From: Thalassotalea nanhaiensis | Lineage (GTDB): Bacteria > Pseudomonadota > Gammaproteobacteria > Enterobacterales > Alteromonadaceae | Reading direction: 5' to 3' | Length of the DNA stretch: 64,000 nt | Assembly (NCBI RefSeq): GCF_031583575.1 | Contig: NZ_CP134146.1 | Span: forward strand, 3,348,001-3,412,000 | In this document: positions 1-64,000 of the stretch, in pieces | Numbering within the stretch: position 1 is the stretch's first letter | Layout: each line of letters starts with the position of its first letter | Program-made: the position numbers and the translations under genes | Notes under the pieces: model-generated | Databases searched by the model: none | Seen by the model: only the letters and a program-made list of their open reading frames with translations | Told to the model about the DNA's origin: nothing

Positions 1-2076
1 GCCGAAGGCTGGTACGAAACTACCGTACATTTTCAACAAGCAGGTATATTTAACTTCATCGACCAGAACTTCACATGGGATTCAGAATATTATGGTGTAG
101 ACGGCGAAGGAAATGTAGTTTATTCAACAGATGGCGGCTCGATGAGCGTTGATGCTGCGGGTTATTACACGATCCGCTTTAACATCGATACATTAGAATA
201 CAGCGCTACGGGAACAGACCTATCAGCACTTTCCGCTCAAGATAATATGTACATTTGGGGTAAAGGTTTTCCACAATATCCTGATCATGATTGGTGGGAT
301 GAAAGTACGTCGTACTACGATATAGCAGACGCGATTCCTTTAGAGAAGAATTTTAATGGCATGGGGGAGCATGTATTTGGCATAGCTGATTTAGAGTTTT
401 CAGATGCGGTTGAACTTCAGTTTGTAAACTCTACTGATGATTCGATCGCTATGCAGTGGGGCTTCAGTAGCCTCGACGCCCTAAACAACAACTCGGGCGA
501 ATTTTATTGGCACAAAACAGTTCAAGAAGACTGGCAATACCTTTCGTATAACGAAGCAGCAGGCTTATACACAGTCATTTTTGACTATGCGGCTGGTAGA
601 GCAACATTAATTAAACAAACAACTGGTATCTATATGGTTGGCGCTGGTACTTACGGCGATTGGGACGTTTCTCAAGCTGTAGCAATGACAGCCTCAGAAG
701 AATGGCCCGGTTGGTATTACGTTGAAATCCAATTTAGCAACGAAGACTCAGGTGATGAAGTTAAACCTTATGGTGATTATAAATTCGTAAGCGATCGTAG
801 CTGGGATAAAGATGATTATGGATTAGTCGATGCTTCAACAAGTGACTCTGGTTTAGTCTCCGAAGGAGAAAGTTTAGATGAAATGGTAAATGGAGGTGGC
901 GATGCCATTCCTGCCCCACCGCCAGGTTATTATGAAGTTTGGTTTGCCCCAGAATCATTAAGCTATGTACTCTATGGAATCGATTCATCATCAACCAACG
1001 TTCGAACAGAAATGTACATAGTTGGTAAAGGCTTTGTCGACTACCCGGAACTTGACTGGTCACCAGACAACGCTATTCCAATGACGAGTAATTTCCAAGA
1101 TCGTGGCGAATATGTTTTTGGCTATGAATGTTTGCAGTTGAGTGACGCCGTCGATATCAAATTCCTAGGTCAACAAGCTTGGGCAGAGACAGAGACAGAC
1201 TTAGACGTTGGCTTTGTCATTGGCGGAGAACAAACCGCGCCAATCATTTGGACACAAGCCGATGTTGGTGATGGCAGTGCTGACCTCAAGTTAGTTGATC
1301 AAGCGGGATTCTACAATGTAAGTTTTGACTACTTAGCTAACCGCATTAATGTAGTGCCTAATAACGCTTGTGGAGGCACCGTTCAACAATACTACTATGT
1401 TGGTCATGGTGTGCCAGGTGACTGGGATGTATCTCAAGCGGAACCTATGCTTATAGATCCCAATTGGCCAACTTGGTACTACATAGATCTGCGCTATAGT
1501 GCTGACGATTCTGATTATAAGTTTGTCAGTGAGCAAAGCTGGAATGGTGAAAACTGGGGATTAATTCCTGGCTCCGACTCAACAACTTCACTAGAAAACT
1601 CAGCTAATAGCAATGCAATTCCTGTTGCTGGCGAAGGCTACTTTAACATTTGGTTTGAACCAAGCACCGGTACATTAGACATTTACGACCTAACTACAGA
1701 TACCACTTATGCTGAAATGTATATCATCGGTAAGGGATTTGTCGATTACCCAGAACACGATTGGGACCCAACCACAGCGATTGCGATGGTGGCCAATTTC
1801 CAAAGTGGCGGTGATTATGTATTTGGTCTTGAATGCCTTGAACTCGGTGCTGCCGTAGACCTTAAATTTATAAGTGAAAAGTCTTGGGATGGACTTGATG
1901 CTGGTTTCGTTAACGGTGGAGAACAAACGGCCCCCATTACTTTCGCACAGATTAAAACGGGTGATGGTTCTTCCGACCTGAAACTCGTCGACCAAGCCGG
2001 GTTCTATGACGTGAGCTTCGACTATCTGCTCAACAGAGCTAGCGTCACTTTAAATGAATCAGGTACGTGTGATTAA
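1..2076 (+). CDS. Modular secreted protein with SusE/SusF-like repeats (5' end missing)
   Basis: The reading frame is open from base 1, so the gene starts upstream of the window; 691 residues are visible. Two kinds of module alternate. Type A contains MYI(W/V/I)GKGF..YP..DW and begins near bases 249, 1012 and 1717. Type B contains VG.G..GDWDVSQA..M followed by WP.WYY and YKFVS..SW, and begins near bases 632 and 1393. The aromatic-rich small beta modules resemble the repeated carbohydrate-binding domains of SusE/SusF-type outer-membrane proteins. That assignment is inference from motif style; no catalytic residues are seen. It lies 75 bp upstream of a TonB-dependent receptor on the same strand, so the pair probably binds and imports one glycan. 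It could instead be the C-terminal binding part of a larger enzyme. Confidence 0.6.
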   Translation, partial: AEGWYETTVHFQQAGIFNFIDQNFTWDSEYYGVDGEGNVVYSTDGGSMSVDAAGYYTIRFNIDTLEYSATGTDLSALSAQDNMYIWGKGFPQYPDHDWWDESTSYYDIADAIPLEKNFNGMGEHVFGIADLEFSDAVELQFVNSTDDSIAMQWGFSSLDALNNNSGEFYWHKTVQEDWQYLSYNEAAGLYTVIFDYAAGRATLIKQTTGIYMVGAGTYGDWDVSQAVAMTASEEWPGWYYVEIQFSNEDSGDEVKPYGDYKFVSDRSWDKDDYGLVDASTSDSGLVSEGESLDEMVNGGGDAIPAPPPGYYEVWFAPESLSYVLYGIDSSSTNVRTEMYIVGKGFVDYPELDWSPDNAIPMTSNFQDRGEYVFGYECLQLSDAVDIKFLGQQAWAETETDLDVGFVIGGEQTAPIIWTQADVGDGSADLKLVDQAGFYNVSFDYLANRINVVPNNACGGTVQQYYYVGHGVPGDWDVSQAEPMLIDPNWPTWYYIDLRYSADDSDYKFVSEQSWNGENWGLIPGSDSTTSLENSANSNAIPVAGEGYFNIWFEPSTGTLDIYDLTTDTTYAEMYIIGKGFVDYPEHDWDPTTAIAMVANFQSGGDYVFGLECLELGAAVDLKFISEKSWDGLDAGFVNGGEQTAPITFAQIKTGDGSSDLKLVDQAGFYDVSFDYLLNRASVTLNESGTCD

Positions 2077-2110
2077 TCACCATTCTTAACCAAGATTAAG
2101 ACATAAATTA

Positions 2111-2138
2111 GAATCATCGAATACTAGTTCGGTGATTC
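2111..2138 (+). promoter_or_regulatory. Intercistronic hairpin before the TonB receptor
   Basis: An 11-bp stem (GAATCATCGAA pairing with TTCGGTGATTC, one G-U pair) with a 6-nt loop lies between the modular protein and the receptor, just upstream of the AGGAG ribosome site. No U-run follows, so it is not an intrinsic terminator. It may set mRNA stability or the ratio of the two products. Confidence 0.4.
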
Positions 2139-2151
2139 ATAGGAGCAAATA

Positions 2152-4953
2152 ATGATATTTAATAAAAACAATAATAAAAGTGTTAGTAGCCTGTTTTGTT
2201 TAAGCTTACTGACAATGAGCATTAATAGTGCTTTAGCACAAGAAGCTAACGACACAGAGCCAGAAGTAAATGATGACGTTGAAGTCATTGAAGTTACTGG
2301 TTACTTAAGCAGTGTAAAAAAATCAATATTATCTAAAAAAGCTGCTGACAGTATATTAGATTCAATTGAAGCTGAAGATTTAGGTAAATTCCCTGATACT
2401 AACATAGCGGAATCACTGCAAAGAATCACCGGTGTATCAATCGATCGAAACGGTGGCGAAGGAAGTAAAGTCAGTGTTCGTGGCTTAGGTCCTGAATTTA
2501 ACGTAGTTACCTTTAATAACCGAATTATGCCAAACCCTGATGGTTCGCGCTCATTTAGCTTTGATATTCTTGCCTCTGAAATGGTCTCTCGTGTCGATGT
2601 TTACAAAACCTCAAAAGCCGAGCTTTCTGACGGTGGTATTGGTGCAGTAATCGATGTAAGGAGCTTAAGGCCACTTGATTTAGATGAAGGAATTACAGGT
2701 GCAGCATCGGTTAAGGCGATGCACGACGAATTATCTGAAGAGACAGACCCACAGTTTTCTGGCGTGATCAGCTTCAAAGATGATGATGGAAATTTTGGTA
2801 TCTCTGCTTCAGTTGCTTCCCATAAACGAACGGCACGCTCTGACTATATGGGTACAAGCGGTTGGTGGCCAATGGAGTACGACCTAGATGGCAATGGTGC
2901 TAAAGAGCTTGTTGCGTGGGCTCCTCAAGGTATTTCTTATGGTTTAGAAGAAGCAGATCGAGAAAGAACAAGTGGTATGGTTGTTGCGCAGTATGCACTG
3001 TCAGACGACTTAGTTTTTACCCTTGATGGTTTATATTCAGAATATGATACACAAGCGGATTATAACCAAATAGCTCATTGGTGGGGCGGTATTAATAATA
3101 ACAATGCTGGTCCTGGTAGCGTTAAAATTGATGAAGAAGGTACATTAGTTTATTGGGCAGGTCACGCTGCACCAACGGAGATGGTTCATTCAACCGGTAA
3201 CCGACCAACAGAAACCTATATGGTCGGATTCAATGTTGAAAAGCTCTTTGCCGATGATTCCGTATTAACATTTGACATGTCTTACGCTAAATCTCAAAAC
3301 ACCGCTGGTGGTACGCAAAGTTTTGCCGTAAGTGGTTTTAGAAATACCACGGAAAGCTCTAGTTTATTTCAGTTAATTCCAGGCGATACAATACCGTCAC
3401 TCACCTTCCCTGTTTATGATGAAGAAACAGGCGAATACACAGGTGAATATCAACAAAACCCGGCGGCACTAACCGATCCAATGTTATTGGCTAACCATTT
3501 TATGGTGGTTGAAGGCGATGATAATGAGGACACTATTAAAGACTTAAAGCTCGACTGGACCAAGTCACTTGAGTTTGGCGTAATATCGAGTGTAAAGGTT
3601 GGCGCATTTTATCATGAAAGAGAATTCCAGCGCACAAGGTTAAGAAGTGCTGATGAAGTAAATAATGGTACTTCAACGGGTTTTGGCGATGATATTCCTG
3701 ATCATATTGGTATTTTAGTTAAACCAAGTGATTTCTTATCTGGCGCTGATGGCTCATTCCCTACCGCTTGGTTAGAAACAGATAACGATGCATTACGTGC
3801 TTATTATGAATCTGACGATTTTATTAAAAATGGCGAATATTACAACCAACGAGTGGATGAAAATGGTGACCCTATTCCTAACCTTGACTACACTCCACAC
3901 GTTGAATTAGCGAATAGCCCAGGGGTAAAAGAAGAAAATATCGGGCTTTATATTCAGCTTGGCCTTGAAGGTGAAATTGCATCTATGCCTTGGTCGGGCA
4001 ATATCGGTGTTCGAATGGTTGAAACAGAACAAACATCGACTGGTTGGGGTGAAGAAATCATTAGTATTACGCCTAACCCAGACGACCCGACAGTGAGCAT
4101 ACTAGAGACTACTGAAGCGAAACCACTTGAAGTAGTGAATGAATACGAAGAAGTGTTGCCTTCAATGAATTTAAAACTAGAGGTTAGAGAAGATGTTGAT
4201 GTGCGATTATCTTTGTCAAAAACTATTACTCGACCTGAGCTAAACAAAATTGGCGTTGATGTAGGCTATAATACCAGACCAACCCAAGGCGGTTTCTTCG
4301 GTGCATCTGGTGGTAACCCTTACTTAGAACCTTATACAGCAACCAATTTCGACATTGCAGCAAACTGGTATATCAATGAGTCATCTTATCTAGGTGTCAC
4401 CTACATGCACAAAGATATCGAAGACTTTATAGTTACCGCGGAAAAAGAAACCGTTATCTCAGGCTATGACTTTCTTGAAACCAGGCCATTTAACTTAGAT
4501 GATGCATCAATTTCGTCGGTAGAAGTAGCAACCAACATAGTGTTTGATTTTTTACCTGGCGCATTTAGTGGCTTAGGCGTGCAGATGAATTACACCTTTG
4601 TTGATGATGATGACGCTTTTGTCGAGACAGATTCATATAGTTTCGGTATTGATGGTTTATCTGATACTGGTAACTTTATTCTTTTCTATGAATATGAAGC
4701 CGTGCAAATTCGTGCTTCATATAACTGGCGTGAAAAATACCTTTGGGGCTTTGAATATGAAGAATACACAACTGACTATGGCCAATGGGATGCCAGTGCA
4801 AGTTTTGATATAAATGAGAACTTTTCGATTTTTGCTGAAGGGGTTAACTTAACGGAAGAATCGGTCAGTAATTATCAAGGTTCGGAAAATCGTATAATCG
4901 ACTACACCTATTATGGCAGAAGGTTTTCGCTTGGTGTACGAGCCTCATTCTAA
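2152..4953 (+). CDS. TonB-dependent outer-membrane receptor (carbohydrate-type)
   Basis: A 933-residue outer-membrane receptor. The signal peptide ends near ALA-QE (about residue 29). A TonB-box-like stretch VEVIEVTGY follows, then the plug domain with KFPDTNIAESLQRITGVSI and RGLGPEFN. The rest is a beta-barrel ending in the aromatic LGVRASF. The plug wording and length are typical of the TonB receptor subfamily that imports oligosaccharides in Xanthomonas, Caulobacter and Alteromonadales (established for the family). AGGAG lies 7 nt before the ATG. The upstream SusE/F-like protein supports a glycan substrate, but which one cannot be read from the sequence. A strong terminator follows. Confidence 0.85.
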   Translation: MIFNKNNNKSVSSLFCLSLLTMSINSALAQEANDTEPEVNDDVEVIEVTGYLSSVKKSILSKKAADSILDSIEAEDLGKFPDTNIAESLQRITGVSIDRNGGEGSKVSVRGLGPEFNVVTFNNRIMPNPDGSRSFSFDILASEMVSRVDVYKTSKAELSDGGIGAVIDVRSLRPLDLDEGITGAASVKAMHDELSEETDPQFSGVISFKDDDGNFGISASVASHKRTARSDYMGTSGWWPMEYDLDGNGAKELVAWAPQGISYGLEEADRERTSGMVVAQYALSDDLVFTLDGLYSEYDTQADYNQIAHWWGGINNNNAGPGSVKIDEEGTLVYWAGHAAPTEMVHSTGNRPTETYMVGFNVEKLFADDSVLTFDMSYAKSQNTAGGTQSFAVSGFRNTTESSSLFQLIPGDTIPSLTFPVYDEETGEYTGEYQQNPAALTDPMLLANHFMVVEGDDNEDTIKDLKLDWTKSLEFGVISSVKVGAFYHEREFQRTRLRSADEVNNGTSTGFGDDIPDHIGILVKPSDFLSGADGSFPTAWLETDNDALRAYYESDDFIKNGEYYNQRVDENGDPIPNLDYTPHVELANSPGVKEENIGLYIQLGLEGEIASMPWSGNIGVRMVETEQTSTGWGEEIISITPNPDDPTVSILETTEAKPLEVVNEYEEVLPSMNLKLEVREDVDVRLSLSKTITRPELNKIGVDVGYNTRPTQGGFFGASGGNPYLEPYTATNFDIAANWYINESSYLGVTYMHKDIEDFIVTAEKETVISGYDFLETRPFNLDDASISSVEVATNIVFDFLPGAFSGLGVQMNYTFVDDDDAFVETDSYSFGIDGLSDTGNFILFYEYEAVQIRASYNWREKYLWGFEYEEYTTDYGQWDASASFDINENFSIFAEGVNLTEESVSNYQGSENRIIDYTYYGRRFSLGVRASF

Positions 4954-4978
4954 GAACCTTATTTAATAACCAATAACA

Positions 4979-5016
4979 AAAGGAGCATCATTTAACAATG
5001 ATGCTCCTTTTTATTT
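4979..5016. terminator. Bidirectional intrinsic terminator
   Basis: A perfect 14-bp stem (4979-4992 with 4997-5010) with a 4-nt loop, A-rich on one side and T-rich on the other. It serves the TonB receptor (+) and the convergent LysR gene (-). Confidence 0.9.
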
Positions 5017-5038
5017 TAAAACAATTATTATTTAGCTA

Positions 5039-5956
5039 TTATTCAGCTCTCAAACTAGCAAGTTCTGGTGAAGATTCAATTTGTTCAACTAACCACTCTT
5101 TAAAAATCTTTACCTTTTTTAAGTGGGATCTTTCTTTTCTACAAACAAAGTACCAACTATCTGGGTGTTTACAGCGGAGCTCTGGAAATGGCTCTATCAA
5201 CATATTGTTGGTAAGTTCATTAGATACGTAAGGTTGCATTCCCATTGCTATTCCTAGCCCTTGTAATGCTGTTGTTAGAGCATGATCATAACTGTCAAAC
5301 CTTAAACCTGCATCAGGTTCAACCCCTTGAACACCAGCTTGCTTTAACCATAATGACCAGTCAATACTTGAAGGGTAAACTTGCAGTATCGGTGCATCAG
5401 ATAAATTTTCAGCAGTAGATAAGGTTGGAAAATTATCTAAAAATGATGGTGAACAAACAGGGAACAGTTCAGAGGTAAACAGATAACTAAATTCCAGCTC
5501 ACTATTTGTTTTAGAGCCAATTTTGATACACGCATCAACATCACTATGATCAAAATCAACATCTTCATAAGAAGTATGAATACGAACATTAATTTCAGGA
5601 TGCTGTTTATTAAATTTATTTAGCTTTGGAATTAACCAGCGAATAGCAATTGTTGAATAAAGTTGAATGGTTAGGGTATTACTGTCCTGAGGTTTCAATA
5701 AAGCTGAGGTGCCATCAGCGATACGTTCAAATGCATCTCGAAGTATTGGATAGTACTTTTTTCCTGCTTCAGTAAGCTCAATTGTACGAGTTTTTCGGTG
5801 AAAAACCTCTATATTCAAATAAGATTCTAATTGTTTAATTTGATGACTTATTGCCGAAACCGACACACATAATTCATCTGCAGCACCATTAAAGGAGCCA
5901 TTTCTGGCAGCCGCTTCAAAGCATTTGAGCGAGTTTAGCGGCGGCATCTTTCTCAT
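5039..5956 (-). CDS. LysR-family regulator, GcvA-like
   Basis: A 305-residue LysR-type transcription factor. The N-terminal helix-turn-helix (about residues 5-65) reads PLNSLKCFEAAARNGSFNGAADEL...SAISHQIKQLE, close to the GcvA subgroup. A periplasmic-binding-protein-like effector domain fills the rest. The start is supported by AAGGA 9 nt upstream of the ATG. It is divergent from the TPR-sulfotransferase, with a 16-bp dyad between them, and convergent with the TonB receptor. Its target is unknown. Autoregulation and control of 6066-8033 are the simplest guess; the carnitine-like cluster is another possible target. Nothing ties it to the glycine cleavage operon 15 kb away. Confidence 0.85.
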   Translation of the reverse strand: MRKMPPLNSLKCFEAAARNGSFNGAADELCVSVSAISHQIKQLESYLNIEVFHRKTRTIELTEAGKKYYPILRDAFERIADGTSALLKPQDSNTLTIQLYSTIAIRWLIPKLNKFNKQHPEINVRIHTSYEDVDFDHSDVDACIKIGSKTNSELEFSYLFTSELFPVCSPSFLDNFPTLSTAENLSDAPILQVYPSSIDWSLWLKQAGVQGVEPDAGLRFDSYDHALTTALQGLGIAMGMQPYVSNELTNNMLIEPFPELRCKHPDSWYFVCRKERSHLKKVKIFKEWLVEQIESSPELASLRAE

Positions 5957-5980
5957 CTTTCAATATCCTTTGTTGAAAAT

Positions 5981-5996
5981 AACTAAACGATTAGTT
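5981..5996. promoter_or_regulatory. Operator-like dyad between LysR gene and sulfotransferase
   Basis: AACTAA-N4-TTAGTT is a perfect 6-bp inverted repeat in the 109-bp divergent region. Its position and symmetry fit a LysR-type binding site; no binding data. Confidence 0.35.
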
Positions 5997-6065
5997 CATT
6001 AATTCAGTTTGTCAAATCAACATAACACTGTCAATATATTAAATAAAAACAAAGGGTAAGGCACA

Positions 6066-8033
6066 ATGACTGACCATAAGCTGTTGAATTTAATTCAAAA
6101 TGCTCAACAACAATTAGCGAAAAGCAATTACCATCAGGCATTAAAGCTGAGTCAGGATCTTTTAAACTTAAACCAAGATATATTTGATGGTTGGTTGATC
6201 AAAGCCATTGCATGTCAAAGCTTGTCACGGTTTTCAGAAGCATTAGAATCAATAAACCAAACCCTACAGATGAACCCAAAATTTGAAATGGGTTATTTGA
6301 TTAAAGTGCAAGTGTTAAGGGCCTTAAAGCATAATAAACAAGCAATAAAAACCTGTGAATTTGGTCTAAAAACATTTAGAGCTAACGCTCAACTGTGGTT
6401 AGAATACAGTGAATTACTTTATGCAATAGCTGATAAACACAGTGCTGACAATGCGTTTAAACAGCATTTAATCTTCAGTGCAAGTAGCCCTAATTTACAA
6501 CAAGCGTTAAGAGCATTTTTTAATAAAGACTTTTTTAATAGCGAAAAAGAAGTACGACAACATTTGAAACGTTTTCCATCCGATGCAAGTGCAATCAGGC
6601 TACTCGGTGAGGTAGCATTGAACTTAGGTGTTTATGAAGATGCGCAAAATTTATTTGAAAAATCGTTACAGCTTGCGCCAAATTATCACTTGGCAAGGCT
6701 CAATTATGCGCACACGTTAAATAAGCGAGAACAAAATAAGCTTGCCTTGGCGCAGATCAAACTGCTTGAAACGCATCAGCCAAACCACCCTCCTGTTCTT
6801 ATTGTAAAAGCAGCAGTGTTAGTCAAACTAGGTCATTATCAACAAGCAATTGAGTTGTATCAGCACTTGTTGAAGCGACAAACAAACCAGGCCGAGTTAT
6901 GGGCATCATTAGGCCACACATACAAAACCACTGGAGAAACAAGTAAAGCCATTGCCGCCTATATAAAAGCCACCGAGATCAACCCACAATACGGTGATGC
7001 TTATTGGAGTTTGGCAAATATGAAAACCTATGAGTTTACTGAAACTCAATTTAAACAAATGTCATTAGCCTACGAAGAACTAAAAGATAAGAAAGATGAA
7101 AACTTAACTCAAATTTGTTTCGCCCTAGGTAAGGCGTATGAAATTGCTAAAGAATTTGATCAATCTTTTTATTTCTATTCATTAGGAAATAATATCAAAA
7201 AACAAATAGAGCCATACTCTACTATTGACACTGAACAGCTTGTGGCCCGTAACAAACAATTTTTTGCAAACTTTAAACCCAAACATAAGTTTTCAAACAG
7301 CAATACGCCAGTCCCTATTTTTATCGTCGGATTACCCCGCTCTGGATCTACCCTACTTGAGCAAATATTATCTTCTCATAGTGCTATAGATGGTACTAAA
7401 GAGCTACCAGACATAATGGCTATCGCACGGAGATTAGGAAACAGAAAGAAAAAACAAGACAAGGATCTTTACCCTCATTCATTAGCAAACCTAACTGCTG
7501 AACAAGTTAAGGAGTTAGGCAATAGCTACTTAACCGCAAGTGAACATTTACGAAATGGTGCGCCATTCTTTATTGATAAAATGCCAAACAATTTTCTTCA
7601 TATAGGATTGATCAAGACTATTTTACCGCAAGCAAAAATTATTGATGCTCGTCGCATTCCTGTTGCAAGCGGCTTTAGCTGCTTTAAACAACTCTTTGCT
7701 GTTGGCCAAAGCTTTAGCAACGATATTAATGATATTAAGCATTATTACCAAAACTATTTAGCGTTAATGTCATTTTGGCAGCAAACTTTTCCAGATGATA
7801 TATACACAGTGAATTACGAAAATGTAGTAAACAATATTGAATCAGAAGTAAGGCAATTATTAACTTTTCTAAATTTAGATTTTGAAGAAAGTTGTTTATC
7901 CTTTTATAAAAATAAACGAGCTGTTGCTACCGCGAGCGCCGAACAAGTTCGTCAACCCATTAACAATAAAGGCTTAAATGCTTGGCAAGCTTACAGTAAA
8001 CATTTAGAACCTCTAATTGAAATTAGCAGCTGA
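6066..8033 (+). CDS. TPR-repeat sulfotransferase
   Basis: A 655-residue protein. Residues 1 to about 330 are tetratricopeptide repeats (alternating amphipathic helices with A..LG..Y..A...Y spacing). Residues from about 415 form a sulfotransferase domain: the PAPS phosphate-binding loop GLPRSGST lies near residues 422-429, followed by LLEQILSSH, and DKMPNNFLHIG lies further on. No signal peptide is visible, so it probably acts in the cytoplasm. The family transfers sulfate from PAPS to peptides or sugars; here the acceptor is unknown. It is common in marine Alteromonadales near TonB receptors. GGTAAGG precedes the ATG. It stands alone between a divergent LysR gene and a 254-bp gap. Confidence 0.8.
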   Translation: MTDHKLLNLIQNAQQQLAKSNYHQALKLSQDLLNLNQDIFDGWLIKAIACQSLSRFSEALESINQTLQMNPKFEMGYLIKVQVLRALKHNKQAIKTCEFGLKTFRANAQLWLEYSELLYAIADKHSADNAFKQHLIFSASSPNLQQALRAFFNKDFFNSEKEVRQHLKRFPSDASAIRLLGEVALNLGVYEDAQNLFEKSLQLAPNYHLARLNYAHTLNKREQNKLALAQIKLLETHQPNHPPVLIVKAAVLVKLGHYQQAIELYQHLLKRQTNQAELWASLGHTYKTTGETSKAIAAYIKATEINPQYGDAYWSLANMKTYEFTETQFKQMSLAYEELKDKKDENLTQICFALGKAYEIAKEFDQSFYFYSLGNNIKKQIEPYSTIDTEQLVARNKQFFANFKPKHKFSNSNTPVPIFIVGLPRSGSTLLEQILSSHSAIDGTKELPDIMAIARRLGNRKKKQDKDLYPHSLANLTAEQVKELGNSYLTASEHLRNGAPFFIDKMPNNFLHIGLIKTILPQAKIIDARRIPVASGFSCFKQLFAVGQSFSNDINDIKHYYQNYLALMSFWQQTFPDDIYTVNYENVVNNIESEVRQLLTFLNLDFEESCLSFYKNKRAVATASAEQVRQPINNKGLNAWQAYSKHLEPLIEISS

Positions 8034-8063
8034 TACCAATCCAAATAACGATCTGTTCATTGA

Positions 8064-8083
8064 GTAACTCATATATGAGTTAC
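8064..8083. repeat. 20-bp perfect palindrome
   Basis: GTAACTCATATATGAGTTAC is perfectly self-complementary and lies 30 bp after the sulfotransferase stop. No U-run follows. The flanking bases (TACCAAT... TGTTCATT) recur in looser form near 30402-30422. It could be a transcription end, an operator or part of an intergenic repeat. Confidence 0.4.
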
Positions 8084-8287
8084 CCTTCGGCATGTATCCC
8101 CCCCAAAAAAAAGATAGTTTAGAAAATCTAAACATCCGTCAAATATTAATCGTTTGTAGCTTACTCCTTATCAGCCTAGGCTAGATAAAACTTTGTAAAC
8201 AATGACTATTTTATTGGCTAACTTAGGTTTGTTGCTGTAGCCAAATAATAATAAAAATAATTTGTTATACCAACAATGGGAAGCAGC

Positions 8288-10660
8288 ATGAAAGTAGAAA
8301 ATAATAACAACAATATTTCATTAATATCTTGCGCAGTACGCAAGGCATTACTCGTACCAGTATTAACAAGTAGTGTCGCAGCAACTGTGTTTGTCTCACC
8401 TTTTTCTTTAGCTGAAGAAGCAACAAAAGAAGGAATTGAAGTCATTGAGGTGACTTCTCGTAAGCGCGTTGAAAATATTCAACATGTTCCTTCGAGTGTG
8501 CAAGCACTGTCTAGTAAAGATATTGAAGAACAAGGCATTACAAATTTTGAGGATTATGCACTGTTACTGCCTAGCCTATCATTTAATAGTGCGGGCCCTG
8601 GTTTAGCACAGGTATATATGCGTGGTGCCGCTGATGGTGGAGATGGAAATGCTTCCGGCTCTCAGCCAAGCGTTGCTATTTATCTAGATGAACAACCTGT
8701 CACTGCCATTGGCAGAAACTTAGATTTACATGTTTACGATATTGAAAGAATAGAAGCCCTTGCCGGCCCTCAAAGTACGTTATTCGGTGCCAGCTCTCAA
8801 TCAGGAACTTTGCGTATTATCACCAACAAGCCTGATACAGAAGCATTTGAAGGTGGCGTTAGTGTAGATTTAAGTACGACTAACGAAGGCGAGCCCAACA
8901 ATACATTTGAAGGTTTTGTAAATATTCCTGTTAGTGAGGACACCGCGATCCGACTTGTCGGTTGGAGTAAACATGATGGCGGATACATTGACAATATCGC
9001 CGGCACTCATACTTCAGCATTATTTACCAATGGTGGTGAATCATCGTTAGTAGAAAATAATAATGACGCTCATGTCGAAGAGGACTTTAATACTCTAGAT
9101 AATACTGGCTTTCGCGCAGGGGTAAAAACACAAATCAGTGATAATTGGGATGCCTTGTTAACAACAATATATCAAAAACAAGAAACCAATGGTGTCTGGT
9201 ACCATGATCCTGATGCGCCTAACGGTGAAGTTGGTGATTTAGAGGTTCAGCGTTTTAACCCAGAAGAAATGGACGATGAATTTACCCAAGCATCTGTAAC
9301 AATCACCGGTGACTTAGGTGATGCTGAGCTTGTTTACGCCGGCTCATTTATGGAGCGCAACGTTGAATTTCATAATGATTACTCGGATTATACTGATTAT
9401 TACTCAACCAGCTGGATCCAATATTATGGCTGTGAGTATTATGGCAGCGCGACCGAAGATTGTACCAATATGATGATCGCCTATAACGATGATAACGAAT
9501 ATAAGCGCGATACCCATGAGTTACGTTTACAAAGTACTGGTGACAGTTCAATACAGTATACTTTAGGTCTTTATCAAGAATCTTCTAGCCATGATTATCG
9601 TCAAGAATGGGTTATGGAGGGGCTTGCTAAAGGTCCTGATTTTGAACAGTTTGGTGAACCCGATTTATGGTACTTAACAGATCAAAATCGTGATGACGAC
9701 CAAAGCGCTGTTTTTGGTGAACTAACGTATCAAGTCAATGATAAATTAGCCCTCACCTTAGGTGGCCGTTATTATTCTAACGAAAGCTCACTATCGGGCA
9801 CATCGGGATACGGTGTTATTGCCCCAGGTTTCCCTATTATTGATGTTGACACCAGTGTCGATGATAGCGGTTCCATTTTTAAAGCCAATGCAAGCTATCA
9901 GCTAACTGATAATCGATTAGTTTATTTAACCTGGTCTGAAGGGTATCGCCCTGGTGGCATCAATCGCGATGAAACAGAAGTTGTACCTCGTACTTATAAA
10001 GCTGACTTTGTTGAAAATATGGAGTTTGGTTGGAAAATAATGTCTGAGGATCAAGATTTAAGATTCAACGGTGCTATTTATTCAATGAGTTGGGATGATA
10101 TGCAGCTTACCCGTTATGACGCCTCTTTTGGTTCACCTGTGGGTTTAACAATCAATGTTAGTGAAGCGTCAATTACAGGCATCGAGTCCGATCTTACCTA
10201 TATGCTGACATCCAATTTTAAACTCAGTGCTGCAGCTAGTTATAACCAAGCGGAATTATCTAAGGATTTAAGCGTTGGCAGCAAGTTTGCGCCAGACGGT
10301 ACCGAGCTACCTAACGTACCAGAGTTTAAAGGTAATATCTCAGCCCGTTACTATCAGCCAATTTTTAGTTATGAAGGTTTTATTCAAGCGACATACTCCT
10401 ATGTGGGAGAGCGCCAAAGTGACATTTTCAAACACTCAGGTGGTGACTTAGAAACAGATCAAAGAGAGGAACTTGCTTCTTATAGTATTGCCAATATATC
10501 GGCTGGAATTGAAGCCGACTCATGGACAGCAACGATTTATGTGAACAATCTAACTGACGAACGAGCTGAACTATCTAAAGGCACAGCAAGCTGGGACTCA
10601 ACCATAACAGTTAATAGACCACGCACAATTGGTGTGTCATTAAGCTATCTTTTTGATTAA
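8288..10660 (+). CDS. TonB-dependent receptor of the carnitine-like cluster
   Basis: A 790-residue outer-membrane receptor. The signal peptide ends near FSLAEEA, TonB-box-like IEVIEVTSRKR follows, and the plug domain has SSVQALSSKDIEEQGI and VYDIERIEALAGPQSTLFGASSQSGTLR. The barrel ends in the aromatic VSLSYLFD. The ATG at 8288 is preferred over the in-frame one at 8276 because GGGAAG sits about 7 nt upstream of the former and nothing like it precedes the latter. A 29-bp gap to the SDR gene implies one operon. The plug resembles receptors annotated for siderophores and cobalamin, but the catabolic neighbours argue for an organic nutrient. Substrate unproven. Confidence 0.85.
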   Translation: MKVENNNNNISLISCAVRKALLVPVLTSSVAATVFVSPFSLAEEATKEGIEVIEVTSRKRVENIQHVPSSVQALSSKDIEEQGITNFEDYALLLPSLSFNSAGPGLAQVYMRGAADGGDGNASGSQPSVAIYLDEQPVTAIGRNLDLHVYDIERIEALAGPQSTLFGASSQSGTLRIITNKPDTEAFEGGVSVDLSTTNEGEPNNTFEGFVNIPVSEDTAIRLVGWSKHDGGYIDNIAGTHTSALFTNGGESSLVENNNDAHVEEDFNTLDNTGFRAGVKTQISDNWDALLTTIYQKQETNGVWYHDPDAPNGEVGDLEVQRFNPEEMDDEFTQASVTITGDLGDAELVYAGSFMERNVEFHNDYSDYTDYYSTSWIQYYGCEYYGSATEDCTNMMIAYNDDNEYKRDTHELRLQSTGDSSIQYTLGLYQESSSHDYRQEWVMEGLAKGPDFEQFGEPDLWYLTDQNRDDDQSAVFGELTYQVNDKLALTLGGRYYSNESSLSGTSGYGVIAPGFPIIDVDTSVDDSGSIFKANASYQLTDNRLVYLTWSEGYRPGGINRDETEVVPRTYKADFVENMEFGWKIMSEDQDLRFNGAIYSMSWDDMQLTRYDASFGSPVGLTINVSEASITGIESDLTYMLTSNFKLSAAASYNQAELSKDLSVGSKFAPDGTELPNVPEFKGNISARYYQPIFSYEGFIQATYSYVGERQSDIFKHSGGDLETDQREELASYSIANISAGIEADSWTATIYVNNLTDERAELSKGTASWDSTITVNRPRTIGVSLSYLFD

Positions 10661-10689
10661 TTTAATCGTTTTTTAACGAAGGGACAATA

Positions 10690-11490
10690 ATGACAAAACC
10701 CATTATCACATTAGACGATAACTTTGTTGCCTTAATATCTGCCGGTGCCAGTGGCATCGGTAAGGTCATCGCTGAAAGCTTGATAGCCCTAGGCGCTAAG
10801 GTGCATATCTGTGATGTTAGTGAAACAGCAATTGCAGAGTTTATACGCTTGAACCCAACTGCTTCAGCAACACTTTGCGATGTATCTAATTTCGAGCAAG
10901 TAGAACAGGTATTTCGAGACCTTAAAAGTAAATACAATAAGCTTGATCTATTGGTAAATAACGCAGGAATTGCCGGACCTACAGATAAAGTAGAAAATAT
11001 TGATCCACAAGAGTGGTGCAATACAATTAACATTGATTTAAACGCGCATTTTTATTTTGCTAAGCTTGCTATTCCGCTTTTAAGGACGAATAACAAAGGT
11101 GGCAGCATTATCAATATTTCTTCAAATGCAGCTTTTTTTGGTTTCCCGTTAAGGTCTCCTTATACGGCTTCAAAATGGGCGCTAATTGGATTAACAAAAA
11201 CTTGGGCGATGGAACTTGGCCCTGATAACATCCGTGTGAACGCTCTTTGTCCAGGTAGTGTTAATGGTGACAGAATCAATGGTGTCATTGAGCGAGATGC
11301 TAAAGAGCGTGGTGTCAGCACGGAAGAAATAACAAATATCTATAAGATACAAAGCTCAATGAGACTCTTTGTTGACCCTGAAGACATCGCCAATATGGCC
11401 TGTTTTCTTGCCTCGCCACTTGGTGCAAGTATATCAGGACAAGCCATCGGTTTAGATGGACACACAGAAAGTCTCTCAAATAATTTATAA
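10690..11490 (+). CDS. Short-chain dehydrogenase/reductase
   Basis: A 266-residue classical SDR that oxidises or reduces a hydroxyl/keto group with NAD(P). The Rossmann glycine motif is SAGASGIG (residues 17-24, with Ser for the usual Thr), the structural NNAG is at 90-93, the catalytic Ser is at 144/145 and Tyr158-x3-Lys162 is intact. LCPG follows the active site as expected. It sits 29 bp after the TonB receptor and 13 bp before the MDR gene. The downstream BKACE enzyme needs a beta-keto acid, so this SDR may oxidise a 3-hydroxy substrate such as carnitine. The usual L-carnitine dehydrogenase belongs to the 3-hydroxyacyl-CoA dehydrogenase family and is not seen here. This role is inference. 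Confidence 0.85.
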   Translation: MTKPIITLDDNFVALISAGASGIGKVIAESLIALGAKVHICDVSETAIAEFIRLNPTASATLCDVSNFEQVEQVFRDLKSKYNKLDLLVNNAGIAGPTDKVENIDPQEWCNTINIDLNAHFYFAKLAIPLLRTNNKGGSIINISSNAAFFGFPLRSPYTASKWALIGLTKTWAMELGPDNIRVNALCPGSVNGDRINGVIERDAKERGVSTEEITNIYKIQSSMRLFVDPEDIANMACFLASPLGASISGQAIGLDGHTESLSNNL

Positions 11491-11503
11491 CTATGGAGTA
11501 TTT

Positions 11504-12493
11504 ATGAAAGCTGTTTGGTTTGAAAACTTTGGTTCACCAAGCGACACGCTTATTTTTGGCGACCTTGCCAAGCCACAAGTGGCTGCTGGCGAAGTGTTAG
11601 TGAAAATGATGACGACAGGCATTAACCCATCAGATACCAAAAAACGTGCGGGTGCATTTCCTAATCTCTTAGATGCTGGTTTGGTAATACCACATAGCGA
11701 TGGTGCAGGAGTTATTGAAGCTGTTGGTGAAGGTGTCGACTCGGCGCGAATAGGTGAGCGTGTTTGGGTATATCAAGCTCAATATGGTCGTCGTTTTGGG
11801 ACCGCAGCACAGTACGTTGCAATTGACTCTTGCAGAGCTCCGGTACTGCCAGATGAAGCATCTTTTGAAGTAGGTGCAGTATTGGGTATTCCTGTCATGA
11901 CAGCACATCGTTGTGTTTTCGCTGATGGTAGTGTCTGTGGTAAAACGGTGCTGATCACTGGCGGTGCTGGCCGTGTTGGCTTCTATGCTATTCAATGGGC
12001 AAAACGAGGCGGCGCAAAAGTGATAGCCACAGCGAGTAATGAAGCTGACCAAAAACTTTGCAAAGAATTAGGTGCGCAGCATGTTGTTAACCATAGAGAA
12101 GCCAACTGGGCTGAACAAATTCTTTCTCTTACTGGTGGTGATAAGGTTGATCGAGTGGTCGACGTTGAGTTTGGACAAAACTTACCACAAGTGCTCAAAT
12201 GCCTGAACATTGGTGGCGTAATTGCAACCTACTCTTCAACCGTAGTGCCTGAGCCTAAATTGCCATTTAAAGACATGATGTTCATGGATATCACCCTTAG
12301 GATGGTTATTGTTTATGCAATGCCAGAACAGGCAAAATTGGATGCTATTGCAGATATTGAGCAAGTTCTAAAAAACAACTCTTTTTCTCATAGAATTGCT
12401 CATGCACTGCCATTTAATGAAATGGCAAAGTCACATCAACTTATTGAACAAGGTGGTTTTGGTGGTTGTGTAGTAGTAAACATCAATAACTAA
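11504..12493 (+). CDS. Zinc-free MDR, NADPH:quinone-reductase-like
   Basis: A 329-residue medium-chain dehydrogenase/reductase of the quinone oxidoreductase group. The N-terminal GroES-like part begins MKAVWFENFGSP; the cofactor motif is ITGGAGRVGFYAIQWAK (about residues 149-165). The zinc-binding cysteines and histidines of alcohol dehydrogenases are absent. The ATG at 11504 is chosen because GGAG lies 6 nt upstream and it keeps the canonical MKA start; an earlier in-frame ATG at 11456 would overlap the SDR gene. It probably shares the operon of the SDR and the receptor. Substrate unknown; enoyl or quinone reduction is typical of the family. Confidence 0.8.
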   Translation: MKAVWFENFGSPSDTLIFGDLAKPQVAAGEVLVKMMTTGINPSDTKKRAGAFPNLLDAGLVIPHSDGAGVIEAVGEGVDSARIGERVWVYQAQYGRRFGTAAQYVAIDSCRAPVLPDEASFEVGAVLGIPVMTAHRCVFADGSVCGKTVLITGGAGRVGFYAIQWAKRGGAKVIATASNEADQKLCKELGAQHVVNHREANWAEQILSLTGGDKVDRVVDVEFGQNLPQVLKCLNIGGVIATYSSTVVPEPKLPFKDMMFMDITLRMVIVYAMPEQAKLDAIADIEQVLKNNSFSHRIAHALPFNEMAKSHQLIEQGGFGGCVVVNINN

Positions 12494-12508
12494 GTTTAAT
12501 TCTAACAA

Positions 12509-12529
12509 GTATGGGGTTAATCCCCATAC
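12509..12529 (+). terminator. Hairpin after the receptor-SDR-MDR operon
   Basis: GTATGGGG pairs with CCCCATAC across a 5-nt loop, 16 bp after the MDR stop. No U-run follows, so it may act as a weak terminator or an mRNA end. Confidence 0.45.
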
Positions 12530-12572
12530 AAAATAGCTTAGCTGCGCCTTTGTATAAGACATGCTCATCTGG

Positions 12573-12591
12573 TAATGTAAAAGTTACATTA
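12573..12591. promoter_or_regulatory. Operator-like dyad upstream of the BCCT operon
   Basis: TAATGTAA-N3-TTACATTA is a perfect 8-bp inverted repeat about 50 bp upstream of a TATAAT. A third TTACATT lies at 12625-12631, just before that -10 box. The arrangement suggests a regulator-binding site controlling the transporter-hydrolase-BKACE-thioesterase genes. Confidence 0.4.
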
Positions 12592-12616
12592 ATACTTTAT
12601 TTATCAACACATTACC

Positions 12617-12644
12617 TTAAAGGGTTACATTGAAATCCTATAAT
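12617..12644 (+). promoter_or_regulatory. Putative sigma-70 promoter of the BCCT operon
   Basis: A perfect -10 TATAAT at 12639-12644 with a weak -35 TTAAAG 16 bp upstream. The weak -35 and the nearby TTACATT repeats fit an activated promoter. The rest of the 280-bp gap shows nothing else. Confidence 0.4.
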
Positions 12645-12773
12645 GGCACTGAGGCCCTTATATTTGTTCAATGCTCCCCTTGGTTAAAAAGCAACCAAGC
12701 AGAATAATAAACAATATGTAAGTCACTTTGACCACATATTAGCAACGCTAAAATATCTACTAGGATAATAATA

Positions 12774-14351
12774 ATGACAACCAGTAGTACCAAGCTTGAT
12801 CGACCTATGTTCACTACAACCCTGTTGGTAATATTGGCGGTGACAATTCCTATTATCATGTTTAGTGATTCTGCAGGCCCCTACATAACTGATTTATACA
12901 ATACTATTACTAGCCATTTGGGCTGGATTTATCAATGGTATGCAGTTTTTGCACTTGGTTTTCTGTTATGGCTTGCCTTTAGCAAGTATGGAAAAATCAC
13001 ATTATCCAGCGACGATCAACCTGCTGAATTTAAAACATTAACTTGGATCACAATGATTTTTTGTGCCGGGGTTGGAGCAGGTTTATTGTATTGGGCCGTT
13101 ATTGAGTGGTCTTATTATTTAAAAACACCACCTTTAGGTATTGAAGCAGGCACCAGTAAAGCAAAGGAATGGGCAACTACCTTTCCACTATTTCACTGGG
13201 GAATAAGTGCTTGGGCCATTTATTGTTTACCCGCGGTTGCCATTGCCTACCCATTTTATGTACGTAAAGTGCCATTTTTAAGGTTAAGTACGTCTTGTAA
13301 TCATTTTTATAGCCCTAAACAGGCCGCAGAATCTGGCGGTAAATTAGGCCGCTTTATTGACCTGTTTTATATGTTGAGCTTAATAGGAGGTGCAGGTACA
13401 TCCTTAGGTTTATCAACACCAATGATTGCCGCTAGTATTGCCGAATTATTCAATACCAGCCACACCTTAATCCTTGAGTTGTCTGTGGTATTTTTCTGTG
13501 TGGCAATTTTTGGTGCCAGTGCATTTTTAGGTCTGGAAAAAGGCTTTAAAAAATTATCTGAATTCAATCTTATCATCACTTTTGCTTTATTATTTTTTAT
13601 CTTAGCAGCTGGCCCTACGTTATTTATTCTAAAAGCAGGCACTAATAGTATTGGTTTGGTGTTACAAAACTTTTTCCAAATGAGCTTATGGACAGATCCA
13701 ATCAACAATACTGGCTTTGTCGAAAGCTGGACAGTGTTTTACTGGGCTTGGTGGGTAGCATATGGGCCATTTGTTGGGTTATTTGTTACCCGAATATCAC
13801 GCGGTAGAACAATTAAGCAACTTATTTTGGGTATGTTGTGTTTTGGTAGTCTTGGTGCTTGGATGTTTTTTATCGTTTTTGGAAATTATGCGATGAATCT
13901 TGAGATTTCTCAGTTGTTGAACATAGCTGAAATAATCAAACAATCCGGCGAAGCTACAGCTATTACGCAAATTATAATGACTCTACCTTTTGGTAAATTT
14001 CCTGTGCTGATGTTTGCCATTATTGCCATAGTATTTTTAGCTACTACCTATGACTCTGCATCCTATACGCTTGCATCCGTAACAACTCGCAACCTAAAAG
14101 AAGGCGACCACCCAGAACGTTGGAATCGACTATTTTGGGCGATTGCCCTAGCAATTGTGCCTGTTGCATTAATGTATGTTGATGGTGGTTTAAAGGTCAT
14201 TTTATCAACAACAATCATTGTATCGCTGCCATTGATAATAATTGGTGGGTTTATGTCGTATTCATTAACTCAAATGTTGAAAAACGATCATGCATCTAGG
14301 GTTTCAGTTAGTCATAAACAATCTGATCAAATAAAGCATATAAGTGAGTGA
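12774..14351 (+). CDS. BCCT-family betaine/carnitine/choline transporter
   Basis: A 525-residue inner-membrane transporter with about 12 membrane helices. It carries the BCCT hallmarks: GVGAGLLYWAVIEWSYY in an early helix and the signature WTVFYWAWWVAYGPFVGLFVTRISRGRT (given only as markers W-T-x-F-Y-W-A-W-W ... R-I-S-R-G-R-T). The family moves quaternary amines, coupled to Na+ or H+ or by exchange. Its stop overlaps a possible GTG start of the hydrolase. With a dehydrocarnitine-type BKACE downstream, carnitine or a related betaine is the likely cargo. That is inference; choline and glycine betaine are alternatives. Confidence 0.88.
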   Translation: MTTSSTKLDRPMFTTTLLVILAVTIPIIMFSDSAGPYITDLYNTITSHLGWIYQWYAVFALGFLLWLAFSKYGKITLSSDDQPAEFKTLTWITMIFCAGVGAGLLYWAVIEWSYYLKTPPLGIEAGTSKAKEWATTFPLFHWGISAWAIYCLPAVAIAYPFYVRKVPFLRLSTSCNHFYSPKQAAESGGKLGRFIDLFYMLSLIGGAGTSLGLSTPMIAASIAELFNTSHTLILELSVVFFCVAIFGASAFLGLEKGFKKLSEFNLIITFALLFFILAAGPTLFILKAGTNSIGLVLQNFFQMSLWTDPINNTGFVESWTVFYWAWWVAYGPFVGLFVTRISRGRTIKQLILGMLCFGSLGAWMFFIVFGNYAMNLEISQLLNIAEIIKQSGEATAITQIIMTLPFGKFPVLMFAIIAIVFLATTYDSASYTLASVTTRNLKEGDHPERWNRLFWAIALAIVPVALMYVDGGLKVILSTTIIVSLPLIIIGGFMSYSLTQMLKNDHASRVSVSHKQSDQIKHISE

Positions 14352-14359
14352 ACTTAACA

Positions 14360-16228
14360 ATGTATTTTTTTAAAACAGACTTTAAAAGGTACTTAAAAAA
14401 TAGCCATATAATTATTGTCGCTTTAACTTTGTTCGTGCATTTTGCCAGTCACTCAGCACCACTTAAAAGCCAAATGGTTAAAATGAGTGATGGCGTGCAC
14501 TTATCTACCGATATTTATTTTAGTGGCAAGATAGATAAAGCAAGGCCAACGATTTTAATCAGAACCGTTTACAATAAAAACAATACTTATAATTGGAACC
14601 CCGTTTGGCAAGCATTGGTTGAACAAGACTATGCGGTAGTTATTCAAGATATTCGTGGCCGTTTTGAGTCTGAAGGTATTTATAACATTGCAAAAGGTCG
14701 ACGCAAAGATGGCGTTGAAACGCTCGATTGGATAATAAAACAACCTTGGTCTAACGGTAAAGTGGGCCTTAGTGGCTGTTCATATTTAGGAGAAGCGCAA
14801 GTCGTACTTGAGGCAACCAACCACCCTGCCCTTATAGTCGGACAACCGCAGTCAGCAGCATCAGGGTATTATCGCCCAGGTCGTGCTTGGCAATCCTTCA
14901 GTGGCGGAGCCTTTGAATTAGGTCAAACTGCAGGCTGGTTTGCAAGTAACGGCACAAAAGTATTTTACGGGCCAAATTTAACCGGCGCTGAACGCAGTGA
15001 ATGGTTTAATCAAAAAGAGGCTAACGAATATAAAATGAGCCCCGATTTTGACTTTAATAAATACCTAGAAAATATCAAAGCCTTACCAACTATTAATTTA
15101 CTTAGTTTAAGTGGTGCTGCTCCCAGTGATTATAGTATTTGGCGAGATAATGCACCGGACGGCGAGTACTTTCACACACTCGACCTAGTCAATCAAAATG
15201 ATAGCGTATCGGTTCCTAACCTGTTCTTTGATACCTGGTACGATTACGGTGCCAGAGAAACCTTAATGATGGCCGAACAATTTAGACAAACAGCGAAAAC
15301 TAAAATAGCGCAGCAACACCAATACGTGATTATAGGCCCAGGAACTCATTGTAACTTTCCTCAAAAGCCGTCAGAGCTAAGCGCAGGCGAGCGTCCTTTA
15401 ACAAATACAGAGTTGAATTATAAGCAGTTGCAAATAAGTTGGTTCAATAAATGGCTAAAGGAAGAGCGCAACGAAATAACCAAAAGGCCATTTCTGACTT
15501 ACTATGTATTGGGTGAAAATAAATGGCGCTATGCTGACCAATGGCCATTGAAGAATACTCAATATACAAATTGGTATTTAGACAATAACAAAGGCGCTAA
15601 CTCTATTGCTGGAGATGGTAAGTTATCCCTTAATAAACCGGCTTCCCTTAAAAGTGATAGCTTTATTTATGATCCTAGTGATCCTGTACCATCACTTGGT
15701 GGCCATACGTGCTGTACAGGCTCTGATACTGAGGCTGGAGGTTATGATCAAAGTAGTATTGAACAAAGAGATGATATTTTAGTTTACACCTCGGATAAAT
15801 TAACTTCGGGTATTGAAGTAACAGGTTTATTAAAGGCTAAGTTATTTGTAAGCTCTTCAGCTAAAGATACAGACTTCACAGTGAAAATCATTGACGTTTA
15901 CCCTGATGGTAAAGCCTACAATGTACAAGAAGGTGCTTTGCGTATGCGTTATAGAGACTCTCTTAAAGATGAATCGTTTATGGTTGAAGGAAAAGTTTAC
16001 CCAATAGAAGTAGATCTTAATGCCACAAGTAATTATTTTGCACCGGGGCATAAAATTAGAATAGAAATTAGCAGCTCAAATTTCCCACGTATAGAACGAA
16101 ACTTAAATACTGGCGAGCCTAACCATTTAGGCACAACATTTATAAAAGCAAATAATACTATTTTTCTTGGTGCAGAATATGCGTCTCATATTGAATTACC
16201 CGTAATACCCAGAAATCATTCAGATTAA
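14360..16228 (+). CDS. Secreted CocE/NonD-family acyl hydrolase
   Basis: A 622-residue alpha/beta hydrolase of the X-Pro dipeptidyl-peptidase S15 / cocaine esterase group. An N-terminal hydrophobic stretch ends in FASHSAP, indicating a signal peptide and a periplasmic or secreted enzyme. The nucleophile motif is GCSYLG, near residue 140. An acidic residue in FFDTWYDYG and a His in GPGTHC complete the expected triad. The C-terminal jelly-roll contains DTDFTVKIIDVYPDGKAYN. It could cleave an ester or amide of the imported substrate before the BCCT step. The start could also be the GTG at 14348, which overlaps the transporter stop. The TTG-initiated BKACE gene follows 44 bp later. Confidence 0.8.
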   Translation: MYFFKTDFKRYLKNSHIIIVALTLFVHFASHSAPLKSQMVKMSDGVHLSTDIYFSGKIDKARPTILIRTVYNKNNTYNWNPVWQALVEQDYAVVIQDIRGRFESEGIYNIAKGRRKDGVETLDWIIKQPWSNGKVGLSGCSYLGEAQVVLEATNHPALIVGQPQSAASGYYRPGRAWQSFSGGAFELGQTAGWFASNGTKVFYGPNLTGAERSEWFNQKEANEYKMSPDFDFNKYLENIKALPTINLLSLSGAAPSDYSIWRDNAPDGEYFHTLDLVNQNDSVSVPNLFFDTWYDYGARETLMMAEQFRQTAKTKIAQQHQYVIIGPGTHCNFPQKPSELSAGERPLTNTELNYKQLQISWFNKWLKEERNEITKRPFLTYYVLGENKWRYADQWPLKNTQYTNWYLDNNKGANSIAGDGKLSLNKPASLKSDSFIYDPSDPVPSLGGHTCCTGSDTEAGGYDQSSIEQRDDILVYTSDKLTSGIEVTGLLKAKLFVSSSAKDTDFTVKIIDVYPDGKAYNVQEGALRMRYRDSLKDESFMVEGKVYPIEVDLNATSNYFAPGHKIRIEISSSNFPRIERNLNTGEPNHLGTTFIKANNTIFLGAEYASHIELPVIPRNHSD

Positions 16229-16272
16229 GTGATACGATAACTTATTAGTTGTTACCCCAAGGAAACTATTTT

Positions 16273-17184
16273 TTGAATTATTCTGAAAACACGCTGAACC
16301 GCTCGGTCATTTTAACCTGTGCGGTTACTGGCTCTGGAAATTCAGCCGATAAAACCCCACACCTTCCAATAACACCTAAACAGATAGCAGATGCATCTAT
16401 TGAGGCTGCTAAAGCGGGCGCTGCAATTGCACATATACATGTGCGTGACCCAAAAACAGGTGCAGCATCGAGAGACTCGGCACTCTACCGTGAAGTGGTT
16501 GATCGCATTCGTAGCAGTGATACTGATGTGATCATTAACTTAACGACAGGAATGGGCGGAGACCTATATCTTGGCCCTGGAGACAATCCGCTGAATTTTA
16601 CTGATGATACAGACTGCGTAGGTCAAATAGAACGTATTGTTCATGTTGAAGAATTATTACCCGAAATATGTTCTCTCGATTGTGGTTCTTTTAATTGTGC
16701 ACCAGATAATTATGTGTATGTCTCGAGTGCAGAAATGCTAAAAGTTGGCGCTCAACGTTTACAACAATTGGGGGTAAAACCTGAATTAGAAGTTTTTGAA
16801 TTAGGCCATATTTGGTTTGCTAAACAATTATTAAAACAGGGCTTACTTGATGCGCCGCCATTATTTCAAATTTGCTTAAATGTTCCTTGGGCAGCTCAAG
16901 CAACAACCCGTAATTTTCAAGCTATGGTCGATAATATTCCAAACGGCGCTAATTGGGGTGGCTTTGCGCTAAGCCGTTTTCAAATGCCAATGGTTGCACA
17001 ATCGGCTTTGCTAGGTGGTAACGTTAGGGTTGGCTTGGAAGATAACATTTTCCTAGAAAAGGGAGTACTAGCTACAAACGCCCAACTGGTAGATCGTGCT
17101 AGAACTATTCTTGATTTAATGGGGACTAGCTTGCAAACGCCAGCCGAGGCCCGTGAAACTCTACAACTTAAAAAGCAGCGGTAA
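16273..17184 (+). CDS. BKACE enzyme (DUF849), 3-dehydrocarnitine-cleavage type
   Basis: A 303-residue beta-keto acid cleavage enzyme: beta-keto acid + acetyl-CoA gives acetoacetate + a new acyl-CoA. Zinc ligands His54 and His56 (AHIHVRDP) and the later Glu in VGLEDNIF are present. The stretches [21 protein letters not shown] and [13 protein letters not shown] look like the dehydrocarnitine-cleaving subgroup (CdhC/DHCCE), which makes betainyl-CoA from 3-dehydrocarnitine. This is my recollection of the family, not an alignment. The start is a TTG at 16273 with AAGGA 9 nt upstream; an earlier TTG at 16249 has no ribosome site. The adjacent thioesterase is the expected next enzyme. Confidence 0.82.
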
Positions 17185-17190
17185 CTAAAA

Positions 17191-17613
17191 ATGAACAATA
17201 AAGGCCTAATGGTTTACAAAGGCGTAGTACATCCAGAGCTTTGTGATGTGATGGGACATATGACAACGCGTCACTACGTTACTATGTTTGATGACGCCTC
17301 TTATCACTTTTTATATAGCTTATTTGGTTGGAGTGGTGAACATGCAAAAACACTTAATCGTGGTTGGGCTGATGTTAAGCATGTGATCGAATACCAGGAT
17401 GAAGTGGCCGCTGGTGAGTTATTAGAAATACAAGCCAACTTAACTAAGCTGGGTACCAAATCTATAACCGTAACTTATACGATGCTTAACATAGGCAAGA
17501 ATAAAGCGCAGGTAGCTACTTTAGAAAGTACTAGCGTATATTTTGATACGCTAAACCGCAAAGCTGTCCCTTTAACGAGTGAAATGAAAATAGCTGCAGG
17601 ACCATATATTTAA
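17191..17613 (+). CDS. Hot-dog acyl-CoA thioesterase, betainyl-CoA thioesterase candidate
   Basis: A 140-residue 4-hydroxybenzoyl-CoA-thioesterase-like single hot-dog domain. The active-site region reads HPELCDVMGHMTTRHYV, a variant of the family's D..GH.N motif. It starts 6 bp after the BKACE stop, so the two are co-translated. In Pseudomonas carnitine catabolism a thioesterase (CdhB) next to the BKACE releases glycine betaine from betainyl-CoA. The same pairing here is the main reason for the call. If the BKACE acts on another keto acid, the thioesterase substrate changes with it. Confidence 0.75.
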   Translation: MNNKGLMVYKGVVHPELCDVMGHMTTRHYVTMFDDASYHFLYSLFGWSGEHAKTLNRGWADVKHVIEYQDEVAAGELLEIQANLTKLGTKSITVTYTMLNIGKNKAQVATLESTSVYFDTLNRKAVPLTSEMKIAAGPYI

Positions 17614-17753
17614 GATTTATTTCGGCGAAGAAATTCTATACTTAAGCCAGTTAAGCGTCCTGGATAGACGTTATACAATAGTTACTCAACACCAACTATA
17701 TTCAGGCGCATTAACAAGAATTTAAACTAACCGACTTATTTTCCACAATAAAA

Positions 17754-17790
17754 AGCCGGTGCTTTATAAATAAACACCGGCTAGCAGCAA
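17754..17790. terminator. Convergent intrinsic terminator
   Basis: AGCCGGTG (17754-17761) pairs perfectly with CACCGGCT (17775-17782) across an AT-rich loop, between the thioesterase (+) and the esterase (-). Confidence 0.65.
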
Positions 17791-17805
17791 CATCTTAATT
17801 TTCTA

Positions 17806-19893
17806 TCAGAGGCTAACTTCTACTTCAGCAGAGCAGCTACCTCCACCTGTTTCACATACTTGATATGTATAGGTACCACTTGACATATTAGTCGCAACAT
17901 CTTTATATGCACCGTCATTAGGTGTTGTGGCAACTACACTGCCATTACGAAGAATGTCAACATTGCTACCAATGGCATTACTCCATGTTAGGTTAACGGT
18001 GAGGCGTCCTTTTCTATTTAACGAAGCAGAAGCAATACTGATGCTTAAGTCACCACCACTGGCTTCTGTTACAGTGACTGACTGATTCGTACTTGCGCTG
18101 TCACCATCATCGTCAGTAACAGTTAAATCGACATTGTACGATCCTGCGGTTGTATAAGTATGACTTGGACTCTCAGTATTAGCACTGTTGCCATCACCGA
18201 AGTTCCAGCTGTAACTAACAATGCTGCCATCGCTGTCTGAACTTGTATTGCTAAAGTCGGCAGTTAAATTATTGGTGCTAACTGTGAATGCTGCTGTAGG
18301 GGCTTGGTTAACTGGTGGTTGCCCTCCGCCAACAGTTAATACTACATCATCAAATTCAACGCTACCTTGCGAGGCAACTAGATAGTTAAACAACTGCCAT
18401 ACCCCCGCATCAGCTGTAAATGTATGGGTGTATTGCTGCCACTGTGTTGTAACATCAAACGTTGTAATTTGGTAATCATAAGGGCTGCCATCTTCGGTTT
18501 TATGTGTCCAGAGTTCTTGGCCTTGAAAGTGGGTTTCAACCTTAGCCTGAGCGCCTGCTGCTGTACCTCGAATTTGGGCCGTTAGCGTATACGTTTCACC
18601 GCCTTGGGTTGCACCTCGTAATAGATCACCGGTTGCATCAGTAGCTTGGTGAACAGCGCGAGGTTGACTGTCAGCAGTTAATCGTAAGTAGTAATTGCCA
18701 TCTGCCGCTCCAGACGGATCGTATACACGTTCTACACCTGGGTCGTCATAATAACGCCAGCCATAACTTCCAAAGGGTGCAACGTCTTCAAAACTTCCAT
18801 TAGCAACATTGCCGTCATCGGTGAAGGCATTGGCTATATCATTACTATTTTGAATCGACCAAGCAGCATTTAGTGAGGCTATGTGTTCAGCTAACATATG
18901 TGCTTGACCACTGTGATCCCACATAGAGCCGTGGTATTGCTCCCACATCCAAGGGAATAACATTACCGATAGATTGCCACCAACTTCATCCACCACTTCA
19001 TGACTATAATTTGCCGGCTCGTTTAAATTCCAGCCATAAGCATTCATTAAAACAATATGTGGGGAATCACCATATACGGTACGTAAATCAGCGATCACAT
19101 CTTTATAACGATTTTTAATTTCTACCTTACCAGCGCCAACATCGTTAGCTCCAGCATTGACCACAATCACGTGCGGGTCAAAACCACTGCGATAATTTAG
19201 ATCTTGATCGATGTAATTTTCAGAAAATATGAAAGATCGTACGTCGTTATCACCACCTTGTCCCGCTTTATCAAGCGTTGCGCCACCTACCGCTTGTAGG
19301 TTCATTTCAGCATTTAACATGCGAGAAACCATGGCAGGGTATGCATAATATCCACCGGAATCGCCATTGTCTTGTTCGCTGTAGTTAGAGGTGCCATCCA
19401 TATTTGAGTCGCCCAAAAACTCTATACGAAGAGCAGGTCTTGCAGGCGGCGTTAGTAAACTTCCGTCAATGATGACGCCATAAATTGTGCTAGCAGATTT
19501 ATAAGAGTATGTGGTTTCTTTAAATAGCTCAATCGTATGATCGCCTAGCGGTAAGTTATTAGCCAATGTATAGGTCGCACGACCAGGTTCCATCTCGATT
19601 CGATTAGGACTAGCGACCCCGTCTATTATCACTCTATATTGTTCTTTCCATTGTGTACCGTAGGGACTGCGCGTGCCTGCGTCAATATCCACGCTCGCGC
19701 TGGTGCCGTTAAAACTAAATACAAGCTTTGAACCGTGCCAAGTTACTTTAGGAGTAGAAGGGTTGTCAAAATTCCAACGACCGGTATATTGAAGATTAGT
19801 ATTTGCAGGATCAATAGTTGCAGCCTGGCTTAATAAACTGACGCAACACAGGATCGCAAAGAATGCACTTTGCCCTATCTTTTTTATTTTCAT
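17806..19893 (-). CDS. Secreted multidomain SGNH (CE2-like) esterase with PKD domain
   Basis: A 695-residue secreted esterase. The signal peptide ends at SQA-ATI (about residue 25). A jelly-roll domain (about 30-150, TGRW ... SFNGTSASV) leads into an SGNH hydrolase with Ser163 in FLGDSN, NAGAND at 246-251 and WDHSGQAH near 325-332. This order matches carbohydrate esterase family 2, which deacetylates plant-type polysaccharides. A galactose-binding-like domain (about 360-520), a PKD domain (about 530-610, WNFGDG) and a C-terminal Fn3-like domain follow, probably for substrate binding. It is monocistronic with its own terminator. The target glycan is unknown. The CE2 call is good for fold and weaker for substrate. 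Confidence 0.75.
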   Translation of the reverse strand: MKIKKIGQSAFFAILCCVSLLSQAATIDPANTNLQYTGRWNFDNPSTPKVTWHGSKLVFSFNGTSASVDIDAGTRSPYGTQWKEQYRVIIDGVASPNRIEMEPGRATYTLANNLPLGDHTIELFKETTYSYKSASTIYGVIIDGSLLTPPARPALRIEFLGDSNMDGTSNYSEQDNGDSGGYYAYPAMVSRMLNAEMNLQAVGGATLDKAGQGGDNDVRSFIFSENYIDQDLNYRSGFDPHVIVVNAGANDVGAGKVEIKNRYKDVIADLRTVYGDSPHIVLMNAYGWNLNEPANYSHEVVDEVGGNLSVMLFPWMWEQYHGSMWDHSGQAHMLAEHIASLNAAWSIQNSNDIANAFTDDGNVANGSFEDVAPFGSYGWRYYDDPGVERVYDPSGAADGNYYLRLTADSQPRAVHQATDATGDLLRGATQGGETYTLTAQIRGTAAGAQAKVETHFQGQELWTHKTEDGSPYDYQITTFDVTTQWQQYTHTFTADAGVWQLFNYLVASQGSVEFDDVVLTVGGGQPPVNQAPTAAFTVSTNNLTADFSNTSSDSDGSIVSYSWNFGDGNSANTESPSHTYTTAGSYNVDLTVTDDDGDSASTNQSVTVTEASGGDLSISIASASLNRKGRLTVNLTWSNAIGSNVDILRNGSVVATTPNDGAYKDVATNMSSGTYTYQVCETGGGSCSAEVEVSL

Positions 19894-20124
19894 AGTATGC
19901 CTTTATAATTGTAATTATTTTATGCCGCCATACTGCTTGTTTTTGGCGAATGTAATGAGCTGTTCTCATTAATCATACAAATACCATGTGGTTATTTTTT
20001 GAACAACCGATATCCGGCTAAATTAAGGCTTTTTAGGGTGATATTTTTTCACTATCTGTTGAGTATTTTTTAACGGTCTAAGGGCAAGAGAATAGATTGG
20101 CTTGCAGCGCCAAATAAAGTACAT
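19894..20124. other. Intergenic region with no recognised gene
   Basis: The 316-bp gap between the esterase gene and gcvP holds the esterase promoter region and, at its far end, the gcvP terminator. AT-rich; I see no ORF with a ribosome site and no RNA gene. Confidence 0.5.
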
Positions 20125-20160
20125 AAAAAAAGACCTGAAGCTTACACTCCAAGTCTTTTA
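20125..20160 (-). terminator. gcvP terminator
   Basis: Read on the minus strand, AAGACTT pairs with AGGTCTT (one G-U) across a 14-nt loop and is followed by a run of seven or more T. It ends the gcvTHP transcript. Confidence 0.7.
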
Positions 20161-20209
20161 TTTAAACTGTCAACCTATCTAAATACGAGGGACTTTTAGT
20201 ATTTACATA

Positions 20210-23098
20210 CTAGTCTTCGTAAGTCGATACCGCAGGACATGAACAAATCAAGTTACGATCGCCGTATACGTCATCGATACGGTTAACCGTTGGCCAGAAC
20301 TTGTTCGCCGCTGCCGCTGCAACAGGGAATACCGCTTCTTGAATTGAGTAACCTCGATCCCAGTTAGCATCTGTAATATCAGCTAACGTATGTGGTGCGT
20401 TATGTAGCGGGTTGTCTTCAAGTGTCCACTCACCGTTTTCTACTTTTGCGATTTCGTTGCGAATGCTGGTCATTGCTTCAACAAAACGGTCAAGTTCAAC
20501 TTTTGCTTCTGACTCAGTTGGCTCAATCATTAATGTACCCGCTACCGGGAATGACATTGTTGGTGCATGGAAACCGTAATCCATTAAACGCTTCGCTACA
20601 TCCATTTCAGTAATGCCTGAAGCTTCTTTAAGTGGACGTAAATCAACAATACACTCATGCGCTACGCGACCATTGTTACCCGTATATAAAATAGGGAAAT
20701 GTTCGCTTAACTTGTGCGCTAGGTAGTTAGCGTTAGTGATTGCGTATTTAGTAGAATCAGTAACACCTTGTTTGCCCAGCATGGCAACATACATGTAAGA
20801 AATACATAAAATACCAGCAGAGCCAAATGGTGCTGCCGAAACCGCGCCATTACCTTTGGTTGATTCATCAACCGTCACTAATGCGTGATCAGGTAAGAAA
20901 GGCGCAAGGTGTGCTTTAACACCAATAGGACCCATACCTGGACCACCACCACCGTGTGGAATAGCAAAGGTTTTGTGTAAGTTTAAGTGCGATACATCTG
21001 CGCCGATGAAACCAGGAGAAGTAATACCAACCTGAGCATTCATGTTAGCGCCATCAAGGTATACTTGACCGCCATTGTCGTGAATGATTTCACAGATTTC
21101 TTTAATAGTTGCTTCGTAAATACCGTGTGTCGATGGGTAAGTGATCATGATACAAGCAAGGTTTTCAGAATGCTCTTCTGCTTTTGCTTTTAAATCATCC
21201 ATGTCAACGTTACCGTCTTTATCACAAGCAGTAACTACGATTTTCATACCAACCATTTGTGCAGAGGCAGGGTTAGTACCGTGCGCAGATGATGGGATCA
21301 AACAAATGTTACGGTGACTGTCGCCGCGGCTTTCATGGTATTTATGAATAGCGATTAAGCCAGCATACTCACCTTGAGCACCAGAATTTGGTTGCATAGA
21401 GATGTTATCGTAACCGGTAAGTTCAACTAACCAATCACCTAACTCGTCAATCATATGCTTGTAACCTTGCGCCTGATCAATTGGTGCAAATGGGTGCATA
21501 TTAGCAAATTCAGGCCATGACACTGGGATCATCTGCGCTGTCGCATTAAGTTTCATCGTACATGAACCAAGAGAGATCATTGAATGGTTAAGCGCTAAAT
21601 CTTTGTTTTCAAGCTTTTTGATGTAACGTAACATCTCAGTTTCGCTGTGGTACGAGTTAAATACCGGATGCGTTAAAATTGCAGACTCACGTACAAGGGA
21701 TGCTGGAATTGAAGAATGACCACATGACAAGATATCAGCATCTAATTGTGCAACATCTAAACCATGGCCTTCACCAAGTAAGATATCAAATAAGCTAGCA
21801 ATACCTTCACGAGTCGTAGTTTCATCTAAAGAAACACTTACCTGACCTTCTACGTCAGTTCGTAAGTTAACGCCATTAGCTAAAGCGCGAGCAACAATTT
21901 CGTCTTTGTTACTAACATTGAATGTTAACGTATCAAAGTAGTTGGCATGAACAGCTGTTAAGCCTTTTTGCGCCGTACCTAAACATAAAATATCAGCAAA
22001 ACGGTGAATACGCTCAGCAATTACTTTTAAGCCTTTTGGTCCATGGTAAATCGCGTAAAACGCGGCCATGTTGGCTAATAATACTTGTGCGGTACAAATG
22101 TTTGAGTTGGCTTTTTCGCGGCGAATGTGTTGCTCACGAGTTTGCATAGCCATACGCAATGCGTCTTTACCGCGTGTATCTTTAGAAACACCAATAATAC
22201 GACCTGGTAATGAACGTTTGTACTTGTCACTTGTTGTGAAGAATGCAGCGTGTGGTCCGCCGTAGCCCATTGGAACACCAAAGCGTTGGCTTGAACCAAT
22301 GACTACATCAGCGCCCAGTTCGCCTGGAGCTTTTAAAAGTACCAATGACATAATGTCAGCAGCAACCGCTACAATACCTTTGTTGGCATGTACCGCTTCA
22401 ATCAGTGGCGTAATGTCTGATACTTCACCAGATGCTGTTGGGTATTGTAATAACGCACCAAATACATTGTGGTTAACCACATCTTCAGCAGGGCCAAATA
22501 CAAGATCAAAACCAAACATTTCTGCACGTTGCTTAACCACGTCAATAGTTTGTGGGTAAACACTGTCAGCAATAAAGAATAAGTTTGATTTTTTGTTTTT
22601 AGATACACGTTTGGCTAACGCCATAGCTTCTGCAGCTGCGGTACCTTCATCAAGTAGTGATGCCGATGCCAAGTCTAACCCAGTTAAGTCTAAACACATT
22701 TGTTGGTAGTTTAATAAAGACTCTAAACGACCTTGAGCAATTTCTGGTTGGTATGGCGTATATGCCGTGTACCAGCCTGGATTTTCAAGCACGTTGCGTA
22801 AAATAACGTTTGGTGTATGAGTTGGGTAATATCCTAAACCAATGTTTGATTGGTTTACTACGTTAAGGCTGGCAACCGCTTTTAAATCGCTTAAAGCTTT
22901 AACTTCAGTTTTGCTTTCACCAATAGCTGGTAATTGAGATAAACGAATATTGGTCGGGACAATTTCATCGATTAAGGCATCAACAGAATCAGCACCAATG
23001 TCATTTAACATTGCTTTTGTTTGTTCACTGTTCGGGCCAATATGGCGACGAATGAAATCTTGAGTTTGTTCTAACTGAGATAAAGTTTGAGTAGACAT
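20210..23098 (-). CDS. gcvP: Glycine dehydrogenase (decarboxylating), P-protein
   Basis: A 962-residue, full-length single-chain P-protein. It decarboxylates glycine with pyridoxal phosphate and passes the aminomethyl group to lipoyl-GcvH. The PLP lysine lies in [16 protein letters not shown]. The N-terminal half starts FIRRHIGP and the C terminus ends STYED, both family-typical. It is last in gcvT-gcvH-gcvP, 97 bp after gcvH, with a hairpin between them. Cytoplasmic. Confidence 0.97.
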
Positions 23099-23147
23099 AA
23101 CATCACTTACTTAAAAATTTGAAAAATATTTACATTCAATAAAACAA

Positions 23148-23174
23148 TAAACCCCGAGTAATACTCAGGGTTTA
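23148..23174 (-). terminator. Hairpin between gcvH and gcvP
   Basis: On the minus strand a 12-bp stem with one G-U pair and a 3-nt loop (TAAACCCTGAGT ... ACTCGGGGTTTA). No long U-run follows, so it probably attenuates or marks an mRNA end rather than fully stopping transcription into gcvP. Confidence 0.6.
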
Positions 23175-23195
23175 TAAGCTATTAATTAATATGAC

Positions 23196-23585
23196 TTATT
23201 CGTCATCAATAGAATTGGCATAACCTTCAGCATCAAGTAATGCGTCAAGTTCAGCAGCGTCATCTAATTTAACTTTGAATAACCAACCGTCACCGAATGC
23301 GTCAGAGTTAACTAACTCAGGTGAATCTTCAAGGTCTTCGTTTACTTCAATAATTTCACCAGAAACAGGAGCGTAAATATCTGAAGCTGCTTTAACAGAC
23401 TCAGCTACGGCTACGTCGTCACCAGTTGCTACTTCATCGCCAACATCTGGTAATTCTACAAATACCATGTCGCCTAAAAGACCTTGTGCGTGCTCAGTAA
23501 TACCTACAGTAACAGTACCGTCACCTTCGTTACGTACCCACTCGTGAGAAGTTGCATATTTTAACTCAGAAGGAATGTTGCTCAT
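23196..23585 (-). CDS. gcvH: Glycine cleavage system H protein
   Basis: A 129-residue lipoyl carrier. The lipoylated Lys is in [12 protein letters not shown], the classic H-protein site. It shuttles the aminomethyl group between GcvP and GcvT. It lies 162 bp after gcvT in the same operon. Confidence 0.97.
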
Positions 23586-23747
23586 TTTTTTGTTTCCTAA
23601 TAATTTTAAATTTAAATCTGTTAATAAAACTGAAATTGTTTACTCAAATAAACTGTTGGCATTTCGCCAAGCTGCTTATATTCTAGCCAAACAATTTCAT
23701 TTTGGAATTAGTTTTCTACTATTTACGCTAATATTTTTAAAAGGATA

Positions 23748-24836
23748 TTAAAATACTTTTTTACCGTTTCTAACAAAGCTTGGTCTAATAACCTTTACAT
23801 CAACCAATTTCTTACGCATTTCCACTTGTACAGTTTCTTCTAACTTAACCGCACGAGGTACTCTTGCCATTGCAATTGAGTGGCCTAACGTTGGTGAAAA
23901 CGTACCTGAAGTAATAACGCCTTCGCCATGTTCAGTAATCACTTTTAAACCTGTACGCAATACACCTTTCGCTTCCATCACTAAACCAACAAGTTTGTGT
24001 TGATCGCCTGCGGCGCGTTGTGCAGCTAGTACGTCACGGCCAATAAAGTTACGATTTTCATCATCCCAAGCAATTGTCCAAGCCATGTTAGCAGCAAGTG
24101 GTGATACAGTTTCATCCATATCTAAACCGTAAAGGTTCATGCCAGCTTCTAAACGTAATGTGTCACGAGCACCTAAACCACATGGTGCTACGCCAGCGTC
24201 AACAAGCTGTTGCCAGAAGTCAGCAGCCATATCGGCAGGTAACGCAATTTCGTAACCGTTTTCGCCAGTGTAACCAGTAGTAGCAATAAATAAATCGCCA
24301 GCCTGTACACTAAAGAATGGTTTCATACCATCAACTGCAGCAGTTTGCTCAGCAGTTAAAAGAGTAGCAACTTTTGCTTTTGCCTGTGGGCCTTGAATAG
24401 CAATCATGGCAAATTCAGGACGTTCAGTAATAGTTACTGAATAACCTTCTGCTTGTTTGTTGATCCAAGCTAAGTCTTTCTCACGAGTTGCCGAGTTAAC
24501 AACTAAACGGTATTCAGTGTCGCTGTAGAAGTAAACGATCAAATCATCAATTACGCCACCTTCTTCATTACACATACCAGTGTAAAGCGCTTTACCAGCA
24601 ACCTCTAACTTTGCCACATCGTTAATCACTAAACGACGTAAGAAAGGTTTTGCATCACTACCTTGTATATCAACAATAGTCATGTGAGATACATCAAACA
24701 TACCTGCATCGGTGCGAACTGCATGATGCTCTTCGATTTGAGAGCCATAGTTAATTGGCATTTCCCAGCCATAGAAATCAACCATTTTTGCGCCGCACTC
24801 TAGGTGTTTAGCGTGTAATACCGTTTTATTAGTCAT
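23748..24836 (-). CDS. gcvT: Aminomethyltransferase, T-protein
   Basis: A 362-residue T-protein that moves the methylene from aminomethyl-lipoyl-GcvH to tetrahydrofolate and frees ammonia. It begins with the typical H.(L/K)[16 protein letters not shown] region and carries FDVSHM and [10 protein letters not shown]. First gene of gcvTHP. It has its own promoter about 110 bp upstream and two hairpins in the leader; no glycine riboswitch is seen. Confidence 0.96.
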
Positions 24837-24880
24837 TATGTTTTCACTTTTTAACTTGGGTTAGTTCAGGTTATGTTGCC

Positions 24881-24928
24881 CAAAGCTAACGCTTTGCCGA
24901 ATTAGTAAGCAAAAAAGCGGCTAATTCG
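24881..24928 (-). promoter_or_regulatory. Two-hairpin leader of gcvT
   Basis: CGAATTAG/CTAATTCG (24898-24905 with 24921-24928) and CAAAGC/GCTTTG (24881-24886 with 24891-24896, 4-nt loop) lie in the predicted 5' leader. Neither is followed by a U-run. They do not match the glycine riboswitch core. Confidence 0.4.
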
Positions 24929-24947
24929 ATACGAAAATTTGCCGCAG

Positions 24948-24976
24948 ATTATACGCCGGAGTTTAGTTGCGATCAA
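24948..24976 (-). promoter_or_regulatory. Sigma-70 promoter of gcvTHP
   Basis: On the minus strand: -35 TTGATC (24971-24976), a 17-bp spacer and a perfect -10 TATAAT (24948-24953). The predicted start near 24940 gives a leader of about 105 nt. Confidence 0.7.
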
Positions 24977-25126
24977 TTCAAAATAGTCATATTTAAAACA
25001 ATAAACCGTCAATTTGATTCATTCAGCATTTAATTCTAAAACCAACTAACAATCCGAATTTAATTTCGCATGGTGAAATTTTTAAATCAATAATATTAAG
25101 ACGTGTAAGTTTTTTATAACCCTAGG

Positions 25127-26359
25127 TTATAAAAGCGGATCTTTAACTTTTGACAGTTCTGGTAAGTTTGTTGTTTGCCCCATGGCTTGTTTGATCAACA
25201 ACTGTTTAAGTGGTGAGATATTATTTAGTACTGACATACCGATGCCACGAATAAATTTGGGCAAAACCTGTTGCAGACTAAAGCCTTGTTTAATCGACTC
25301 CATTGCCGCGATCATCTCTGTCGCGTCACTCTTGCGCCAACGGCTAAAGTGACCAAGTAATTTATTATCGTTCAGCTCTTTACCATCGTTTAAAGTACTA
25401 ACAATGGTTTGTGCCAATGCAGACGCATCAACCAAGCCTAGGTTAACACCCTGCCCGGCAAGTGGATGAATGGTATGCGCGGCATCGCCAATAAGTATCA
25501 CTCGGTCTTTAACAAATTCTCGTGCAATTCGCATGGTTAATGGAAAGCTTACTCGTTCGCTTTGCAAGCTTACCTGACCAAGTTTGCCATCACTTGCTGC
25601 GGTAATTTCTTTATTAAAATCTTCTGCAGAAAGCGCTTTTACTCGCATCGCTTCAGCCGGAGGTAGTGACCACACTATTGAACAGGTGTTTTGCTGATAA
25701 AGCGGTAAAAACGCTAGCGGACCAGTATCTAAAAATACTTGCCACGCAGTTTTTTGATGGCCTTGGCTACAATCAACACTTGCTACAACCGCATGATGAT
25801 CATAATCACGAAAGGTCATCGCCATATCAAGTTGCTTACGTACCCATGAATTAGCTCCGTCAGCACCAATCACCAGTTTAGCAATAATAGGTGTATGCTC
25901 GCTAAAGCTTAAAAACACTTCGCTTTCGCCAGTACCAATACTGGTGAGTGTTTGTTTGATCAAGGTGATATTGTCATGTTGTTCTACTGCCTGATAAAGC
26001 GCATTTCGAATGACATCATTTTCAATAATGGTGCCAAGGCAATCATCATTATTGGCCGAGTTGGGTAAATCACTAAGGTCGAAATCTAAATGACCAAAAC
26101 CGTCTTTATCCCATACATGCATATTAGTATAGGCTTGACTGCGAACACTGGTGATTGCGTCCCACACACCTAAGTTAGTAAATAGTTGCTTACTTGCATC
26201 GTTAATAGCACTAACCCTTAAATGCGGAGCATCACCAATAGGGTTTAATGGCATGTTGTCGATAATGGCTACTTTTAATGGTGTTTGTTTACAAATAGCA
26301 AGCGCTGCGGTTAACCCTACCATGCCACCACCAACAATAACGATATCGTAACTTTGCAT
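25127..26359 (-). CDS. ubiI: Ubiquinone biosynthesis C5-hydroxylase-type FAD monooxygenase
   Basis: A 410-residue flavoprotein monooxygenase of the UbiH/COQ6 family. The FAD-binding GGGMVGLT motif is near the N terminus (IVGGGMVGL), the DG motif is in VIGADGANSWVR, and GD(A)AHTIHPLAGQGVNLG is the second FAD site. It is assigned UbiI (VisC) rather than UbiH because it sits next to gcvT, as in E. coli. UbiI hydroxylates the ubiquinone ring at C5. It lies 88 bp after ubiH in the ygfB-pepP-ubiH-ubiI operon; the gap carries an intergenic repeat. Confidence 0.9.
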   Translation of the reverse strand: MQSYDIVIVGGGMVGLTAALAICKQTPLKVAIIDNMPLNPIGDAPHLRVSAINDASKQLFTNLGVWDAITSVRSQAYTNMHVWDKDGFGHLDFDLSDLPNSANNDDCLGTIIENDVIRNALYQAVEQHDNITLIKQTLTSIGTGESEVFLSFSEHTPIIAKLVIGADGANSWVRKQLDMAMTFRDYDHHAVVASVDCSQGHQKTAWQVFLDTGPLAFLPLYQQNTCSIVWSLPPAEAMRVKALSAEDFNKEITAASDGKLGQVSLQSERVSFPLTMRIAREFVKDRVILIGDAAHTIHPLAGQGVNLGLVDASALAQTIVSTLNDGKELNDNKLLGHFSRWRKSDATEMIAAMESIKQGFSLQQVLPKFIRGIGMSVLNNISPLKQLLIKQAMGQTTNLPELSKVKDPLL

Positions 26360-26393
26360 TTATTATTCTTTCCTACGTGTTTATGACTTTTTT

Positions 26394-26449
26394 CCTGAGT
26401 TCATTTCAGGAACTGCTCTTCGTTTCTAGTTTCTAGTCTCTAGTCTCTT
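26394..26449. repeat. Dispersed intergenic repeat, copy 1
   Basis: CCTGA-N7-TCAGG followed by a CTTCGTTTCTAGTTTCTAG-like tail, filling most of the gap between ubiH and ubiI. It shares both parts with copies near 27674, 39643 and 52873. Confidence 0.65.
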
Positions 26450-27650
26450 AACGAGTATGCCCCATGGTCTTCTCAGCCAGTGCTTTTTTCAATGGCGCAA
26501 TATAATTCAACACTTTCAAACCAATGCCGCGGCCCACCACTAGCGGAAAATGTTTATTCGAAAACAAATGCACTAACGAATCAGTTAAGGCAATCACCTG
26601 GCCATGATCCTCGCTCCTGTTATCAGCATAATGCCGCAAATATTTAAGCTTACCAATATCAGCATTATCACTTAGTGCCTGCGCTATTGTTTGTGTCATT
26701 TGCTTAACGTCGCGCATACCTAGGTTAAACCCTTGGCCGGCAATGGGGTGTAAGGTATGTGATGCATTGCCAATAAGCGCCATGCGGTGATGAATCTGCT
26801 CATCCGCTTGAATAAGTTTTAATGGAAAACTAAAACGTTTACCTACTTGGGTAAAACTGCCAAGCCAATGGCCAAAGGCATGTTCTAGTTGTTGTGCAAA
26901 TTCATCATCTGACAACGCCATAAGAGGGGCGACTTGCTCCGGTGTTACCGTCCACACTAATGAACATCGGCCATCGGTCATCGGCAACATTGCTAGCGGC
27001 CCATACTCGGTAAATCGCTCAAACGCCCTGCTATTATGTGCTTTGCTTGGGCTAACATTGGCAATAATTGCCACTTGTTGATAATCAAACTCTTGGGATG
27101 AAATTTTCGCCTGCTGGCGACATACTGATTGTCCACCATCGCAGCCAAGTAATAATTCAGCGCTAAGCGAATGACCATCGGCTAAATCAACGGTCACATC
27201 ACTTTTTTGCCAATTAATATTGGTAATGCTCTGCCCTTCGATAAAATGCACGTTGCTACATTGCTTTAATGGCGTTATTAAACAATTGCCAATGGCTTGC
27301 ATTTCACTGACAAAACCTAATGCTGACACATTATAATCAATTGCATTAATGCGGGCCTTACCGTAATAACCACGATCCGATATATGAATATCAGCAATCG
27401 CCATCGCATCGGGCTTTAATGTTTGCCAAACGCCAAGCTCTTGCAAGTAAGTGGCAGTGCCATGTGACAAGGCAATCACTCTGGCATCATAACTTTTTGG
27501 TAAGTTATCGTTAATTGCAAACGCTTCAACAACGGCAATCGACAACTTACTGCCATCGGCTTTGTTCAGCTTTGACAAAGCTAACGCCATACTTGCACCA
27601 GCAAGGCCAGCACCAGATATGATTACGTCGTAATGTGTTGCTGTTGTCAT
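26448..27650 (-). CDS. ubiH: 2-octaprenyl-6-methoxyphenol hydroxylase
   Basis: A 400-residue FAD monooxygenase, paralogous to the next gene. GAGLAGASMALAL forms the dinucleotide site, LLGCDGGQSVCR the DG motif and GNASHTLHPIAGQGFNLG the C-terminal FAD motif (Asn-Ala-Ser where UbiI has Asp-Ala-Ala). It hydroxylates the ubiquinone ring (C1 position in E. coli). The position after pepP matches the E. coli order. The stop lies inside the tail of the dispersed repeat. Confidence 0.9.
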   Translation of the reverse strand: MTTATHYDVIISGAGLAGASMALALSKLNKADGSKLSIAVVEAFAINDNLPKSYDARVIALSHGTATYLQELGVWQTLKPDAMAIADIHISDRGYYGKARINAIDYNVSALGFVSEMQAIGNCLITPLKQCSNVHFIEGQSITNINWQKSDVTVDLADGHSLSAELLLGCDGGQSVCRQQAKISSQEFDYQQVAIIANVSPSKAHNSRAFERFTEYGPLAMLPMTDGRCSLVWTVTPEQVAPLMALSDDEFAQQLEHAFGHWLGSFTQVGKRFSFPLKLIQADEQIHHRMALIGNASHTLHPIAGQGFNLGMRDVKQMTQTIAQALSDNADIGKLKYLRHYADNRSEDHGQVIALTDSLVHLFSNKHFPLVVGRGIGLKVLNYIAPLKKALAEKTMGHTR

Positions 27651-27673
27651 TAATTAACCTTTATAAAAATAGT

Positions 27674-27814
27674 TACGAGATGCTAGAACCGAGAAACGAA
27701 CAGAAGATCCTGAAACGAGTTCAGGAAATGGAGCAAGTGTAGATTCAATTAACATTACCAATACCCGCTCTTCGTTTCTAGTATCTATTAATCTCGTTTC
27801 TCGTCACTGCTCTG
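27674..27814. repeat. Dispersed intergenic repeat, copy 2 (two arms)
   Basis: The left arm (CTAGAACCGAGAAACGAA, then GATCCTGAAACGAGTTCAGG at 27706-27725) and the right arm (CTTCGTTTCTAGTATC, TCTCGTTTCTCG) are imperfect inverted repeats of each other. This gives a MITE-like unit of about 140 bp between pepP and ubiH. Confidence 0.65.
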
Positions 27815-27817
27815 CTC

Positions 27818-29143
27818 TTAACCTTTCATCACAGCTTCAATGTCGCTAATGGTTTTAGGTGCATTAATCGTTAAGTTTTCATAGCCATCTTTGGTCACTA
27901 AAATATTGTCCTCGATACGAACACCTAACCCTTGCCACTTGTCGTCAACAGAAGCTTCAGCATCTATATATAAACCAGGTTCAATGGTCATTACCATGCC
28001 AGGTTCAAAGCTGCGTATTTGTTTGCGTTCTTCGTTCATCTGATAATCACCAACATCGTGCACATCTAAACCAAGCCAGTGGCCTAAGCCATGAATAAAG
28101 TATTTTTTACAGGCTGTTTCTTCTACAAGCGTGTCTAAATCACCCTCTAATAAACCAAGCTCTAATAACCCTTCAGTAAGAACAACATTAACAATGTCAT
28201 TAAGCTGTGCAAAATTAGCGCCGGGTTTTATTGCTTCAATGGCAGCGATTTGCGACTTTAATACTAAATTATAAAGCGCAGCTTGTTCTTCATTAAACTT
28301 ACCATTTACCGGAAACGTACGGGTAATATCGGCGGCGTAACCTGCCAGTTCAGCACCAGCATCAATTAATAATAAGTCATCATCAATTAAAACTTCATCA
28401 TTATCGGTGTAATGCAAAATAGTTGCGTTTTCACCGCCGCCAACAATAGAACCATAAGCAGCAGTACGAGCACCATTTGAGGCAAACTCGTGCAGTATTT
28501 CAGCTTCAACCTGGTATTCAAACACGCCTTGTTTGGTAAATTCCATCGCGCGTTTGTGGGCATTACCCGAAATTATATTCGCTTCACGCATTACTTGAAT
28601 TTCGGCGTCAGATTTTATTAAGCGCATTTCATGAATGGTTTCACGAATATCAATAATGGTATTTGGCGCAGTTAAACCTTGTTTAACCCCGCCGCGTAAA
28701 ACGTCTAAACATGCAAATACTAAGCGATCAAATTCATCTTGCGCGCCTTGGGCAAACAATAATGTTTGCTTGGCATTAATGTACATCGGTAGAACCTGCT
28801 CTAGCTCATCCAAGGTATAGGTTAAATCAAAATTGTAATCCGTTTGGGCTTTTTCAGCGCCAACTCTACGGCCATGCCATACTTCTTGCTCAGGATCTTT
28901 ATCACGGCAAAACAACACTGATTCAAATTCATCACCTTTAACTAATACCAATAAAGCATCAGGCTCATGAAAACCAGTTAGGTAATAAAAGTCTTTGTCT
29001 TGGCAAAATAAAAACTCTGTATCACGGGAACGAGTTACTTCTTTATTTGCAGGAATTAATGCCACTGAATTGTCAGGCATTTGGGCAAGGAGTTTTTCGC
29101 GGCGTGCTACAAATTCGCTCACGTCAATTTTGGTATGTTTCAT
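27818..29143 (-). CDS. pepP: Xaa-Pro aminopeptidase P
   Basis: A 441-residue cytoplasmic metallopeptidase that removes an N-terminal residue preceding proline. The pita-bread domain carries the dimetal ligands: Asp in LIDAGAE and in AADITRTFP, His in HGLGHWLGLDVHD, Glu in TIEPGLYI and Glu in GVRIEDNI. Length matches E. coli PepP (441). It lies 18 bp after ygfB in the same operon. Confidence 0.96.
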   Translation of the reverse strand: MKHTKIDVSEFVARREKLLAQMPDNSVALIPANKEVTRSRDTEFLFCQDKDFYYLTGFHEPDALLVLVKGDEFESVLFCRDKDPEQEVWHGRRVGAEKAQTDYNFDLTYTLDELEQVLPMYINAKQTLLFAQGAQDEFDRLVFACLDVLRGGVKQGLTAPNTIIDIRETIHEMRLIKSDAEIQVMREANIISGNAHKRAMEFTKQGVFEYQVEAEILHEFASNGARTAAYGSIVGGGENATILHYTDNDEVLIDDDLLLIDAGAELAGYAADITRTFPVNGKFNEEQAALYNLVLKSQIAAIEAIKPGANFAQLNDIVNVVLTEGLLELGLLEGDLDTLVEETACKKYFIHGLGHWLGLDVHDVGDYQMNEERKQIRSFEPGMVMTIEPGLYIDAEASVDDKWQGLGVRIEDNILVTKDGYENLTINAPKTISDIEAVMKG

Positions 29144-29161
29144 AATAAATATTGTATTCGA

Positions 29162-29731
29162 TTAATGTATTGTGTTTGCTGTGTTATTTGCGTCAGGCTT
29201 GGCACCTAATTCGGCAAAACATAATAATGCAGAGATGCGCACATATTCTAAAATTTCATAATAGGCATTTTCAGTTTCTTCATCTTCTTCTAATTCAGTT
29301 GAAAGATTAGCAATATCGGAGAAGTCATTAATAATTTCAGCGACATCTTCAGAAAATTTTGATTTGTCTTTTTGCTGTAAACCAAAACCCAAGTTGAAGC
29401 CTTGTACCCACAAGCTAAGCGCCGGGCCACGTTCATCCATAGCTTCATCGTCATCAGGTAATAACAACTGAAAACTAAAGTTGTCATCTAGCACTGCTTG
29501 CCAAATATCACCGTACAGTTGCTTTAGTAAGTCTTTCAGGTTTTTACCTAAGCCTTCACCATTATTGAAAAAGTCACTCACCAACGACAGGTAGCTGTCA
29601 TCTTCAAAGTCAAAACCAGAACTAATAATACCGGTTAATAAACCATGGATCTCAGAGGCACTACCTTGAAAATTTTCGCCACCGAGGGCTGCTTGCACGC
29701 TAGCAAAACTTAAAGACGATTGTTCACTCAT
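29162..29731 (-). CDS. ygfB: UPF0149 family protein YgfB
   Basis: A 189-residue acidic protein of the YgfB/YecA (UPF0149) family: EIHGLLTGI near the N terminus and LWVQGFNLGFGLQ in the middle. No enzyme motif. In other gammaproteobacteria it heads the pepP-ubiH operon, as here. zapA, which usually sits divergently between ygfB and 6S RNA, is absent. Confidence 0.92.
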   Translation of the reverse strand: MSEQSSLSFASVQAALGGENFQGSASEIHGLLTGIISSGFDFEDDSYLSLVSDFFNNGEGLGKNLKDLLKQLYGDIWQAVLDDNFSFQLLLPDDDEAMDERGPALSLWVQGFNLGFGLQQKDKSKFSEDVAEIINDFSDIANLSTELEEDEETENAYYEILEYVRISALLCFAELGAKPDANNTANTIH

Positions 29732-29917
29732 TTACTTATATTCACTGTATAAAATTATCTTGTAATCCTAACACTCAAAGCACAATTCGACCAGTTTTTA
29801 TAGTAGAAGTGTTCATTAATTTAGCGGTAAGTGTTTATTATTTAACATATGTTTGATCAGCGATAAGTTATTCAAAAAATTTATACATTTTAATACAATT
29901 ATCCTTACTAACTGGGT

Positions 29918-29923
29918 TATAAT
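29918..29923 (+). promoter_or_regulatory. -10 element of the 6S RNA promoter
   Basis: A perfect TATAAT places the start near 29930, exactly where the 6S 5' arm begins. No good -35 box is seen 16-18 bp upstream. Confidence 0.55.
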
Positions 29924-29929
29924 TAATTT

Positions 29930-30116
29930 ATGTTCCCTGGGGTGTTCGGTTATTAACTATGTCCCTGAGCCGATAAGTTTTACCTAAGGGGGTCTATCGG
30001 TTGCTATTGAGCAGGCCCAACTTGTTTGGGAAGCCTACGGTAATTGTGCGATCTCCGCCTTGAACACACGGTTGTTCAAGGGCTGACGTTGGTAACGGCA
30101 TTTTGGGGAACTGTCC
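29930..30116 (+). ncRNA. ssrS: 6S RNA
   Basis: A regulator of RNA polymerase sigma-70 in stationary phase. The terminal stem forms fully: 29932-29944 (GTTCCCTGGGGTG) pairs with 30099-30111 (CATTTTGGGGAAC) through Watson-Crick and G-U pairs. Conserved pieces are GTCCCTGAGCCGATA, the central GAGCAGGCCCAACTTGTTTGGGAAGCC hairpin (shown here only as GAGCAGGCCC and TTGGGAAGCC) and the TTGAAC...GTTCAAGG hairpin. It lies just upstream of fau, as in E. coli (ssrS-ygfA). Boundaries are good to a few bases. Confidence 0.9.
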
Positions 30117-30152
30117 TTTTCTTTTCATATTTCCTGTTTGTTAAATAAATCC

Positions 30153-30240
30153 TTGAACACACCCTCATATAATTGCGTCAAGAACTAAAGTTGATAACGG
30201 CACTTAAGCAACATCAGGGGAACTATCCTTTTCTTTTTTC
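30153..30240 (+). repeat. Extra copy of the 6S RNA 3' arm (unit B)
   Basis: It begins TTGAACACAC like the 6S 3' hairpin at 30060, continues AGTTGATAACGGCA and ends AGGGGAACTATCCTTTTC, matching the end of 6S (GGGGAACTGTCCTTTTC). The hairpin loop region is replaced and contains a perfect TATAAT at 30168-30173. It differs from unit C at only three positions over about 85 nt. Confidence 0.8.
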
Positions 30241-30266
30241 ACATTTCTTATTTGTTCAAAAGAACT

Positions 30267-30355
30267 TTGAACACACCCTCATATAATTGCGTCGAGAACT
30301 AAAGTTGATAACGGCACTTAAGCAACATCTGGGGAACTGTCCTTTTCTTTTTATT
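30267..30355 (+). repeat. Extra copy of the 6S RNA 3' arm (unit C)
   Basis: The second copy, 114 bp after unit B, again starts TTGAACACAC, holds TATAAT at 30282-30287 and ends GGGGAACTGTCCTTTTC. It ends about 65 bp before the fau start, so a transcript running from 6S RNA into fau would carry all three units. Confidence 0.8.
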
Positions 30356-30422
30356 GTTTTTTGATCTTATCTAGCATTTAATTTAAATTAAGTTCAATAC
30401 CAATAGCGACTATTTGTTCATT

Positions 30423-31058
30423 ATGAACTCAAATGAAACCACAACATTGAAGACTTCCTCTACACGAGCACAAATTCGCGTTGATATTCGGGCGCTTCGT
30501 CAACAACTCACACAACCTGAACAGCAATATGCAAGCTCAGCCATTAGCGAAAAACTAGCTAAGCACTCACACATTATTAAAGCCAATAGCATTGCGGTAT
30601 ACCTTGCCAATGATGGTGAGTTAGATTTGGTTGATTTTATTGATTGGTGCTGGCAACAAAACAAGCAAGTTTACTTGCCGGTAATACATCCGTTTTGTAA
30701 GGGCCATTTGTTGTTTTTGCATTATCAGCCTACAACCAAGTTAGTAAGCAATAAATATGGCATTTTTGAACCTAAGTTAAATGTAGCTAATGTGCTGCCG
30801 GTAAATCAATTGGATGTGTTAATAACGCCACTGGTAGCATTTGACAACCAAGGTGATCGCATTGGTATGGGCGGTGGTTTTTATGATAGAACGTTAGCCA
30901 ACTGGCACCATCAAACTAAGCGACAAACAAGGCTGCAACAGCTTGAAGCAAAACAGATAAAGCCTTTCCCTATCGGCGTAGCCCATCACTGTCAAAAAAT
31001 AGCGAAAGTACCAGTTGAACCTTGGGACATCCGTTTACCAGAAATTTTAACGCCTTAA
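30423..31058 (+). CDS. fau: 5-formyltetrahydrofolate cyclo-ligase family protein
   Basis: A 211-residue protein (YgfA) that converts 5-formyl-THF to 5,10-methenyl-THF with ATP. The hallmark GDRIGMGGGFYDR is present, and an N-terminal Arg/Lys-rich helix with R...R.... binds phosphate. The ATG at 30423 is preferred to a TTG nine bases earlier; neither has a clear ribosome site. It follows ssrS as in E. coli, where both come from one transcript. Glycine cleavage feeds the same folate pool. Confidence 0.92.
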   Translation: MNSNETTTLKTSSTRAQIRVDIRALRQQLTQPEQQYASSAISEKLAKHSHIIKANSIAVYLANDGELDLVDFIDWCWQQNKQVYLPVIHPFCKGHLLFLHYQPTTKLVSNKYGIFEPKLNVANVLPVNQLDVLITPLVAFDNQGDRIGMGGGFYDRTLANWHHQTKRQTRLQQLEAKQIKPFPIGVAHHCQKIAKVPVEPWDIRLPEILTP

Positions 31059-31161
31059 ATCACAGCTATTTTCTAAATTAAATATTTAACCGCAACACAT
31101 ACAAGGTTATAATCTGTGCAATCAATATCTATATACATACAAACACCGAACAGGACTGATA

Positions 31162-31818
31162 ATGACCCAAGATGAAATGAAAAAAGCCGCTGCAATAAAA
31201 GCATTAGAATTTGTTGAGCAAGACAGCATCGTTGGTGTGGGCACAGGCTCAACGGTAAATCATTTTATCGACGCTTTAGCCACAATAAAACACACGATAG
31301 TTGGCGCAGTATCAAGTTCAGAAGCATCTACCGAGCGATTAAAAGGCTACGGCATTGAAGTGTTCGACTTAAACTCGGTTGACGATTTATCGGTATATGT
31401 AGACGGCGCAGATGAAATTACCGAGCACATGCATATGATCAAAGGCGGCGGTGCAGCCCTAACCCGTGAGAAAATTGTTGCAGCTGTTGCTAAAAAATTC
31501 GTTTGTATTTGTGATGAAAGCAAACAAGTTGGCGTATTAGGCAATTTTCCATTACCGGTTGAAGTTATTCCAATGGCGCGCAGCTACGTTGCACGTGAAT
31601 TAGTAAAACTTGGTGGCGACCCAGTCTACCGAGAAGGTGTTATTACCGATAACGGTAATGTCATTTTAGATGTGTATAACATGCAAATTTTAAATCCGGT
31701 AGAAATGGAAACTAAAATTAATGCCTTAGTTGGCGTAGTAACCAATGGTTTATTTGCTGATCGCGGTGCAGATGTATTGGTACTTGGTACGCCTAATGGC
31801 AGCAAGGTGATTAGTTAA
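31162..31818 (+). CDS. rpiA: Ribose-5-phosphate isomerase A
   Basis: A 218-residue isomerase interconverting ribose-5-phosphate and ribulose-5-phosphate. Motifs: GVGTGSTV (phosphate loop), DGADEI with the catalytic Asp, and [11 protein letters not shown] with the catalytic Glu/Lys region. Length matches E. coli RpiA (219). AGGA sits 8 nt before the ATG. A strong terminator follows. Confidence 0.97.
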
Positions 31819-31843
31819 CCTAAGCTAAGTAAGCACCTTAATA

Positions 31844-31875
31844 AAAATAAAGGCAGTTTTACTGCCTTTATTTTT
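31844..31875 (+). terminator. rpiA terminator
   Basis: A perfect 14-bp stem (31844-31857 with 31861-31874) with a 3-nt loop, followed by T. It ends the ssrS/fau/rpiA region. Confidence 0.9.
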
Positions 31876-32198
31876 AACGGTAAATTAATCGTATAAAGCA
31901 TCCCCCACCTAGCCTTCACCGAATAATATTCTAAACATACCTAATACACAGTATTAAAGTCACCTTGGATAAAAATTTCCGATTTAAATAAAAACCAGAA
32001 AAAACACAACTTTGCTCTGTTATAAAATAGAGTAAAATGCACTAAAATAGTTCTTTCGAGTTTTAACTCTATATGTTAGTTTATAACCTCATTCAGATAT
32101 CTAGCCATCTAAAACCGTTAGATTTTACCAACCCAATTTGTTATTTAATATGCATGCTGAATAATATTCAGTGGCAGTACATAAAGAGTTAATCAGCT
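31876..32198 (+). promoter_or_regulatory. serA upstream region with paired palindromes
   Basis: A 323-bp AT-rich gap without an ORF. GAATAATATTC occurs twice, at 31921-31931 and at 32159-32169 (inside CTGAATAATATTCAG, 28 bp before the serA start). Several TATAAA-like boxes exist, but none has a convincing -35. serA is Lrp-controlled in E. coli; whether these dyads are Lrp or other sites is open. Confidence 0.4.
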
Positions 32199-33428
32199 AT
32201 GACCAGAAAATCTTTGCACAAAGACAAAATTAAAATCCTTCTTCTTGAAGGCGTACACCAATCAGCTTTAGAAGTACTAAAGACGAACGGTTATAGCAAC
32301 ATTGAATACGTAAAAAGCGCATTGGATGATGAAGAGCTGAAAGAAAAAATTAAAGACGTACACTTTATTGGTATTCGCTCACGCACCCAGTTAACTGACG
32401 ATGTAATCGCTTGTGCTAACAAACTAGCCGCTATTGGCTGTTTTTGTATTGGTACTAACCAAGTAAATATTGAAGCTGCGCAAATTCGCGGTATTCCAGT
32501 ATTTAACGCACCGTTTTCAAATACTCGTTCAGTGGCAGAATTAGTATTAGGCGAAACGTTGTTATTACTGCGTGGTATTCCAGAAAAAAGCGCCCTTGCC
32601 CATAGAGGTGTTTGGCAAAAATCTGCGGTTGGCTCTGTTGAAGCTCGTGGTAAAACCTTAGGTATTATTGGTTACGGTCACATTGGTACACAGTTAGGTA
32701 TTTTAGCCGAGCATGTTGGCATGCGCGTTAAGTTTTACGACATTGAAACCAAACTTCCACTTGGTAACGCCAGCCAAGTAGATAGCATGACCGAATTATT
32801 AAACATTGCCGATGTTATTACCTTACACGTGCCAGAAACTGCTTCTACACAAAATATGATGGGTGTTGCAGAGTTTGATGCGATGAAACAAGGCGCCATA
32901 TTTATTAATGCCGCGCGCGGTACTGTGGTTGACATTGATGCACTGGCCGAAGCGCTTGAGTCGAAAAAACTGGGCGGCGCGGCAATTGATGTATTCCCGG
33001 TAGAGCCGGGTTCAAATGATGAAGAGTTTGTTTCTCCACTGCGCGCCTTTGATAATGTTATTTTAACGCCGCACATTGGTGGGAGCACCAAAGAAGCACA
33101 AGAAAACATTGGCCGTGAAGTATCAGGTAAAATTGTTAAGTACTCAGACAATGGCTCAACGTTATCTGCGGTTAACTTCCCGGAAGTATCACTGCCAGCT
33201 CATACTGACCGTTCACGTTTGTTCCATATACATCACAACCAACCGGGTGTATTAACGCAAATTAACCAAGCGTTTGCCGAGCGTGACATCAACATTGCCG
33301 CGCAGTATTTACAAACTGACGATAAAATTGGTTACGTAGTTATCGATGTTGAATCACATTATTCTGAAACCGCATTAAAAGAATTAAAAGCGATTGATGG
33401 CACAATTCGCGCACGTTTAATTCACTAG
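32199..33428 (+). CDS. serA: D-3-phosphoglycerate dehydrogenase
   Basis: A 409-residue enzyme for the first step of serine synthesis (3-phosphoglycerate to 3-phosphohydroxypyruvate, NAD). The Rossmann motif is GIIGYGHIGTQ, the active-site Arg/Glu/His are in NAARGTVVD, GGAAIDVFPVEP and TPHIGGST, and a C-terminal ACT domain (HHNQPGVLTQIN) binds serine for feedback inhibition. Length matches E. coli SerA (410). Serine feeds the glycine cleavage system encoded nearby. Confidence 0.97.
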   Translation: MTRKSLHKDKIKILLLEGVHQSALEVLKTNGYSNIEYVKSALDDEELKEKIKDVHFIGIRSRTQLTDDVIACANKLAAIGCFCIGTNQVNIEAAQIRGIPVFNAPFSNTRSVAELVLGETLLLLRGIPEKSALAHRGVWQKSAVGSVEARGKTLGIIGYGHIGTQLGILAEHVGMRVKFYDIETKLPLGNASQVDSMTELLNIADVITLHVPETASTQNMMGVAEFDAMKQGAIFINAARGTVVDIDALAEALESKKLGGAAIDVFPVEPGSNDEEFVSPLRAFDNVILTPHIGGSTKEAQENIGREVSGKIVKYSDNGSTLSAVNFPEVSLPAHTDRSRLFHIHHNQPGVLTQINQAFAERDINIAAQYLQTDDKIGYVVIDVESHYSETALKELKAIDGTIRARLIH

Positions 33429-33478
33429 TTGATTTATGACTTAGTAAAGATTAATTTAGGTAATATAAACAAACTTGA

Positions 33479-34063
33479 ATGAATCAAATGCCAGAACAAG
33501 CTAAAGCCGACTGTAGTATTAATGCCACAGTCGGTTTTTTAATTAACACTACCAAGCTAACCATGTTACCGCTTTCAGCGGCAGACAAAACGCTATACCA
33601 ACAACTGTATTGCAACGCTGAAGTGTGCAAGCATATTGGCGGCGTAATAAGTGCTGAACAGGCACAAGTAAGTTTTGAACGCAGCATCAAACAAAACCGA
33701 ACTGGTAAACGTTTAACTTGGGTGATTAGGGATAAATACAGTCATCAACGTTTAGGTATTTGTGCCTGTGTTTGGCCAAAAGAGCCAGCTAAACAAAACC
33801 ATGATAATAACAGCCCCACCATAAATACTGACAATACGGCTGAATTAGGATTACTACTGTTACCACAGTTTTGCGGTAACGGCATTGCGGTAGATGTGCT
33901 AAATGCGTTAACCACGTATGGTTTGTCTACATTACAGTTACAGCAGTTAACGTTACATTGTGGCGCGGAAAATATTGCCATGCAAAAAGTGATGGGCAAA
34001 TTAAATGCTACCTATACAAGTAATAATGATTTAACGTATTGGACACTAGAGTCAATTAAATAA
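33479..34063 (+). CDS. GNAT-family N-acetyltransferase (RimJ/RimL-like)
   Basis: A 194-residue acetyltransferase. The first beta strand INTTKLTMLPLSAAD resembles IETERLILRPL of the RimJ/RimL group, and AELGLLLLPQFCGNGIAVDVLNAL is the acetyl-CoA region, though the R/Q-x-x-G-x-G/A loop is weak (QFCGNGIA). No internal start preserves strand 1, so the start stays at 33479 even though a terminator-like hairpin with six T lies within codons 10-21. It ends 15 bp before the borosin-type methyltransferase and may be a tailoring enzyme of that locus. That link rests on position only. Confidence 0.7.
   Translation: MNQMPEQAKADCSINATVGFLINTTKLTMLPLSAADKTLYQQLYCNAEVCKHIGGVISAEQAQVSFERSIKQNRTGKRLTWVIRDKYSHQRLGICACVWPKEPAKQNHDNNSPTINTDNTAELGLLLLPQFCGNGIAVDVLNALTTYGLSTLQLQQLTLHCGAENIAMQKVMGKLNATYTSNNDLTYWTLESIK
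33507..33540 (+). terminator. serA terminator lying inside the GNAT start
   Basis: CCGACTGT (33507-33514) pairs perfectly with ACAGTCGG (33527-33534), followed by TTTTTT. It looks like a complete intrinsic terminator about 80 bp after the serA stop, but is within the predicted first codons of the acetyltransferase gene. Confidence 0.7.
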
Positions 34064-34078
34064 AAAACAAAACTAACC

Positions 34079-34903
34079 ATGACCAACCATTCTACATTTA
34101 AAAAAGGCTCACTGGTGTGTGTCAGTACCGGTATGCAACTCGGCGCGCATATTAGCCCAATCAGCCAAAGCCATATTGAAAACGCCGACATTGTGTTTGC
34201 AGTAATGAGCGACGGCATAATGCAAAAGTGGGTAGAAGGAATGAACCCCAATGTATTTAATATGCAGCAGTTTTATCAAAAGGGTAAACCGCGCTCCGAC
34301 ACATACGAAGATATGATGCAGGCAATGCTAAGCGAGATGCGCAAAGGTAAAAACGTGGTTGGCGCCTTTTATGGCCATGCTGGTGTATTTGTTACGCCTT
34401 CACACAAAGCGATTGCCATTGCCAAAGCCGAAGGCTATTACGCCCATATGGAGCCTGGTATTTCAGCCGAAGATTGTTTATTTGCCGATTGTGGCATAAA
34501 CCCTGGCGCGTTAGGTTGTGCAAACTATGAAGCCACACAACTGGTGTTTTATAAGCGCGCAATTGATGCCAGCGCTTATTTAATTTTATGGCAAGCCAAT
34601 ATTGTAGGCGATCGAACCTTAATTAAACGCGCCACCAATAAAAAATACCGACAATTGCTGGTTGATGTATTAAGCGATTATTACCCGCTTGAGCATGAAG
34701 TTATTTTATATGAAGCGCCAACACTAGCCATTGATAAACCCAGAGTGGAGTCGATAACGCTTGGCGACTTTGTTACTGCGCCATTAAAACCCCATACAAC
34801 TTTGGTATTGCCACCATCTAAGCCCCTGCGCCGTAATGATGAAATTTTTGAAAGATATGAACAACTTGAAGCAAATGTTGCGCACCTTGTATTAGTGAAA
34901 TAA
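34079..34903 (+). CDS. Borosin-type peptide N-alpha-methyltransferase (SonM-like)
   Basis: A 274-residue SAM-dependent enzyme of the tetrapyrrole-methylase fold. It matches what I recall of SonM of Shewanella (split borosins): GSLVCV.TG.QL, ADIVF, NPNV.N.QQFY, YGH.GVF, KAEG, MEPGISAE.CL.AD.GI.PG, YPL.HEV..YEAP and LPP. The catalytic set known from fungal OphMA is present with the same spacing and even numbering: Tyr66, Arg72, Tyr76 and Tyr98. YGHAGVF has Ala for the usual Pro. Such enzymes methylate backbone amides of a partner peptide. The next gene encodes an 85-residue SonA-like peptide. Cobalamin or porphyrin methylation is unlikely because no such pathway is near. Confidence 0.85.
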   Translation: MTNHSTFKKGSLVCVSTGMQLGAHISPISQSHIENADIVFAVMSDGIMQKWVEGMNPNVFNMQQFYQKGKPRSDTYEDMMQAMLSEMRKGKNVVGAFYGHAGVFVTPSHKAIAIAKAEGYYAHMEPGISAEDCLFADCGINPGALGCANYEATQLVFYKRAIDASAYLILWQANIVGDRTLIKRATNKKYRQLLVDVLSDYYPLEHEVILYEAPTLAIDKPRVESITLGDFVTAPLKPHTTLVLPPSKPLRRNDEIFERYEQLEANVAHLVLVK

Positions 34904-35033
34904 AAGATTAATAATGAAGTGTGTGCAAGTTAATATTCATTGAATTTGGATTATTGCAGTTATCTATACACACAAAGATAGTAAAACCTTAACGACAAAA
35001 ATTTAACAAAAACAACCGTATACAAGGACTTTT

Positions 35034-35291
35034 ATGAAAAACGTAATTAAACTATTAGCCCAATTAGGGGCAGATGCCAATTTAAATGCCCATGCAGATT
35101 TAGATCAACAGGCTCGTATTAGTGCGATGATGAATGAATTAAATATTGACAAAGAGCAACAACAAGCCATTTTAGCCGGCGATGTTAGCGCCCTAAACAA
35201 GCTGCTTGATATTTGCCCTGACATTGTTTGTGATGTTAATCGACCGGATGAAGATGATGATGATGAAGAGCGGAAAATTAGCTTTGGTTAA
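35034..35291 (+). CDS. Candidate split-borosin precursor peptide (SonA-like)
   Basis: An 85-residue peptide. Residues 1 to about 58 are helical and resemble the borosin-binding leader of SonA: LLAQLGADANL at the start, AMMNELNIDKEQQQAILAGD in the middle and VSALNKLL at the end. The likely core follows: ICPDIVCDV (Cys61, Cys66 with branched residues that suit backbone methylation), then the acidic run at 72-79 and the tail KISFG. AAGGAC lies 6 nt before the ATG. A 130-bp gap separates it from the methyltransferase, so it may have its own promoter for higher expression, as precursor genes often do. The function is inferred from the partner gene and leader resemblance. Confidence 0.72.
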   Translation: MKNVIKLLAQLGADANLNAHADLDQQARISAMMNELNIDKEQQQAILAGDVSALNKLLDICPDIVCDVNRPDEDDDDEERKISFG

Positions 35292-35332
35292 TTTTCACCT
35301 ATGTTTTTAGCATTAAACATTAATACTGCTTT

Positions 35333-37249
35333 ATGAGTATTGTTCGTCTAACCAATAAACAAGGCACTTGTCGGTTCACAAGTGCCTATTTTTTATGCTT
35401 CACTATTATGTTGTTATTGACTTTGTTACCAGTGAGCAGTTTTTCCGCGGAAAACCAAACGGTATCACCAAACAAAAACCTAGAACAAAGCAACTTACCG
35501 TTAAGTTTTGCCGACATTGATGCATTATTGGCACAAGCGCTTGAGATAAAAAGCTCAAACAAAAAAGAATCAGCACGCATCATCAAAAAATTAGCGGCAA
35601 TAGAGCCACAGTTAAGTTATCGTCAACAAGGCGAGTTAACCTATTTAACCGCTTATAACGCTTATTTAACCGGTGATAGACATAAAGCTGTGGCGCTACA
35701 TAAAGTCATGCAAGACTCAAAGTTACTTCTACATAGAGTTAGAGCAAGCAGTACCTTGTTAAACCTGTATTTAATTGAGCAAAATTATATTATGGGGGGA
35801 AAGTTAATTCCGCTACTGCTGGAAGAGACTGAAAAGGTAACTGATGCGAATTTAAAGGGTGATGTATTTGAAGTGGTTGCCTACTATTATACCGAATTAA
35901 ATCAACCTGAAATTGCCCTTACATATTTAAGCTTGGTAAATACCGAGAGCTATTTACCCCGCGATTATTGTTATTATTATAATCGTAATAGTGCGGCAAA
36001 ATTGCAACTTTATGGCTATTTAGCGGAGCAAAGCTTTATTAATAACGGTACTAAGGTATGTGAGCAAGCCGGCGAATTCCTCTCGGCGAATATTCTTATT
36101 AGTGAAATTGCACTGCACTTAATTGACCAACAAGAATACCAACTTGCACTTGATATATTATTGCCTAAATTAAGCAAAGCTGAAGCGATAAATTACAACA
36201 ACTTATCACTTAATTTTTATAGCTATATTGCCACAGCGTATTTTCATTTAAATGATTTTGACCAGGCACTGCTGTTTGCCAATAAAGCTGAAAATATCAA
36301 CATGCCAATAAAATATCACAAATCCTTCGCTTATTTGTATGCCACCTTATCTGATCTGCATTTTGAGCTTGGTAATAATGACAAGGCACTGGAGTATTTA
36401 TACGTTTACCAAGATAAATTAGCGGTGGCATTAGATGTTGAGCAGCAAAGGCAATTAGCTCGAGCACAAGCAGATCATTATGCTTACGGGAAATATAGGG
36501 TAAGAGATAAACTTATTAAAGAAACCGATCAAGCCGAAGCCAAGTACAAAGCCGCCTTCGGTATCATGATGGGTTACATCAATAAGTTTGAAAATGGTCG
36601 AATATTGTTCGCCGTGCAAGTTTTTATCATAACTATATTATGTTGCAGCATTTTAGGGCTTCGCCATTTTCAAATAACTGCTAATGAAAAAAACCGCCTT
36701 GACCCGTTAACCAAATTATTTAATCGCCAGCGCTTTGTAGATTTAGCCGCAAACACTGTTTACCTACATAAAAAGTGGACTAGTACGTTAACGTTATTAG
36801 TAATAAATATTGATAACTTTAGAGGTTTTAACCAACAACACGGCTGTGAAAAAGGCGATGAATTACTAAAACTTATTGGTCAAATTCTACATAATTACGC
36901 GTTTAGAGTTGAAGATGTCGCCCGCTCTGGTGCCGATGAGTTTAGTTTACTGTTGCAAACTACTGATGCCCAGGAAGGGATAGAAGTTGCTAAACAAATT
37001 CAAATGGAGATAGCTCAGCTTAGTGATGAACTGAAGTTAAAAGATGACATTGTAAACGTCAGTATTGGTATTAGTGACACAGTTTTGAGTGAATCTTCAT
37101 TAAAATATTTATTGTGCGACAGTTCAAGAGCATTGCGTGAAGCGAAAAAAAATGGTGGCAATAAAATATTCTGCTTTGACCGTACAATGACCGATCGTGA
37201 AAAATATAAAATTGAAGATGATGGCTTAAAGTACATTTTTGAAAAATGA
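35333..37249 (+). CDS. Membrane TPR-GGDEF protein, degenerate diguanylate cyclase (first of pair)
   Basis: A 638-residue protein: signal peptide ending near FSAEN (about residue 40), periplasmic TPR-like helices (about 50-400), one membrane helix (ILFAVQVFIITILCCSIL, about 424-441) and a cytoplasmic GGDEF domain. The signature is GADEF (533-537), and the first metal-binding Asp of DxD is Asn492 (NID). So cyclic-di-GMP synthesis may be weak or lost. The start at 35333 keeps the charged signal-peptide n-region, though a terminator-like hairpin overlaps codons 10-20; the next ATG (35408) would leave no n-region. Its stop overlaps the start of a paralogue (ATGA). Confidence 0.8.
   Translation: MSIVRLTNKQGTCRFTSAYFLCFTIMLLLTLLPVSSFSAENQTVSPNKNLEQSNLPLSFADIDALLAQALEIKSSNKKESARIIKKLAAIEPQLSYRQQGELTYLTAYNAYLTGDRHKAVALHKVMQDSKLLLHRVRASSTLLNLYLIEQNYIMGGKLIPLLLEETEKVTDANLKGDVFEVVAYYYTELNQPEIALTYLSLVNTESYLPRDYCYYYNRNSAAKLQLYGYLAEQSFINNGTKVCEQAGEFLSANILISEIALHLIDQQEYQLALDILLPKLSKAEAINYNNLSLNFYSYIATAYFHLNDFDQALLFANKAENINMPIKYHKSFAYLYATLSDLHFELGNNDKALEYLYVYQDKLAVALDVEQQRQLARAQADHYAYGKYRVRDKLIKETDQAEAKYKAAFGIMMGYINKFENGRILFAVQVFIITILCCSILGLRHFQITANEKNRLDPLTKLFNRQRFVDLAANTVYLHKKWTSTLTLLVINIDNFRGFNQQHGCEKGDELLKLIGQILHNYAFRVEDVARSGADEFSLLLQTTDAQEGIEVAKQIQMEIAQLSDELKLKDDIVNVSIGISDTVLSESSLKYLLCDSSRALREAKKNGGNKIFCFDRTMTDREKYKIEDDGLKYIFEK
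35362..35394 (+). terminator. Precursor-gene terminator inside the GGDEF start
   Basis: A perfect 10-bp stem (35362-35371 with 35378-35387), a 6-nt loop, then ATTTTTT. It is about 70 bp after the precursor stop and within the first codons of the next gene, so that gene must be read by readthrough or be limited by this hairpin. Confidence 0.75.
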
Positions 37250-39123
37250 TGATATTAACGAAACAATGGATAAACATTAAGATGATTAAGCTAAGCTGTT
37301 TTTTACTTAAACGGTTTACCCAGTACCTAAAAACAGTATTGGCGCTTATGCTTGTCCTGACATTGAGTGTGCAGGCCAATAACGATGTAATCGACCTTAA
37401 AAAACTGCCTACAGATGAGTTAATTAAGCAAGGGTTAGCGGTAAAAAGCTACGATTCAAAATTAAGTCGACGTATTCTAGAGCGACTAACAGCTCGCACA
37501 AGAACGATGGACGGTTTGCAACTCAATCAGTACAAATATTTACTCGCCTATGAACAAATTTTGATGGGTAATTACCAACAAGCAATTAACTATAGTAAGT
37601 CAAACACAAATTCCAGATACATTAAATACAAGCTTGCAGCACTCAATAACATAATGTTTTTAAATGTCCTTCTTGGCCAATATTTAGAGGCATCAGAAGT
37701 AATAAAGCCTATCTTAATTGCATTAAAAAGGTTTGAGCCTGAACAGGAAACAACGGTAAACACTTATACTACCTTAGCGTATTTTTATAATGAATTAGAC
37801 CAACCACAGCAGGCATTAAACTACATAGAGCATATATTAACTGCTGACAATATGCAGCTAACCGAAAGACAACAATGCTTTTTAGGTATGCAGCACATTT
37901 ATGCATTACAAGGGTTAAATGAACTATCGACTAATGACCCGTACATCAGTCGATATTACAATTTATGTAAAACCATTAACGAACAACTTCTGGTTGAGGA
38001 AATTGCTGCAACCCAGGCTTTTCTACTACTTAAAAACCAACAACCACAGCAGGCTATAGAGCTGCTGTTAGCCAACTATGAAAGCATGGCTGCGCAAAAA
38101 TACCCGCCAAATTACCTACGCTTTAATAGTTATTTAGCGAAAGCTCACTTTCAACTAAATAACCTAAGCAAGGCCAGTGAATTTGCCGACAAAGCGTTAT
38201 CTATTAGCTTTGAAAACCAACTTCACCCGGCATTTTTGATTGCCTATGAAGTAAACTTTAATTTGGCCAAGCATAATAAAAATAAACAAGCTGAATTTAA
38301 CACGTTGCGCAACAAAGTAAATTTACAGCATAAATTGGCGCTAAAAGCCAAAGAAAAAGCGCTAGCGTTGTCTGGTTTGGCGTACGACTTAGACGAGTTA
38401 GAAAGAGAACTTATAGGTTACTCATTAAGGATAAATAGCCACTTAAAAGAAGAGGAAATTAAATTAGAACACAATACTATATTTTCCCATTTTTTAATCA
38501 GTAACCGGATAATACAATTAATATTGTTTGGCTTTATTTTCTTTTTAACAAAATCAGTGATCGCCAATGTTAAACTGAAGAAACAGATAGTTGCCGACTT
38601 GATTATTGATAAAATGACCGATTGTTTACACCGTCATGCGTTTTTAGAGCAGGCACAGCAAGCGTTAGACAATGCCCCGCGAAAAGGCCCGCCCTTTAGT
38701 TTAGTGATCATGAATATTGATAACTTGCGAGATGTAAACGAAAACCAAGGAAACGACAGAGCTGACCGGTTAATAAAACTGGTACTTAGCAAGCACATTT
38801 TTGATCCGCAAACTTTAGTCGGTCGCTTGGGCGGTGATGAATTTGTATTTTTACTTAAAGACTGCTCAGCAAATCAAGCGATAGAGATATGCGAAGAATA
38901 CCGCATACAAACAAACTTTTTAGATACTAAACCGATTTGTTATCAATTTGATGTAACCACCAGATTTGGGGTGAGTGATACACACATTAGTGGCTTTAAT
39001 ATCATGAATTTATTAATTGATACCGAGCAAGCAGTAACCCAAGCAACAGATGAATGTAAAAACTGCACTTGCTGCTTTGAAGGTGTTGCAATGCAGGAAC
39101 TTAGTGAACCTCAGGTCAGGTAG
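37246..39123 (+). CDS. Membrane TPR-GGDEF protein (second of pair)
   Basis: A 625-residue paralogue of the preceding gene with the same layout: signal peptide (LVLTLSVQA-NND), periplasmic TPR-like helices, a membrane helix (HFLISNRIIQLILFGFIFFL) and GGDEF. The signature is canonical, RLGGDEF (G529-F533), but the first metal Asp is again Asn490 (NID), and no RxxD inhibitory site precedes it. It overlaps the upstream stop by 4 bp, so the two are translationally coupled. An in-frame ATG at 37282 is another possible start. The C terminus has a Cys cluster (CKNCTCCF). Probably a sensor of periplasmic ligands acting on cyclic-di-GMP or by protein contact. Confidence 0.8.
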   Translation: MMILTKQWINIKMIKLSCFLLKRFTQYLKTVLALMLVLTLSVQANNDVIDLKKLPTDELIKQGLAVKSYDSKLSRRILERLTARTRTMDGLQLNQYKYLLAYEQILMGNYQQAINYSKSNTNSRYIKYKLAALNNIMFLNVLLGQYLEASEVIKPILIALKRFEPEQETTVNTYTTLAYFYNELDQPQQALNYIEHILTADNMQLTERQQCFLGMQHIYALQGLNELSTNDPYISRYYNLCKTINEQLLVEEIAATQAFLLLKNQQPQQAIELLLANYESMAAQKYPPNYLRFNSYLAKAHFQLNNLSKASEFADKALSISFENQLHPAFLIAYEVNFNLAKHNKNKQAEFNTLRNKVNLQHKLALKAKEKALALSGLAYDLDELERELIGYSLRINSHLKEEEIKLEHNTIFSHFLISNRIIQLILFGFIFFLTKSVIANVKLKKQIVADLIIDKMTDCLHRHAFLEQAQQALDNAPRKGPPFSLVIMNIDNLRDVNENQGNDRADRLIKLVLSKHIFDPQTLVGRLGGDEFVFLLKDCSANQAIEICEEYRIQTNFLDTKPICYQFDVTTRFGVSDTHISGFNIMNLLIDTEQAVTQATDECKNCTCCFEGVAMQELSEPQVR

Positions 39124-39162
39124 TTGTCATTAGTTATCGTGTTGTAGAGGTGTTTAATACCG

Positions 39163-39597
39163 TTAATAGCCCATAAAACTTTCTAGAATAATTACGGCCG
39201 ACTGGCAATCAACATTATCTTTTTGCAAATTTCGATAGCCGCCCTGCTCAAATAACTGCGCTTTTGCATCTGCCGTAGTTAAACGTTCGTCTTGCAAGTT
39301 GACTTCTAAACCAAAACGCCCTGATAAGCGTTTAGCAAACTTTTTTGCCCGCAGGGTTAATGGTTGCTCGCTGCCATCCATATTCAGCGGTAAGCCAACA
39401 ACCAGCAGGTCGGGTTGCCATTCTTTGACGATTTTAGCCATGTCATCCCAATTTGGAATACCGTCTTTGGCTTTAATTGATTTTACCGGTGATGCACTGC
39501 AGGTGATTTCTTGACCAACGGCAATACCAATGTACTTGGTACCAAAATCAAACCCCAATAAGGTGCGTTGTCCTTGCGGTTTTATTGACTTTGCCAT
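39163..39597 (-). CDS. ruvX: Holliday junction resolvase-like YqgF / pre-16S rRNA nuclease
   Basis: A 144-residue RNase-H-fold protein. [14 protein letters not shown] carries the first catalytic Asp, VGLPLNMDG and DERLTTADA follow, and the final Asp lies in DCQSA. It takes part in 16S rRNA 5' maturation. Last gene of rsmE-gshB-yqgE-ruvX, in the E. coli order. An intergenic repeat separates it from yqgE. Confidence 0.95.
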
Positions 39598-39642
39598 TAA
39601 TGTTCCTTTGTTATTGTTTTATGCGTACTTAATAGGTAAATA

Positions 39643-39734
39643 GATCCTGAAACGAGTTCAGGAAATGTAGCTTTAATACCACTTCCTTAACTTGTTTGAG
39701 GATCTGCTGTTCGTTTCTAGTTTCTAGTTCCTAG
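39643..39734. repeat. Dispersed intergenic repeat, copy 3
   Basis: The left arm GATCCTGAAACGAGTTCAGG(AA) at 39643-39664 and the right arm TTCCTTAACTTGTTTGAGG(ATC) at 39683-39704 are 22-nt inverted repeats with few mismatches. The TTCGTTTCTAGTTTCTAG tail follows. Confidence 0.7.
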
Positions 39735-39744
39735 CCCCTAATTT

Positions 39745-40299
39745 TTATGCATGCCCTACGTCACTGGATAAATGACCAAGGTCAATACCAAGCTTTTCTG
39801 CCGCTTTTTGCCAACGAAGCTCAACCGGTGTCTCAAATAAAATTTCTTTATCGGCTGGCGTCGTTAACCAAGAGTTTTCTTGTAGCTCTTTTTCTAACTG
39901 ACCTGAGCCCCAACCTGCGTAACCTAAGGTAACGATAAATTGCTCGGGCGATTTGTCGGTCCCCAGGGCTTCAAGAATATCTTTACTGGTGGTGATCATG
40001 ATGTCATTACCGAGTTCGAGCGAACTGTTCCAACCTGGTTGAGTATTGTGTAATACAAAGCCTCTGTCGGTTGAAACAGGGCCACCGGCTAATACGCGCT
40101 GGTTTAACTCATCGACTTCGATTTTATCTGCATCAATTTGAGCAAGTAACTCATTTAAGGTGATTCTTACTGGAATATTGATCACTAATCCCATAGCACC
40201 ATCTTCGTTATGTTCACAAATATAGGTCACCGTTTTATGAAAATACGGATCCTTTAAGCTTGGCATAGCGATAAGCAATTGGTTTTCTAGACTTTCCAT
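39745..40299 (-). CDS. yqgE: YqgE/AlgH family protein
   Basis: A 184-residue UPF0301 protein: LLIAMPSLKDPYFHKTVTYICEHNEDGAMG near the start (family hallmark, in part) and LGYAGWGSGQLEKEL in the middle. Biochemical role unknown. The ATG at 40299 (MESLENQ) matches the family start better than the one 12 bases upstream. Same operon as gshB and ruvX. Confidence 0.93.
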   Translation of the reverse strand: MESLENQLLIAMPSLKDPYFHKTVTYICEHNEDGAMGLVINIPVRITLNELLAQIDADKIEVDELNQRVLAGGPVSTDRGFVLHNTQPGWNSSLELGNDIMITTSKDILEALGTDKSPEQFIVTLGYAGWGSGQLEKELQENSWLTTPADKEILFETPVELRWQKAAEKLGIDLGHLSSDVGHA

Positions 40300-40384
40300 A
40301 GAGTATTCCATTATTTAATCACTTTATAAGTCGTCATACTTTATATAGACCGGTTAAACGCTCGTTTATTCAATATAAGCATGA

Positions 40385-41344
40385 CTATTTATTATTCCGC
40401 TCAACTTGTTCTTCAATGGCATCCATCAACTTACCACTGATGTTAATTGGGTAAGCGGCCTCAATTTCACGGATACAGGTTGGGCTTGTCACATTAATCT
40501 CTGTCACTTTATCGCCAATAACATCTAAACCAACAAAGTATAAACCGCGTTTTTTCAACTCTGGCGCGATGGTTTCAGCAATTAACAAATCGCTTGCCGA
40601 TAACGGTCTTGCTTCACCACGCCCTCCAGCAGCTAAATTGCCACGAGTTTCACCTTGTGCAGGTATACGCGCTAAACAATACGGCATTGGCTCGCCATTT
40701 ACGATTAAGATGCGTTTATCGCCATCTAAAATCTCAGGCATGTACTCTTGTACCATGGCATACATACTGCCGTGGTTGGTTAGGGTTTCAATAATAACCC
40801 CAACGTTTGCCTCGCCAGGGCTCATTCTAAAAATAGATGAACCGCCCATTCCATCGAGAGGTTTGATGATCACATCGTTGTATTGTTGGTGAAACTCACG
40901 AATTTTTGCCGACGAACGAGTGACCAGTGTTCTTGGCGTTAGGTCGGCAAACCAGGCGGTAAATAGTTTTTCATTACAGTCGCGCAAGCTTTGTGGTTTA
41001 TTTACCATTAATGTGCCTTGCTCTTCGGCACGTTCAAGCATGTAAGTTGCGTATATGTATTCGGTATCAAAAGGCGGATCTTTGCGCATTAATACGGCGT
41101 CTAAACTGGCCACTTCAATGTCTTCTGCATCGTCAAGCTCATACCACTTTTCAGCATTATCAAAGACAGTGACTTTAGCGGCATTAGCACGACAAACACC
41201 TTGATCTAAATACAGATCTTGCATTTCCATGTAATAAATTTCATAACCACGCTTTTGTGCTTCAAGCATCATTGCCATGCTAGAATCTTTTGCTACTTTA
41301 ACCGTAGAAATTGGATCCATTACTATGCCAAGTTTAATTGTCAT
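40385..41344 (-). CDS. gshB: Glutathione synthetase
   Basis: A 319-residue ATP-grasp enzyme joining gamma-glutamylcysteine and glycine. It starts with the typical MDPISTVKVAKDSSMAML-like region (MDPI, KDSS), VMRKDPPFD follows, and the ATP site includes KPLDGMGGSSIFR, GDKRI and NVTSPTCIREIE. Length matches E. coli GshB (316). Confidence 0.97.
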   Translation of the reverse strand: MTIKLGIVMDPISTVKVAKDSSMAMMLEAQKRGYEIYYMEMQDLYLDQGVCRANAAKVTVFDNAEKWYELDDAEDIEVASLDAVLMRKDPPFDTEYIYATYMLERAEEQGTLMVNKPQSLRDCNEKLFTAWFADLTPRTLVTRSSAKIREFHQQYNDVIIKPLDGMGGSSIFRMSPGEANVGVIIETLTNHGSMYAMVQEYMPEILDGDKRILIVNGEPMPYCLARIPAQGETRGNLAAGGRGEARPLSASDLLIAETIAPELKKRGLYFVGLDVIGDKVTEINVTSPTCIREIEAAYPINISGKLMDAIEEQVERNNK

Positions 41345-41401
41345 TTTTGTGTTCCTAACCTTTTGTTATTAAATAATGTAAATGGTGATTGTTAGTTTTA
41401 G

Positions 41402-42133
41402 CTAACTCAAATCGCCAAATTTACATTGTAAAGCCGTAATTGCTGTGAGTGCTGCTGTTTCAGTTCGCAACACTCTTGGACCAAGTAGTACTTCAGTATA
41501 GTTGGCATTACTGGCTTGTTGAATTTCTTCGTCAGTTAATCCACCTTCAGGGCCGATTAATAGTCGCACTCGATCACAACTTACTGGCAGCCCCATAATT
41601 GAATGCTCTGCTCTTGGGTGCAAGTTAATTGTTAATGCTTGTGTTGCCTGAGTGAGCCATTCTTGTAACGCCATTGGTTGCCTTACTTCGGGTACCACAG
41701 CTCGACCACTTTGTTCACAAGCGCTGATCACTATTTTTTGCCATTGTTGGCGTTTTTTTTCTAACCGCTCTGCGTTTAGTTTAACCCCACAGCGTTGAGT
41801 AAATAATGGCGTGATCGTATTCACTCCAAGCTCAACCGACTTTTGTAAAGTAAAATCCATTCGATCACCACGCGATATGCCCTGACCTAAATGGATATTA
41901 AGCGGTGACTCGTTATTACGAGCTACTTTATTAACAATATTTGCAGTGGCCTGTTTTTTACTCACATCGCTAAGGATTGCTTGATAGTCGCAACCATCGC
42001 CATTAAAAAACGTCACTTCATCGCCGGCTTTTAACCTAAGCACGCGTACCACATGACCAAACGCATCATCGGATAATGTTGCAGTACTATCGACCGAAAA
42101 CGGTGTTGCTTGAAAAATTCTGGGATTGCTCAT
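41402..42133 (-). CDS. rsmE: 16S rRNA m3U1498 methyltransferase
   Basis: A 243-residue SPOUT methyltransferase. The C-terminal knot has LLIGPEGGLTDEEI and VLLGPRVLRTETA, which bind SAM; an N-terminal PUA-like domain precedes it. First gene of rsmE-gshB-yqgE-ruvX. Confidence 0.96.
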   Translation of the reverse strand: MSNPRIFQATPFSVDSTATLSDDAFGHVVRVLRLKAGDEVTFFNGDGCDYQAILSDVSKKQATANIVNKVARNNESPLNIHLGQGISRGDRMDFTLQKSVELGVNTITPLFTQRCGVKLNAERLEKKRQQWQKIVISACEQSGRAVVPEVRQPMALQEWLTQATQALTINLHPRAEHSIMGLPVSCDRVRLLIGPEGGLTDEEIQQASNANYTEVLLGPRVLRTETAALTAITALQCKFGDLS

Positions 42134-42288
42134 GACGCAAAAAATTACTCATATAAATCATTACTGTAAAGATAAGGGCTAAGGTGGGAATAAACAATAG
42201 GTGTCGAAAATTAAATAATTGGCTTATAAACTATTACGCTCGATAATTCACGCCAACTAAGTTCACGCCACTTTACAGTAGACACAAA

Positions 42289-42312
42289 AAGGCCAAGTAA
42301 AAACTTGGCCTT
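42289..42312 (-). terminator. metK terminator
   Basis: Read on the minus strand, AAGGCCAAGT pairs perfectly with ACTTGGCCTT across a 4-nt loop and is followed by T. Confidence 0.85.
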
Positions 42313-42334
42313 AGGGTATATGTTTTGGGTTAAT

Positions 42335-43522
42335 TTATAAACCGGCAGCAATTCTTAATGTGGCTGCTTTATCAGTTTTTTCCCAACTAAACGCAGTAAA
42401 GGTGTCATCACCTACCGTCATTTCAAACGGGTCACGACCAAAATGGCCATACGCCGCAGTTTGTTGATACATTGGGTGTAATAAGTCTAACATTTTAGTA
42501 ATGCCGTAAGGACGTAAGTCAAAGTTTTCACGCACCAACTTAATTAATGTATCTTCGTCTACTTTACCAGTACCAAATGTTTCGATAGAAATTGACGTTG
42601 GCTCTGCAACACCAATGGCATACGACACTTGAATTTCACAGCGTTCGGCTAAACCAGCTGCAACAATGTTTTTAGCAACATAACGGCCAGCGTAAGCTGC
42701 ACTGCGATCAACTTTTGATGGATCTTTACCAGAGAATGCACCACCACCGTGACGAGCCATACCGCCATAAGTATCAACAATAATTTTACGGCCAGTTAAA
42801 CCACAGTCACCTACTGGGCCACCAATAACAAAACGACCGGTTGGATTAATGAAGTATTTTGTCTCACTGGTAAGTAACTCTTCCGGCAAGGTATGTTTAA
42901 TGATGTTTTCCATTACTGCAGCGTGTAAATCATCTTGAGAAATATCAGGATTGTGCTGAGTTGATAAGACTACGGCATCAATGGCAACAGGCTTGTTATC
43001 TTCATAGATAAAGGTTACCTGAGATTTAGCGTCTGGACGTAACCAAGGCAGTACACCTGACTTACGCATTTCAGCTTGGCGCTCAACTAAACGATGTGAA
43101 TAATATAATGGTGCCGGCATTAATGAAGGTGTTTCATTGGTTGCATAGCCAAACATTAACCCTTGGTCGCCAGCACCCTGCTCTTCAGGTTTGCTACGAT
43201 CTACGCCTTGGGCAATTTCAGGTGACTGCTGGCCAATTAAATTCATGATGCCACAAGTTTCACCGTCAAAACCAACGTCTGATGACGTGTAACCAATATC
43301 AGAAATCACTTTACGAGTTATGGTTTCAAGATCAACCCAAGCTTCAGTAGTTACTTCACCAGAGATAATAGCAACCCCAGTTTTAACCATAGTTTCACAG
43401 GCAACACGTGCGTGTTTATCTTTAGCAATAATGGCATCAAGGACTGCATCAGAAATTTGATCAGCAATTTTATCTGGGTGACCTTCAGATACTGACTCTG
43501 AAGTGAAGTAATGTTTAGTCAT
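42335..43522 (-). CDS. metK: S-adenosylmethionine synthetase
   Basis: A 395-residue enzyme making SAM from methionine and ATP. Motifs: [17 protein letters not shown] at the start, [12 protein letters not shown] and the phosphate loop [16 protein letters not shown]. Monocistronic, with a terminator and a MetJ-like site about 140 bp upstream. It supplies the donor for the SAM enzymes elsewhere in the window, including the borosin-type methyltransferase. Confidence 0.97.
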
Positions 43523-43660
43523 AATGTCTCTTAATCTTTAAATAACACGTAAATAGATTATGCTAAAAATTCAATTAGCGAAAAGTGAAATGGATCAAAT
43601 AAAATCTATTTTTTACAATGAAGCGAATTCTACCTTGCTTTTAAAAATAAATCTACCTTT

Positions 43661-43676
43661 TTACGTCTAGATGGCT
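43661..43676 (-). promoter_or_regulatory. MetJ-like tandem met boxes upstream of metK
   Basis: On the minus strand two adjacent 8-mers, AGCCATCT and AGACGTAA, each match 6 of 8 positions of the met box AGACGTCT, in the side-by-side arrangement MetJ needs. The site is upstream of metK, a known MetJ target in E. coli. Confidence 0.4.
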
Positions 43677-43768
43677 AAACGATAAATAAAGTAAAAAAAA
43701 TAGAAGAATGTAGGGGGCGAGCAAATAAAGATAAAAAGCATCAATCGTTGGTTATATTTAGCAGAGCT

Positions 43769-44245
43769 CTACTGATTAAAATCTAACATGATGCTGATTG
43801 ATTGCGCGATATTCTCAATTTGTTCAACATCAACTGGGGCAACAAAAATAGTATCATCGCCAGCTAATGTACCAAGTACACCAACAGACTCACCTTGTAA
43901 GTCCAACATTCTGGCGATCAGTGGTGCGCCGCCTATACCGGTTTTAATAATAATTTGCATATTATTATGTTTAATACTTAACACAACGGTATGAATGGCT
44001 TGTTTGGTTCTTGGCGCTGACAATTCATCTTGCAGTAAATAAACTATCTCGTTTCTAACATTACGTTTTTTAACCGCGCCCAGTTTAGTGAGCGTGCGGG
44101 AGATTTTTGCCTGGGTGATATTTTCGAATCCATATTTAACCAGCGCGGTAGCCAACTCGCCTTGCGAGCCATAACACTGTTCTCTGAGCAGTTTTTTAAA
44201 TGCGATTAGGAAACTTTGCTCTTTGCTATTTCTGCTACTGGTCAT
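43769..44245 (-). CDS. argR: Arginine repressor
   Basis: A 158-residue ArgR. The N-terminal winged helix (about 10-75) has GSQGELATAL and TQAKISRTLTKLGAVK. The C-terminal oligomerisation and arginine-binding domain has GVLGTLAGDDTIFV with the Asp pair that contacts arginine. In many relatives argR lies beside mdh; here it is next to metK instead. Single gene. Confidence 0.93.
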   Translation of the reverse strand: MTSSRNSKEQSFLIAFKKLLREQCYGSQGELATALVKYGFENITQAKISRTLTKLGAVKKRNVRNEIVYLLQDELSAPRTKQAIHTVVLSIKHNNMQIIIKTGIGGAPLIARMLDLQGESVGVLGTLAGDDTIFVAPVDVEQIENIAQSISIMLDFNQ

Positions 44246-44428
44246 ATATTCAATTCGTTCTATCTGTTTTTTAATTTATACCAATTTGATTAAGTATGTG
44301 ATCTACTTTTTCATAAGGAAAAACGGATAAATACAATGCATAAAATTTAGTGAGTAGTTATTCTTACTTATCAATTTTATAAAGCAGTAGTTATTCGTTT
44401 TAACTATTAAAAATGAGCAGATATTTAA

Positions 44429-45496
44429 TCAACTTGGTATTACTACCTGTTTGCGTTGATCTGCCAAGCCCATAGCCAAAATAAATGGCTCAGTCTTTTG
44501 CAGACTTATAAAGTCTGCTTTACAGGTTAATTCCAGCCACTGCTGCTTGATTAAACTTTGCGCTACCGCACCGCCTAAGGTTGAACCCGGCCCTAAAATA
44601 ATTAATTTATCAGGGGCAAACTCTTTCACCGCAACTTCAATGGCTTTGCTAAAATTATAAGGCGCAACGACTTGTGTGTCTAACGTATAATCATAAAGCT
44701 TGTCAGTATCTGCGCTGTAAGGCTGCCAAATTTGCCCTAAGCCATCGATAAGCGGAATGTCGGGCTTTGAAATTAAATCATTAGAAAGCAATGACTTGGC
44801 TTTAGCAGAAGTACCTTTTAACAAGGGCGTATGAAATGCCGCATGGTTAAATAAATTCATTGGGTATCTGTCTTGCACAACCGGCAGCTTAGCTTCCAAC
44901 GCCGCCAAACCAGACTTATTACCGCCAAAAACAAGGTAGCCACCAAGATGAATAGAGATATGAACTTCATCTTCTACACTTTGATTCACTTCATCAAGCC
45001 ATAGCTGTATTTGCTGAACTACGCTGCTGTCTTCTCGCCAGTTCTCATCGCTGATAGGGTAAATTAATTGACCACCAATAACCCCTTCAGTCATCATTGA
45101 GCCCATGGTATTGATTAACTCTATGGCAGCTTTAGGTTTTAACGCCCCAGCAACGGCCATAGCAATATACCAACCCATTGAGTTACCAGTAACGGCAACA
45201 ATATCGTATTCGTCTTGATTAATGCTTTGGTAATCGGCCATTGCACAGGCATAAATAAGCGCAGATGCATTTTCCCCGGCGGTATGTTTACGCATGCTGT
45301 ACTTTGTCATGGCATCCAGTTCACTAATGCCTTGCTGCCCTTGCTGCGTTCGATAGTCATCAATGATTTTAATAAGCTCGGGTTTATCTGCGTGTAGACG
45401 CTTTAGATAGCCAAGTTCTTCTTTATTGTACGTGCCTCGACCAGGGCAAATAACTACAGCTGTTTTTTTCTGTTTATTGATATTGTCTGTGCTCAT
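44429..45496 (-). CDS. FabD-like acyltransferase lacking the malonate Arg
   Basis: A 355-residue protein of the malonyl-CoA:ACP transacylase fold. The nucleophile Ser106 is in VTGNSMGWY and the catalytic His222 in NHAAFHTPLL. The Arg that grips malonate in FabD (LRGKFMQ) is Met131 here (NTMGSMM), so a non-carboxylated acyl group is more likely. It lies 10 bp after the fused E1 gene and downstream of glutaryl-CoA dehydrogenase. Its partner carrier is unknown, as no ACP or E2 gene is near. Fold assignment is fairly sure; reaction unknown. Confidence 0.7.
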   Translation of the reverse strand: MSTDNINKQKKTAVVICPGRGTYNKEELGYLKRLHADKPELIKIIDDYRTQQGQQGISELDAMTKYSMRKHTAGENASALIYACAMADYQSINQDEYDIVAVTGNSMGWYIAMAVAGALKPKAAIELINTMGSMMTEGVIGGQLIYPISDENWREDSSVVQQIQLWLDEVNQSVEDEVHISIHLGGYLVFGGNKSGLAALEAKLPVVQDRYPMNLFNHAAFHTPLLKGTSAKAKSLLSNDLISKPDIPLIDGLGQIWQPYSADTDKLYDYTLDTQVVAPYNFSKAIEVAVKEFAPDKLIILGPGSTLGGAVAQSLIKQQWLELTCKADFISLQKTEPFILAMGLADQRKQVVIPS

Positions 45497-45506
45497 AGAT
45501 AGTCCC

Positions 45507-47726
45507 TTAGCTGTTTTTCATTATTGACGTTGCCGCAGCAACAATATCATCAAGAGCGGGGAGTACATGAAATGCAGCCAAGCCTAATGGAATAAAGCAA
45601 TCACTGGCCGTTACTCGTACCAGTTCATTTTGTGTTGCAGGCCTAGCCGCTTGTTCATGAATCAAGGTAACCAGCGCTTCACTGATAGAACCAGTTTCTC
45701 GACATTCATCAACAATAAGCACATGCTTACATTGTTTAACCTGTTCAATAATTCCCTGCTCATCTAACGGTGCCAGCCAGCGTAAATCAACCACTCGACA
45801 ACGAATACCTTGCTCAGCGAGGATCTTTTCAGCCTGACGAGAAAGAAAGTAGCCATTACCGTAAGATAAAATACAAATATCTTCACCTTCGCCATAAACA
45901 CTGATTTGCTGATTAATTTCTGTGTCGTTTGCGTCTGGCAGTTGATAATTTGCGGTCCATAAACCATCGCCTTCCTGGTGCAAATCTTTGGTCATATACA
46001 ATGCGATGGGCTCTAGAAATACCACAATACGTTGTTGCTCTTGTGCCAGTTTTACACAACTGCGCAACATTTCTACGCCGTCGCTGCCGTTGGATGGACA
46101 AGCAATAATTAATCCGGGAATATCTCGAAATACAGCAAATGAGTTGTCATTATGAAAATGGCCACCAAAGCCTTTTTGGTAGGCAAGCCCGGCAATGCGG
46201 ATCACCATAGGATTGGTAAATTGACCATTTGAGAAAAACGGCAATGTGGCAGCCTCACCGCGAATTTGATCTTCAGCATTGTGTACATAAGCAAGAAATT
46301 GAATTTCAGCAATAGGTAAAAACCCATTATGAGCAAACCCTATCGCGCCGCCTAAAATTGATTGTTCATCAAGCAGTGTGTTGATCACTCGGTTATGACC
46401 GAAGCGATCAAACAACTTACTGGTAACATTGTACACCCCGCCTTTTTTACCAATATCTTCACCACACATAACGATGTTTTCATGCTCAGCCATTAAGTCC
46501 ATTAACGTCCAGTTGAGTAACTTGGCTAAATGCTGCTTTTTGTTGAGGTTATGCTTTTCATGGGCGAACAATTGCTGGCGCTGTTCAGCACTAACTAACT
46601 GTTGATGAATATTTTCACGCGGCGGCGGGACAATGCTCATTGCGACTTGCTCTGCATTAGCTAGTTTTTCTTTACTGACCGCATGCTGAGAAATACTGGC
46701 AATGCGTTTGGCGCTGTCTTGATATAGTTTAATAATATCGGCACTTGATAAAATATTGTTTTCTATCAATATACGAGCACTATGCAATAGTGGGTCTTGG
46801 TACTCGGTTGCTTCAATATCAGCAACACTGCGATAAACAAATTCAGCATCAGAGCCCGCATGACCAAGTAATCGAACGGTTCTAACGTGTAAAAATACCG
46901 GTTTGCGCAGCTCGCGGGCAATTTTTTCTGCCTGCTTGGCTTTATGATATGTATCGACAATATCTAAACCATCACAATAAATATAATGCAGACCGGCTCG
47001 GTCTTTATAGTTAGCAGCAATCCAGCCCTCTGGGGTTGCGGTTGAAATACCTATACCATTGTCTTCACACACGAACACAATAGGCATTGGAATAGATTGA
47101 TACGCTGCCCACGCTGTACAATTAAATGCACCTTGTGCCGTTGAGTGATTACTTGATGCATCACCAAAATTACAAATAACCACGCTGTCATCTGGCAATT
47201 CGCCGGTAAAGTTTAAGCGCTTTGCCAACGGTATACTGAATGCAGTGCCCATTGCTTTGGGTAAATGCGAGGCAATAGTGCTGGTTTGTGGTGGAATAGA
47301 TAATGCTTTGCTGCCAAGTACTTTATGACGACCACCTGATATAGGATCATCTTTAGAGGCGGCAAAGGACAGTAACATATCGTAAAGTGACGTTTGCCCT
47401 GGCACTTGTTTCGCTCGTTGAATAACAAACGCACCACTGCGATAGTGCAAAAATGCCATATCGGTTGGCCGAAATGCTTTTGCATACGCCGCATTACCTT
47501 CATGACCGGCACTACCTATAGTGTAAAAACTTTGTCCTTGCTTTTGCATTACCCTAGATTGCAGGTCTAAATGACGACTCAGCACTTGGCTTTCAAAAAT
47601 ATCAATCACATCATTATCGCTTAATCCTACTTGCGACGGTGTGAGCTTGTTTGCTGTATTTGGAAAATTTTCAGTTTCAACAAGCCTGATAAAATTTTCT
47701 TTCACTATTTGATTACGATCTACCAT
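45507..47726 (-). CDS. Fused alpha/beta thiamine-dependent 2-oxoacid dehydrogenase E1
   Basis: A 739-residue fusion of the two E1 chains. Residues 1 to about 380 are alpha-like: the thiamine site reads FGDASSNHSTAQGAFN...CEDNGIGIS (GDA instead of the usual GDG). From about 400 it is beta-like, with NWTLMDLMAEHENIVMCGEDIG (in part), LDEQSILGGAIGFAHNG and VVDLRWLAPLD. Such enzymes decarboxylate a 2-oxo acid and pass the acyl group to an E2 lipoyl protein. No E2 or E3 gene lies near. Next to glutaryl-CoA dehydrogenase, 2-oxoadipate or a branched 2-oxo acid are candidate substrates (inference). Confidence 0.8.
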   Translation of the reverse strand: MVDRNQIVKENFIRLVETENFPNTANKLTPSQVGLSDNDVIDIFESQVLSRHLDLQSRVMQKQGQSFYTIGSAGHEGNAAYAKAFRPTDMAFLHYRSGAFVIQRAKQVPGQTSLYDMLLSFAASKDDPISGGRHKVLGSKALSIPPQTSTIASHLPKAMGTAFSIPLAKRLNFTGELPDDSVVICNFGDASSNHSTAQGAFNCTAWAAYQSIPMPIVFVCEDNGIGISTATPEGWIAANYKDRAGLHYIYCDGLDIVDTYHKAKQAEKIARELRKPVFLHVRTVRLLGHAGSDAEFVYRSVADIEATEYQDPLLHSARILIENNILSSADIIKLYQDSAKRIASISQHAVSKEKLANAEQVAMSIVPPPRENIHQQLVSAEQRQQLFAHEKHNLNKKQHLAKLLNWTLMDLMAEHENIVMCGEDIGKKGGVYNVTSKLFDRFGHNRVINTLLDEQSILGGAIGFAHNGFLPIAEIQFLAYVHNAEDQIRGEAATLPFFSNGQFTNPMVIRIAGLAYQKGFGGHFHNDNSFAVFRDIPGLIIACPSNGSDGVEMLRSCVKLAQEQQRIVVFLEPIALYMTKDLHQEGDGLWTANYQLPDANDTEINQQISVYGEGEDICILSYGNGYFLSRQAEKILAEQGIRCRVVDLRWLAPLDEQGIIEQVKQCKHVLIVDECRETGSISEALVTLIHEQAARPATQNELVRVTASDCFIPLGLAAFHVLPALDDIVAAATSIMKNS

Positions 47727-47792
47727 GTATATTCCACGTTTTTAAGAGCTGTATTGTTTACTACTTTCCCCAAGTTGAGGTTGCTTTTGAGC

Positions 47793-48980
47793 TTAGAAAA
47801 ACGCTTGAATACCAGTTTGTGCTCTACCTAAAATTAAGGCGTGTACATCGTGCGTACCTTCATAGGTATTTACTGCTTCAAGATTCATTACGTGTCGAAT
47901 AATGTGGAATTCATCACTGATGCCGTTACCACCGTGCATATCGCGCGCCATGCGAGCAATATCTAATGCTTTACCACAAGAGTTGCGTTTCACCAGAGAA
48001 ATCGCTTCCGGTGATAATGTACCAGCATCCATTAACCGGCCCACTTGCAAACAGGCAAATAAACCTGTGGTAATTTCAGTTTGCATGTCGGCGAGTTTCT
48101 TTTGAATAAGTTGGGTAGCCGCAAGAGGTTTGCCAAATTGGCTTCGGTCTAATGTATATTGACGCGCACCATGCCAACAAAACTCAGCGGCGCCTAAAGC
48201 GCCCCAAGAAATGCCGTATCTGGCTTTATTTAAACAGCCAAATGGTCCTGATAAGCCTTTTGCGTTTGGCAGCATATTTTCACTTGGCACAAACACTTCA
48301 TCCATTACTATTTCACCCGTAATGGACGCTCTTAATGAAAACTTACCTTCAATTTTCGGCGCGCTTAAACCAGGCATGCCCTTTTCTAAAATAAAGCCGC
48401 GAATAACACCGTCAAGTTTGGCCCAAACAATAAAGATATCGGCAATTGGCGAGTTAGTGATCCACATCTTATTACCGGTTAATTGATAACCGCCTTCTAC
48501 CGCTTCGGCGCGGGTAAGCATACTGGCAGGATCTGACCCTGAGTTTGGCTCGGTTAATCCAAAACAACCAATTAGCTCAGCCGTTGCCAATTTAGGCAGG
48601 TATTTCATTTTTTGCTCTTCACTACCGTAAGCGTAAATAGGATGCATCACTAGCGATGATTGCACACTCATGGCACTACGATAGCCACTGTCAACACGCT
48701 CTACTTCTCTGGCCACTAAGCCATAAGTAACATAATTAGCACCGGCACAGCCGTATTTTTCAGGGATAGTTGCACCGAGTAAACCAAGCTCACCCAGTTC
48801 TTTCATGATTTCAACATCGAATTTTTCGTGTCGGTTGGCTTCTAATATCCGCGGCATTAATTTGTCTTGGCAATACTGATGCGCAGCGTCACGAATTAAT
48901 CGCTCTTCTTCAGACAATAATGAATCAAGCAGTAGTGGATCTTGCCAATTAAACGTTGGGCGATTAGTAGAACTAGACAT
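47793..48980 (-). CDS. gcdH: Glutaryl-CoA dehydrogenase
   Basis: A 395-residue FAD acyl-CoA dehydrogenase that oxidatively decarboxylates glutaryl-CoA to crotonyl-CoA in lysine and tryptophan breakdown. It is strikingly like mitochondrial [23 protein letters not shown] with the substrate Arg, [21 protein letters not shown] and [13 protein letters not shown] with the catalytic Glu. First gene of a minus-strand operon with the fused E1 and the FabD-like protein; a LysR gene is divergent. Confidence 0.93.
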
Positions 48981-49076
48981 GATAAAACCTCAAAAAATGT
49001 TAAAGAAATATTGCATATTGTTTGATAATAAACAAAACTAAGACAGAGTTAAAATATACATTTCCTTTACTAGGTA

Positions 49077-49095
49077 TAGATAAAAGCTATATCTA
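49077..49095. promoter_or_regulatory. LysR-type operator-like dyad between gcdH and its LysR gene
   Basis: TAGATA-N7-TATCTA is a perfect 6-bp inverted repeat in the 153-bp divergent region, with the spacing of LysR-type sites (it contains T-N11-A). Confidence 0.4.
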
Positions 49096-49133
49096 AATAT
49101 ATGTTAAATACCCTAATTTTTTGATTGGTTGCT

Positions 49134-49970
49134 ATGGATTTACGAAGTTTACAATACTATGTTGCAGTGTATGAAGAAGGCAGTTTTAGCGCCGCAGCTA
49201 AGCGCAGTTATGTGGCACAGCCGTCAATATCGGCAGCCGTTGCGCAATTAGAACAAACCCTAAGTTGCAATTTATTTGTCAGGCACGCACGCGGCGTTAC
49301 CCCAACCGCGGCAGGTAACAAACTCTACCCATTAGCTAAAAAATTGCTCGGCCAAGCGAAAGCGATAAAGACCTTGTTTATTGAACAAGACAGTAAACAG
49401 CCATTCTATTTAGGGGTAACAAAAGGCTTAGGTGTGGCAAGGATGAGTGCCTTGTTGAAAGATTTTACCGCTTCAGTAGCATCAATGGAGCTTACTCTGG
49501 TACCGCATAATGAACAGTGTGATGCACGGGTCATTATTAAAGAAGAGCTGGCTGAAAATGAACATCATAAGTCGTTTTGGCAAGAAAACTACTTGCTCGC
49601 CGTACCGTACAATCATGTTTTATCTCTGCAAGACAATATTGCCTTGGCTGATTTTGATAATTTGGCTTTTATACAACGCTCACCTTGTAGCGCATGGCAA
49701 TCATTACAAGATATTTTAACTCTGGAAGGGATCAGCGTAGATATTCGCGCCAACATTAAAACGATTGATTATGCGTTGGGTTTAGTAAGTGCCGGACTTG
49801 GTTGTGCTCTGGTACCAGCGCACCCGGAAATAGTCAGTAATTCAGAAATTGTATTTCGTCCTATTCAGGACTTGCAGTTAAAACGTGAAATTGTTTTAGC
49901 TTATCAGCAACCATCAAAGGTGATTAATAAACTAAAACAATTGGTCATGAAACATAGCAGCGTTACTTAG
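49134..49970 (+). CDS. LysR-family regulator divergent from gcdH
   Basis: A 278-residue LysR regulator with an N-terminal helix-turn-helix: LRSLQYYVAVYEEGSFSAAAK, then PSISAAVAQLEQTL and LFVRHARGVTPTAAG. The effector domain is short. The ATG at 49134 (MDLRSL) is preferred to a TTG nine bases earlier. Position suggests it controls the gcdH-E1-acyltransferase operon, as GcdR does for gcdH elsewhere; the inducer is unknown. Confidence 0.85.
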   Translation: MDLRSLQYYVAVYEEGSFSAAAKRSYVAQPSISAAVAQLEQTLSCNLFVRHARGVTPTAAGNKLYPLAKKLLGQAKAIKTLFIEQDSKQPFYLGVTKGLGVARMSALLKDFTASVASMELTLVPHNEQCDARVIIKEELAENEHHKSFWQENYLLAVPYNHVLSLQDNIALADFDNLAFIQRSPCSAWQSLQDILTLEGISVDIRANIKTIDYALGLVSAGLGCALVPAHPEIVSNSEIVFRPIQDLQLKREIVLAYQQPSKVINKLKQLVMKHSSVT

Positions 49971-49985
49971 CCACTGAAGTACACA

Positions 49986-51098
49986 CTAATCACCATCTAA
50001 CGTAGCGCCTTTAAGGCCACCAATACCGGTTTGATCATTACTGCGAAGCTTGATCATTAAGCGTAAATCATTTGGTGAATCTGCATTATGCAAGGCATCG
50101 GTATAGCTGATCTCGCCAGCTTCGTATAAATCGAATAATGCCTGATCAAACGTTTGCATACCGAGTTCTCGCGACTTGGCCATCACTTGCTTAATATCAC
50201 CGACTTCACCTTTTTTAATGAGCTCAGAAATGTATGGTGAATTAAGTAAAATTTCAATCGCAGCTTTACGACCTAAACCATCACGTGTTGGCACCAGTTG
50301 CTGAGCAACAATACCACGTAAATTCAAGGCTAAATCAAATTGCAGTTTTTCATGCTGCTCTGGCGGCACTAAATGCATGATACGGTCAATTGCTTGGTTC
50401 GCATTATTGGCATGCAGTGTGGCAATACATAAGTGACCAGTTTCAGCAAAGCTTAATGCGTGCTCCATAATATCCTGTGAGCGGATCTCACCAATAAGGA
50501 TAACATCGGGCGCTTGACGTAATGAGCTTTTCAGCGCCGCATCAAAAGATTCAGTGTCCATGCCCACTTCGCGTTGTGTGATCATTGACTTGCCATGCTC
50601 ATGTACAAATTCCACCGGATCTTCAATGGTAAGAATATGACCTCGAGCATTGCGGTTACGATAGCCGATAAGAGATGCCATTGATGTTGACTTACCAGTA
50701 CCGGTACCACCAACAAACAATAACAAACCACGTTTTGACATCACCAGCTCTTTTAATACTGGTGGTAAGCCAAGCTTTTCAGTATCAGGAATGTCGGTAA
50801 CAATTCGACGAATGACCATGCCAGGCATTTCACGTTGCCAAAATGCAGAAATACGAAAACGGCCAATGTCTTCCAGCGCAATGGCGTAGTTACACTCTTT
50901 GGTGTCAGTATATTCAGCAATATGTTTTTCGGTCATCGAACTATGTACCAGCTCTAATGCATCGTCAAAACTTAAGACCTTTTCATCAACCGGCTGTAAT
51001 TCGCCATTAATTTTGGCACTGGCCGGAAGATTAACCGTGATAAACAAATCAGAGGCATCTTCCTTCACCATGGTTTTTAGTAATTGGTGTAAATACAT
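49986..51098 (-). CDS. pilU: Type IV pilus retraction ATPase PilU
   Basis: A 370-residue hexameric ATPase of the PilT family. Walker A is GGTGTGKST, the Asp/Walker B region is DVILIGEIRSQDIMEHAL, and a His box lies in ATLHANNANQAI. PilU assists PilT in pilus retraction at the inner membrane. It lies 13 bp after pilT. Confidence 0.93.
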   Translation of the reverse strand: MYLHQLLKTMVKEDASDLFITVNLPASAKINGELQPVDEKVLSFDDALELVHSSMTEKHIAEYTDTKECNYAIALEDIGRFRISAFWQREMPGMVIRRIVTDIPDTEKLGLPPVLKELVMSKRGLLLFVGGTGTGKSTSMASLIGYRNRNARGHILTIEDPVEFVHEHGKSMITQREVGMDTESFDAALKSSLRQAPDVILIGEIRSQDIMEHALSFAETGHLCIATLHANNANQAIDRIMHLVPPEQHEKLQFDLALNLRGIVAQQLVPTRDGLGRKAAIEILLNSPYISELIKKGEVGDIKQVMAKSRELGMQTFDQALFDLYEAGEISYTDALHNADSPNDLRLMIKLRSNDQTGIGGLKGATLDGD

Positions 51099-51111
51099 CT
51101 AAATTTCCTAC

Positions 51112-52155
51112 TTAGTAAACCTTAAACTGGTTTTTATCCGCTGCTTTATGCATTGCATCTTCACGGGTGATAAGGCCACGGCTTAATAAGTTTTGTAAAC
51201 ATTGATCCATGGTTTGCATGCCGTGTGACATGCCGGTTTGAATTGCAGAATACATTTGCGCAATTTTATCTTCACGAATTAAGTTACGAATGGCAGGTAC
51301 ACCGATCATGATTTCATGGGCAGCGACTCGACCACCGCCAACTTTTTTGATTAGCGTTTGCGATATTACCGCACGAAGTGATTCTGATAACATGGAGCGA
51401 ACCATGTCTTTTTCTTCACCAGGGAATACATCAACAATACGGTCAATGGTTTTTGGTGCAGAGGTAGTATGTAGGGTACCAAATACTAAGTGACCAGTTT
51501 CTGCCGCGGTCATTGCCAGGCGAATGGTTTCCAAATCACGCATTTCACCAACAAGTATTACATCTGGATCTTCACGAAGCGCCGAGCGTAATGCGTTGTT
51601 AAAGCTTAATGTATCGCGATGTACTTCACGTTGGTTAATTAAACACTGTTTATTGTCATGAACAAATTCGATTGGATCTTCAATGGTTAGTATGTGATCG
51701 CGTTTTGATTCATTAATGTAATCGACCATCGCCGCCAACGTTGTTGATTTACCCGAACCTGTTGGACCGGTTACTAATACCAGTCCACGTGGGTTTTCTG
51801 ATATTTGACGAAATATATCAGGACAGCCCAACTCATCAAGAGATAAAATCTTACTTGGGATGGTACGAAATACCGCCGCTGGGCCGCGATTTTGATTGAA
51901 TGCGTTAACACGAAAACGAGCTAAGTTTGGTACTTCAAAAGAGAAATCCACTTCTAGGTTTTCTTCGTACTCTTTTCGTTGACGATCGGTCATAATGTCA
52001 TACACTAAACCATTAACGTCTTTGTCTTCTAACGGCGGGATGTTAACCTTACGTACGTCACCATCAACACGAATGGCCGGTGGCATACCAGTAGATAAAT
52101 GTAAATCGGAAGCATTGTGTTCAACACTAAATGCTAAAAGTTCGGTAATATCCAT
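51112..52155 (-). CDS. pilT: Type IV pilus retraction ATPase PilT
   Basis: A 347-residue retraction motor. Walker A GPTGSGKST, DVILVGEMRDLETI, the His box GTLHTTSAPKTI and the PilT-specific AIRNLIRE are all present. It powers twitching motility. First gene of pilT-pilU, divergent from yggS with a 36-bp gap. Confidence 0.96.
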   Translation of the reverse strand: MDITELLAFSVEHNASDLHLSTGMPPAIRVDGDVRKVNIPPLEDKDVNGLVYDIMTDRQRKEYEENLEVDFSFEVPNLARFRVNAFNQNRGPAAVFRTIPSKILSLDELGCPDIFRQISENPRGLVLVTGPTGSGKSTTLAAMVDYINESKRDHILTIEDPIEFVHDNKQCLINQREVHRDTLSFNNALRSALREDPDVILVGEMRDLETIRLAMTAAETGHLVFGTLHTTSAPKTIDRIVDVFPGEEKDMVRSMLSESLRAVISQTLIKKVGGGRVAAHEIMIGVPAIRNLIREDKIAQMYSAIQTGMSHGMQTMDQCLQNLLSRGLITREDAMHKAADKNQFKVY

Positions 52156-52191
52156 AAAATCCCTAATTTATAATTGTTATAGAAATAAAAA

Positions 52192-52875
52192 ATGATCAAT
52201 ATCGCTGACAACCTTAAGGCAATACACCAAGATATAATTAACGCCAGCAATAATGCCAATCGCTCATCTGTTGCCGTGAGCTTGTTGGCTGTAAGTAAAA
52301 CGAAACCTGTTAGTTTAATTCAACAGGCGTATGATGCCGGACAGCGCCATTTTGGTGAGAACTACGTGCAAGAAACCGTTGAAAAAGTACAGCAACTTGC
52401 CCATTTAACTGATATCACCTGGCATTTTATTGGCCCTATTCAGAGCAATAAAACCCGACAGATTGCTGAAAATGTTGATTGGGCCCATTCGATAGACCGG
52501 ATAAAAACAGCAAAACGCCTTAATGAACAACGTGATAGTAACATTATCCCGTTAAACGTTTGTTTACAAGTGAATATTAGTGGTGAAGAAAGTAAATCGG
52601 GAGCAAAAATTAGTGAAGTTACCGAGTTAGCTGAATTTATAAACAATTGCCCCAATTTAGCCCTGCGCGGATTAATGGCGATACCGGCAAAAGGTGATGA
52701 TGAAGTAACCAAGCAAAGCTTTATTAAGATGCAAACCTTGTTTAATCAATTGCAGCACCAATATCCTAGTGTAGATACCCTGTCAATGGGGATGAGTAAT
52801 GATATGACCATCGCCATTGACTGCGGCAGTACGATGATACGCGTTGGTACTGCAATATTTGGTGCAAGAGAATAG
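52192..52875 (+). CDS. yggS: PLP homeostasis protein YggS (PipY/PLPBP)
   Basis: A 227-residue single-domain alanine-racemase-like fold that binds pyridoxal phosphate without known catalysis. The PLP lysine is in LLAVSKTKP, followed by FGENYVQE and WHFIGPIQSNK; SMGMSNDM and R(V)GTAIFGAR close the site. First gene of the yggS-proC-yggT run. Confidence 0.96.
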   Translation: MINIADNLKAIHQDIINASNNANRSSVAVSLLAVSKTKPVSLIQQAYDAGQRHFGENYVQETVEKVQQLAHLTDITWHFIGPIQSNKTRQIAENVDWAHSIDRIKTAKRLNEQRDSNIIPLNVCLQVNISGEESKSGAKISEVTELAEFINNCPNLALRGLMAIPAKGDDEVTKQSFIKMQTLFNQLQHQYPSVDTLSMGMSNDMTIAIDCGSTMIRVGTAIFGARE

Positions 52876-52932
52876 AAGCTAGAAACGAAATAAACCGGCG
52901 CACTAGCGTCGTCCTGAACTCGTTTTAGGAGC
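52873..52932. repeat. Dispersed intergenic repeat, copy 4
   Basis: GCTAGAAACGAA followed by GTCCTGAACTCGTTTTAGGAGC, the same two blocks as copies 1-3 in the opposite order and orientation. It fills the gap between yggS and proC. Confidence 0.6.
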
Positions 52933-52946
52933 TAAGAGGAAATAAA

Positions 52947-53762
52947 ATGAAAAAAGTCGCATTTATTGGTGCAGGTAATATGAACAGCTGCATTTTGGTT
53001 GGCATGGTTAACCAAGGTTTTAATGCACAAGACATAATGGTCACTAACCCAAGTGCTCCTAAACGTGAAGCACTAGCTGAGCAATATGGTATACATCAAA
53101 GTTCAGACAATATCGCTGCTGCCAATTTTGCCGATGTTATTGTCTTAGGCGTAAAACCACACCTTATTAAGCAAGTTTGTGCTGAAATAGCCAGCCAAAT
53201 AGACATTACCAATAAGTGTTTTATCTCGGTAGCTGCAGGTGTAAGCCTGGCGCAAATGCATTCTGTTTTAGGTAAATCTGCAACCATTATTCGCTGTATG
53301 CCGAATACACCTTCGCAACTTGGTTTAGGCATGACAGGTATGTTTGCCGATGCGTCAATAAAAAGCAATATTAAAGAATTTGCCGATCAACTTTTAGCCA
53401 GTGTCGGCAAGGTTCACTGGGTAGCTAATGAAGAGGAGATAGATAATCTCATCACCGTTTCAGGCTCAGGTCCGGCTTACTTTTTTGCGTTTATGGAAGC
53501 AATGCAGCGTCAAGCTATGGCGTTTGGCTTTAGTGAACAAACCGCCAGAGAATTGGTACAACAAACCGCTTTAGGCGCAGCACAAATGGTTGTGCAAAAC
53601 CAGGATGATATATCAACACTGCGCGAAAATGTTACCTCAAAAGGTGGTACAACTCATGCGGCGCTGATGACATTTAAAGAAGGTGGTTTAGATACTCTGG
53701 TAAGCGATGCGATGAAAGCGTGTAAAGCAAGGGCGATCGAAATCACAGAAAGTAACAACTAG
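52947..53762 (+). CDS. proC: Pyrroline-5-carboxylate reductase
   Basis: A 271-residue enzyme making proline from pyrroline-5-carboxylate with NADPH. N-terminal FIGAGNMNSCIL is the Rossmann motif; RCMPNTPSQLGLGMTG and the C-terminal VTSKGGTTHAAL are family signatures. GAGG precedes the ATG. Confidence 0.97.
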   Translation: MKKVAFIGAGNMNSCILVGMVNQGFNAQDIMVTNPSAPKREALAEQYGIHQSSDNIAAANFADVIVLGVKPHLIKQVCAEIASQIDITNKCFISVAAGVSLAQMHSVLGKSATIIRCMPNTPSQLGLGMTGMFADASIKSNIKEFADQLLASVGKVHWVANEEEIDNLITVSGSGPAYFFAFMEAMQRQAMAFGFSEQTARELVQQTALGAAQMVVQNQDDISTLRENVTSKGGTTHAALMTFKEGGLDTLVSDAMKACKARAIEITESNN

Positions 53763-53836
53763 TTTTAACCACTTCAGTCATCTTAGTATATGATTGAACA
53801 GATTCATTTTTTTATAAGCTTTTTTATGGAGTATTC

Positions 53837-54385
53837 ATGGAAGCATTAGTGTATTTGCTAAATTTTGTTTTTGATGCCTATTTAATGATTTTGGTATTAA
53901 GAGTTTGGCTACAAGCGGTGCGAGCCGATTTTTACAACCCATTTAGTCAATTTGTGGTGAAAGCAACCAACCCTGTTGTGATCCCATTTAGAAAAATTGT
54001 ACCTGGTTTTGCCGGTATCGATATGGCGACATTATTGGTTGCCTTTATTATCGCTTGTTCAAAATATTCGGTGTTGGCGCTAATTGGCGGCCAAGCTATC
54101 GAAGTAGTGTCATTGCTGTTTATCAGCTTTCTATTTTTGATCAAACAAAGCGGTACGTTATTGTTTGTGATCATGTTGGTTATGGCATTAATGAGTTGGG
54201 TAGTACAAAGCCGCAGCCCAGCACAAATGGTGTTTCATCAGTTAACCGAACCATTCTTGCGCCCTATTCGCCGTATAATGCCTGATTTGGGCGGCATAGA
54301 TTTGTCGGTCTTGGTGGCATTTTTGGCACTGAATGTGATCAATATTTTTATCGGTAGTTTGATCCCAATTTGGCACTACCTGTAA
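53837..54385 (+). CDS. yggT: YggT family membrane protein
   Basis: A 182-residue inner-membrane protein with two YggT repeats, each ending in NP...PFR.I.P...G.D (NPVVIPFRKIVPGFAGID and TEPFLRPIRRIMPDLGGID). Role in osmotic or division processes is debated. GGAG sits 9 nt before the ATG. Confidence 0.92.
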   Translation: MEALVYLLNFVFDAYLMILVLRVWLQAVRADFYNPFSQFVVKATNPVVIPFRKIVPGFAGIDMATLLVAFIIACSKYSVLALIGGQAIEVVSLLFISFLFLIKQSGTLLFVIMLVMALMSWVVQSRSPAQMVFHQLTEPFLRPIRRIMPDLGGIDLSVLVAFLALNVINIFIGSLIPIWHYL

Positions 54386-54477
54386 GCTAGTTGATAGTTA
54401 GTCGGTCTATTTCTATAGAGCGACTATAATTAACGTTGTTGGCACTTATTTAAGCCACAACCTACAAGAGAGGGGTT

Positions 54478-54921
54478 ATGTTTAAATCCATCACAAATTA
54501 TCTATTATTAATTTTTACAGTGCTAGGTGTTAGCAACGTTGCTAATGCTGAAAACATGAAAAAATTTGATGCCTTAGAAGTTCATTACATTGGTCTCCCA
54601 ACGACAGTTTTACAACCTGATATTGCTAAAAACTATGGTATTGAACGCAGTCGCTATCGCGGTTTTGTTAATATTTCAGTGCTTGATACCAGCAAAGATG
54701 GCAACCCTGCTTTGAAGGTTGGCATTTCTGGCAAGGCAACAAACTTAATTGGTCAACCAATGACGTTAGAGTTTGAAGAAATTAAAGAAGGCAGTGCCAT
54801 TTATTACATTACTACAGTGAAATATCCAAATGATGAGCTTTATCGATTTGATATTTTAATCAACAATAATGGTAAGGAACATCGCCTCAAATTTGAACAA
54901 AAGTTTTATGTTGACCAATAA
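54478..54921 (+). CDS. DUF4426 periplasmic protein
   Basis: A 147-residue protein with a signal peptide ending near NVANA-EN and a single beta-rich domain (VHYIGLPTTVLQPDIAKNYGI, RYRGFVNISVLD). This unknown-function family is usually found between yggT and rdgB in marine gammaproteobacteria, as here. The usual yggU gene is absent. Confidence 0.82.
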   Translation: MFKSITNYLLLIFTVLGVSNVANAENMKKFDALEVHYIGLPTTVLQPDIAKNYGIERSRYRGFVNISVLDTSKDGNPALKVGISGKATNLIGQPMTLEFEEIKEGSAIYYITTVKYPNDELYRFDILINNNGKEHRLKFEQKFYVDQ

Positions 54922-54947
54922 TCGATAAATCTTTTTTCAGGTTCAAT

Positions 54948-54974
54948 AAAAAAGCGGTACAATACCGCTTTTTT
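54948..54974 (+). terminator. Terminator after the DUF4426 gene
   Basis: A perfect 12-bp stem AAAAAAGCGGTA / TACCGCTTTTTT with a 3-nt loop. It separates yggS-DUF4426 from rdgB-hemW. Confidence 0.92.
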
Positions 54975-55018
54975 AATATCTAACCCTTTTTCATTTTCAA
55001 TATTCACGGTAGTCATTT

Positions 55019-55609
55019 ATGAACAAAATCGTTTTAGCCACAGGTAACAAAGGCAAAGTAAAAGAATTTTCTGAAATCCTAAGCGCACATAACTTTGAAA
55101 TAGTGCCGCAAAGCGATTTTAACGTACCCGAAGTTGCTGAAACAGGGACTACGTTTGTTGAAAATGCCATTATAAAAGCTCGCCATGCAGCAAAGATAAC
55201 CGGCTTACCGGCGATTGCAGATGACTCGGGATTAGAAGTTGATTTTCTTAAAGGTGCACCGGGCATTTATTCGTCTAGGTATGCTGGCGAAAACGGTAAT
55301 GACAAAGCCAATAATGCTAAATTATTAGCCGCCTTAGACGGTGTTGAAGCATCAAAACGTACTGCTCGCTTTCAATGCGTTATTGTATTTATGCGCCATG
55401 AGGATGATCCTACGCCAATAATTTGTCAAGGCAGTTGGGAAGGCGAAATAACCACAGAAAAACATGGTGAGCATGGTTTTGGTTATGATCCTTTATTTTG
55501 GTTAAGCGACCATGACATGACGTCTGCACAATTACCCAGAGAGCTGAAAAACCAATTAAGCCATCGTGGTAAAGCATTAGCAAAATTACTTGAAAACTTT
55601 ACCGTTTAA
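55019..55609 (+). CDS. rdgB: XTP/dITP diphosphatase
   Basis: A 196-residue house-cleaning pyrophosphatase that removes deaminated purine nucleotides. It starts with the typical VLATGNKGKVKEF, then FVENAIIKARHAA, ADDSGLEVDFL and GEHGFGYDPLF; SHRGKAL ends the protein. It is followed by hemW after 20 bp. Confidence 0.97.
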   Translation: MNKIVLATGNKGKVKEFSEILSAHNFEIVPQSDFNVPEVAETGTTFVENAIIKARHAAKITGLPAIADDSGLEVDFLKGAPGIYSSRYAGENGNDKANNAKLLAALDGVEASKRTARFQCVIVFMRHEDDPTPIICQGSWEGEITTEKHGEHGFGYDPLFWLSDHDMTSAQLPRELKNQLSHRGKALAKLLENFTV

Positions 55610-55629
55610 CAATAACTGAGATCGCCACC

Positions 55630-56787
55630 TTGTTAATATCGCCACCATTATCACTTTATATCCACATCCCTTGGTGTGTGCAAAAATGCCCATATTGTGA
55701 TTTTAATTCGCATGCATTAAAAGCCGATATTGACGAACAAGCATACATTCGCCATTTACTTGCCGATTTGGATGCCGATATTGCGCGCTTTAACATTGAC
55801 CGCCCGTTGTATTCCATTTTTATTGGTGGAGGTACACCAAGTTTGTTCAGTAGCGCAGCTATTAAGCAGTTACTTGATGAAGTGTTTAAACGTTTTAAGC
55901 CTGATCCGGACCCTGAATTTCAAGTTGAAGTTACCTTAGAAGCAAACCCTGGCACAGTTGAAGCAGAAAAATTTAATGGTTTTTATCAAGCTGGGGTTAA
56001 TAGAATTTCTATTGGCGTGCAAAGCTTTGCCTCTGATAAATTGATCAAACTTGGCCGCATTCATGACAGTGAACAAGCAGTTCGTGCTGCACAAATTGCC
56101 CAAGACTGTGGGATAAATAGTTTTAACTTAGATTTAATGCACGGTCTTGAACAGCAATCGATTGAAGGTGCTTTGGATGATTTAAAGCAAGCGATTGCAT
56201 TAAAGCCTAAGCATTTATCTTGGTATCAATTAACCATAGAGCCAAACACTTCATTTTATTCAAAACCGCCTACCTTACCCGAAGATGATGTTTTGTGGGA
56301 TATCCAAGAGCAGGGTTTTAAGTTACTGGCCAGCGCAGGTTATAAACAATACGAAATATCAGCGTTTAGTACAGGTGAAGAATATCAATGTCAGCATAAC
56401 CTTAACTATTGGCAAAATGGTGACTATTTAGGTATTGGCTGTGGTGCACACGGCAAAATTTCTATACCGACTGAAAACCAGATTTATCGAACAGTAAAAG
56501 TGAAACATCCAAAAGGCTATATGGATGATGAGCGAGAGCATCTTGATCAGATACATACAGTGCCCGATGCAGAGCGCCCTTTTGAATTTATGATGAACCG
56601 ACTGCGCTTGTTTAAACCATTTAGCTTAGATGATTTTGAAGCCGCCACAGGGCTATCACGCGAGACGGTTATTGACCCGTTGCAAACAGCCAAAAATAAA
56701 AAACTCGTTACTGAAAACAATGGTTATTGGCAAGTAAGTCATTTTGGCCATCGCTACCTTAATGATTTATTGAGTTTATTTTTATAA
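55630..56787 (+). CDS. hemW: Heme chaperone HemW (radical SAM)
   Basis: A 385-residue radical-SAM-type protein that delivers heme. PPLSLYIHIPWCVQKCPYCDF carries the C-x3-C-x2-C iron-sulfur site, and GGGTPSLF follows. The start is TTG: no ATG or GTG lies between the rdgB stop and this conserved N terminus. Ribosome site is weak, so translation may depend on rdgB. Confidence 0.93.
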   Translation: MLISPPLSLYIHIPWCVQKCPYCDFNSHALKADIDEQAYIRHLLADLDADIARFNIDRPLYSIFIGGGTPSLFSSAAIKQLLDEVFKRFKPDPDPEFQVEVTLEANPGTVEAEKFNGFYQAGVNRISIGVQSFASDKLIKLGRIHDSEQAVRAAQIAQDCGINSFNLDLMHGLEQQSIEGALDDLKQAIALKPKHLSWYQLTIEPNTSFYSKPPTLPEDDVLWDIQEQGFKLLASAGYKQYEISAFSTGEEYQCQHNLNYWQNGDYLGIGCGAHGKISIPTENQIYRTVKVKHPKGYMDDEREHLDQIHTVPDAERPFEFMMNRLRLFKPFSLDDFEAATGLSRETVIDPLQTAKNKKLVTENNGYWQVSHFGHRYLNDLLSLFL

Positions 56788-56810
56788 GCTATATGCGGTT
56801 CTTGGTACGC

Positions 56811-57029
56811 TTATAAATCATCAATTTCTTGTTTTAAATCATAACCTTTATCGGTGACTATTTTTTCCAGTGTTGCTACGCGCTGCTTTAATGCTGTTAA
56901 TTCTTGATCAATTTCTGATTGTTGTTTTGTCGTATTTTGACTGTTTGCCTGTATTTTTTGGCGCTGTTTTAAAAACTCAAAAATTCCTAAACAAACAACG
57001 ACAATGATGACAAATTCGAAAATGTGCAT
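56811..57029 (-). CDS. Small membrane protein with coiled coil, PspB-like
   Basis: A 72-residue protein. Residues 3-20 form a membrane helix (FEFVIIVVVCLGIFEFL). Residues 35-62 are a coiled coil (QELTALKQRVATLEKIV), and the tail is TDKGYDLKQEIDDL. This layout resembles PspB, but pspA and pspC are not near, so the link to phage-shock response is weak. AGGAG-like GGAG precedes the ATG. Single gene, convergent with hemW. Confidence 0.65.
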   Translation of the reverse strand: MHIFEFVIIVVVCLGIFEFLKQRQKIQANSQNTTKQQSEIDQELTALKQRVATLEKIVTDKGYDLKQEIDDL

Positions 57030-57255
57030 ATAAACTCCTTTATAAAATAGAATGCTATATCAACAAGTTGTTATACTACTCAACTGAGCACTATAGTTAA
57101 AACCTTGGCTAATAATAAAATAAGCAATTATTAAACCAATACAAAAAACACTATTTAAACAATCGGTTACTAAATAAGATAACCTAAAATAAGCTTTATT
57201 GTGTACCAAACTAACCATAAAGTAAGCAAATTAACTAAAGAATAATCCAAATTAG

Positions 57256-57756
57256 ATGAACAACGACGAACAAGTACAACAACACACTGATGAGCGCTTT
57301 ATGCGTCAAGCTATTTTGCTGGCTGAAAAAGCAGAAGCCGAAGGTGAAATTCCTGTTGGAGCTGTTTTGGTGTGCAATGGCGAAGTGATTGCCCAGGGCT
57401 GGAATCAGTCAATACAGTTACACGACCCTTCTGCCCACGCGGAAATGCAAGCAATACGAAAAGCCGGTCCTAATATGGAAAACTACCGTATGCTTGATTG
57501 CACCTTATACGTCACATTAGAGCCCTGCCCTATGTGTGCCGGATTATTAGTACATAGTAGAGTAAAGCGCTTAGTATTTGCCGCCAGCGATTTAAAAACC
57601 GGCTCATGTGGTAGCGTATTTAATTTGGCCAACAATGAAAAGTTGAATCATCAGGTTGAAATAACATCTGGGGTTCTAAAAGAAGAGTGCAGCACCATGC
57701 TTTCTGCATTTTTTAAACGCAGACGCAAAGAGAAAAAAGCAGAGAAATTAGCGTAA
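57256..57756 (+). CDS. tadA: tRNA adenosine(34) deaminase
   Basis: A 166-residue zinc deaminase that turns A34 of tRNA-Arg(ACG) into inosine. The catalytic HAEMQAI and zinc-binding PCPMCAG are intact, and the C-terminal FFKRRRKEKK is a likely tRNA contact. It has a 226-bp upstream gap and is convergent with mltF. Confidence 0.95.
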   Translation: MNNDEQVQQHTDERFMRQAILLAEKAEAEGEIPVGAVLVCNGEVIAQGWNQSIQLHDPSAHAEMQAIRKAGPNMENYRMLDCTLYVTLEPCPMCAGLLVHSRVKRLVFAASDLKTGSCGSVFNLANNEKLNHQVEITSGVLKEECSTMLSAFFKRRRKEKKAEKLA

Positions 57757-57760
57757 TACT

Positions 57761-57787
57761 TAACCTGGGTTTTAACTCAGGTTATTT
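57761..57787 (+). terminator. tadA terminator
   Basis: TAACCTGGGT pairs with ACTCAGGTTA (one G-U) across TTTA and is followed by TTT. Short U-run, so moderate strength. Confidence 0.65.
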
Positions 57788-58009
57788 ACTTTATCTTTTC
57801 ACCATTCAATAACACCACTCTAAAAAACACTCGATAACGACTGTTTACTTTACGGTTGCAGGATTTTAAAAGGCGGCGGCGTTGGTTGTTTTTACAAGAT
57901 CTAGGACGCATAGTTAATACTTTCGCTATATTTTGTTGCAAATATACGGTCATACATGACTGTTATTTACTTATTATTATTATTAAATGCCAATGCTATT
58001 AAAAGTTGA

Positions 58010-59440
58010 TTAATTAACATCAGCACTACTTTCTTCTACAACGGGTTCGGCTTCGATTTCAATACTTTTATCTTTTTCTAAAAATAACAGTGTGTCGTAG
58101 TAAGCGCGAATATTTTCAACGTAACGTACCGGCTCATCACCACGAGCATATCCGTACTTAGTATTTTTATAATATTTGCGCTGCTTTAACAAGGGTAAAG
58201 ATTCTTTAACGTCTACCCAACGATCAGGGTCGCCACCTCGACGCTCTGTGATCACCCGCGCATCTTCCATATGTCCCCAACCTACGTTATACGCAGCTAA
58301 AGCAAACCACTTACGATCTGGATTTTTTATTCGTGCTGGAATACGGTTTATTAGCTGTAAGAAATACTTGGCGCCACCTTTGATACTTTGTTCAGCATCA
58401 AGCCTGCTTTTAACGCCCATTTGCTTAGCGGTTGGCAAGGTCAACATCATCATGCCTCGCACGCCGGTATATGAGCGAGCATGAGGTTCCCAATGAGATT
58501 CTTGATAACTAATTGCCGCTAGAAAGCGCCAGTCCATGTCGACACCATGGCGTTCAAATAAAGGTCGATATTTTGGCAGTTTAGTTTCTACCGCTTTGAT
58601 AAATGTACGAGTATCAACATAATTAAATTCTTGAATATGTCCATAATACTTATCTTCAAGCGTTAAAATTGTACCGTCATGATGGGCCTCGCCAAAGAAC
58701 TCAACCAATGAAGCAAGTAAAGCATCATCGCCTTTTTTGCTTAACATCCAGGCGATAGGTTTTGGTTGCTGAATGGTAAAAGCAACACTGATTTCGGGAT
58801 AATAACGGCGGTTAATCGCCAAGGTGTTACTGTCTGCAATGGTAAAGTCTATGCGTTCTTCGAGTACTTCCAGTAGTAGTTCATCTGCGTCAAATTCGTC
58901 GGTTACGGTCCAAGACAAATTAGGATGTTTGGCCTTCAGGGCTAGTAAGTTTTCAGCATGGCTGGAATGTTCGGCAACTTTTAAACTGCCGGAAAAATCT
59001 TCTATTTTACGAGGCCATTCACGGCCTTGTTTAAACACTAATTTTTGACTGATACTCGAATAGCTTGGTGTAAAACGATACTTGGTTAAGCGTTCAGGCG
59101 TCACCGACAAACCGGCGGCAAGGATATCTACTTCACCATTGTCAATTTTAGGAAATAACTCATTTAAGGTATAACTTGGCACTATTTCTAACTCAACGCC
59201 CAACGACTCGGCATAAGCTTTAGCCAGTTCGTATTCAAAACCACGTGGCCCTGTAGCACCTAAATAGTAACTGTTAGGCCCAAATAAGGTGCCAACTTTT
59301 AACGTGCCGCGTTTCACAATTTGCTGCAAATTAGTTGGTTCATTATCAGAGGAACACGCTGTTAACAGAAAAATTGTAACGAACAATAAACTTGTTAAAG
59401 ACGTTGCTATGTTTTTAAATTTATAGAGTATTTTTTTCAT
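58010..59440 (-). CDS. mltF: Membrane-bound lytic murein transglycosylase F
   Basis: A 476-residue lipoprotein with the lipobox LLTAC-S (Cys near residue 29). Residues about 40-270 form a solute-binding-like regulatory domain ([15 protein letters not shown]). A lysozyme-like transglycosylase domain follows, with catalytic Glu in [10 protein letters not shown] and the [18 protein letters not shown] motifs. It cleaves peptidoglycan at the outer membrane. It is divergent from purL, as in E. coli. Confidence 0.95.
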
Positions 59441-59518
59441 ATCAATTTCATTGTGAAGTCATTTGTACATTTTTTACAGTCTTTTTTTAATTTTGTTTGT
59501 AAACAATTTGATTTGCAC

Positions 59519-59547
59519 TTACTAAATGGTGCTAATTCTTTTATAAT
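59519..59547 (+). promoter_or_regulatory. Putative purL promoter
   Basis: -35 TTACTA (59519-59524), a 17-bp spacer and -10 TATAAT (59542-59547). The predicted leader to purL is about 105 nt. No convincing PurR operator is seen. Confidence 0.5.
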
Positions 59548-59658
59548 GCGCGCGAAAAACCAACATTATAAAGTAGCAATTCCATTGCATTTCTCAACTC
59601 CTAGTCAGTTCTGAAATTTAATGGAATTGATATTAATATAACTATGGTGACTACCTCT

Positions 59659-62600
59659 ATGGAAATCTTACGCGGCGCACCTGCGCTTTCCGATTTCAGA
59701 ATTAGTAAATTGCTTTCACAATGTGAGCAATTAAATCTTCCTGTAACAGACGTTTACGCTGAATTTATGCATTTTTCACACAATAGTGAAGCATTAAACA
59801 GTGATGAATTAAACAAACTGGAAAAATTATTAACCTACGGCCCAACTATCGAAGAGCATGAGCCAGAAGGTACGTTACTATTGGTAACACCACGTCCGGG
59901 TACAATTTCACCTTGGTCTTCAAAGTCTACTGATATTGCTCACAACTGTGGTTTAACCAACATCATTCGTTTAGAACGAGGGATGGCTTACTACATTCAA
60001 ACCAGCAGTGAATTAACTAATGAGCAAACATTGCAACTTAGCAATTTAATTCATGACCGCATGATGGAAGTAATTTTTACCGACATTAATGACGCAAATA
60101 CCTTATTTACAACAGCCGAGCCTACTGAATTTACTACGGTTGATTTATTGGCTGGTGGCCGCAACGCATTAGAAACTGCTAACGTTGAATTAGGTTTAGC
60201 AATTTCTAGCGATGAAATTGATTACTTACTCGAGAACTTCACTCGTTTAGGTCGTAACCCTACCGATATCGAACTATATATGTTTGCGCAAGCAAACTCT
60301 GAGCATTGTCGTCATAAGATTTTCAACGCTGACTGGACCATTGATGGTCAAAAACAGCCTAAATCTTTATTCAAAATGATCCGTAACACTCATGAGTTAA
60401 ATGGCGATTACGTTTTAAGTGCATATTCAGATAACGCCGCAGTTATGGTTGGTTCTGAAGCGGGTCGCTTTTTTGCTAACCCAGAAACTAAAGCGTACGA
60501 ATACACTCAAGAAGACATTCAAATTTTAATGAAGGTTGAAACGCATAACCATCCTACTGCAATTTCTCCTTACCCTGGCGCAGCTACAGGTTCAGGTGGT
60601 GAAATTAGAGATGAAGGTGCTACTGGTATTGGTTCTAAACCAAAAGCTGGTTTAGTTGGTTTCAGTGTTTCAAACTTACGTATTCCTGGTTTTGAACAGC
60701 CATGGGAAACAGACTTTGGTAAGCCAGAGCGTATTGTTACCGCTTTTGACATTATGATGGAAGGCCCATTAGGCGGCGCAGCATTTAATAATGAATTTGG
60801 TCGCCCGGCAATTCTTGGTTACTTCCGTACTTATGAAGAAGAAGTACAATCGTTTAACGGCATGGAAGTTCGTGGTTACCACAAACCAATTATGATTGCC
60901 GGTGGTTTAGGTAACATTCGTGATGAACACGTACAAAAAGGCGATATTGTTGTTGGCGCCAGCTTAATTGCATTAGGTGGCCCGGCAATGAACATTGGCC
61001 TTGGTGGCAGCGCGGCATCTAGTATGGCGTCAGGCCAATCGGCTGAAAACTTGGATTTTGCTTCTGTACAACGTGAGAACCCTGAAATGGAACGTCGTTG
61101 TCAGGAAGTGATTGACCGTTGTTGGCAGTTAGGCGATGACAACCCTATTTTATTCATCCACGATGTGGGTGCTGGTGGTTTATCAAACGCATTCCCTGAG
61201 CTGGTTTCTGATGGTGGCCGTGGTGGTAACTTTGAACTACGTAACGTACCAAACGATGAGCGCAGCATGTCTCCGCTTGAAATTTGGTGTAACGAATCAC
61301 AAGAACGTTATGTTTTAGCAGTTGCTCCTGAGCGCATGGACGAATTCACTGCAATTTGTGAACGTGAGCGTGCACCTTTTGCGGTTGTTGGTTATGCCAC
61401 AGAAGAAGAGCACTTAACGGTTACAGATAACCATTTTGATAACAGCCCAATTGATTTATCTCTTGATATTTTATTAGGTAAAACGCCTAAGCTGCACCGA
61501 GACGTTGAGCGTTTAACACAAACAGGCGCCGAGCTTGAGTTAAATGATATTGCTTTAGCCGATGCCGCAGATCGTATTTTACGATTACCAACAGTTGCAG
61601 AGAAAACATTCCTAATCACCATTGGTGACCGTACGGTTACCGGTATGGTTAACCGCGATCAAATGGTTGGTCCTTGGCAGGTTCCAGTGGCCGACTGTGG
61701 TGTTACCGCAGCAGCACTAGACAGCTATCATGGTGAAGCGATGGCTCTTGGTGAAAGAACACCAGTTGCCCTATTAAACTTTGGTGCATCGGCTCGTTTA
61801 GCAGTAGCAGAGTCGTTAACCAATATTGCCGGTACTGATATTGGCGATTTAAACCGTATTAAATTATCGGCTAACTGGATGTCAGCTGCAGGTCACCCAG
61901 GTGAAGACGCAGGTTTATACGAAGCTGTTCACGCCATTGGTGAAGAGCTTTGTCCAGCGCTTGGTTTAACTATTCCTGTTGGTAAAGACTCGATGAGTAT
62001 GAAAACCAAGTGGACAGAGAATGGTGAAGACAAGTCAGTTACTGCACCTATGTCTCTAGTAATTACCGCTTTTGGTCGTGTAGAAGATATTCGTAAAACT
62101 GTTACTCCACAGCTACGCACTGACAAAGGCGATAGCCGCATTGTTGCCATTGACCTTTCTAAAGGCAAAAATCGCCTAGGTGGTTCATGTATCGCTCAGG
62201 TTTATAAGCAACTAGGTCAAAATACACCAGACGTAGATAGCCCAGAAACATTGAAGAACTTCTTTATTGCAATGCAACGTTTAGTACGTGAAGAAAAACT
62301 TCTTGCTTATCATGATCGCTCTGACGGTGGTTTATTTACTACCGTTGCTGAAATGGCATTTGCCGGTCACACTGGTGTTGATATCGACATTTCAAAACTT
62401 GCGGGTGATGATTTAAGCGTATTATTTAATGAAGAGCTTGGTGCTGTAATTCAAATTCGTGAAGACGACGTTGATGCTGTTCATGCACTAATTGATGAAC
62501 TTGGTATTACTGATTGCTTCACTGATATTGGCCGAATTAACAATGAAGACGTTATTCGTTTCAGCCGTGATGGTGAAGAAGTACTAGCAAATTCTCGTAC

Positions 62601-63564
62601 CTACTACCGTACGGTTTGGGCTGAAACTACGTTTAAGATGCAGTCTTTACGTGATAACCCAGATTGTGCAGAGCAAGAGCATGCGCTTAAGTTCGACACT
62701 GAAGATCCTGGTTTAAACACTGAACTAACATTTGATCTTAACGAAGACATAGTTAGCGATCTTATTGCTAAAGATGCAGTAGATGAAACGAACCCTAAAG
62801 TTGCAATTTTACGTGAGCAAGGTGTTAACTCTCATGTTGAGATGGCAGCAGCATTTGACCGCGCTGGTTTCTTAACTATTGATGTACACATGTCTGACAT
62901 TTTAGGCGGCCGTGTTGATTTAGCCGACTTTAAAGGCTTGGTTGCTTGTGGTGGTTTCTCTTACGGTGACGTACTAGGTGCTGGCGAAGGTTGGGCTAAG
63001 TCAATCTTGTTCCACGACGATGTTCGTGAAATGTTCCGCACATTCTTCCACCGTGAAGATACGTTCTCACTAGGTGTATGTAATGGTTGTCAGATGCTTT
63101 CTAACTTAAAAGAAATCATCCCTGGCAGTGAATTATGGCCACACTTTGTACAGAACAAATCAGAGCGTTTTGAAGCACGTTTCTCATTAGTTGAAATTCA
63201 AGAATCACCATCTATCTTCTTTAAAGGTATGGAAGGTTCACGTATGCCAATTGCTGTGTCTCACGGTGAAGGTCATGCAGAATTTAAATCTGAAGAAGCG
63301 ATTGGCGCAGCTAACGATTCAGGCACAGTATCAGCACGTTATGTTGACAACTATGGTCAAGTTACTGAAACATACCCATCAAACCCTAACGGTTCACCAG
63401 ATGGTATTACTTCACTAACTACTACCGACGGTCGTGTAACAATTATGATGCCACATCCTGAACGTGTATTTAGAACGGTTGCTAACTCTTGGCACCCGGA
63501 TGAGTGGTTAGAAGATTCTCCATGGGTGAGAATGTTCCGTAACGCACGTAAATTTGTTGGTTAA
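59659..63564 (+). CDS. purL: Phosphoribosylformylglycinamidine synthase
   Basis: A 1301-residue large-type FGAM synthase of purine synthesis. An N-terminal PurS-like domain, two AIR-synthase-like halves ([20 protein letters not shown] at the first ATP site; [10 protein letters not shown] in the second) and a C-terminal glutaminase with the nucleophile in LGVCNGCQM and HPERVFR. The ATG at 59659 (MEILRG) fits the family start better than the one 15 bases upstream, and GGTGA lies 8 nt before it. Confidence 0.97.
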
Positions 63565-63595
63565 GCAATAAGTCGACAATCCATCATCCTGATGT

Positions 63596-63623
63596 AAAAA
63601 AGGCGCCGATTGGCGCCTTTTTT
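63596..63623 (+). terminator. purL terminator
   Basis: A perfect 12-bp stem AAAAAAGGCGCC / GGCGCCTTTTTT with a 4-nt loop. Confidence 0.95.
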
Positions 63624-63719
63624 GATGCTAAAATACCCGAGTTAACCATTCATATTGTTGGATGAAAGTGTATTTTTCTTAAATTGAGTAGAACTGCAAT
63701 TCGCTCTTTTTGCTTTTGC

Positions 63720-63803
63720 TTACTTTTTCTTTTTAGATGCTTTTGATGCAACAAAGATAACTATCATCACTACAACTATTACACCGAACGTTGACCATGT
63801 CAT
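63720..63803 (-). CDS. 27-residue single-pass membrane peptide
   Basis: A short gene preceded by GAGG 8 nt before its ATG. The product is MTWSTFG, a run of about 12 hydrophobic residues (VIVVVMIVIFVA), then SKASKKKK. One membrane helix with a lysine-rich cytoplasmic tail is the usual form of real small membrane proteins. Nothing else occupies the 436 bp after purL, so it is not a shadow of a larger gene. Function unknown. Confidence 0.5.
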   Translation of the reverse strand: MTWSTFGVIVVVMIVIFVASKASKKKK

Positions 63804-63989
63804 AACATATACCTCAAAATTAACTTCCGCTTACCGCTGTTTGCTGCCGCTAGGCTTTACTTAAATTACGTTATTTTCCTTACCAACACAAACCTATAAA
63901 TAGCTGAGTTAATTTAACTGAGTTTAGTTTTCAATTACGACGGAATTGACTATTATGGTCAAGGTCTACTCTATAAATAAAGAAACACT

Positions 63990-64000
63990 ATGTCACTGAT
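63990..64000 (+). CDS. Possible start of the next gene (cut by window end)
   Basis: ATGTCACTG begins three bases after AGAAAC and runs off the window. Only three codons are visible, so this is only a possible start. Confidence 0.2.

Follow-up and report, generated by a model that had tools for sequence, protein, structure and literature searches.

A 64,000-nucleotide stretch of the Thalassotalea nanhaiensis genome (hereafter the window) carries what is almost certainly a split-borosin cassette, comprising a GNAT, a SonM-type methyltransferase and a small precursor peptide, and directly downstream lie two genes for proteins that join a TPR domain to a GGDEF domain. Our preferred reading, to which we give about an even chance, is that the cassette is coupled to this membrane TPR-GGDEF sensor pair and that its peptide is the signal. 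The two parts of this explanation differ in strength: we are nearly sure of the split-borosin part, and we place the signal-receptor part a little short of even.

The original prediction had claimed three ORFs, all of which are present at its coordinates (Table 1), and the GNAT gene ends 15 bp before the methyltransferase starts, as it had stated. Its locus extent (33479..35291) is right for these three ORFs but not for the endpoint at 35291, as the two TPR-GGDEF genes also belong to the linked unit; the first begins 41 bp after the precursor. A search of the whole window for known RNA elements (Rfam) returned 6S RNA alone above threshold (RF00013, 95.4 bits), at window positions 29931-30113, upstream of the 5-formyltetrahydrofolate cyclo-ligase gene.

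Table 1 Features of the cassette and the adjoining sensor genes, in window positions.
Feature	Positions	Strand	Length	Remarks
GNAT ORF	33479-34063	+	194 aa	
SonM-type methyltransferase ORF	34079-34903	+	274 aa	
Precursor ORF	35034-35291	+	85 aa	
Precursor leader, residues 1-57	35034..35204	+		Equivalent of the SonA borosin binding domain, by iterated profile linkage to SonA orthologues
Precursor predicted core, residues 61-72	35214..35249	+		Alignment with SonA; register tentative
Precursor acidic follower, residues 73-85	35250..35288	+		Ends KISFG; acidic-tail comparison
TPR-GGDEF protein 1	35333-37249	+	638 aa	PF00990, 96.7 bits; weak TPR matches ahead of GGDEF; motif GADEF
Terminator-like hairpin and T run	35362..35387	+		10-bp stem; falls in the opening codons of TPR-GGDEF protein 1
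TPR-GGDEF protein 2	37246-39123	+	625 aa	PF00990, 65.9 bits; several TPR matches below cut-off; motif GGDEF; gene overlaps that of protein 1 by 4 bases

Comparisons between loci draw on 105 methyltransferase places. The 62 discovery places comprise the window, L001 and 60 regions, and the 43 test places lie in 40 regions that were added after the sensor idea arose; the 100 regions were hand-picked from 154 listed methyltransferase matches (146 in the order, 8 further), the remainder being left out. Of the 394 genomes in the order sample 95 contain the methyltransferase, as do 10 of the 369 in the class sample.

Assignment of the enzyme to the SonM type, as first proposed, agrees with a search of the PDB, in which SonM is the top match (261 bits, E 7e-77, residues 10-257); dbOphM/OphMA match at about 162-172 bits, MroMA is also among the matches, and all 25 PDB sequences listed are SonM, OphMA/dbOphM or MroMA by name. 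The borosin catalytic pattern that had been predicted, Tyr66-Arg72-Tyr76-Tyr98, is identical in 39 of 39 aligned homologues (the window counted), and these residues align with Y58, R67, Y71 and Y93 of SonM, where mutation reduces catalysis to extents that range from about 2-fold (kcat, Y93F) up to about 98-fold (efficiency, Y71F) (main text of PMC8429565). One may postulate instead that the enzyme belongs to the ordinary cobalamin or siroheme methylases and has nothing to do with the small ORF, and Pfam does match the broad superfamily TP_methylase (PF00590, 45 bits); we nevertheless regard this alternative as hardly credible, given that the best PDB matches are SonM and OphMA, that the borosin active-site residues are kept, and that a precursor was found by profile downstream of the methyltransferase in 83 of the 105 places, the window included. 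The original prediction had named placement among such methylases by a profile search as the result that would count against it; the search found no tetrapyrrole-methylase family model above cut-off, the sole NCBIfam match being to YabN with 15.9 bits, where the cut-off is 525, and the PDB matches are borosin enzymes. Judged by sequence, the enzyme pair of the locus is of the already known split-borosin kind (type IV-like), and by homology to SonM/SonA we infer backbone N-methylation of the precursor.

The precursor was linked to SonA by a profile. A single-sequence PDB search with the 85-mer found no SonA match, only designed repeats and chance matches; a profile built from 35 candidates and iterated over the small ORFs downstream of the 105 methyltransferase genes joins the window peptide to SonA orthologues, among them the precursor of L123, which matches SonA (PDB 7ltc) at 131.9 bits over residues 1-71, and the SonA-like leader of the original prediction is upheld. 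Helices are predicted at residues 4-17, 23-35, 40-47 and 51-60 in a low-confidence model (pLDDT 56); a comparison with SonA through this model was dropped as too poor, and a two-sequence precursor alignment based on L001 (25% identity) was left unused. An alignment of 13 precursors places Cys66 and Val68 of the window peptide opposite Leu63 and Ile65, the methylated residues of SonA (main text of PMC8429565), in a register that is tentative because the linkers vary.

Relative to L074, the nearest congener found (91% identical methyltransferase), the precursor has an intact frame and a dN/dS of 0.107, and the ORF is therefore real and under purifying selection; dN/dS over the same comparison is 0.065 for the methyltransferase, 0.25 for the GNAT, 0.19 and 0.17 for TPR-GGDEF proteins 1 and 2, and 0.03 for serA. 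The L074 core departs from that of the window at residues 67 and 70, both of them substituted, and has an insertion after the latter. Precursor relatives occur in 51 of 295 genomes of the family sample. Three consecutive acidic residues lie near the C-terminus of 54 of the 83 precursors, and this acidic tail occurs in 39 of the 43 precursors that have a neighbouring GNAT and in 15 of the 40 that have none, a comparison uncorrected for kinship. Some precursor-like ORFs depart from the usual form: those of L113 (near the central methyltransferase), L165.1 and L170.0 (within L165 and L170) hold repeated core-like units, either KALIITPK repeats or two KLLLLxPT-like units, and look from their sequences like multi-core borosin precursors. 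L089 (G213) has a tandem pair of near-identical precursors and a short protease-like ORF, the TPR gene being absent from the region, and is possibly a decaying cassette.

The GNAT (PF13302, 67.7 bits) is more than a chance neighbour of the methyltransferase: a homologue lies within about 1 kb in 48 of the 105 places, the share being 43 of 62 among the discovery places and only 5 of 43 among the test places, which are more divergent. GNATs acylate other RiPPs, and a role for this one as a tailoring enzyme of the cassette is possible. A pepsin-like protease is a further recurrent neighbour; at 22 of the 105 places it is encoded near the methyltransferase, mostly directly before the GNAT (in L084, for example, with a PF00026 match of 69.3 bits); the order in such cassettes is protease, GNAT, methyltransferase and precursor, usually followed by TPR-GGDEF. 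The T. nanhaiensis genome has 0 matches to PF00026. The model itself works, since it matches 43 of 394 order genomes, and these matches fall in 37 of 95 methyltransferase-positive versus 6 of 299 negative genomes (uncorrected for kinship). A follower motif, PA[EDKR], was also tried as a mark of protease-processed precursors and set aside: motif and protease occur together at 17 loci, the motif only at 15, the protease only at 3 and neither at 48, and no conclusion follows because three of the motif-only loci, L075-L077, have their match within the acidic tail, and because the protease is encoded away from the locus in some genomes.

The locus is flanked by serA and ruvX, as had been predicted; within the genus this slot is not stable, and presence of the cassette varies between congeners. 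Of 15 genomes, 9 have both methyltransferase and precursor, among them T. nanhaiensis, in which a genome search found one of each, and the GNAT adjoins the methyltransferase in 8 of these 9, the contig of the ninth ending there. TPR-GGDEF genes are present in 14 of the 15. With all candidates scored, 5 of 6 methyltransferase-negative congeners keep TPR-GGDEF genes between serA and ruvX, the sixth (G397) being without them, and the idea that these genes are limited to cassette genomes was accordingly rejected. Congeners with sensors only have either lost the cassette and remain as listeners, or the sensors are older than the cassette. One congener (L178) has the order serA-GNAT-TPR-GGDEF-TPR-GGDEF-ruvX, with neither methyltransferase nor precursor found in the region, probably through partial cassette loss. 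In L075, L076 and L077 the GNAT-methyltransferase-precursor block is flanked by TPR-GGDEF copies instead of preceding them, so the order of block and sensors has shifted within the genus.

The pairing of sensor and methyltransferase extends well beyond the genus. When genes around the 62 discovery loci were clustered, the TPR-GGDEF family appeared in 57, second only to the methyltransferase. A TPR profile made from the protein part before the inner membrane stretch finds a TPR protein that starts immediately downstream in 58 of the 62 discovery places; 54 of these proteins carry GGDEF, 3 are histidine kinases and 1 is truncated where the contig stops. Among the test places the figure is 29 of 43, and of the remaining 14, 10 have a same-strand TPR-GGDEF gene upstream, 2 are tandem copies of the methyltransferase and 2 have no such gene. 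A TPR gene stands beside the methyltransferase in 98 of the 105 places, counting genes on the same strand that end at most 900 bp before the methyltransferase and start less than 1,700 bp after it. By this rule L089, L097, L113, L149, L157, L165.1 and L170.0 lack one: in L097 the TPR gene follows the precursor on the opposite strand, in L113 it belongs with the second methyltransferase of the region, and L165.1 and L170.0 are tandem methyltransferase copies in which the sensor follows the other copy. Gaps between precursor and sensor run from -58 to 209 bp (n=78 measured). As an internal control, the profile matches 108 of 319 genes within 1.6 kb versus 3 of 647 beyond 4 kb, two of these three being further copies in the same array; the whole T. 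nanhaiensis genome has 27 GGDEF matches, so chance adjacency is small.

Co-occurrence across the order sample is among the results that weigh against a dedicated receptor. At E 1e-10 the TPR profile matches 94 of the 95 genomes with a methyltransferase and 37 of the 299 without one, and at E 1e-40 it matches 79 of 95 (25 of these 79 by construction, as their own sequences are in the profile) and 2 of 299, both comparisons being uncorrected for kinship. As four candidates were scored per genome, TPR-positive genomes may be undercounted, methyltransferase-negative ones included. Neither methyltransferase nor precursor was found in the flanks of the two exceptions at 1e-40 (G121/G366; L176/L177).

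Hydropathy of protein 1 shows an N-terminal hydrophobic stretch and a membrane stretch near residue 419, after the TPR part; protein 2 has a membrane stretch near 415, its N-terminal stretch falling under the threshold. Two cysteines (window protein 1 numbering) are conserved among aligned TPR-GGDEF proteins, Cys213 in all 99 and Cys243 in 98, and together with the hydropathy they lead us to predict that the TPR domain lies in the periplasm. A structure comparison of the predicted TPR model ranks Rap and RapF first, and NprR and AimR lower. Of 99 distinct TPR-GGDEF proteins, 74 carry GGEEF or GGDEF as the active-site motif; protein 1 has GADEF versus GGDEF in protein 2, so that protein 1 may be a non-catalytic partner of protein 2. 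In L138 the TPR-GGDEF gene falls into two ORFs (+1095 to +2825 from the methyltransferase), either a broken gene or a sequencing error.

The output domain in the sensor slot is variable. TPR histidine kinases occupy it in, for example, L131-L133, L140 and L153-L155; in L143 and L144 the TPR protein bears a terminal membrane stretch only, and L166, L169 and L171-L173 have TPR proteins without an output domain, in twos and threes. Pfam searches on nine neighbour proteins bore out these domain names, with TPR, HisKA and HATPase in L131, L140 and L153 (receivers too in L131 and L153), TPR and HATPase in L142, TPR only in L143 and L166, and TPR with GGDEF in L123 and L150; the ninth protein is the protease of L084. 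The 900-aa kinase of L099 had been a candidate TPR protein and was rejected as such. Kinase-type TPR domains match the TPR profile at about 42-81 bits only; common descent of the kinase-type and GGDEF-type TPR parts is likely on the sequence comparison.

Over 56 loci, the distance between precursor cores correlates with distance in the TPR domain at 0.64, in the methyltransferase at 0.50 and in the GGDEF domain at 0.39, values that are uncorrected for kinship. With methyltransferase and GGDEF controlled, the TPR-core correlation is 0.47 (0/300 permutations; 0.438 and 0/500 in a first run), and the other controlled correlations are -0.08 for GGDEF-core, 0.22 for methyltransferase-core and 0.09 for TPR-leader. 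Within the acidic-tail class (38 loci) the TPR-core correlation is 0.23 (4/300), or 0.20 with close pairs removed (11/300), and when the GNAT is controlled as well (35 loci) it is 0.29 versus 0.10 for GNAT-core. In the 18 SonA-like loci GGDEF, at 0.43, stands above TPR, at 0.22 (28/300). The correlation within classes is modest, which counts against the signal-receptor reading, and the covariation signal is therefore partly a between-class difference.

The hairpin early in the first sensor gene has a fold z of -3.4, and of -4.7 at the matching position of L033, where the reading frame is kept. It is possibly an attenuator after the precursor, and as such could raise the level of the precursor transcript above that of the sensor. 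Terminator-like sites show no excess in the region (6 versus 5.8 in shuffles), and a promoter scan of the region was uninformative (14 sites versus 20.1 in shuffles).

By our preferred reading, coupling of cassette and sensors would work as follows. A methyltransferase dimer would bind the helical leader of the 85-mer and, as in SonM/SonA, methylate backbone amides in the hydrophobic core at about residues 61-68; the peptide may also be acylated by the GNAT; and the core would be freed by a host protease, the pepsin-like protease of sister cassettes being undetected in this genome. The N-methylated peptide would then reach the periplasm, where the TPR domain of the neighbouring sensors would bind it, and binding would alter cyclic di-GMP output. 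A broader form of this proposal, which we put forward more tentatively and hold to be somewhat less probable than its negation, is that the split borosins of the order are a class of peptide signals, in which a backbone N-methylated peptide is read by an adjacent dedicated receptor, a periplasmic Rap/NprR-like TPR with interchangeable output (GGDEF, histidine kinase or none).

The same locus might also encode a true split borosin that acts elsewhere, as an antibiotic, a metal agent or a surface agent, beside TPR-GGDEF proteins that are an older sensory module or an expression regulator and do not bind the peptide. This is a possibility to be taken seriously, if on the doubtful side: the TPR-GGDEF genes persist without the cassette in most methyltransferase-negative congeners, with L178 retaining only the GNAT; outside the order a TPR gene is present in only 2 of 8 loci (L184, L185) and absent from the other 6; and a terminator-like hairpin separates precursor from sensor. 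Against it, the pairing persists across output domains, across flanks and on either side of the methyltransferase, and core divergence tracks TPR divergence. It is unlikely, in our estimation, that the TPR domain is instead a scaffold, export or immunity factor that binds the precursor or cassette proteins and is no signal receptor; the output-less TPR proteins in twos and threes and those with only a terminal membrane stretch would suit such a role, but the TPR is fused to a signalling domain in most loci examined.

Should the signal-receptor reading be true, it would give SonM/SonA a function and would represent a Gram-negative, modified-peptide counterpart of RRNPP signalling, in which congeners with the receptor and without the cassette would be listeners. 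Confirmation would connect a class of RiPPs with signalling through cyclic di-GMP and histidine kinases, and would reveal receptors that recognise N-methylated peptides. In the literature searched, we found no report of borosin-TPR sensor coupling or of a borosin with a diguanylate cyclase, and in the same literature no stated function for bacterial split borosins. The sensor link makes borosin function testable in a laboratory strain, for example Shewanella oneidensis, whose enzyme pair is purified and solved.

Of known systems, the window most resembles the type IV split borosin SonM-SonA of S. oneidensis, with which it shares a separate methyltransferase and adjacent small precursor, the four active-site residues, and a leader followed by a hydrophobic core (main text of PMC8429565). 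It differs in its longer precursor (85 versus 71 aa) with a core Cys and an acidic tail, in the adjacent GNAT, and in the two TPR-GGDEF genes downstream. A TPR-GGDEF gene does adjoin the precursor at the near-SonA locus L123 and at L117 and L119, which are near-SonA by alignment. L117-L119, L121 and L123-L127, which we take to be Shewanella-type with the flanks smpB-ratA-rnfH-bamE, have a methyltransferase, a precursor and a TPR-GGDEF gene, and no GNAT or protease was found in their vicinity. The main text of PMC8429565 describes the small split-borosin cluster as conserved in most sequenced Shewanella genomes and does not mention GNAT, acetyl, sonB or sonC. Shewasin-type cassettes share with the window the order GNAT, methyltransferase and precursor, usually with TPR-GGDEF after, and differ from it in their protease, for which the window genome has no PF00026 match. 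Shewasin A is said to cleave a borosin precursor.

On the receptor side, RcbB of Vibrio vulnificus and other TPR-GGDEF cyclases likewise fuse TPR to GGDEF, and in RcbB the TPR domain represses cyclase activity until a partner protein relieves the repression; that partner system differs in that RcbB pairs with the TPR protein RcbA, and the main text of PMC12282931, the source for these statements, does not mention borosins. RRNPP receptors (Rap, NprR, AimR) resemble the window in that a propeptide gene adjoins a TPR receptor gene and in that the predicted TPR fold is closest to Rap/RapF. They act inside the cell and are known in Gram-positive Firmicutes and mobile elements of these bacteria (abstract of PMC10075063), whereas the TPR domain of the window is predicted to be periplasmic and is fused to GGDEF, or to a kinase in relatives, and its putative ligand is predicted to be an N-methylated peptide.
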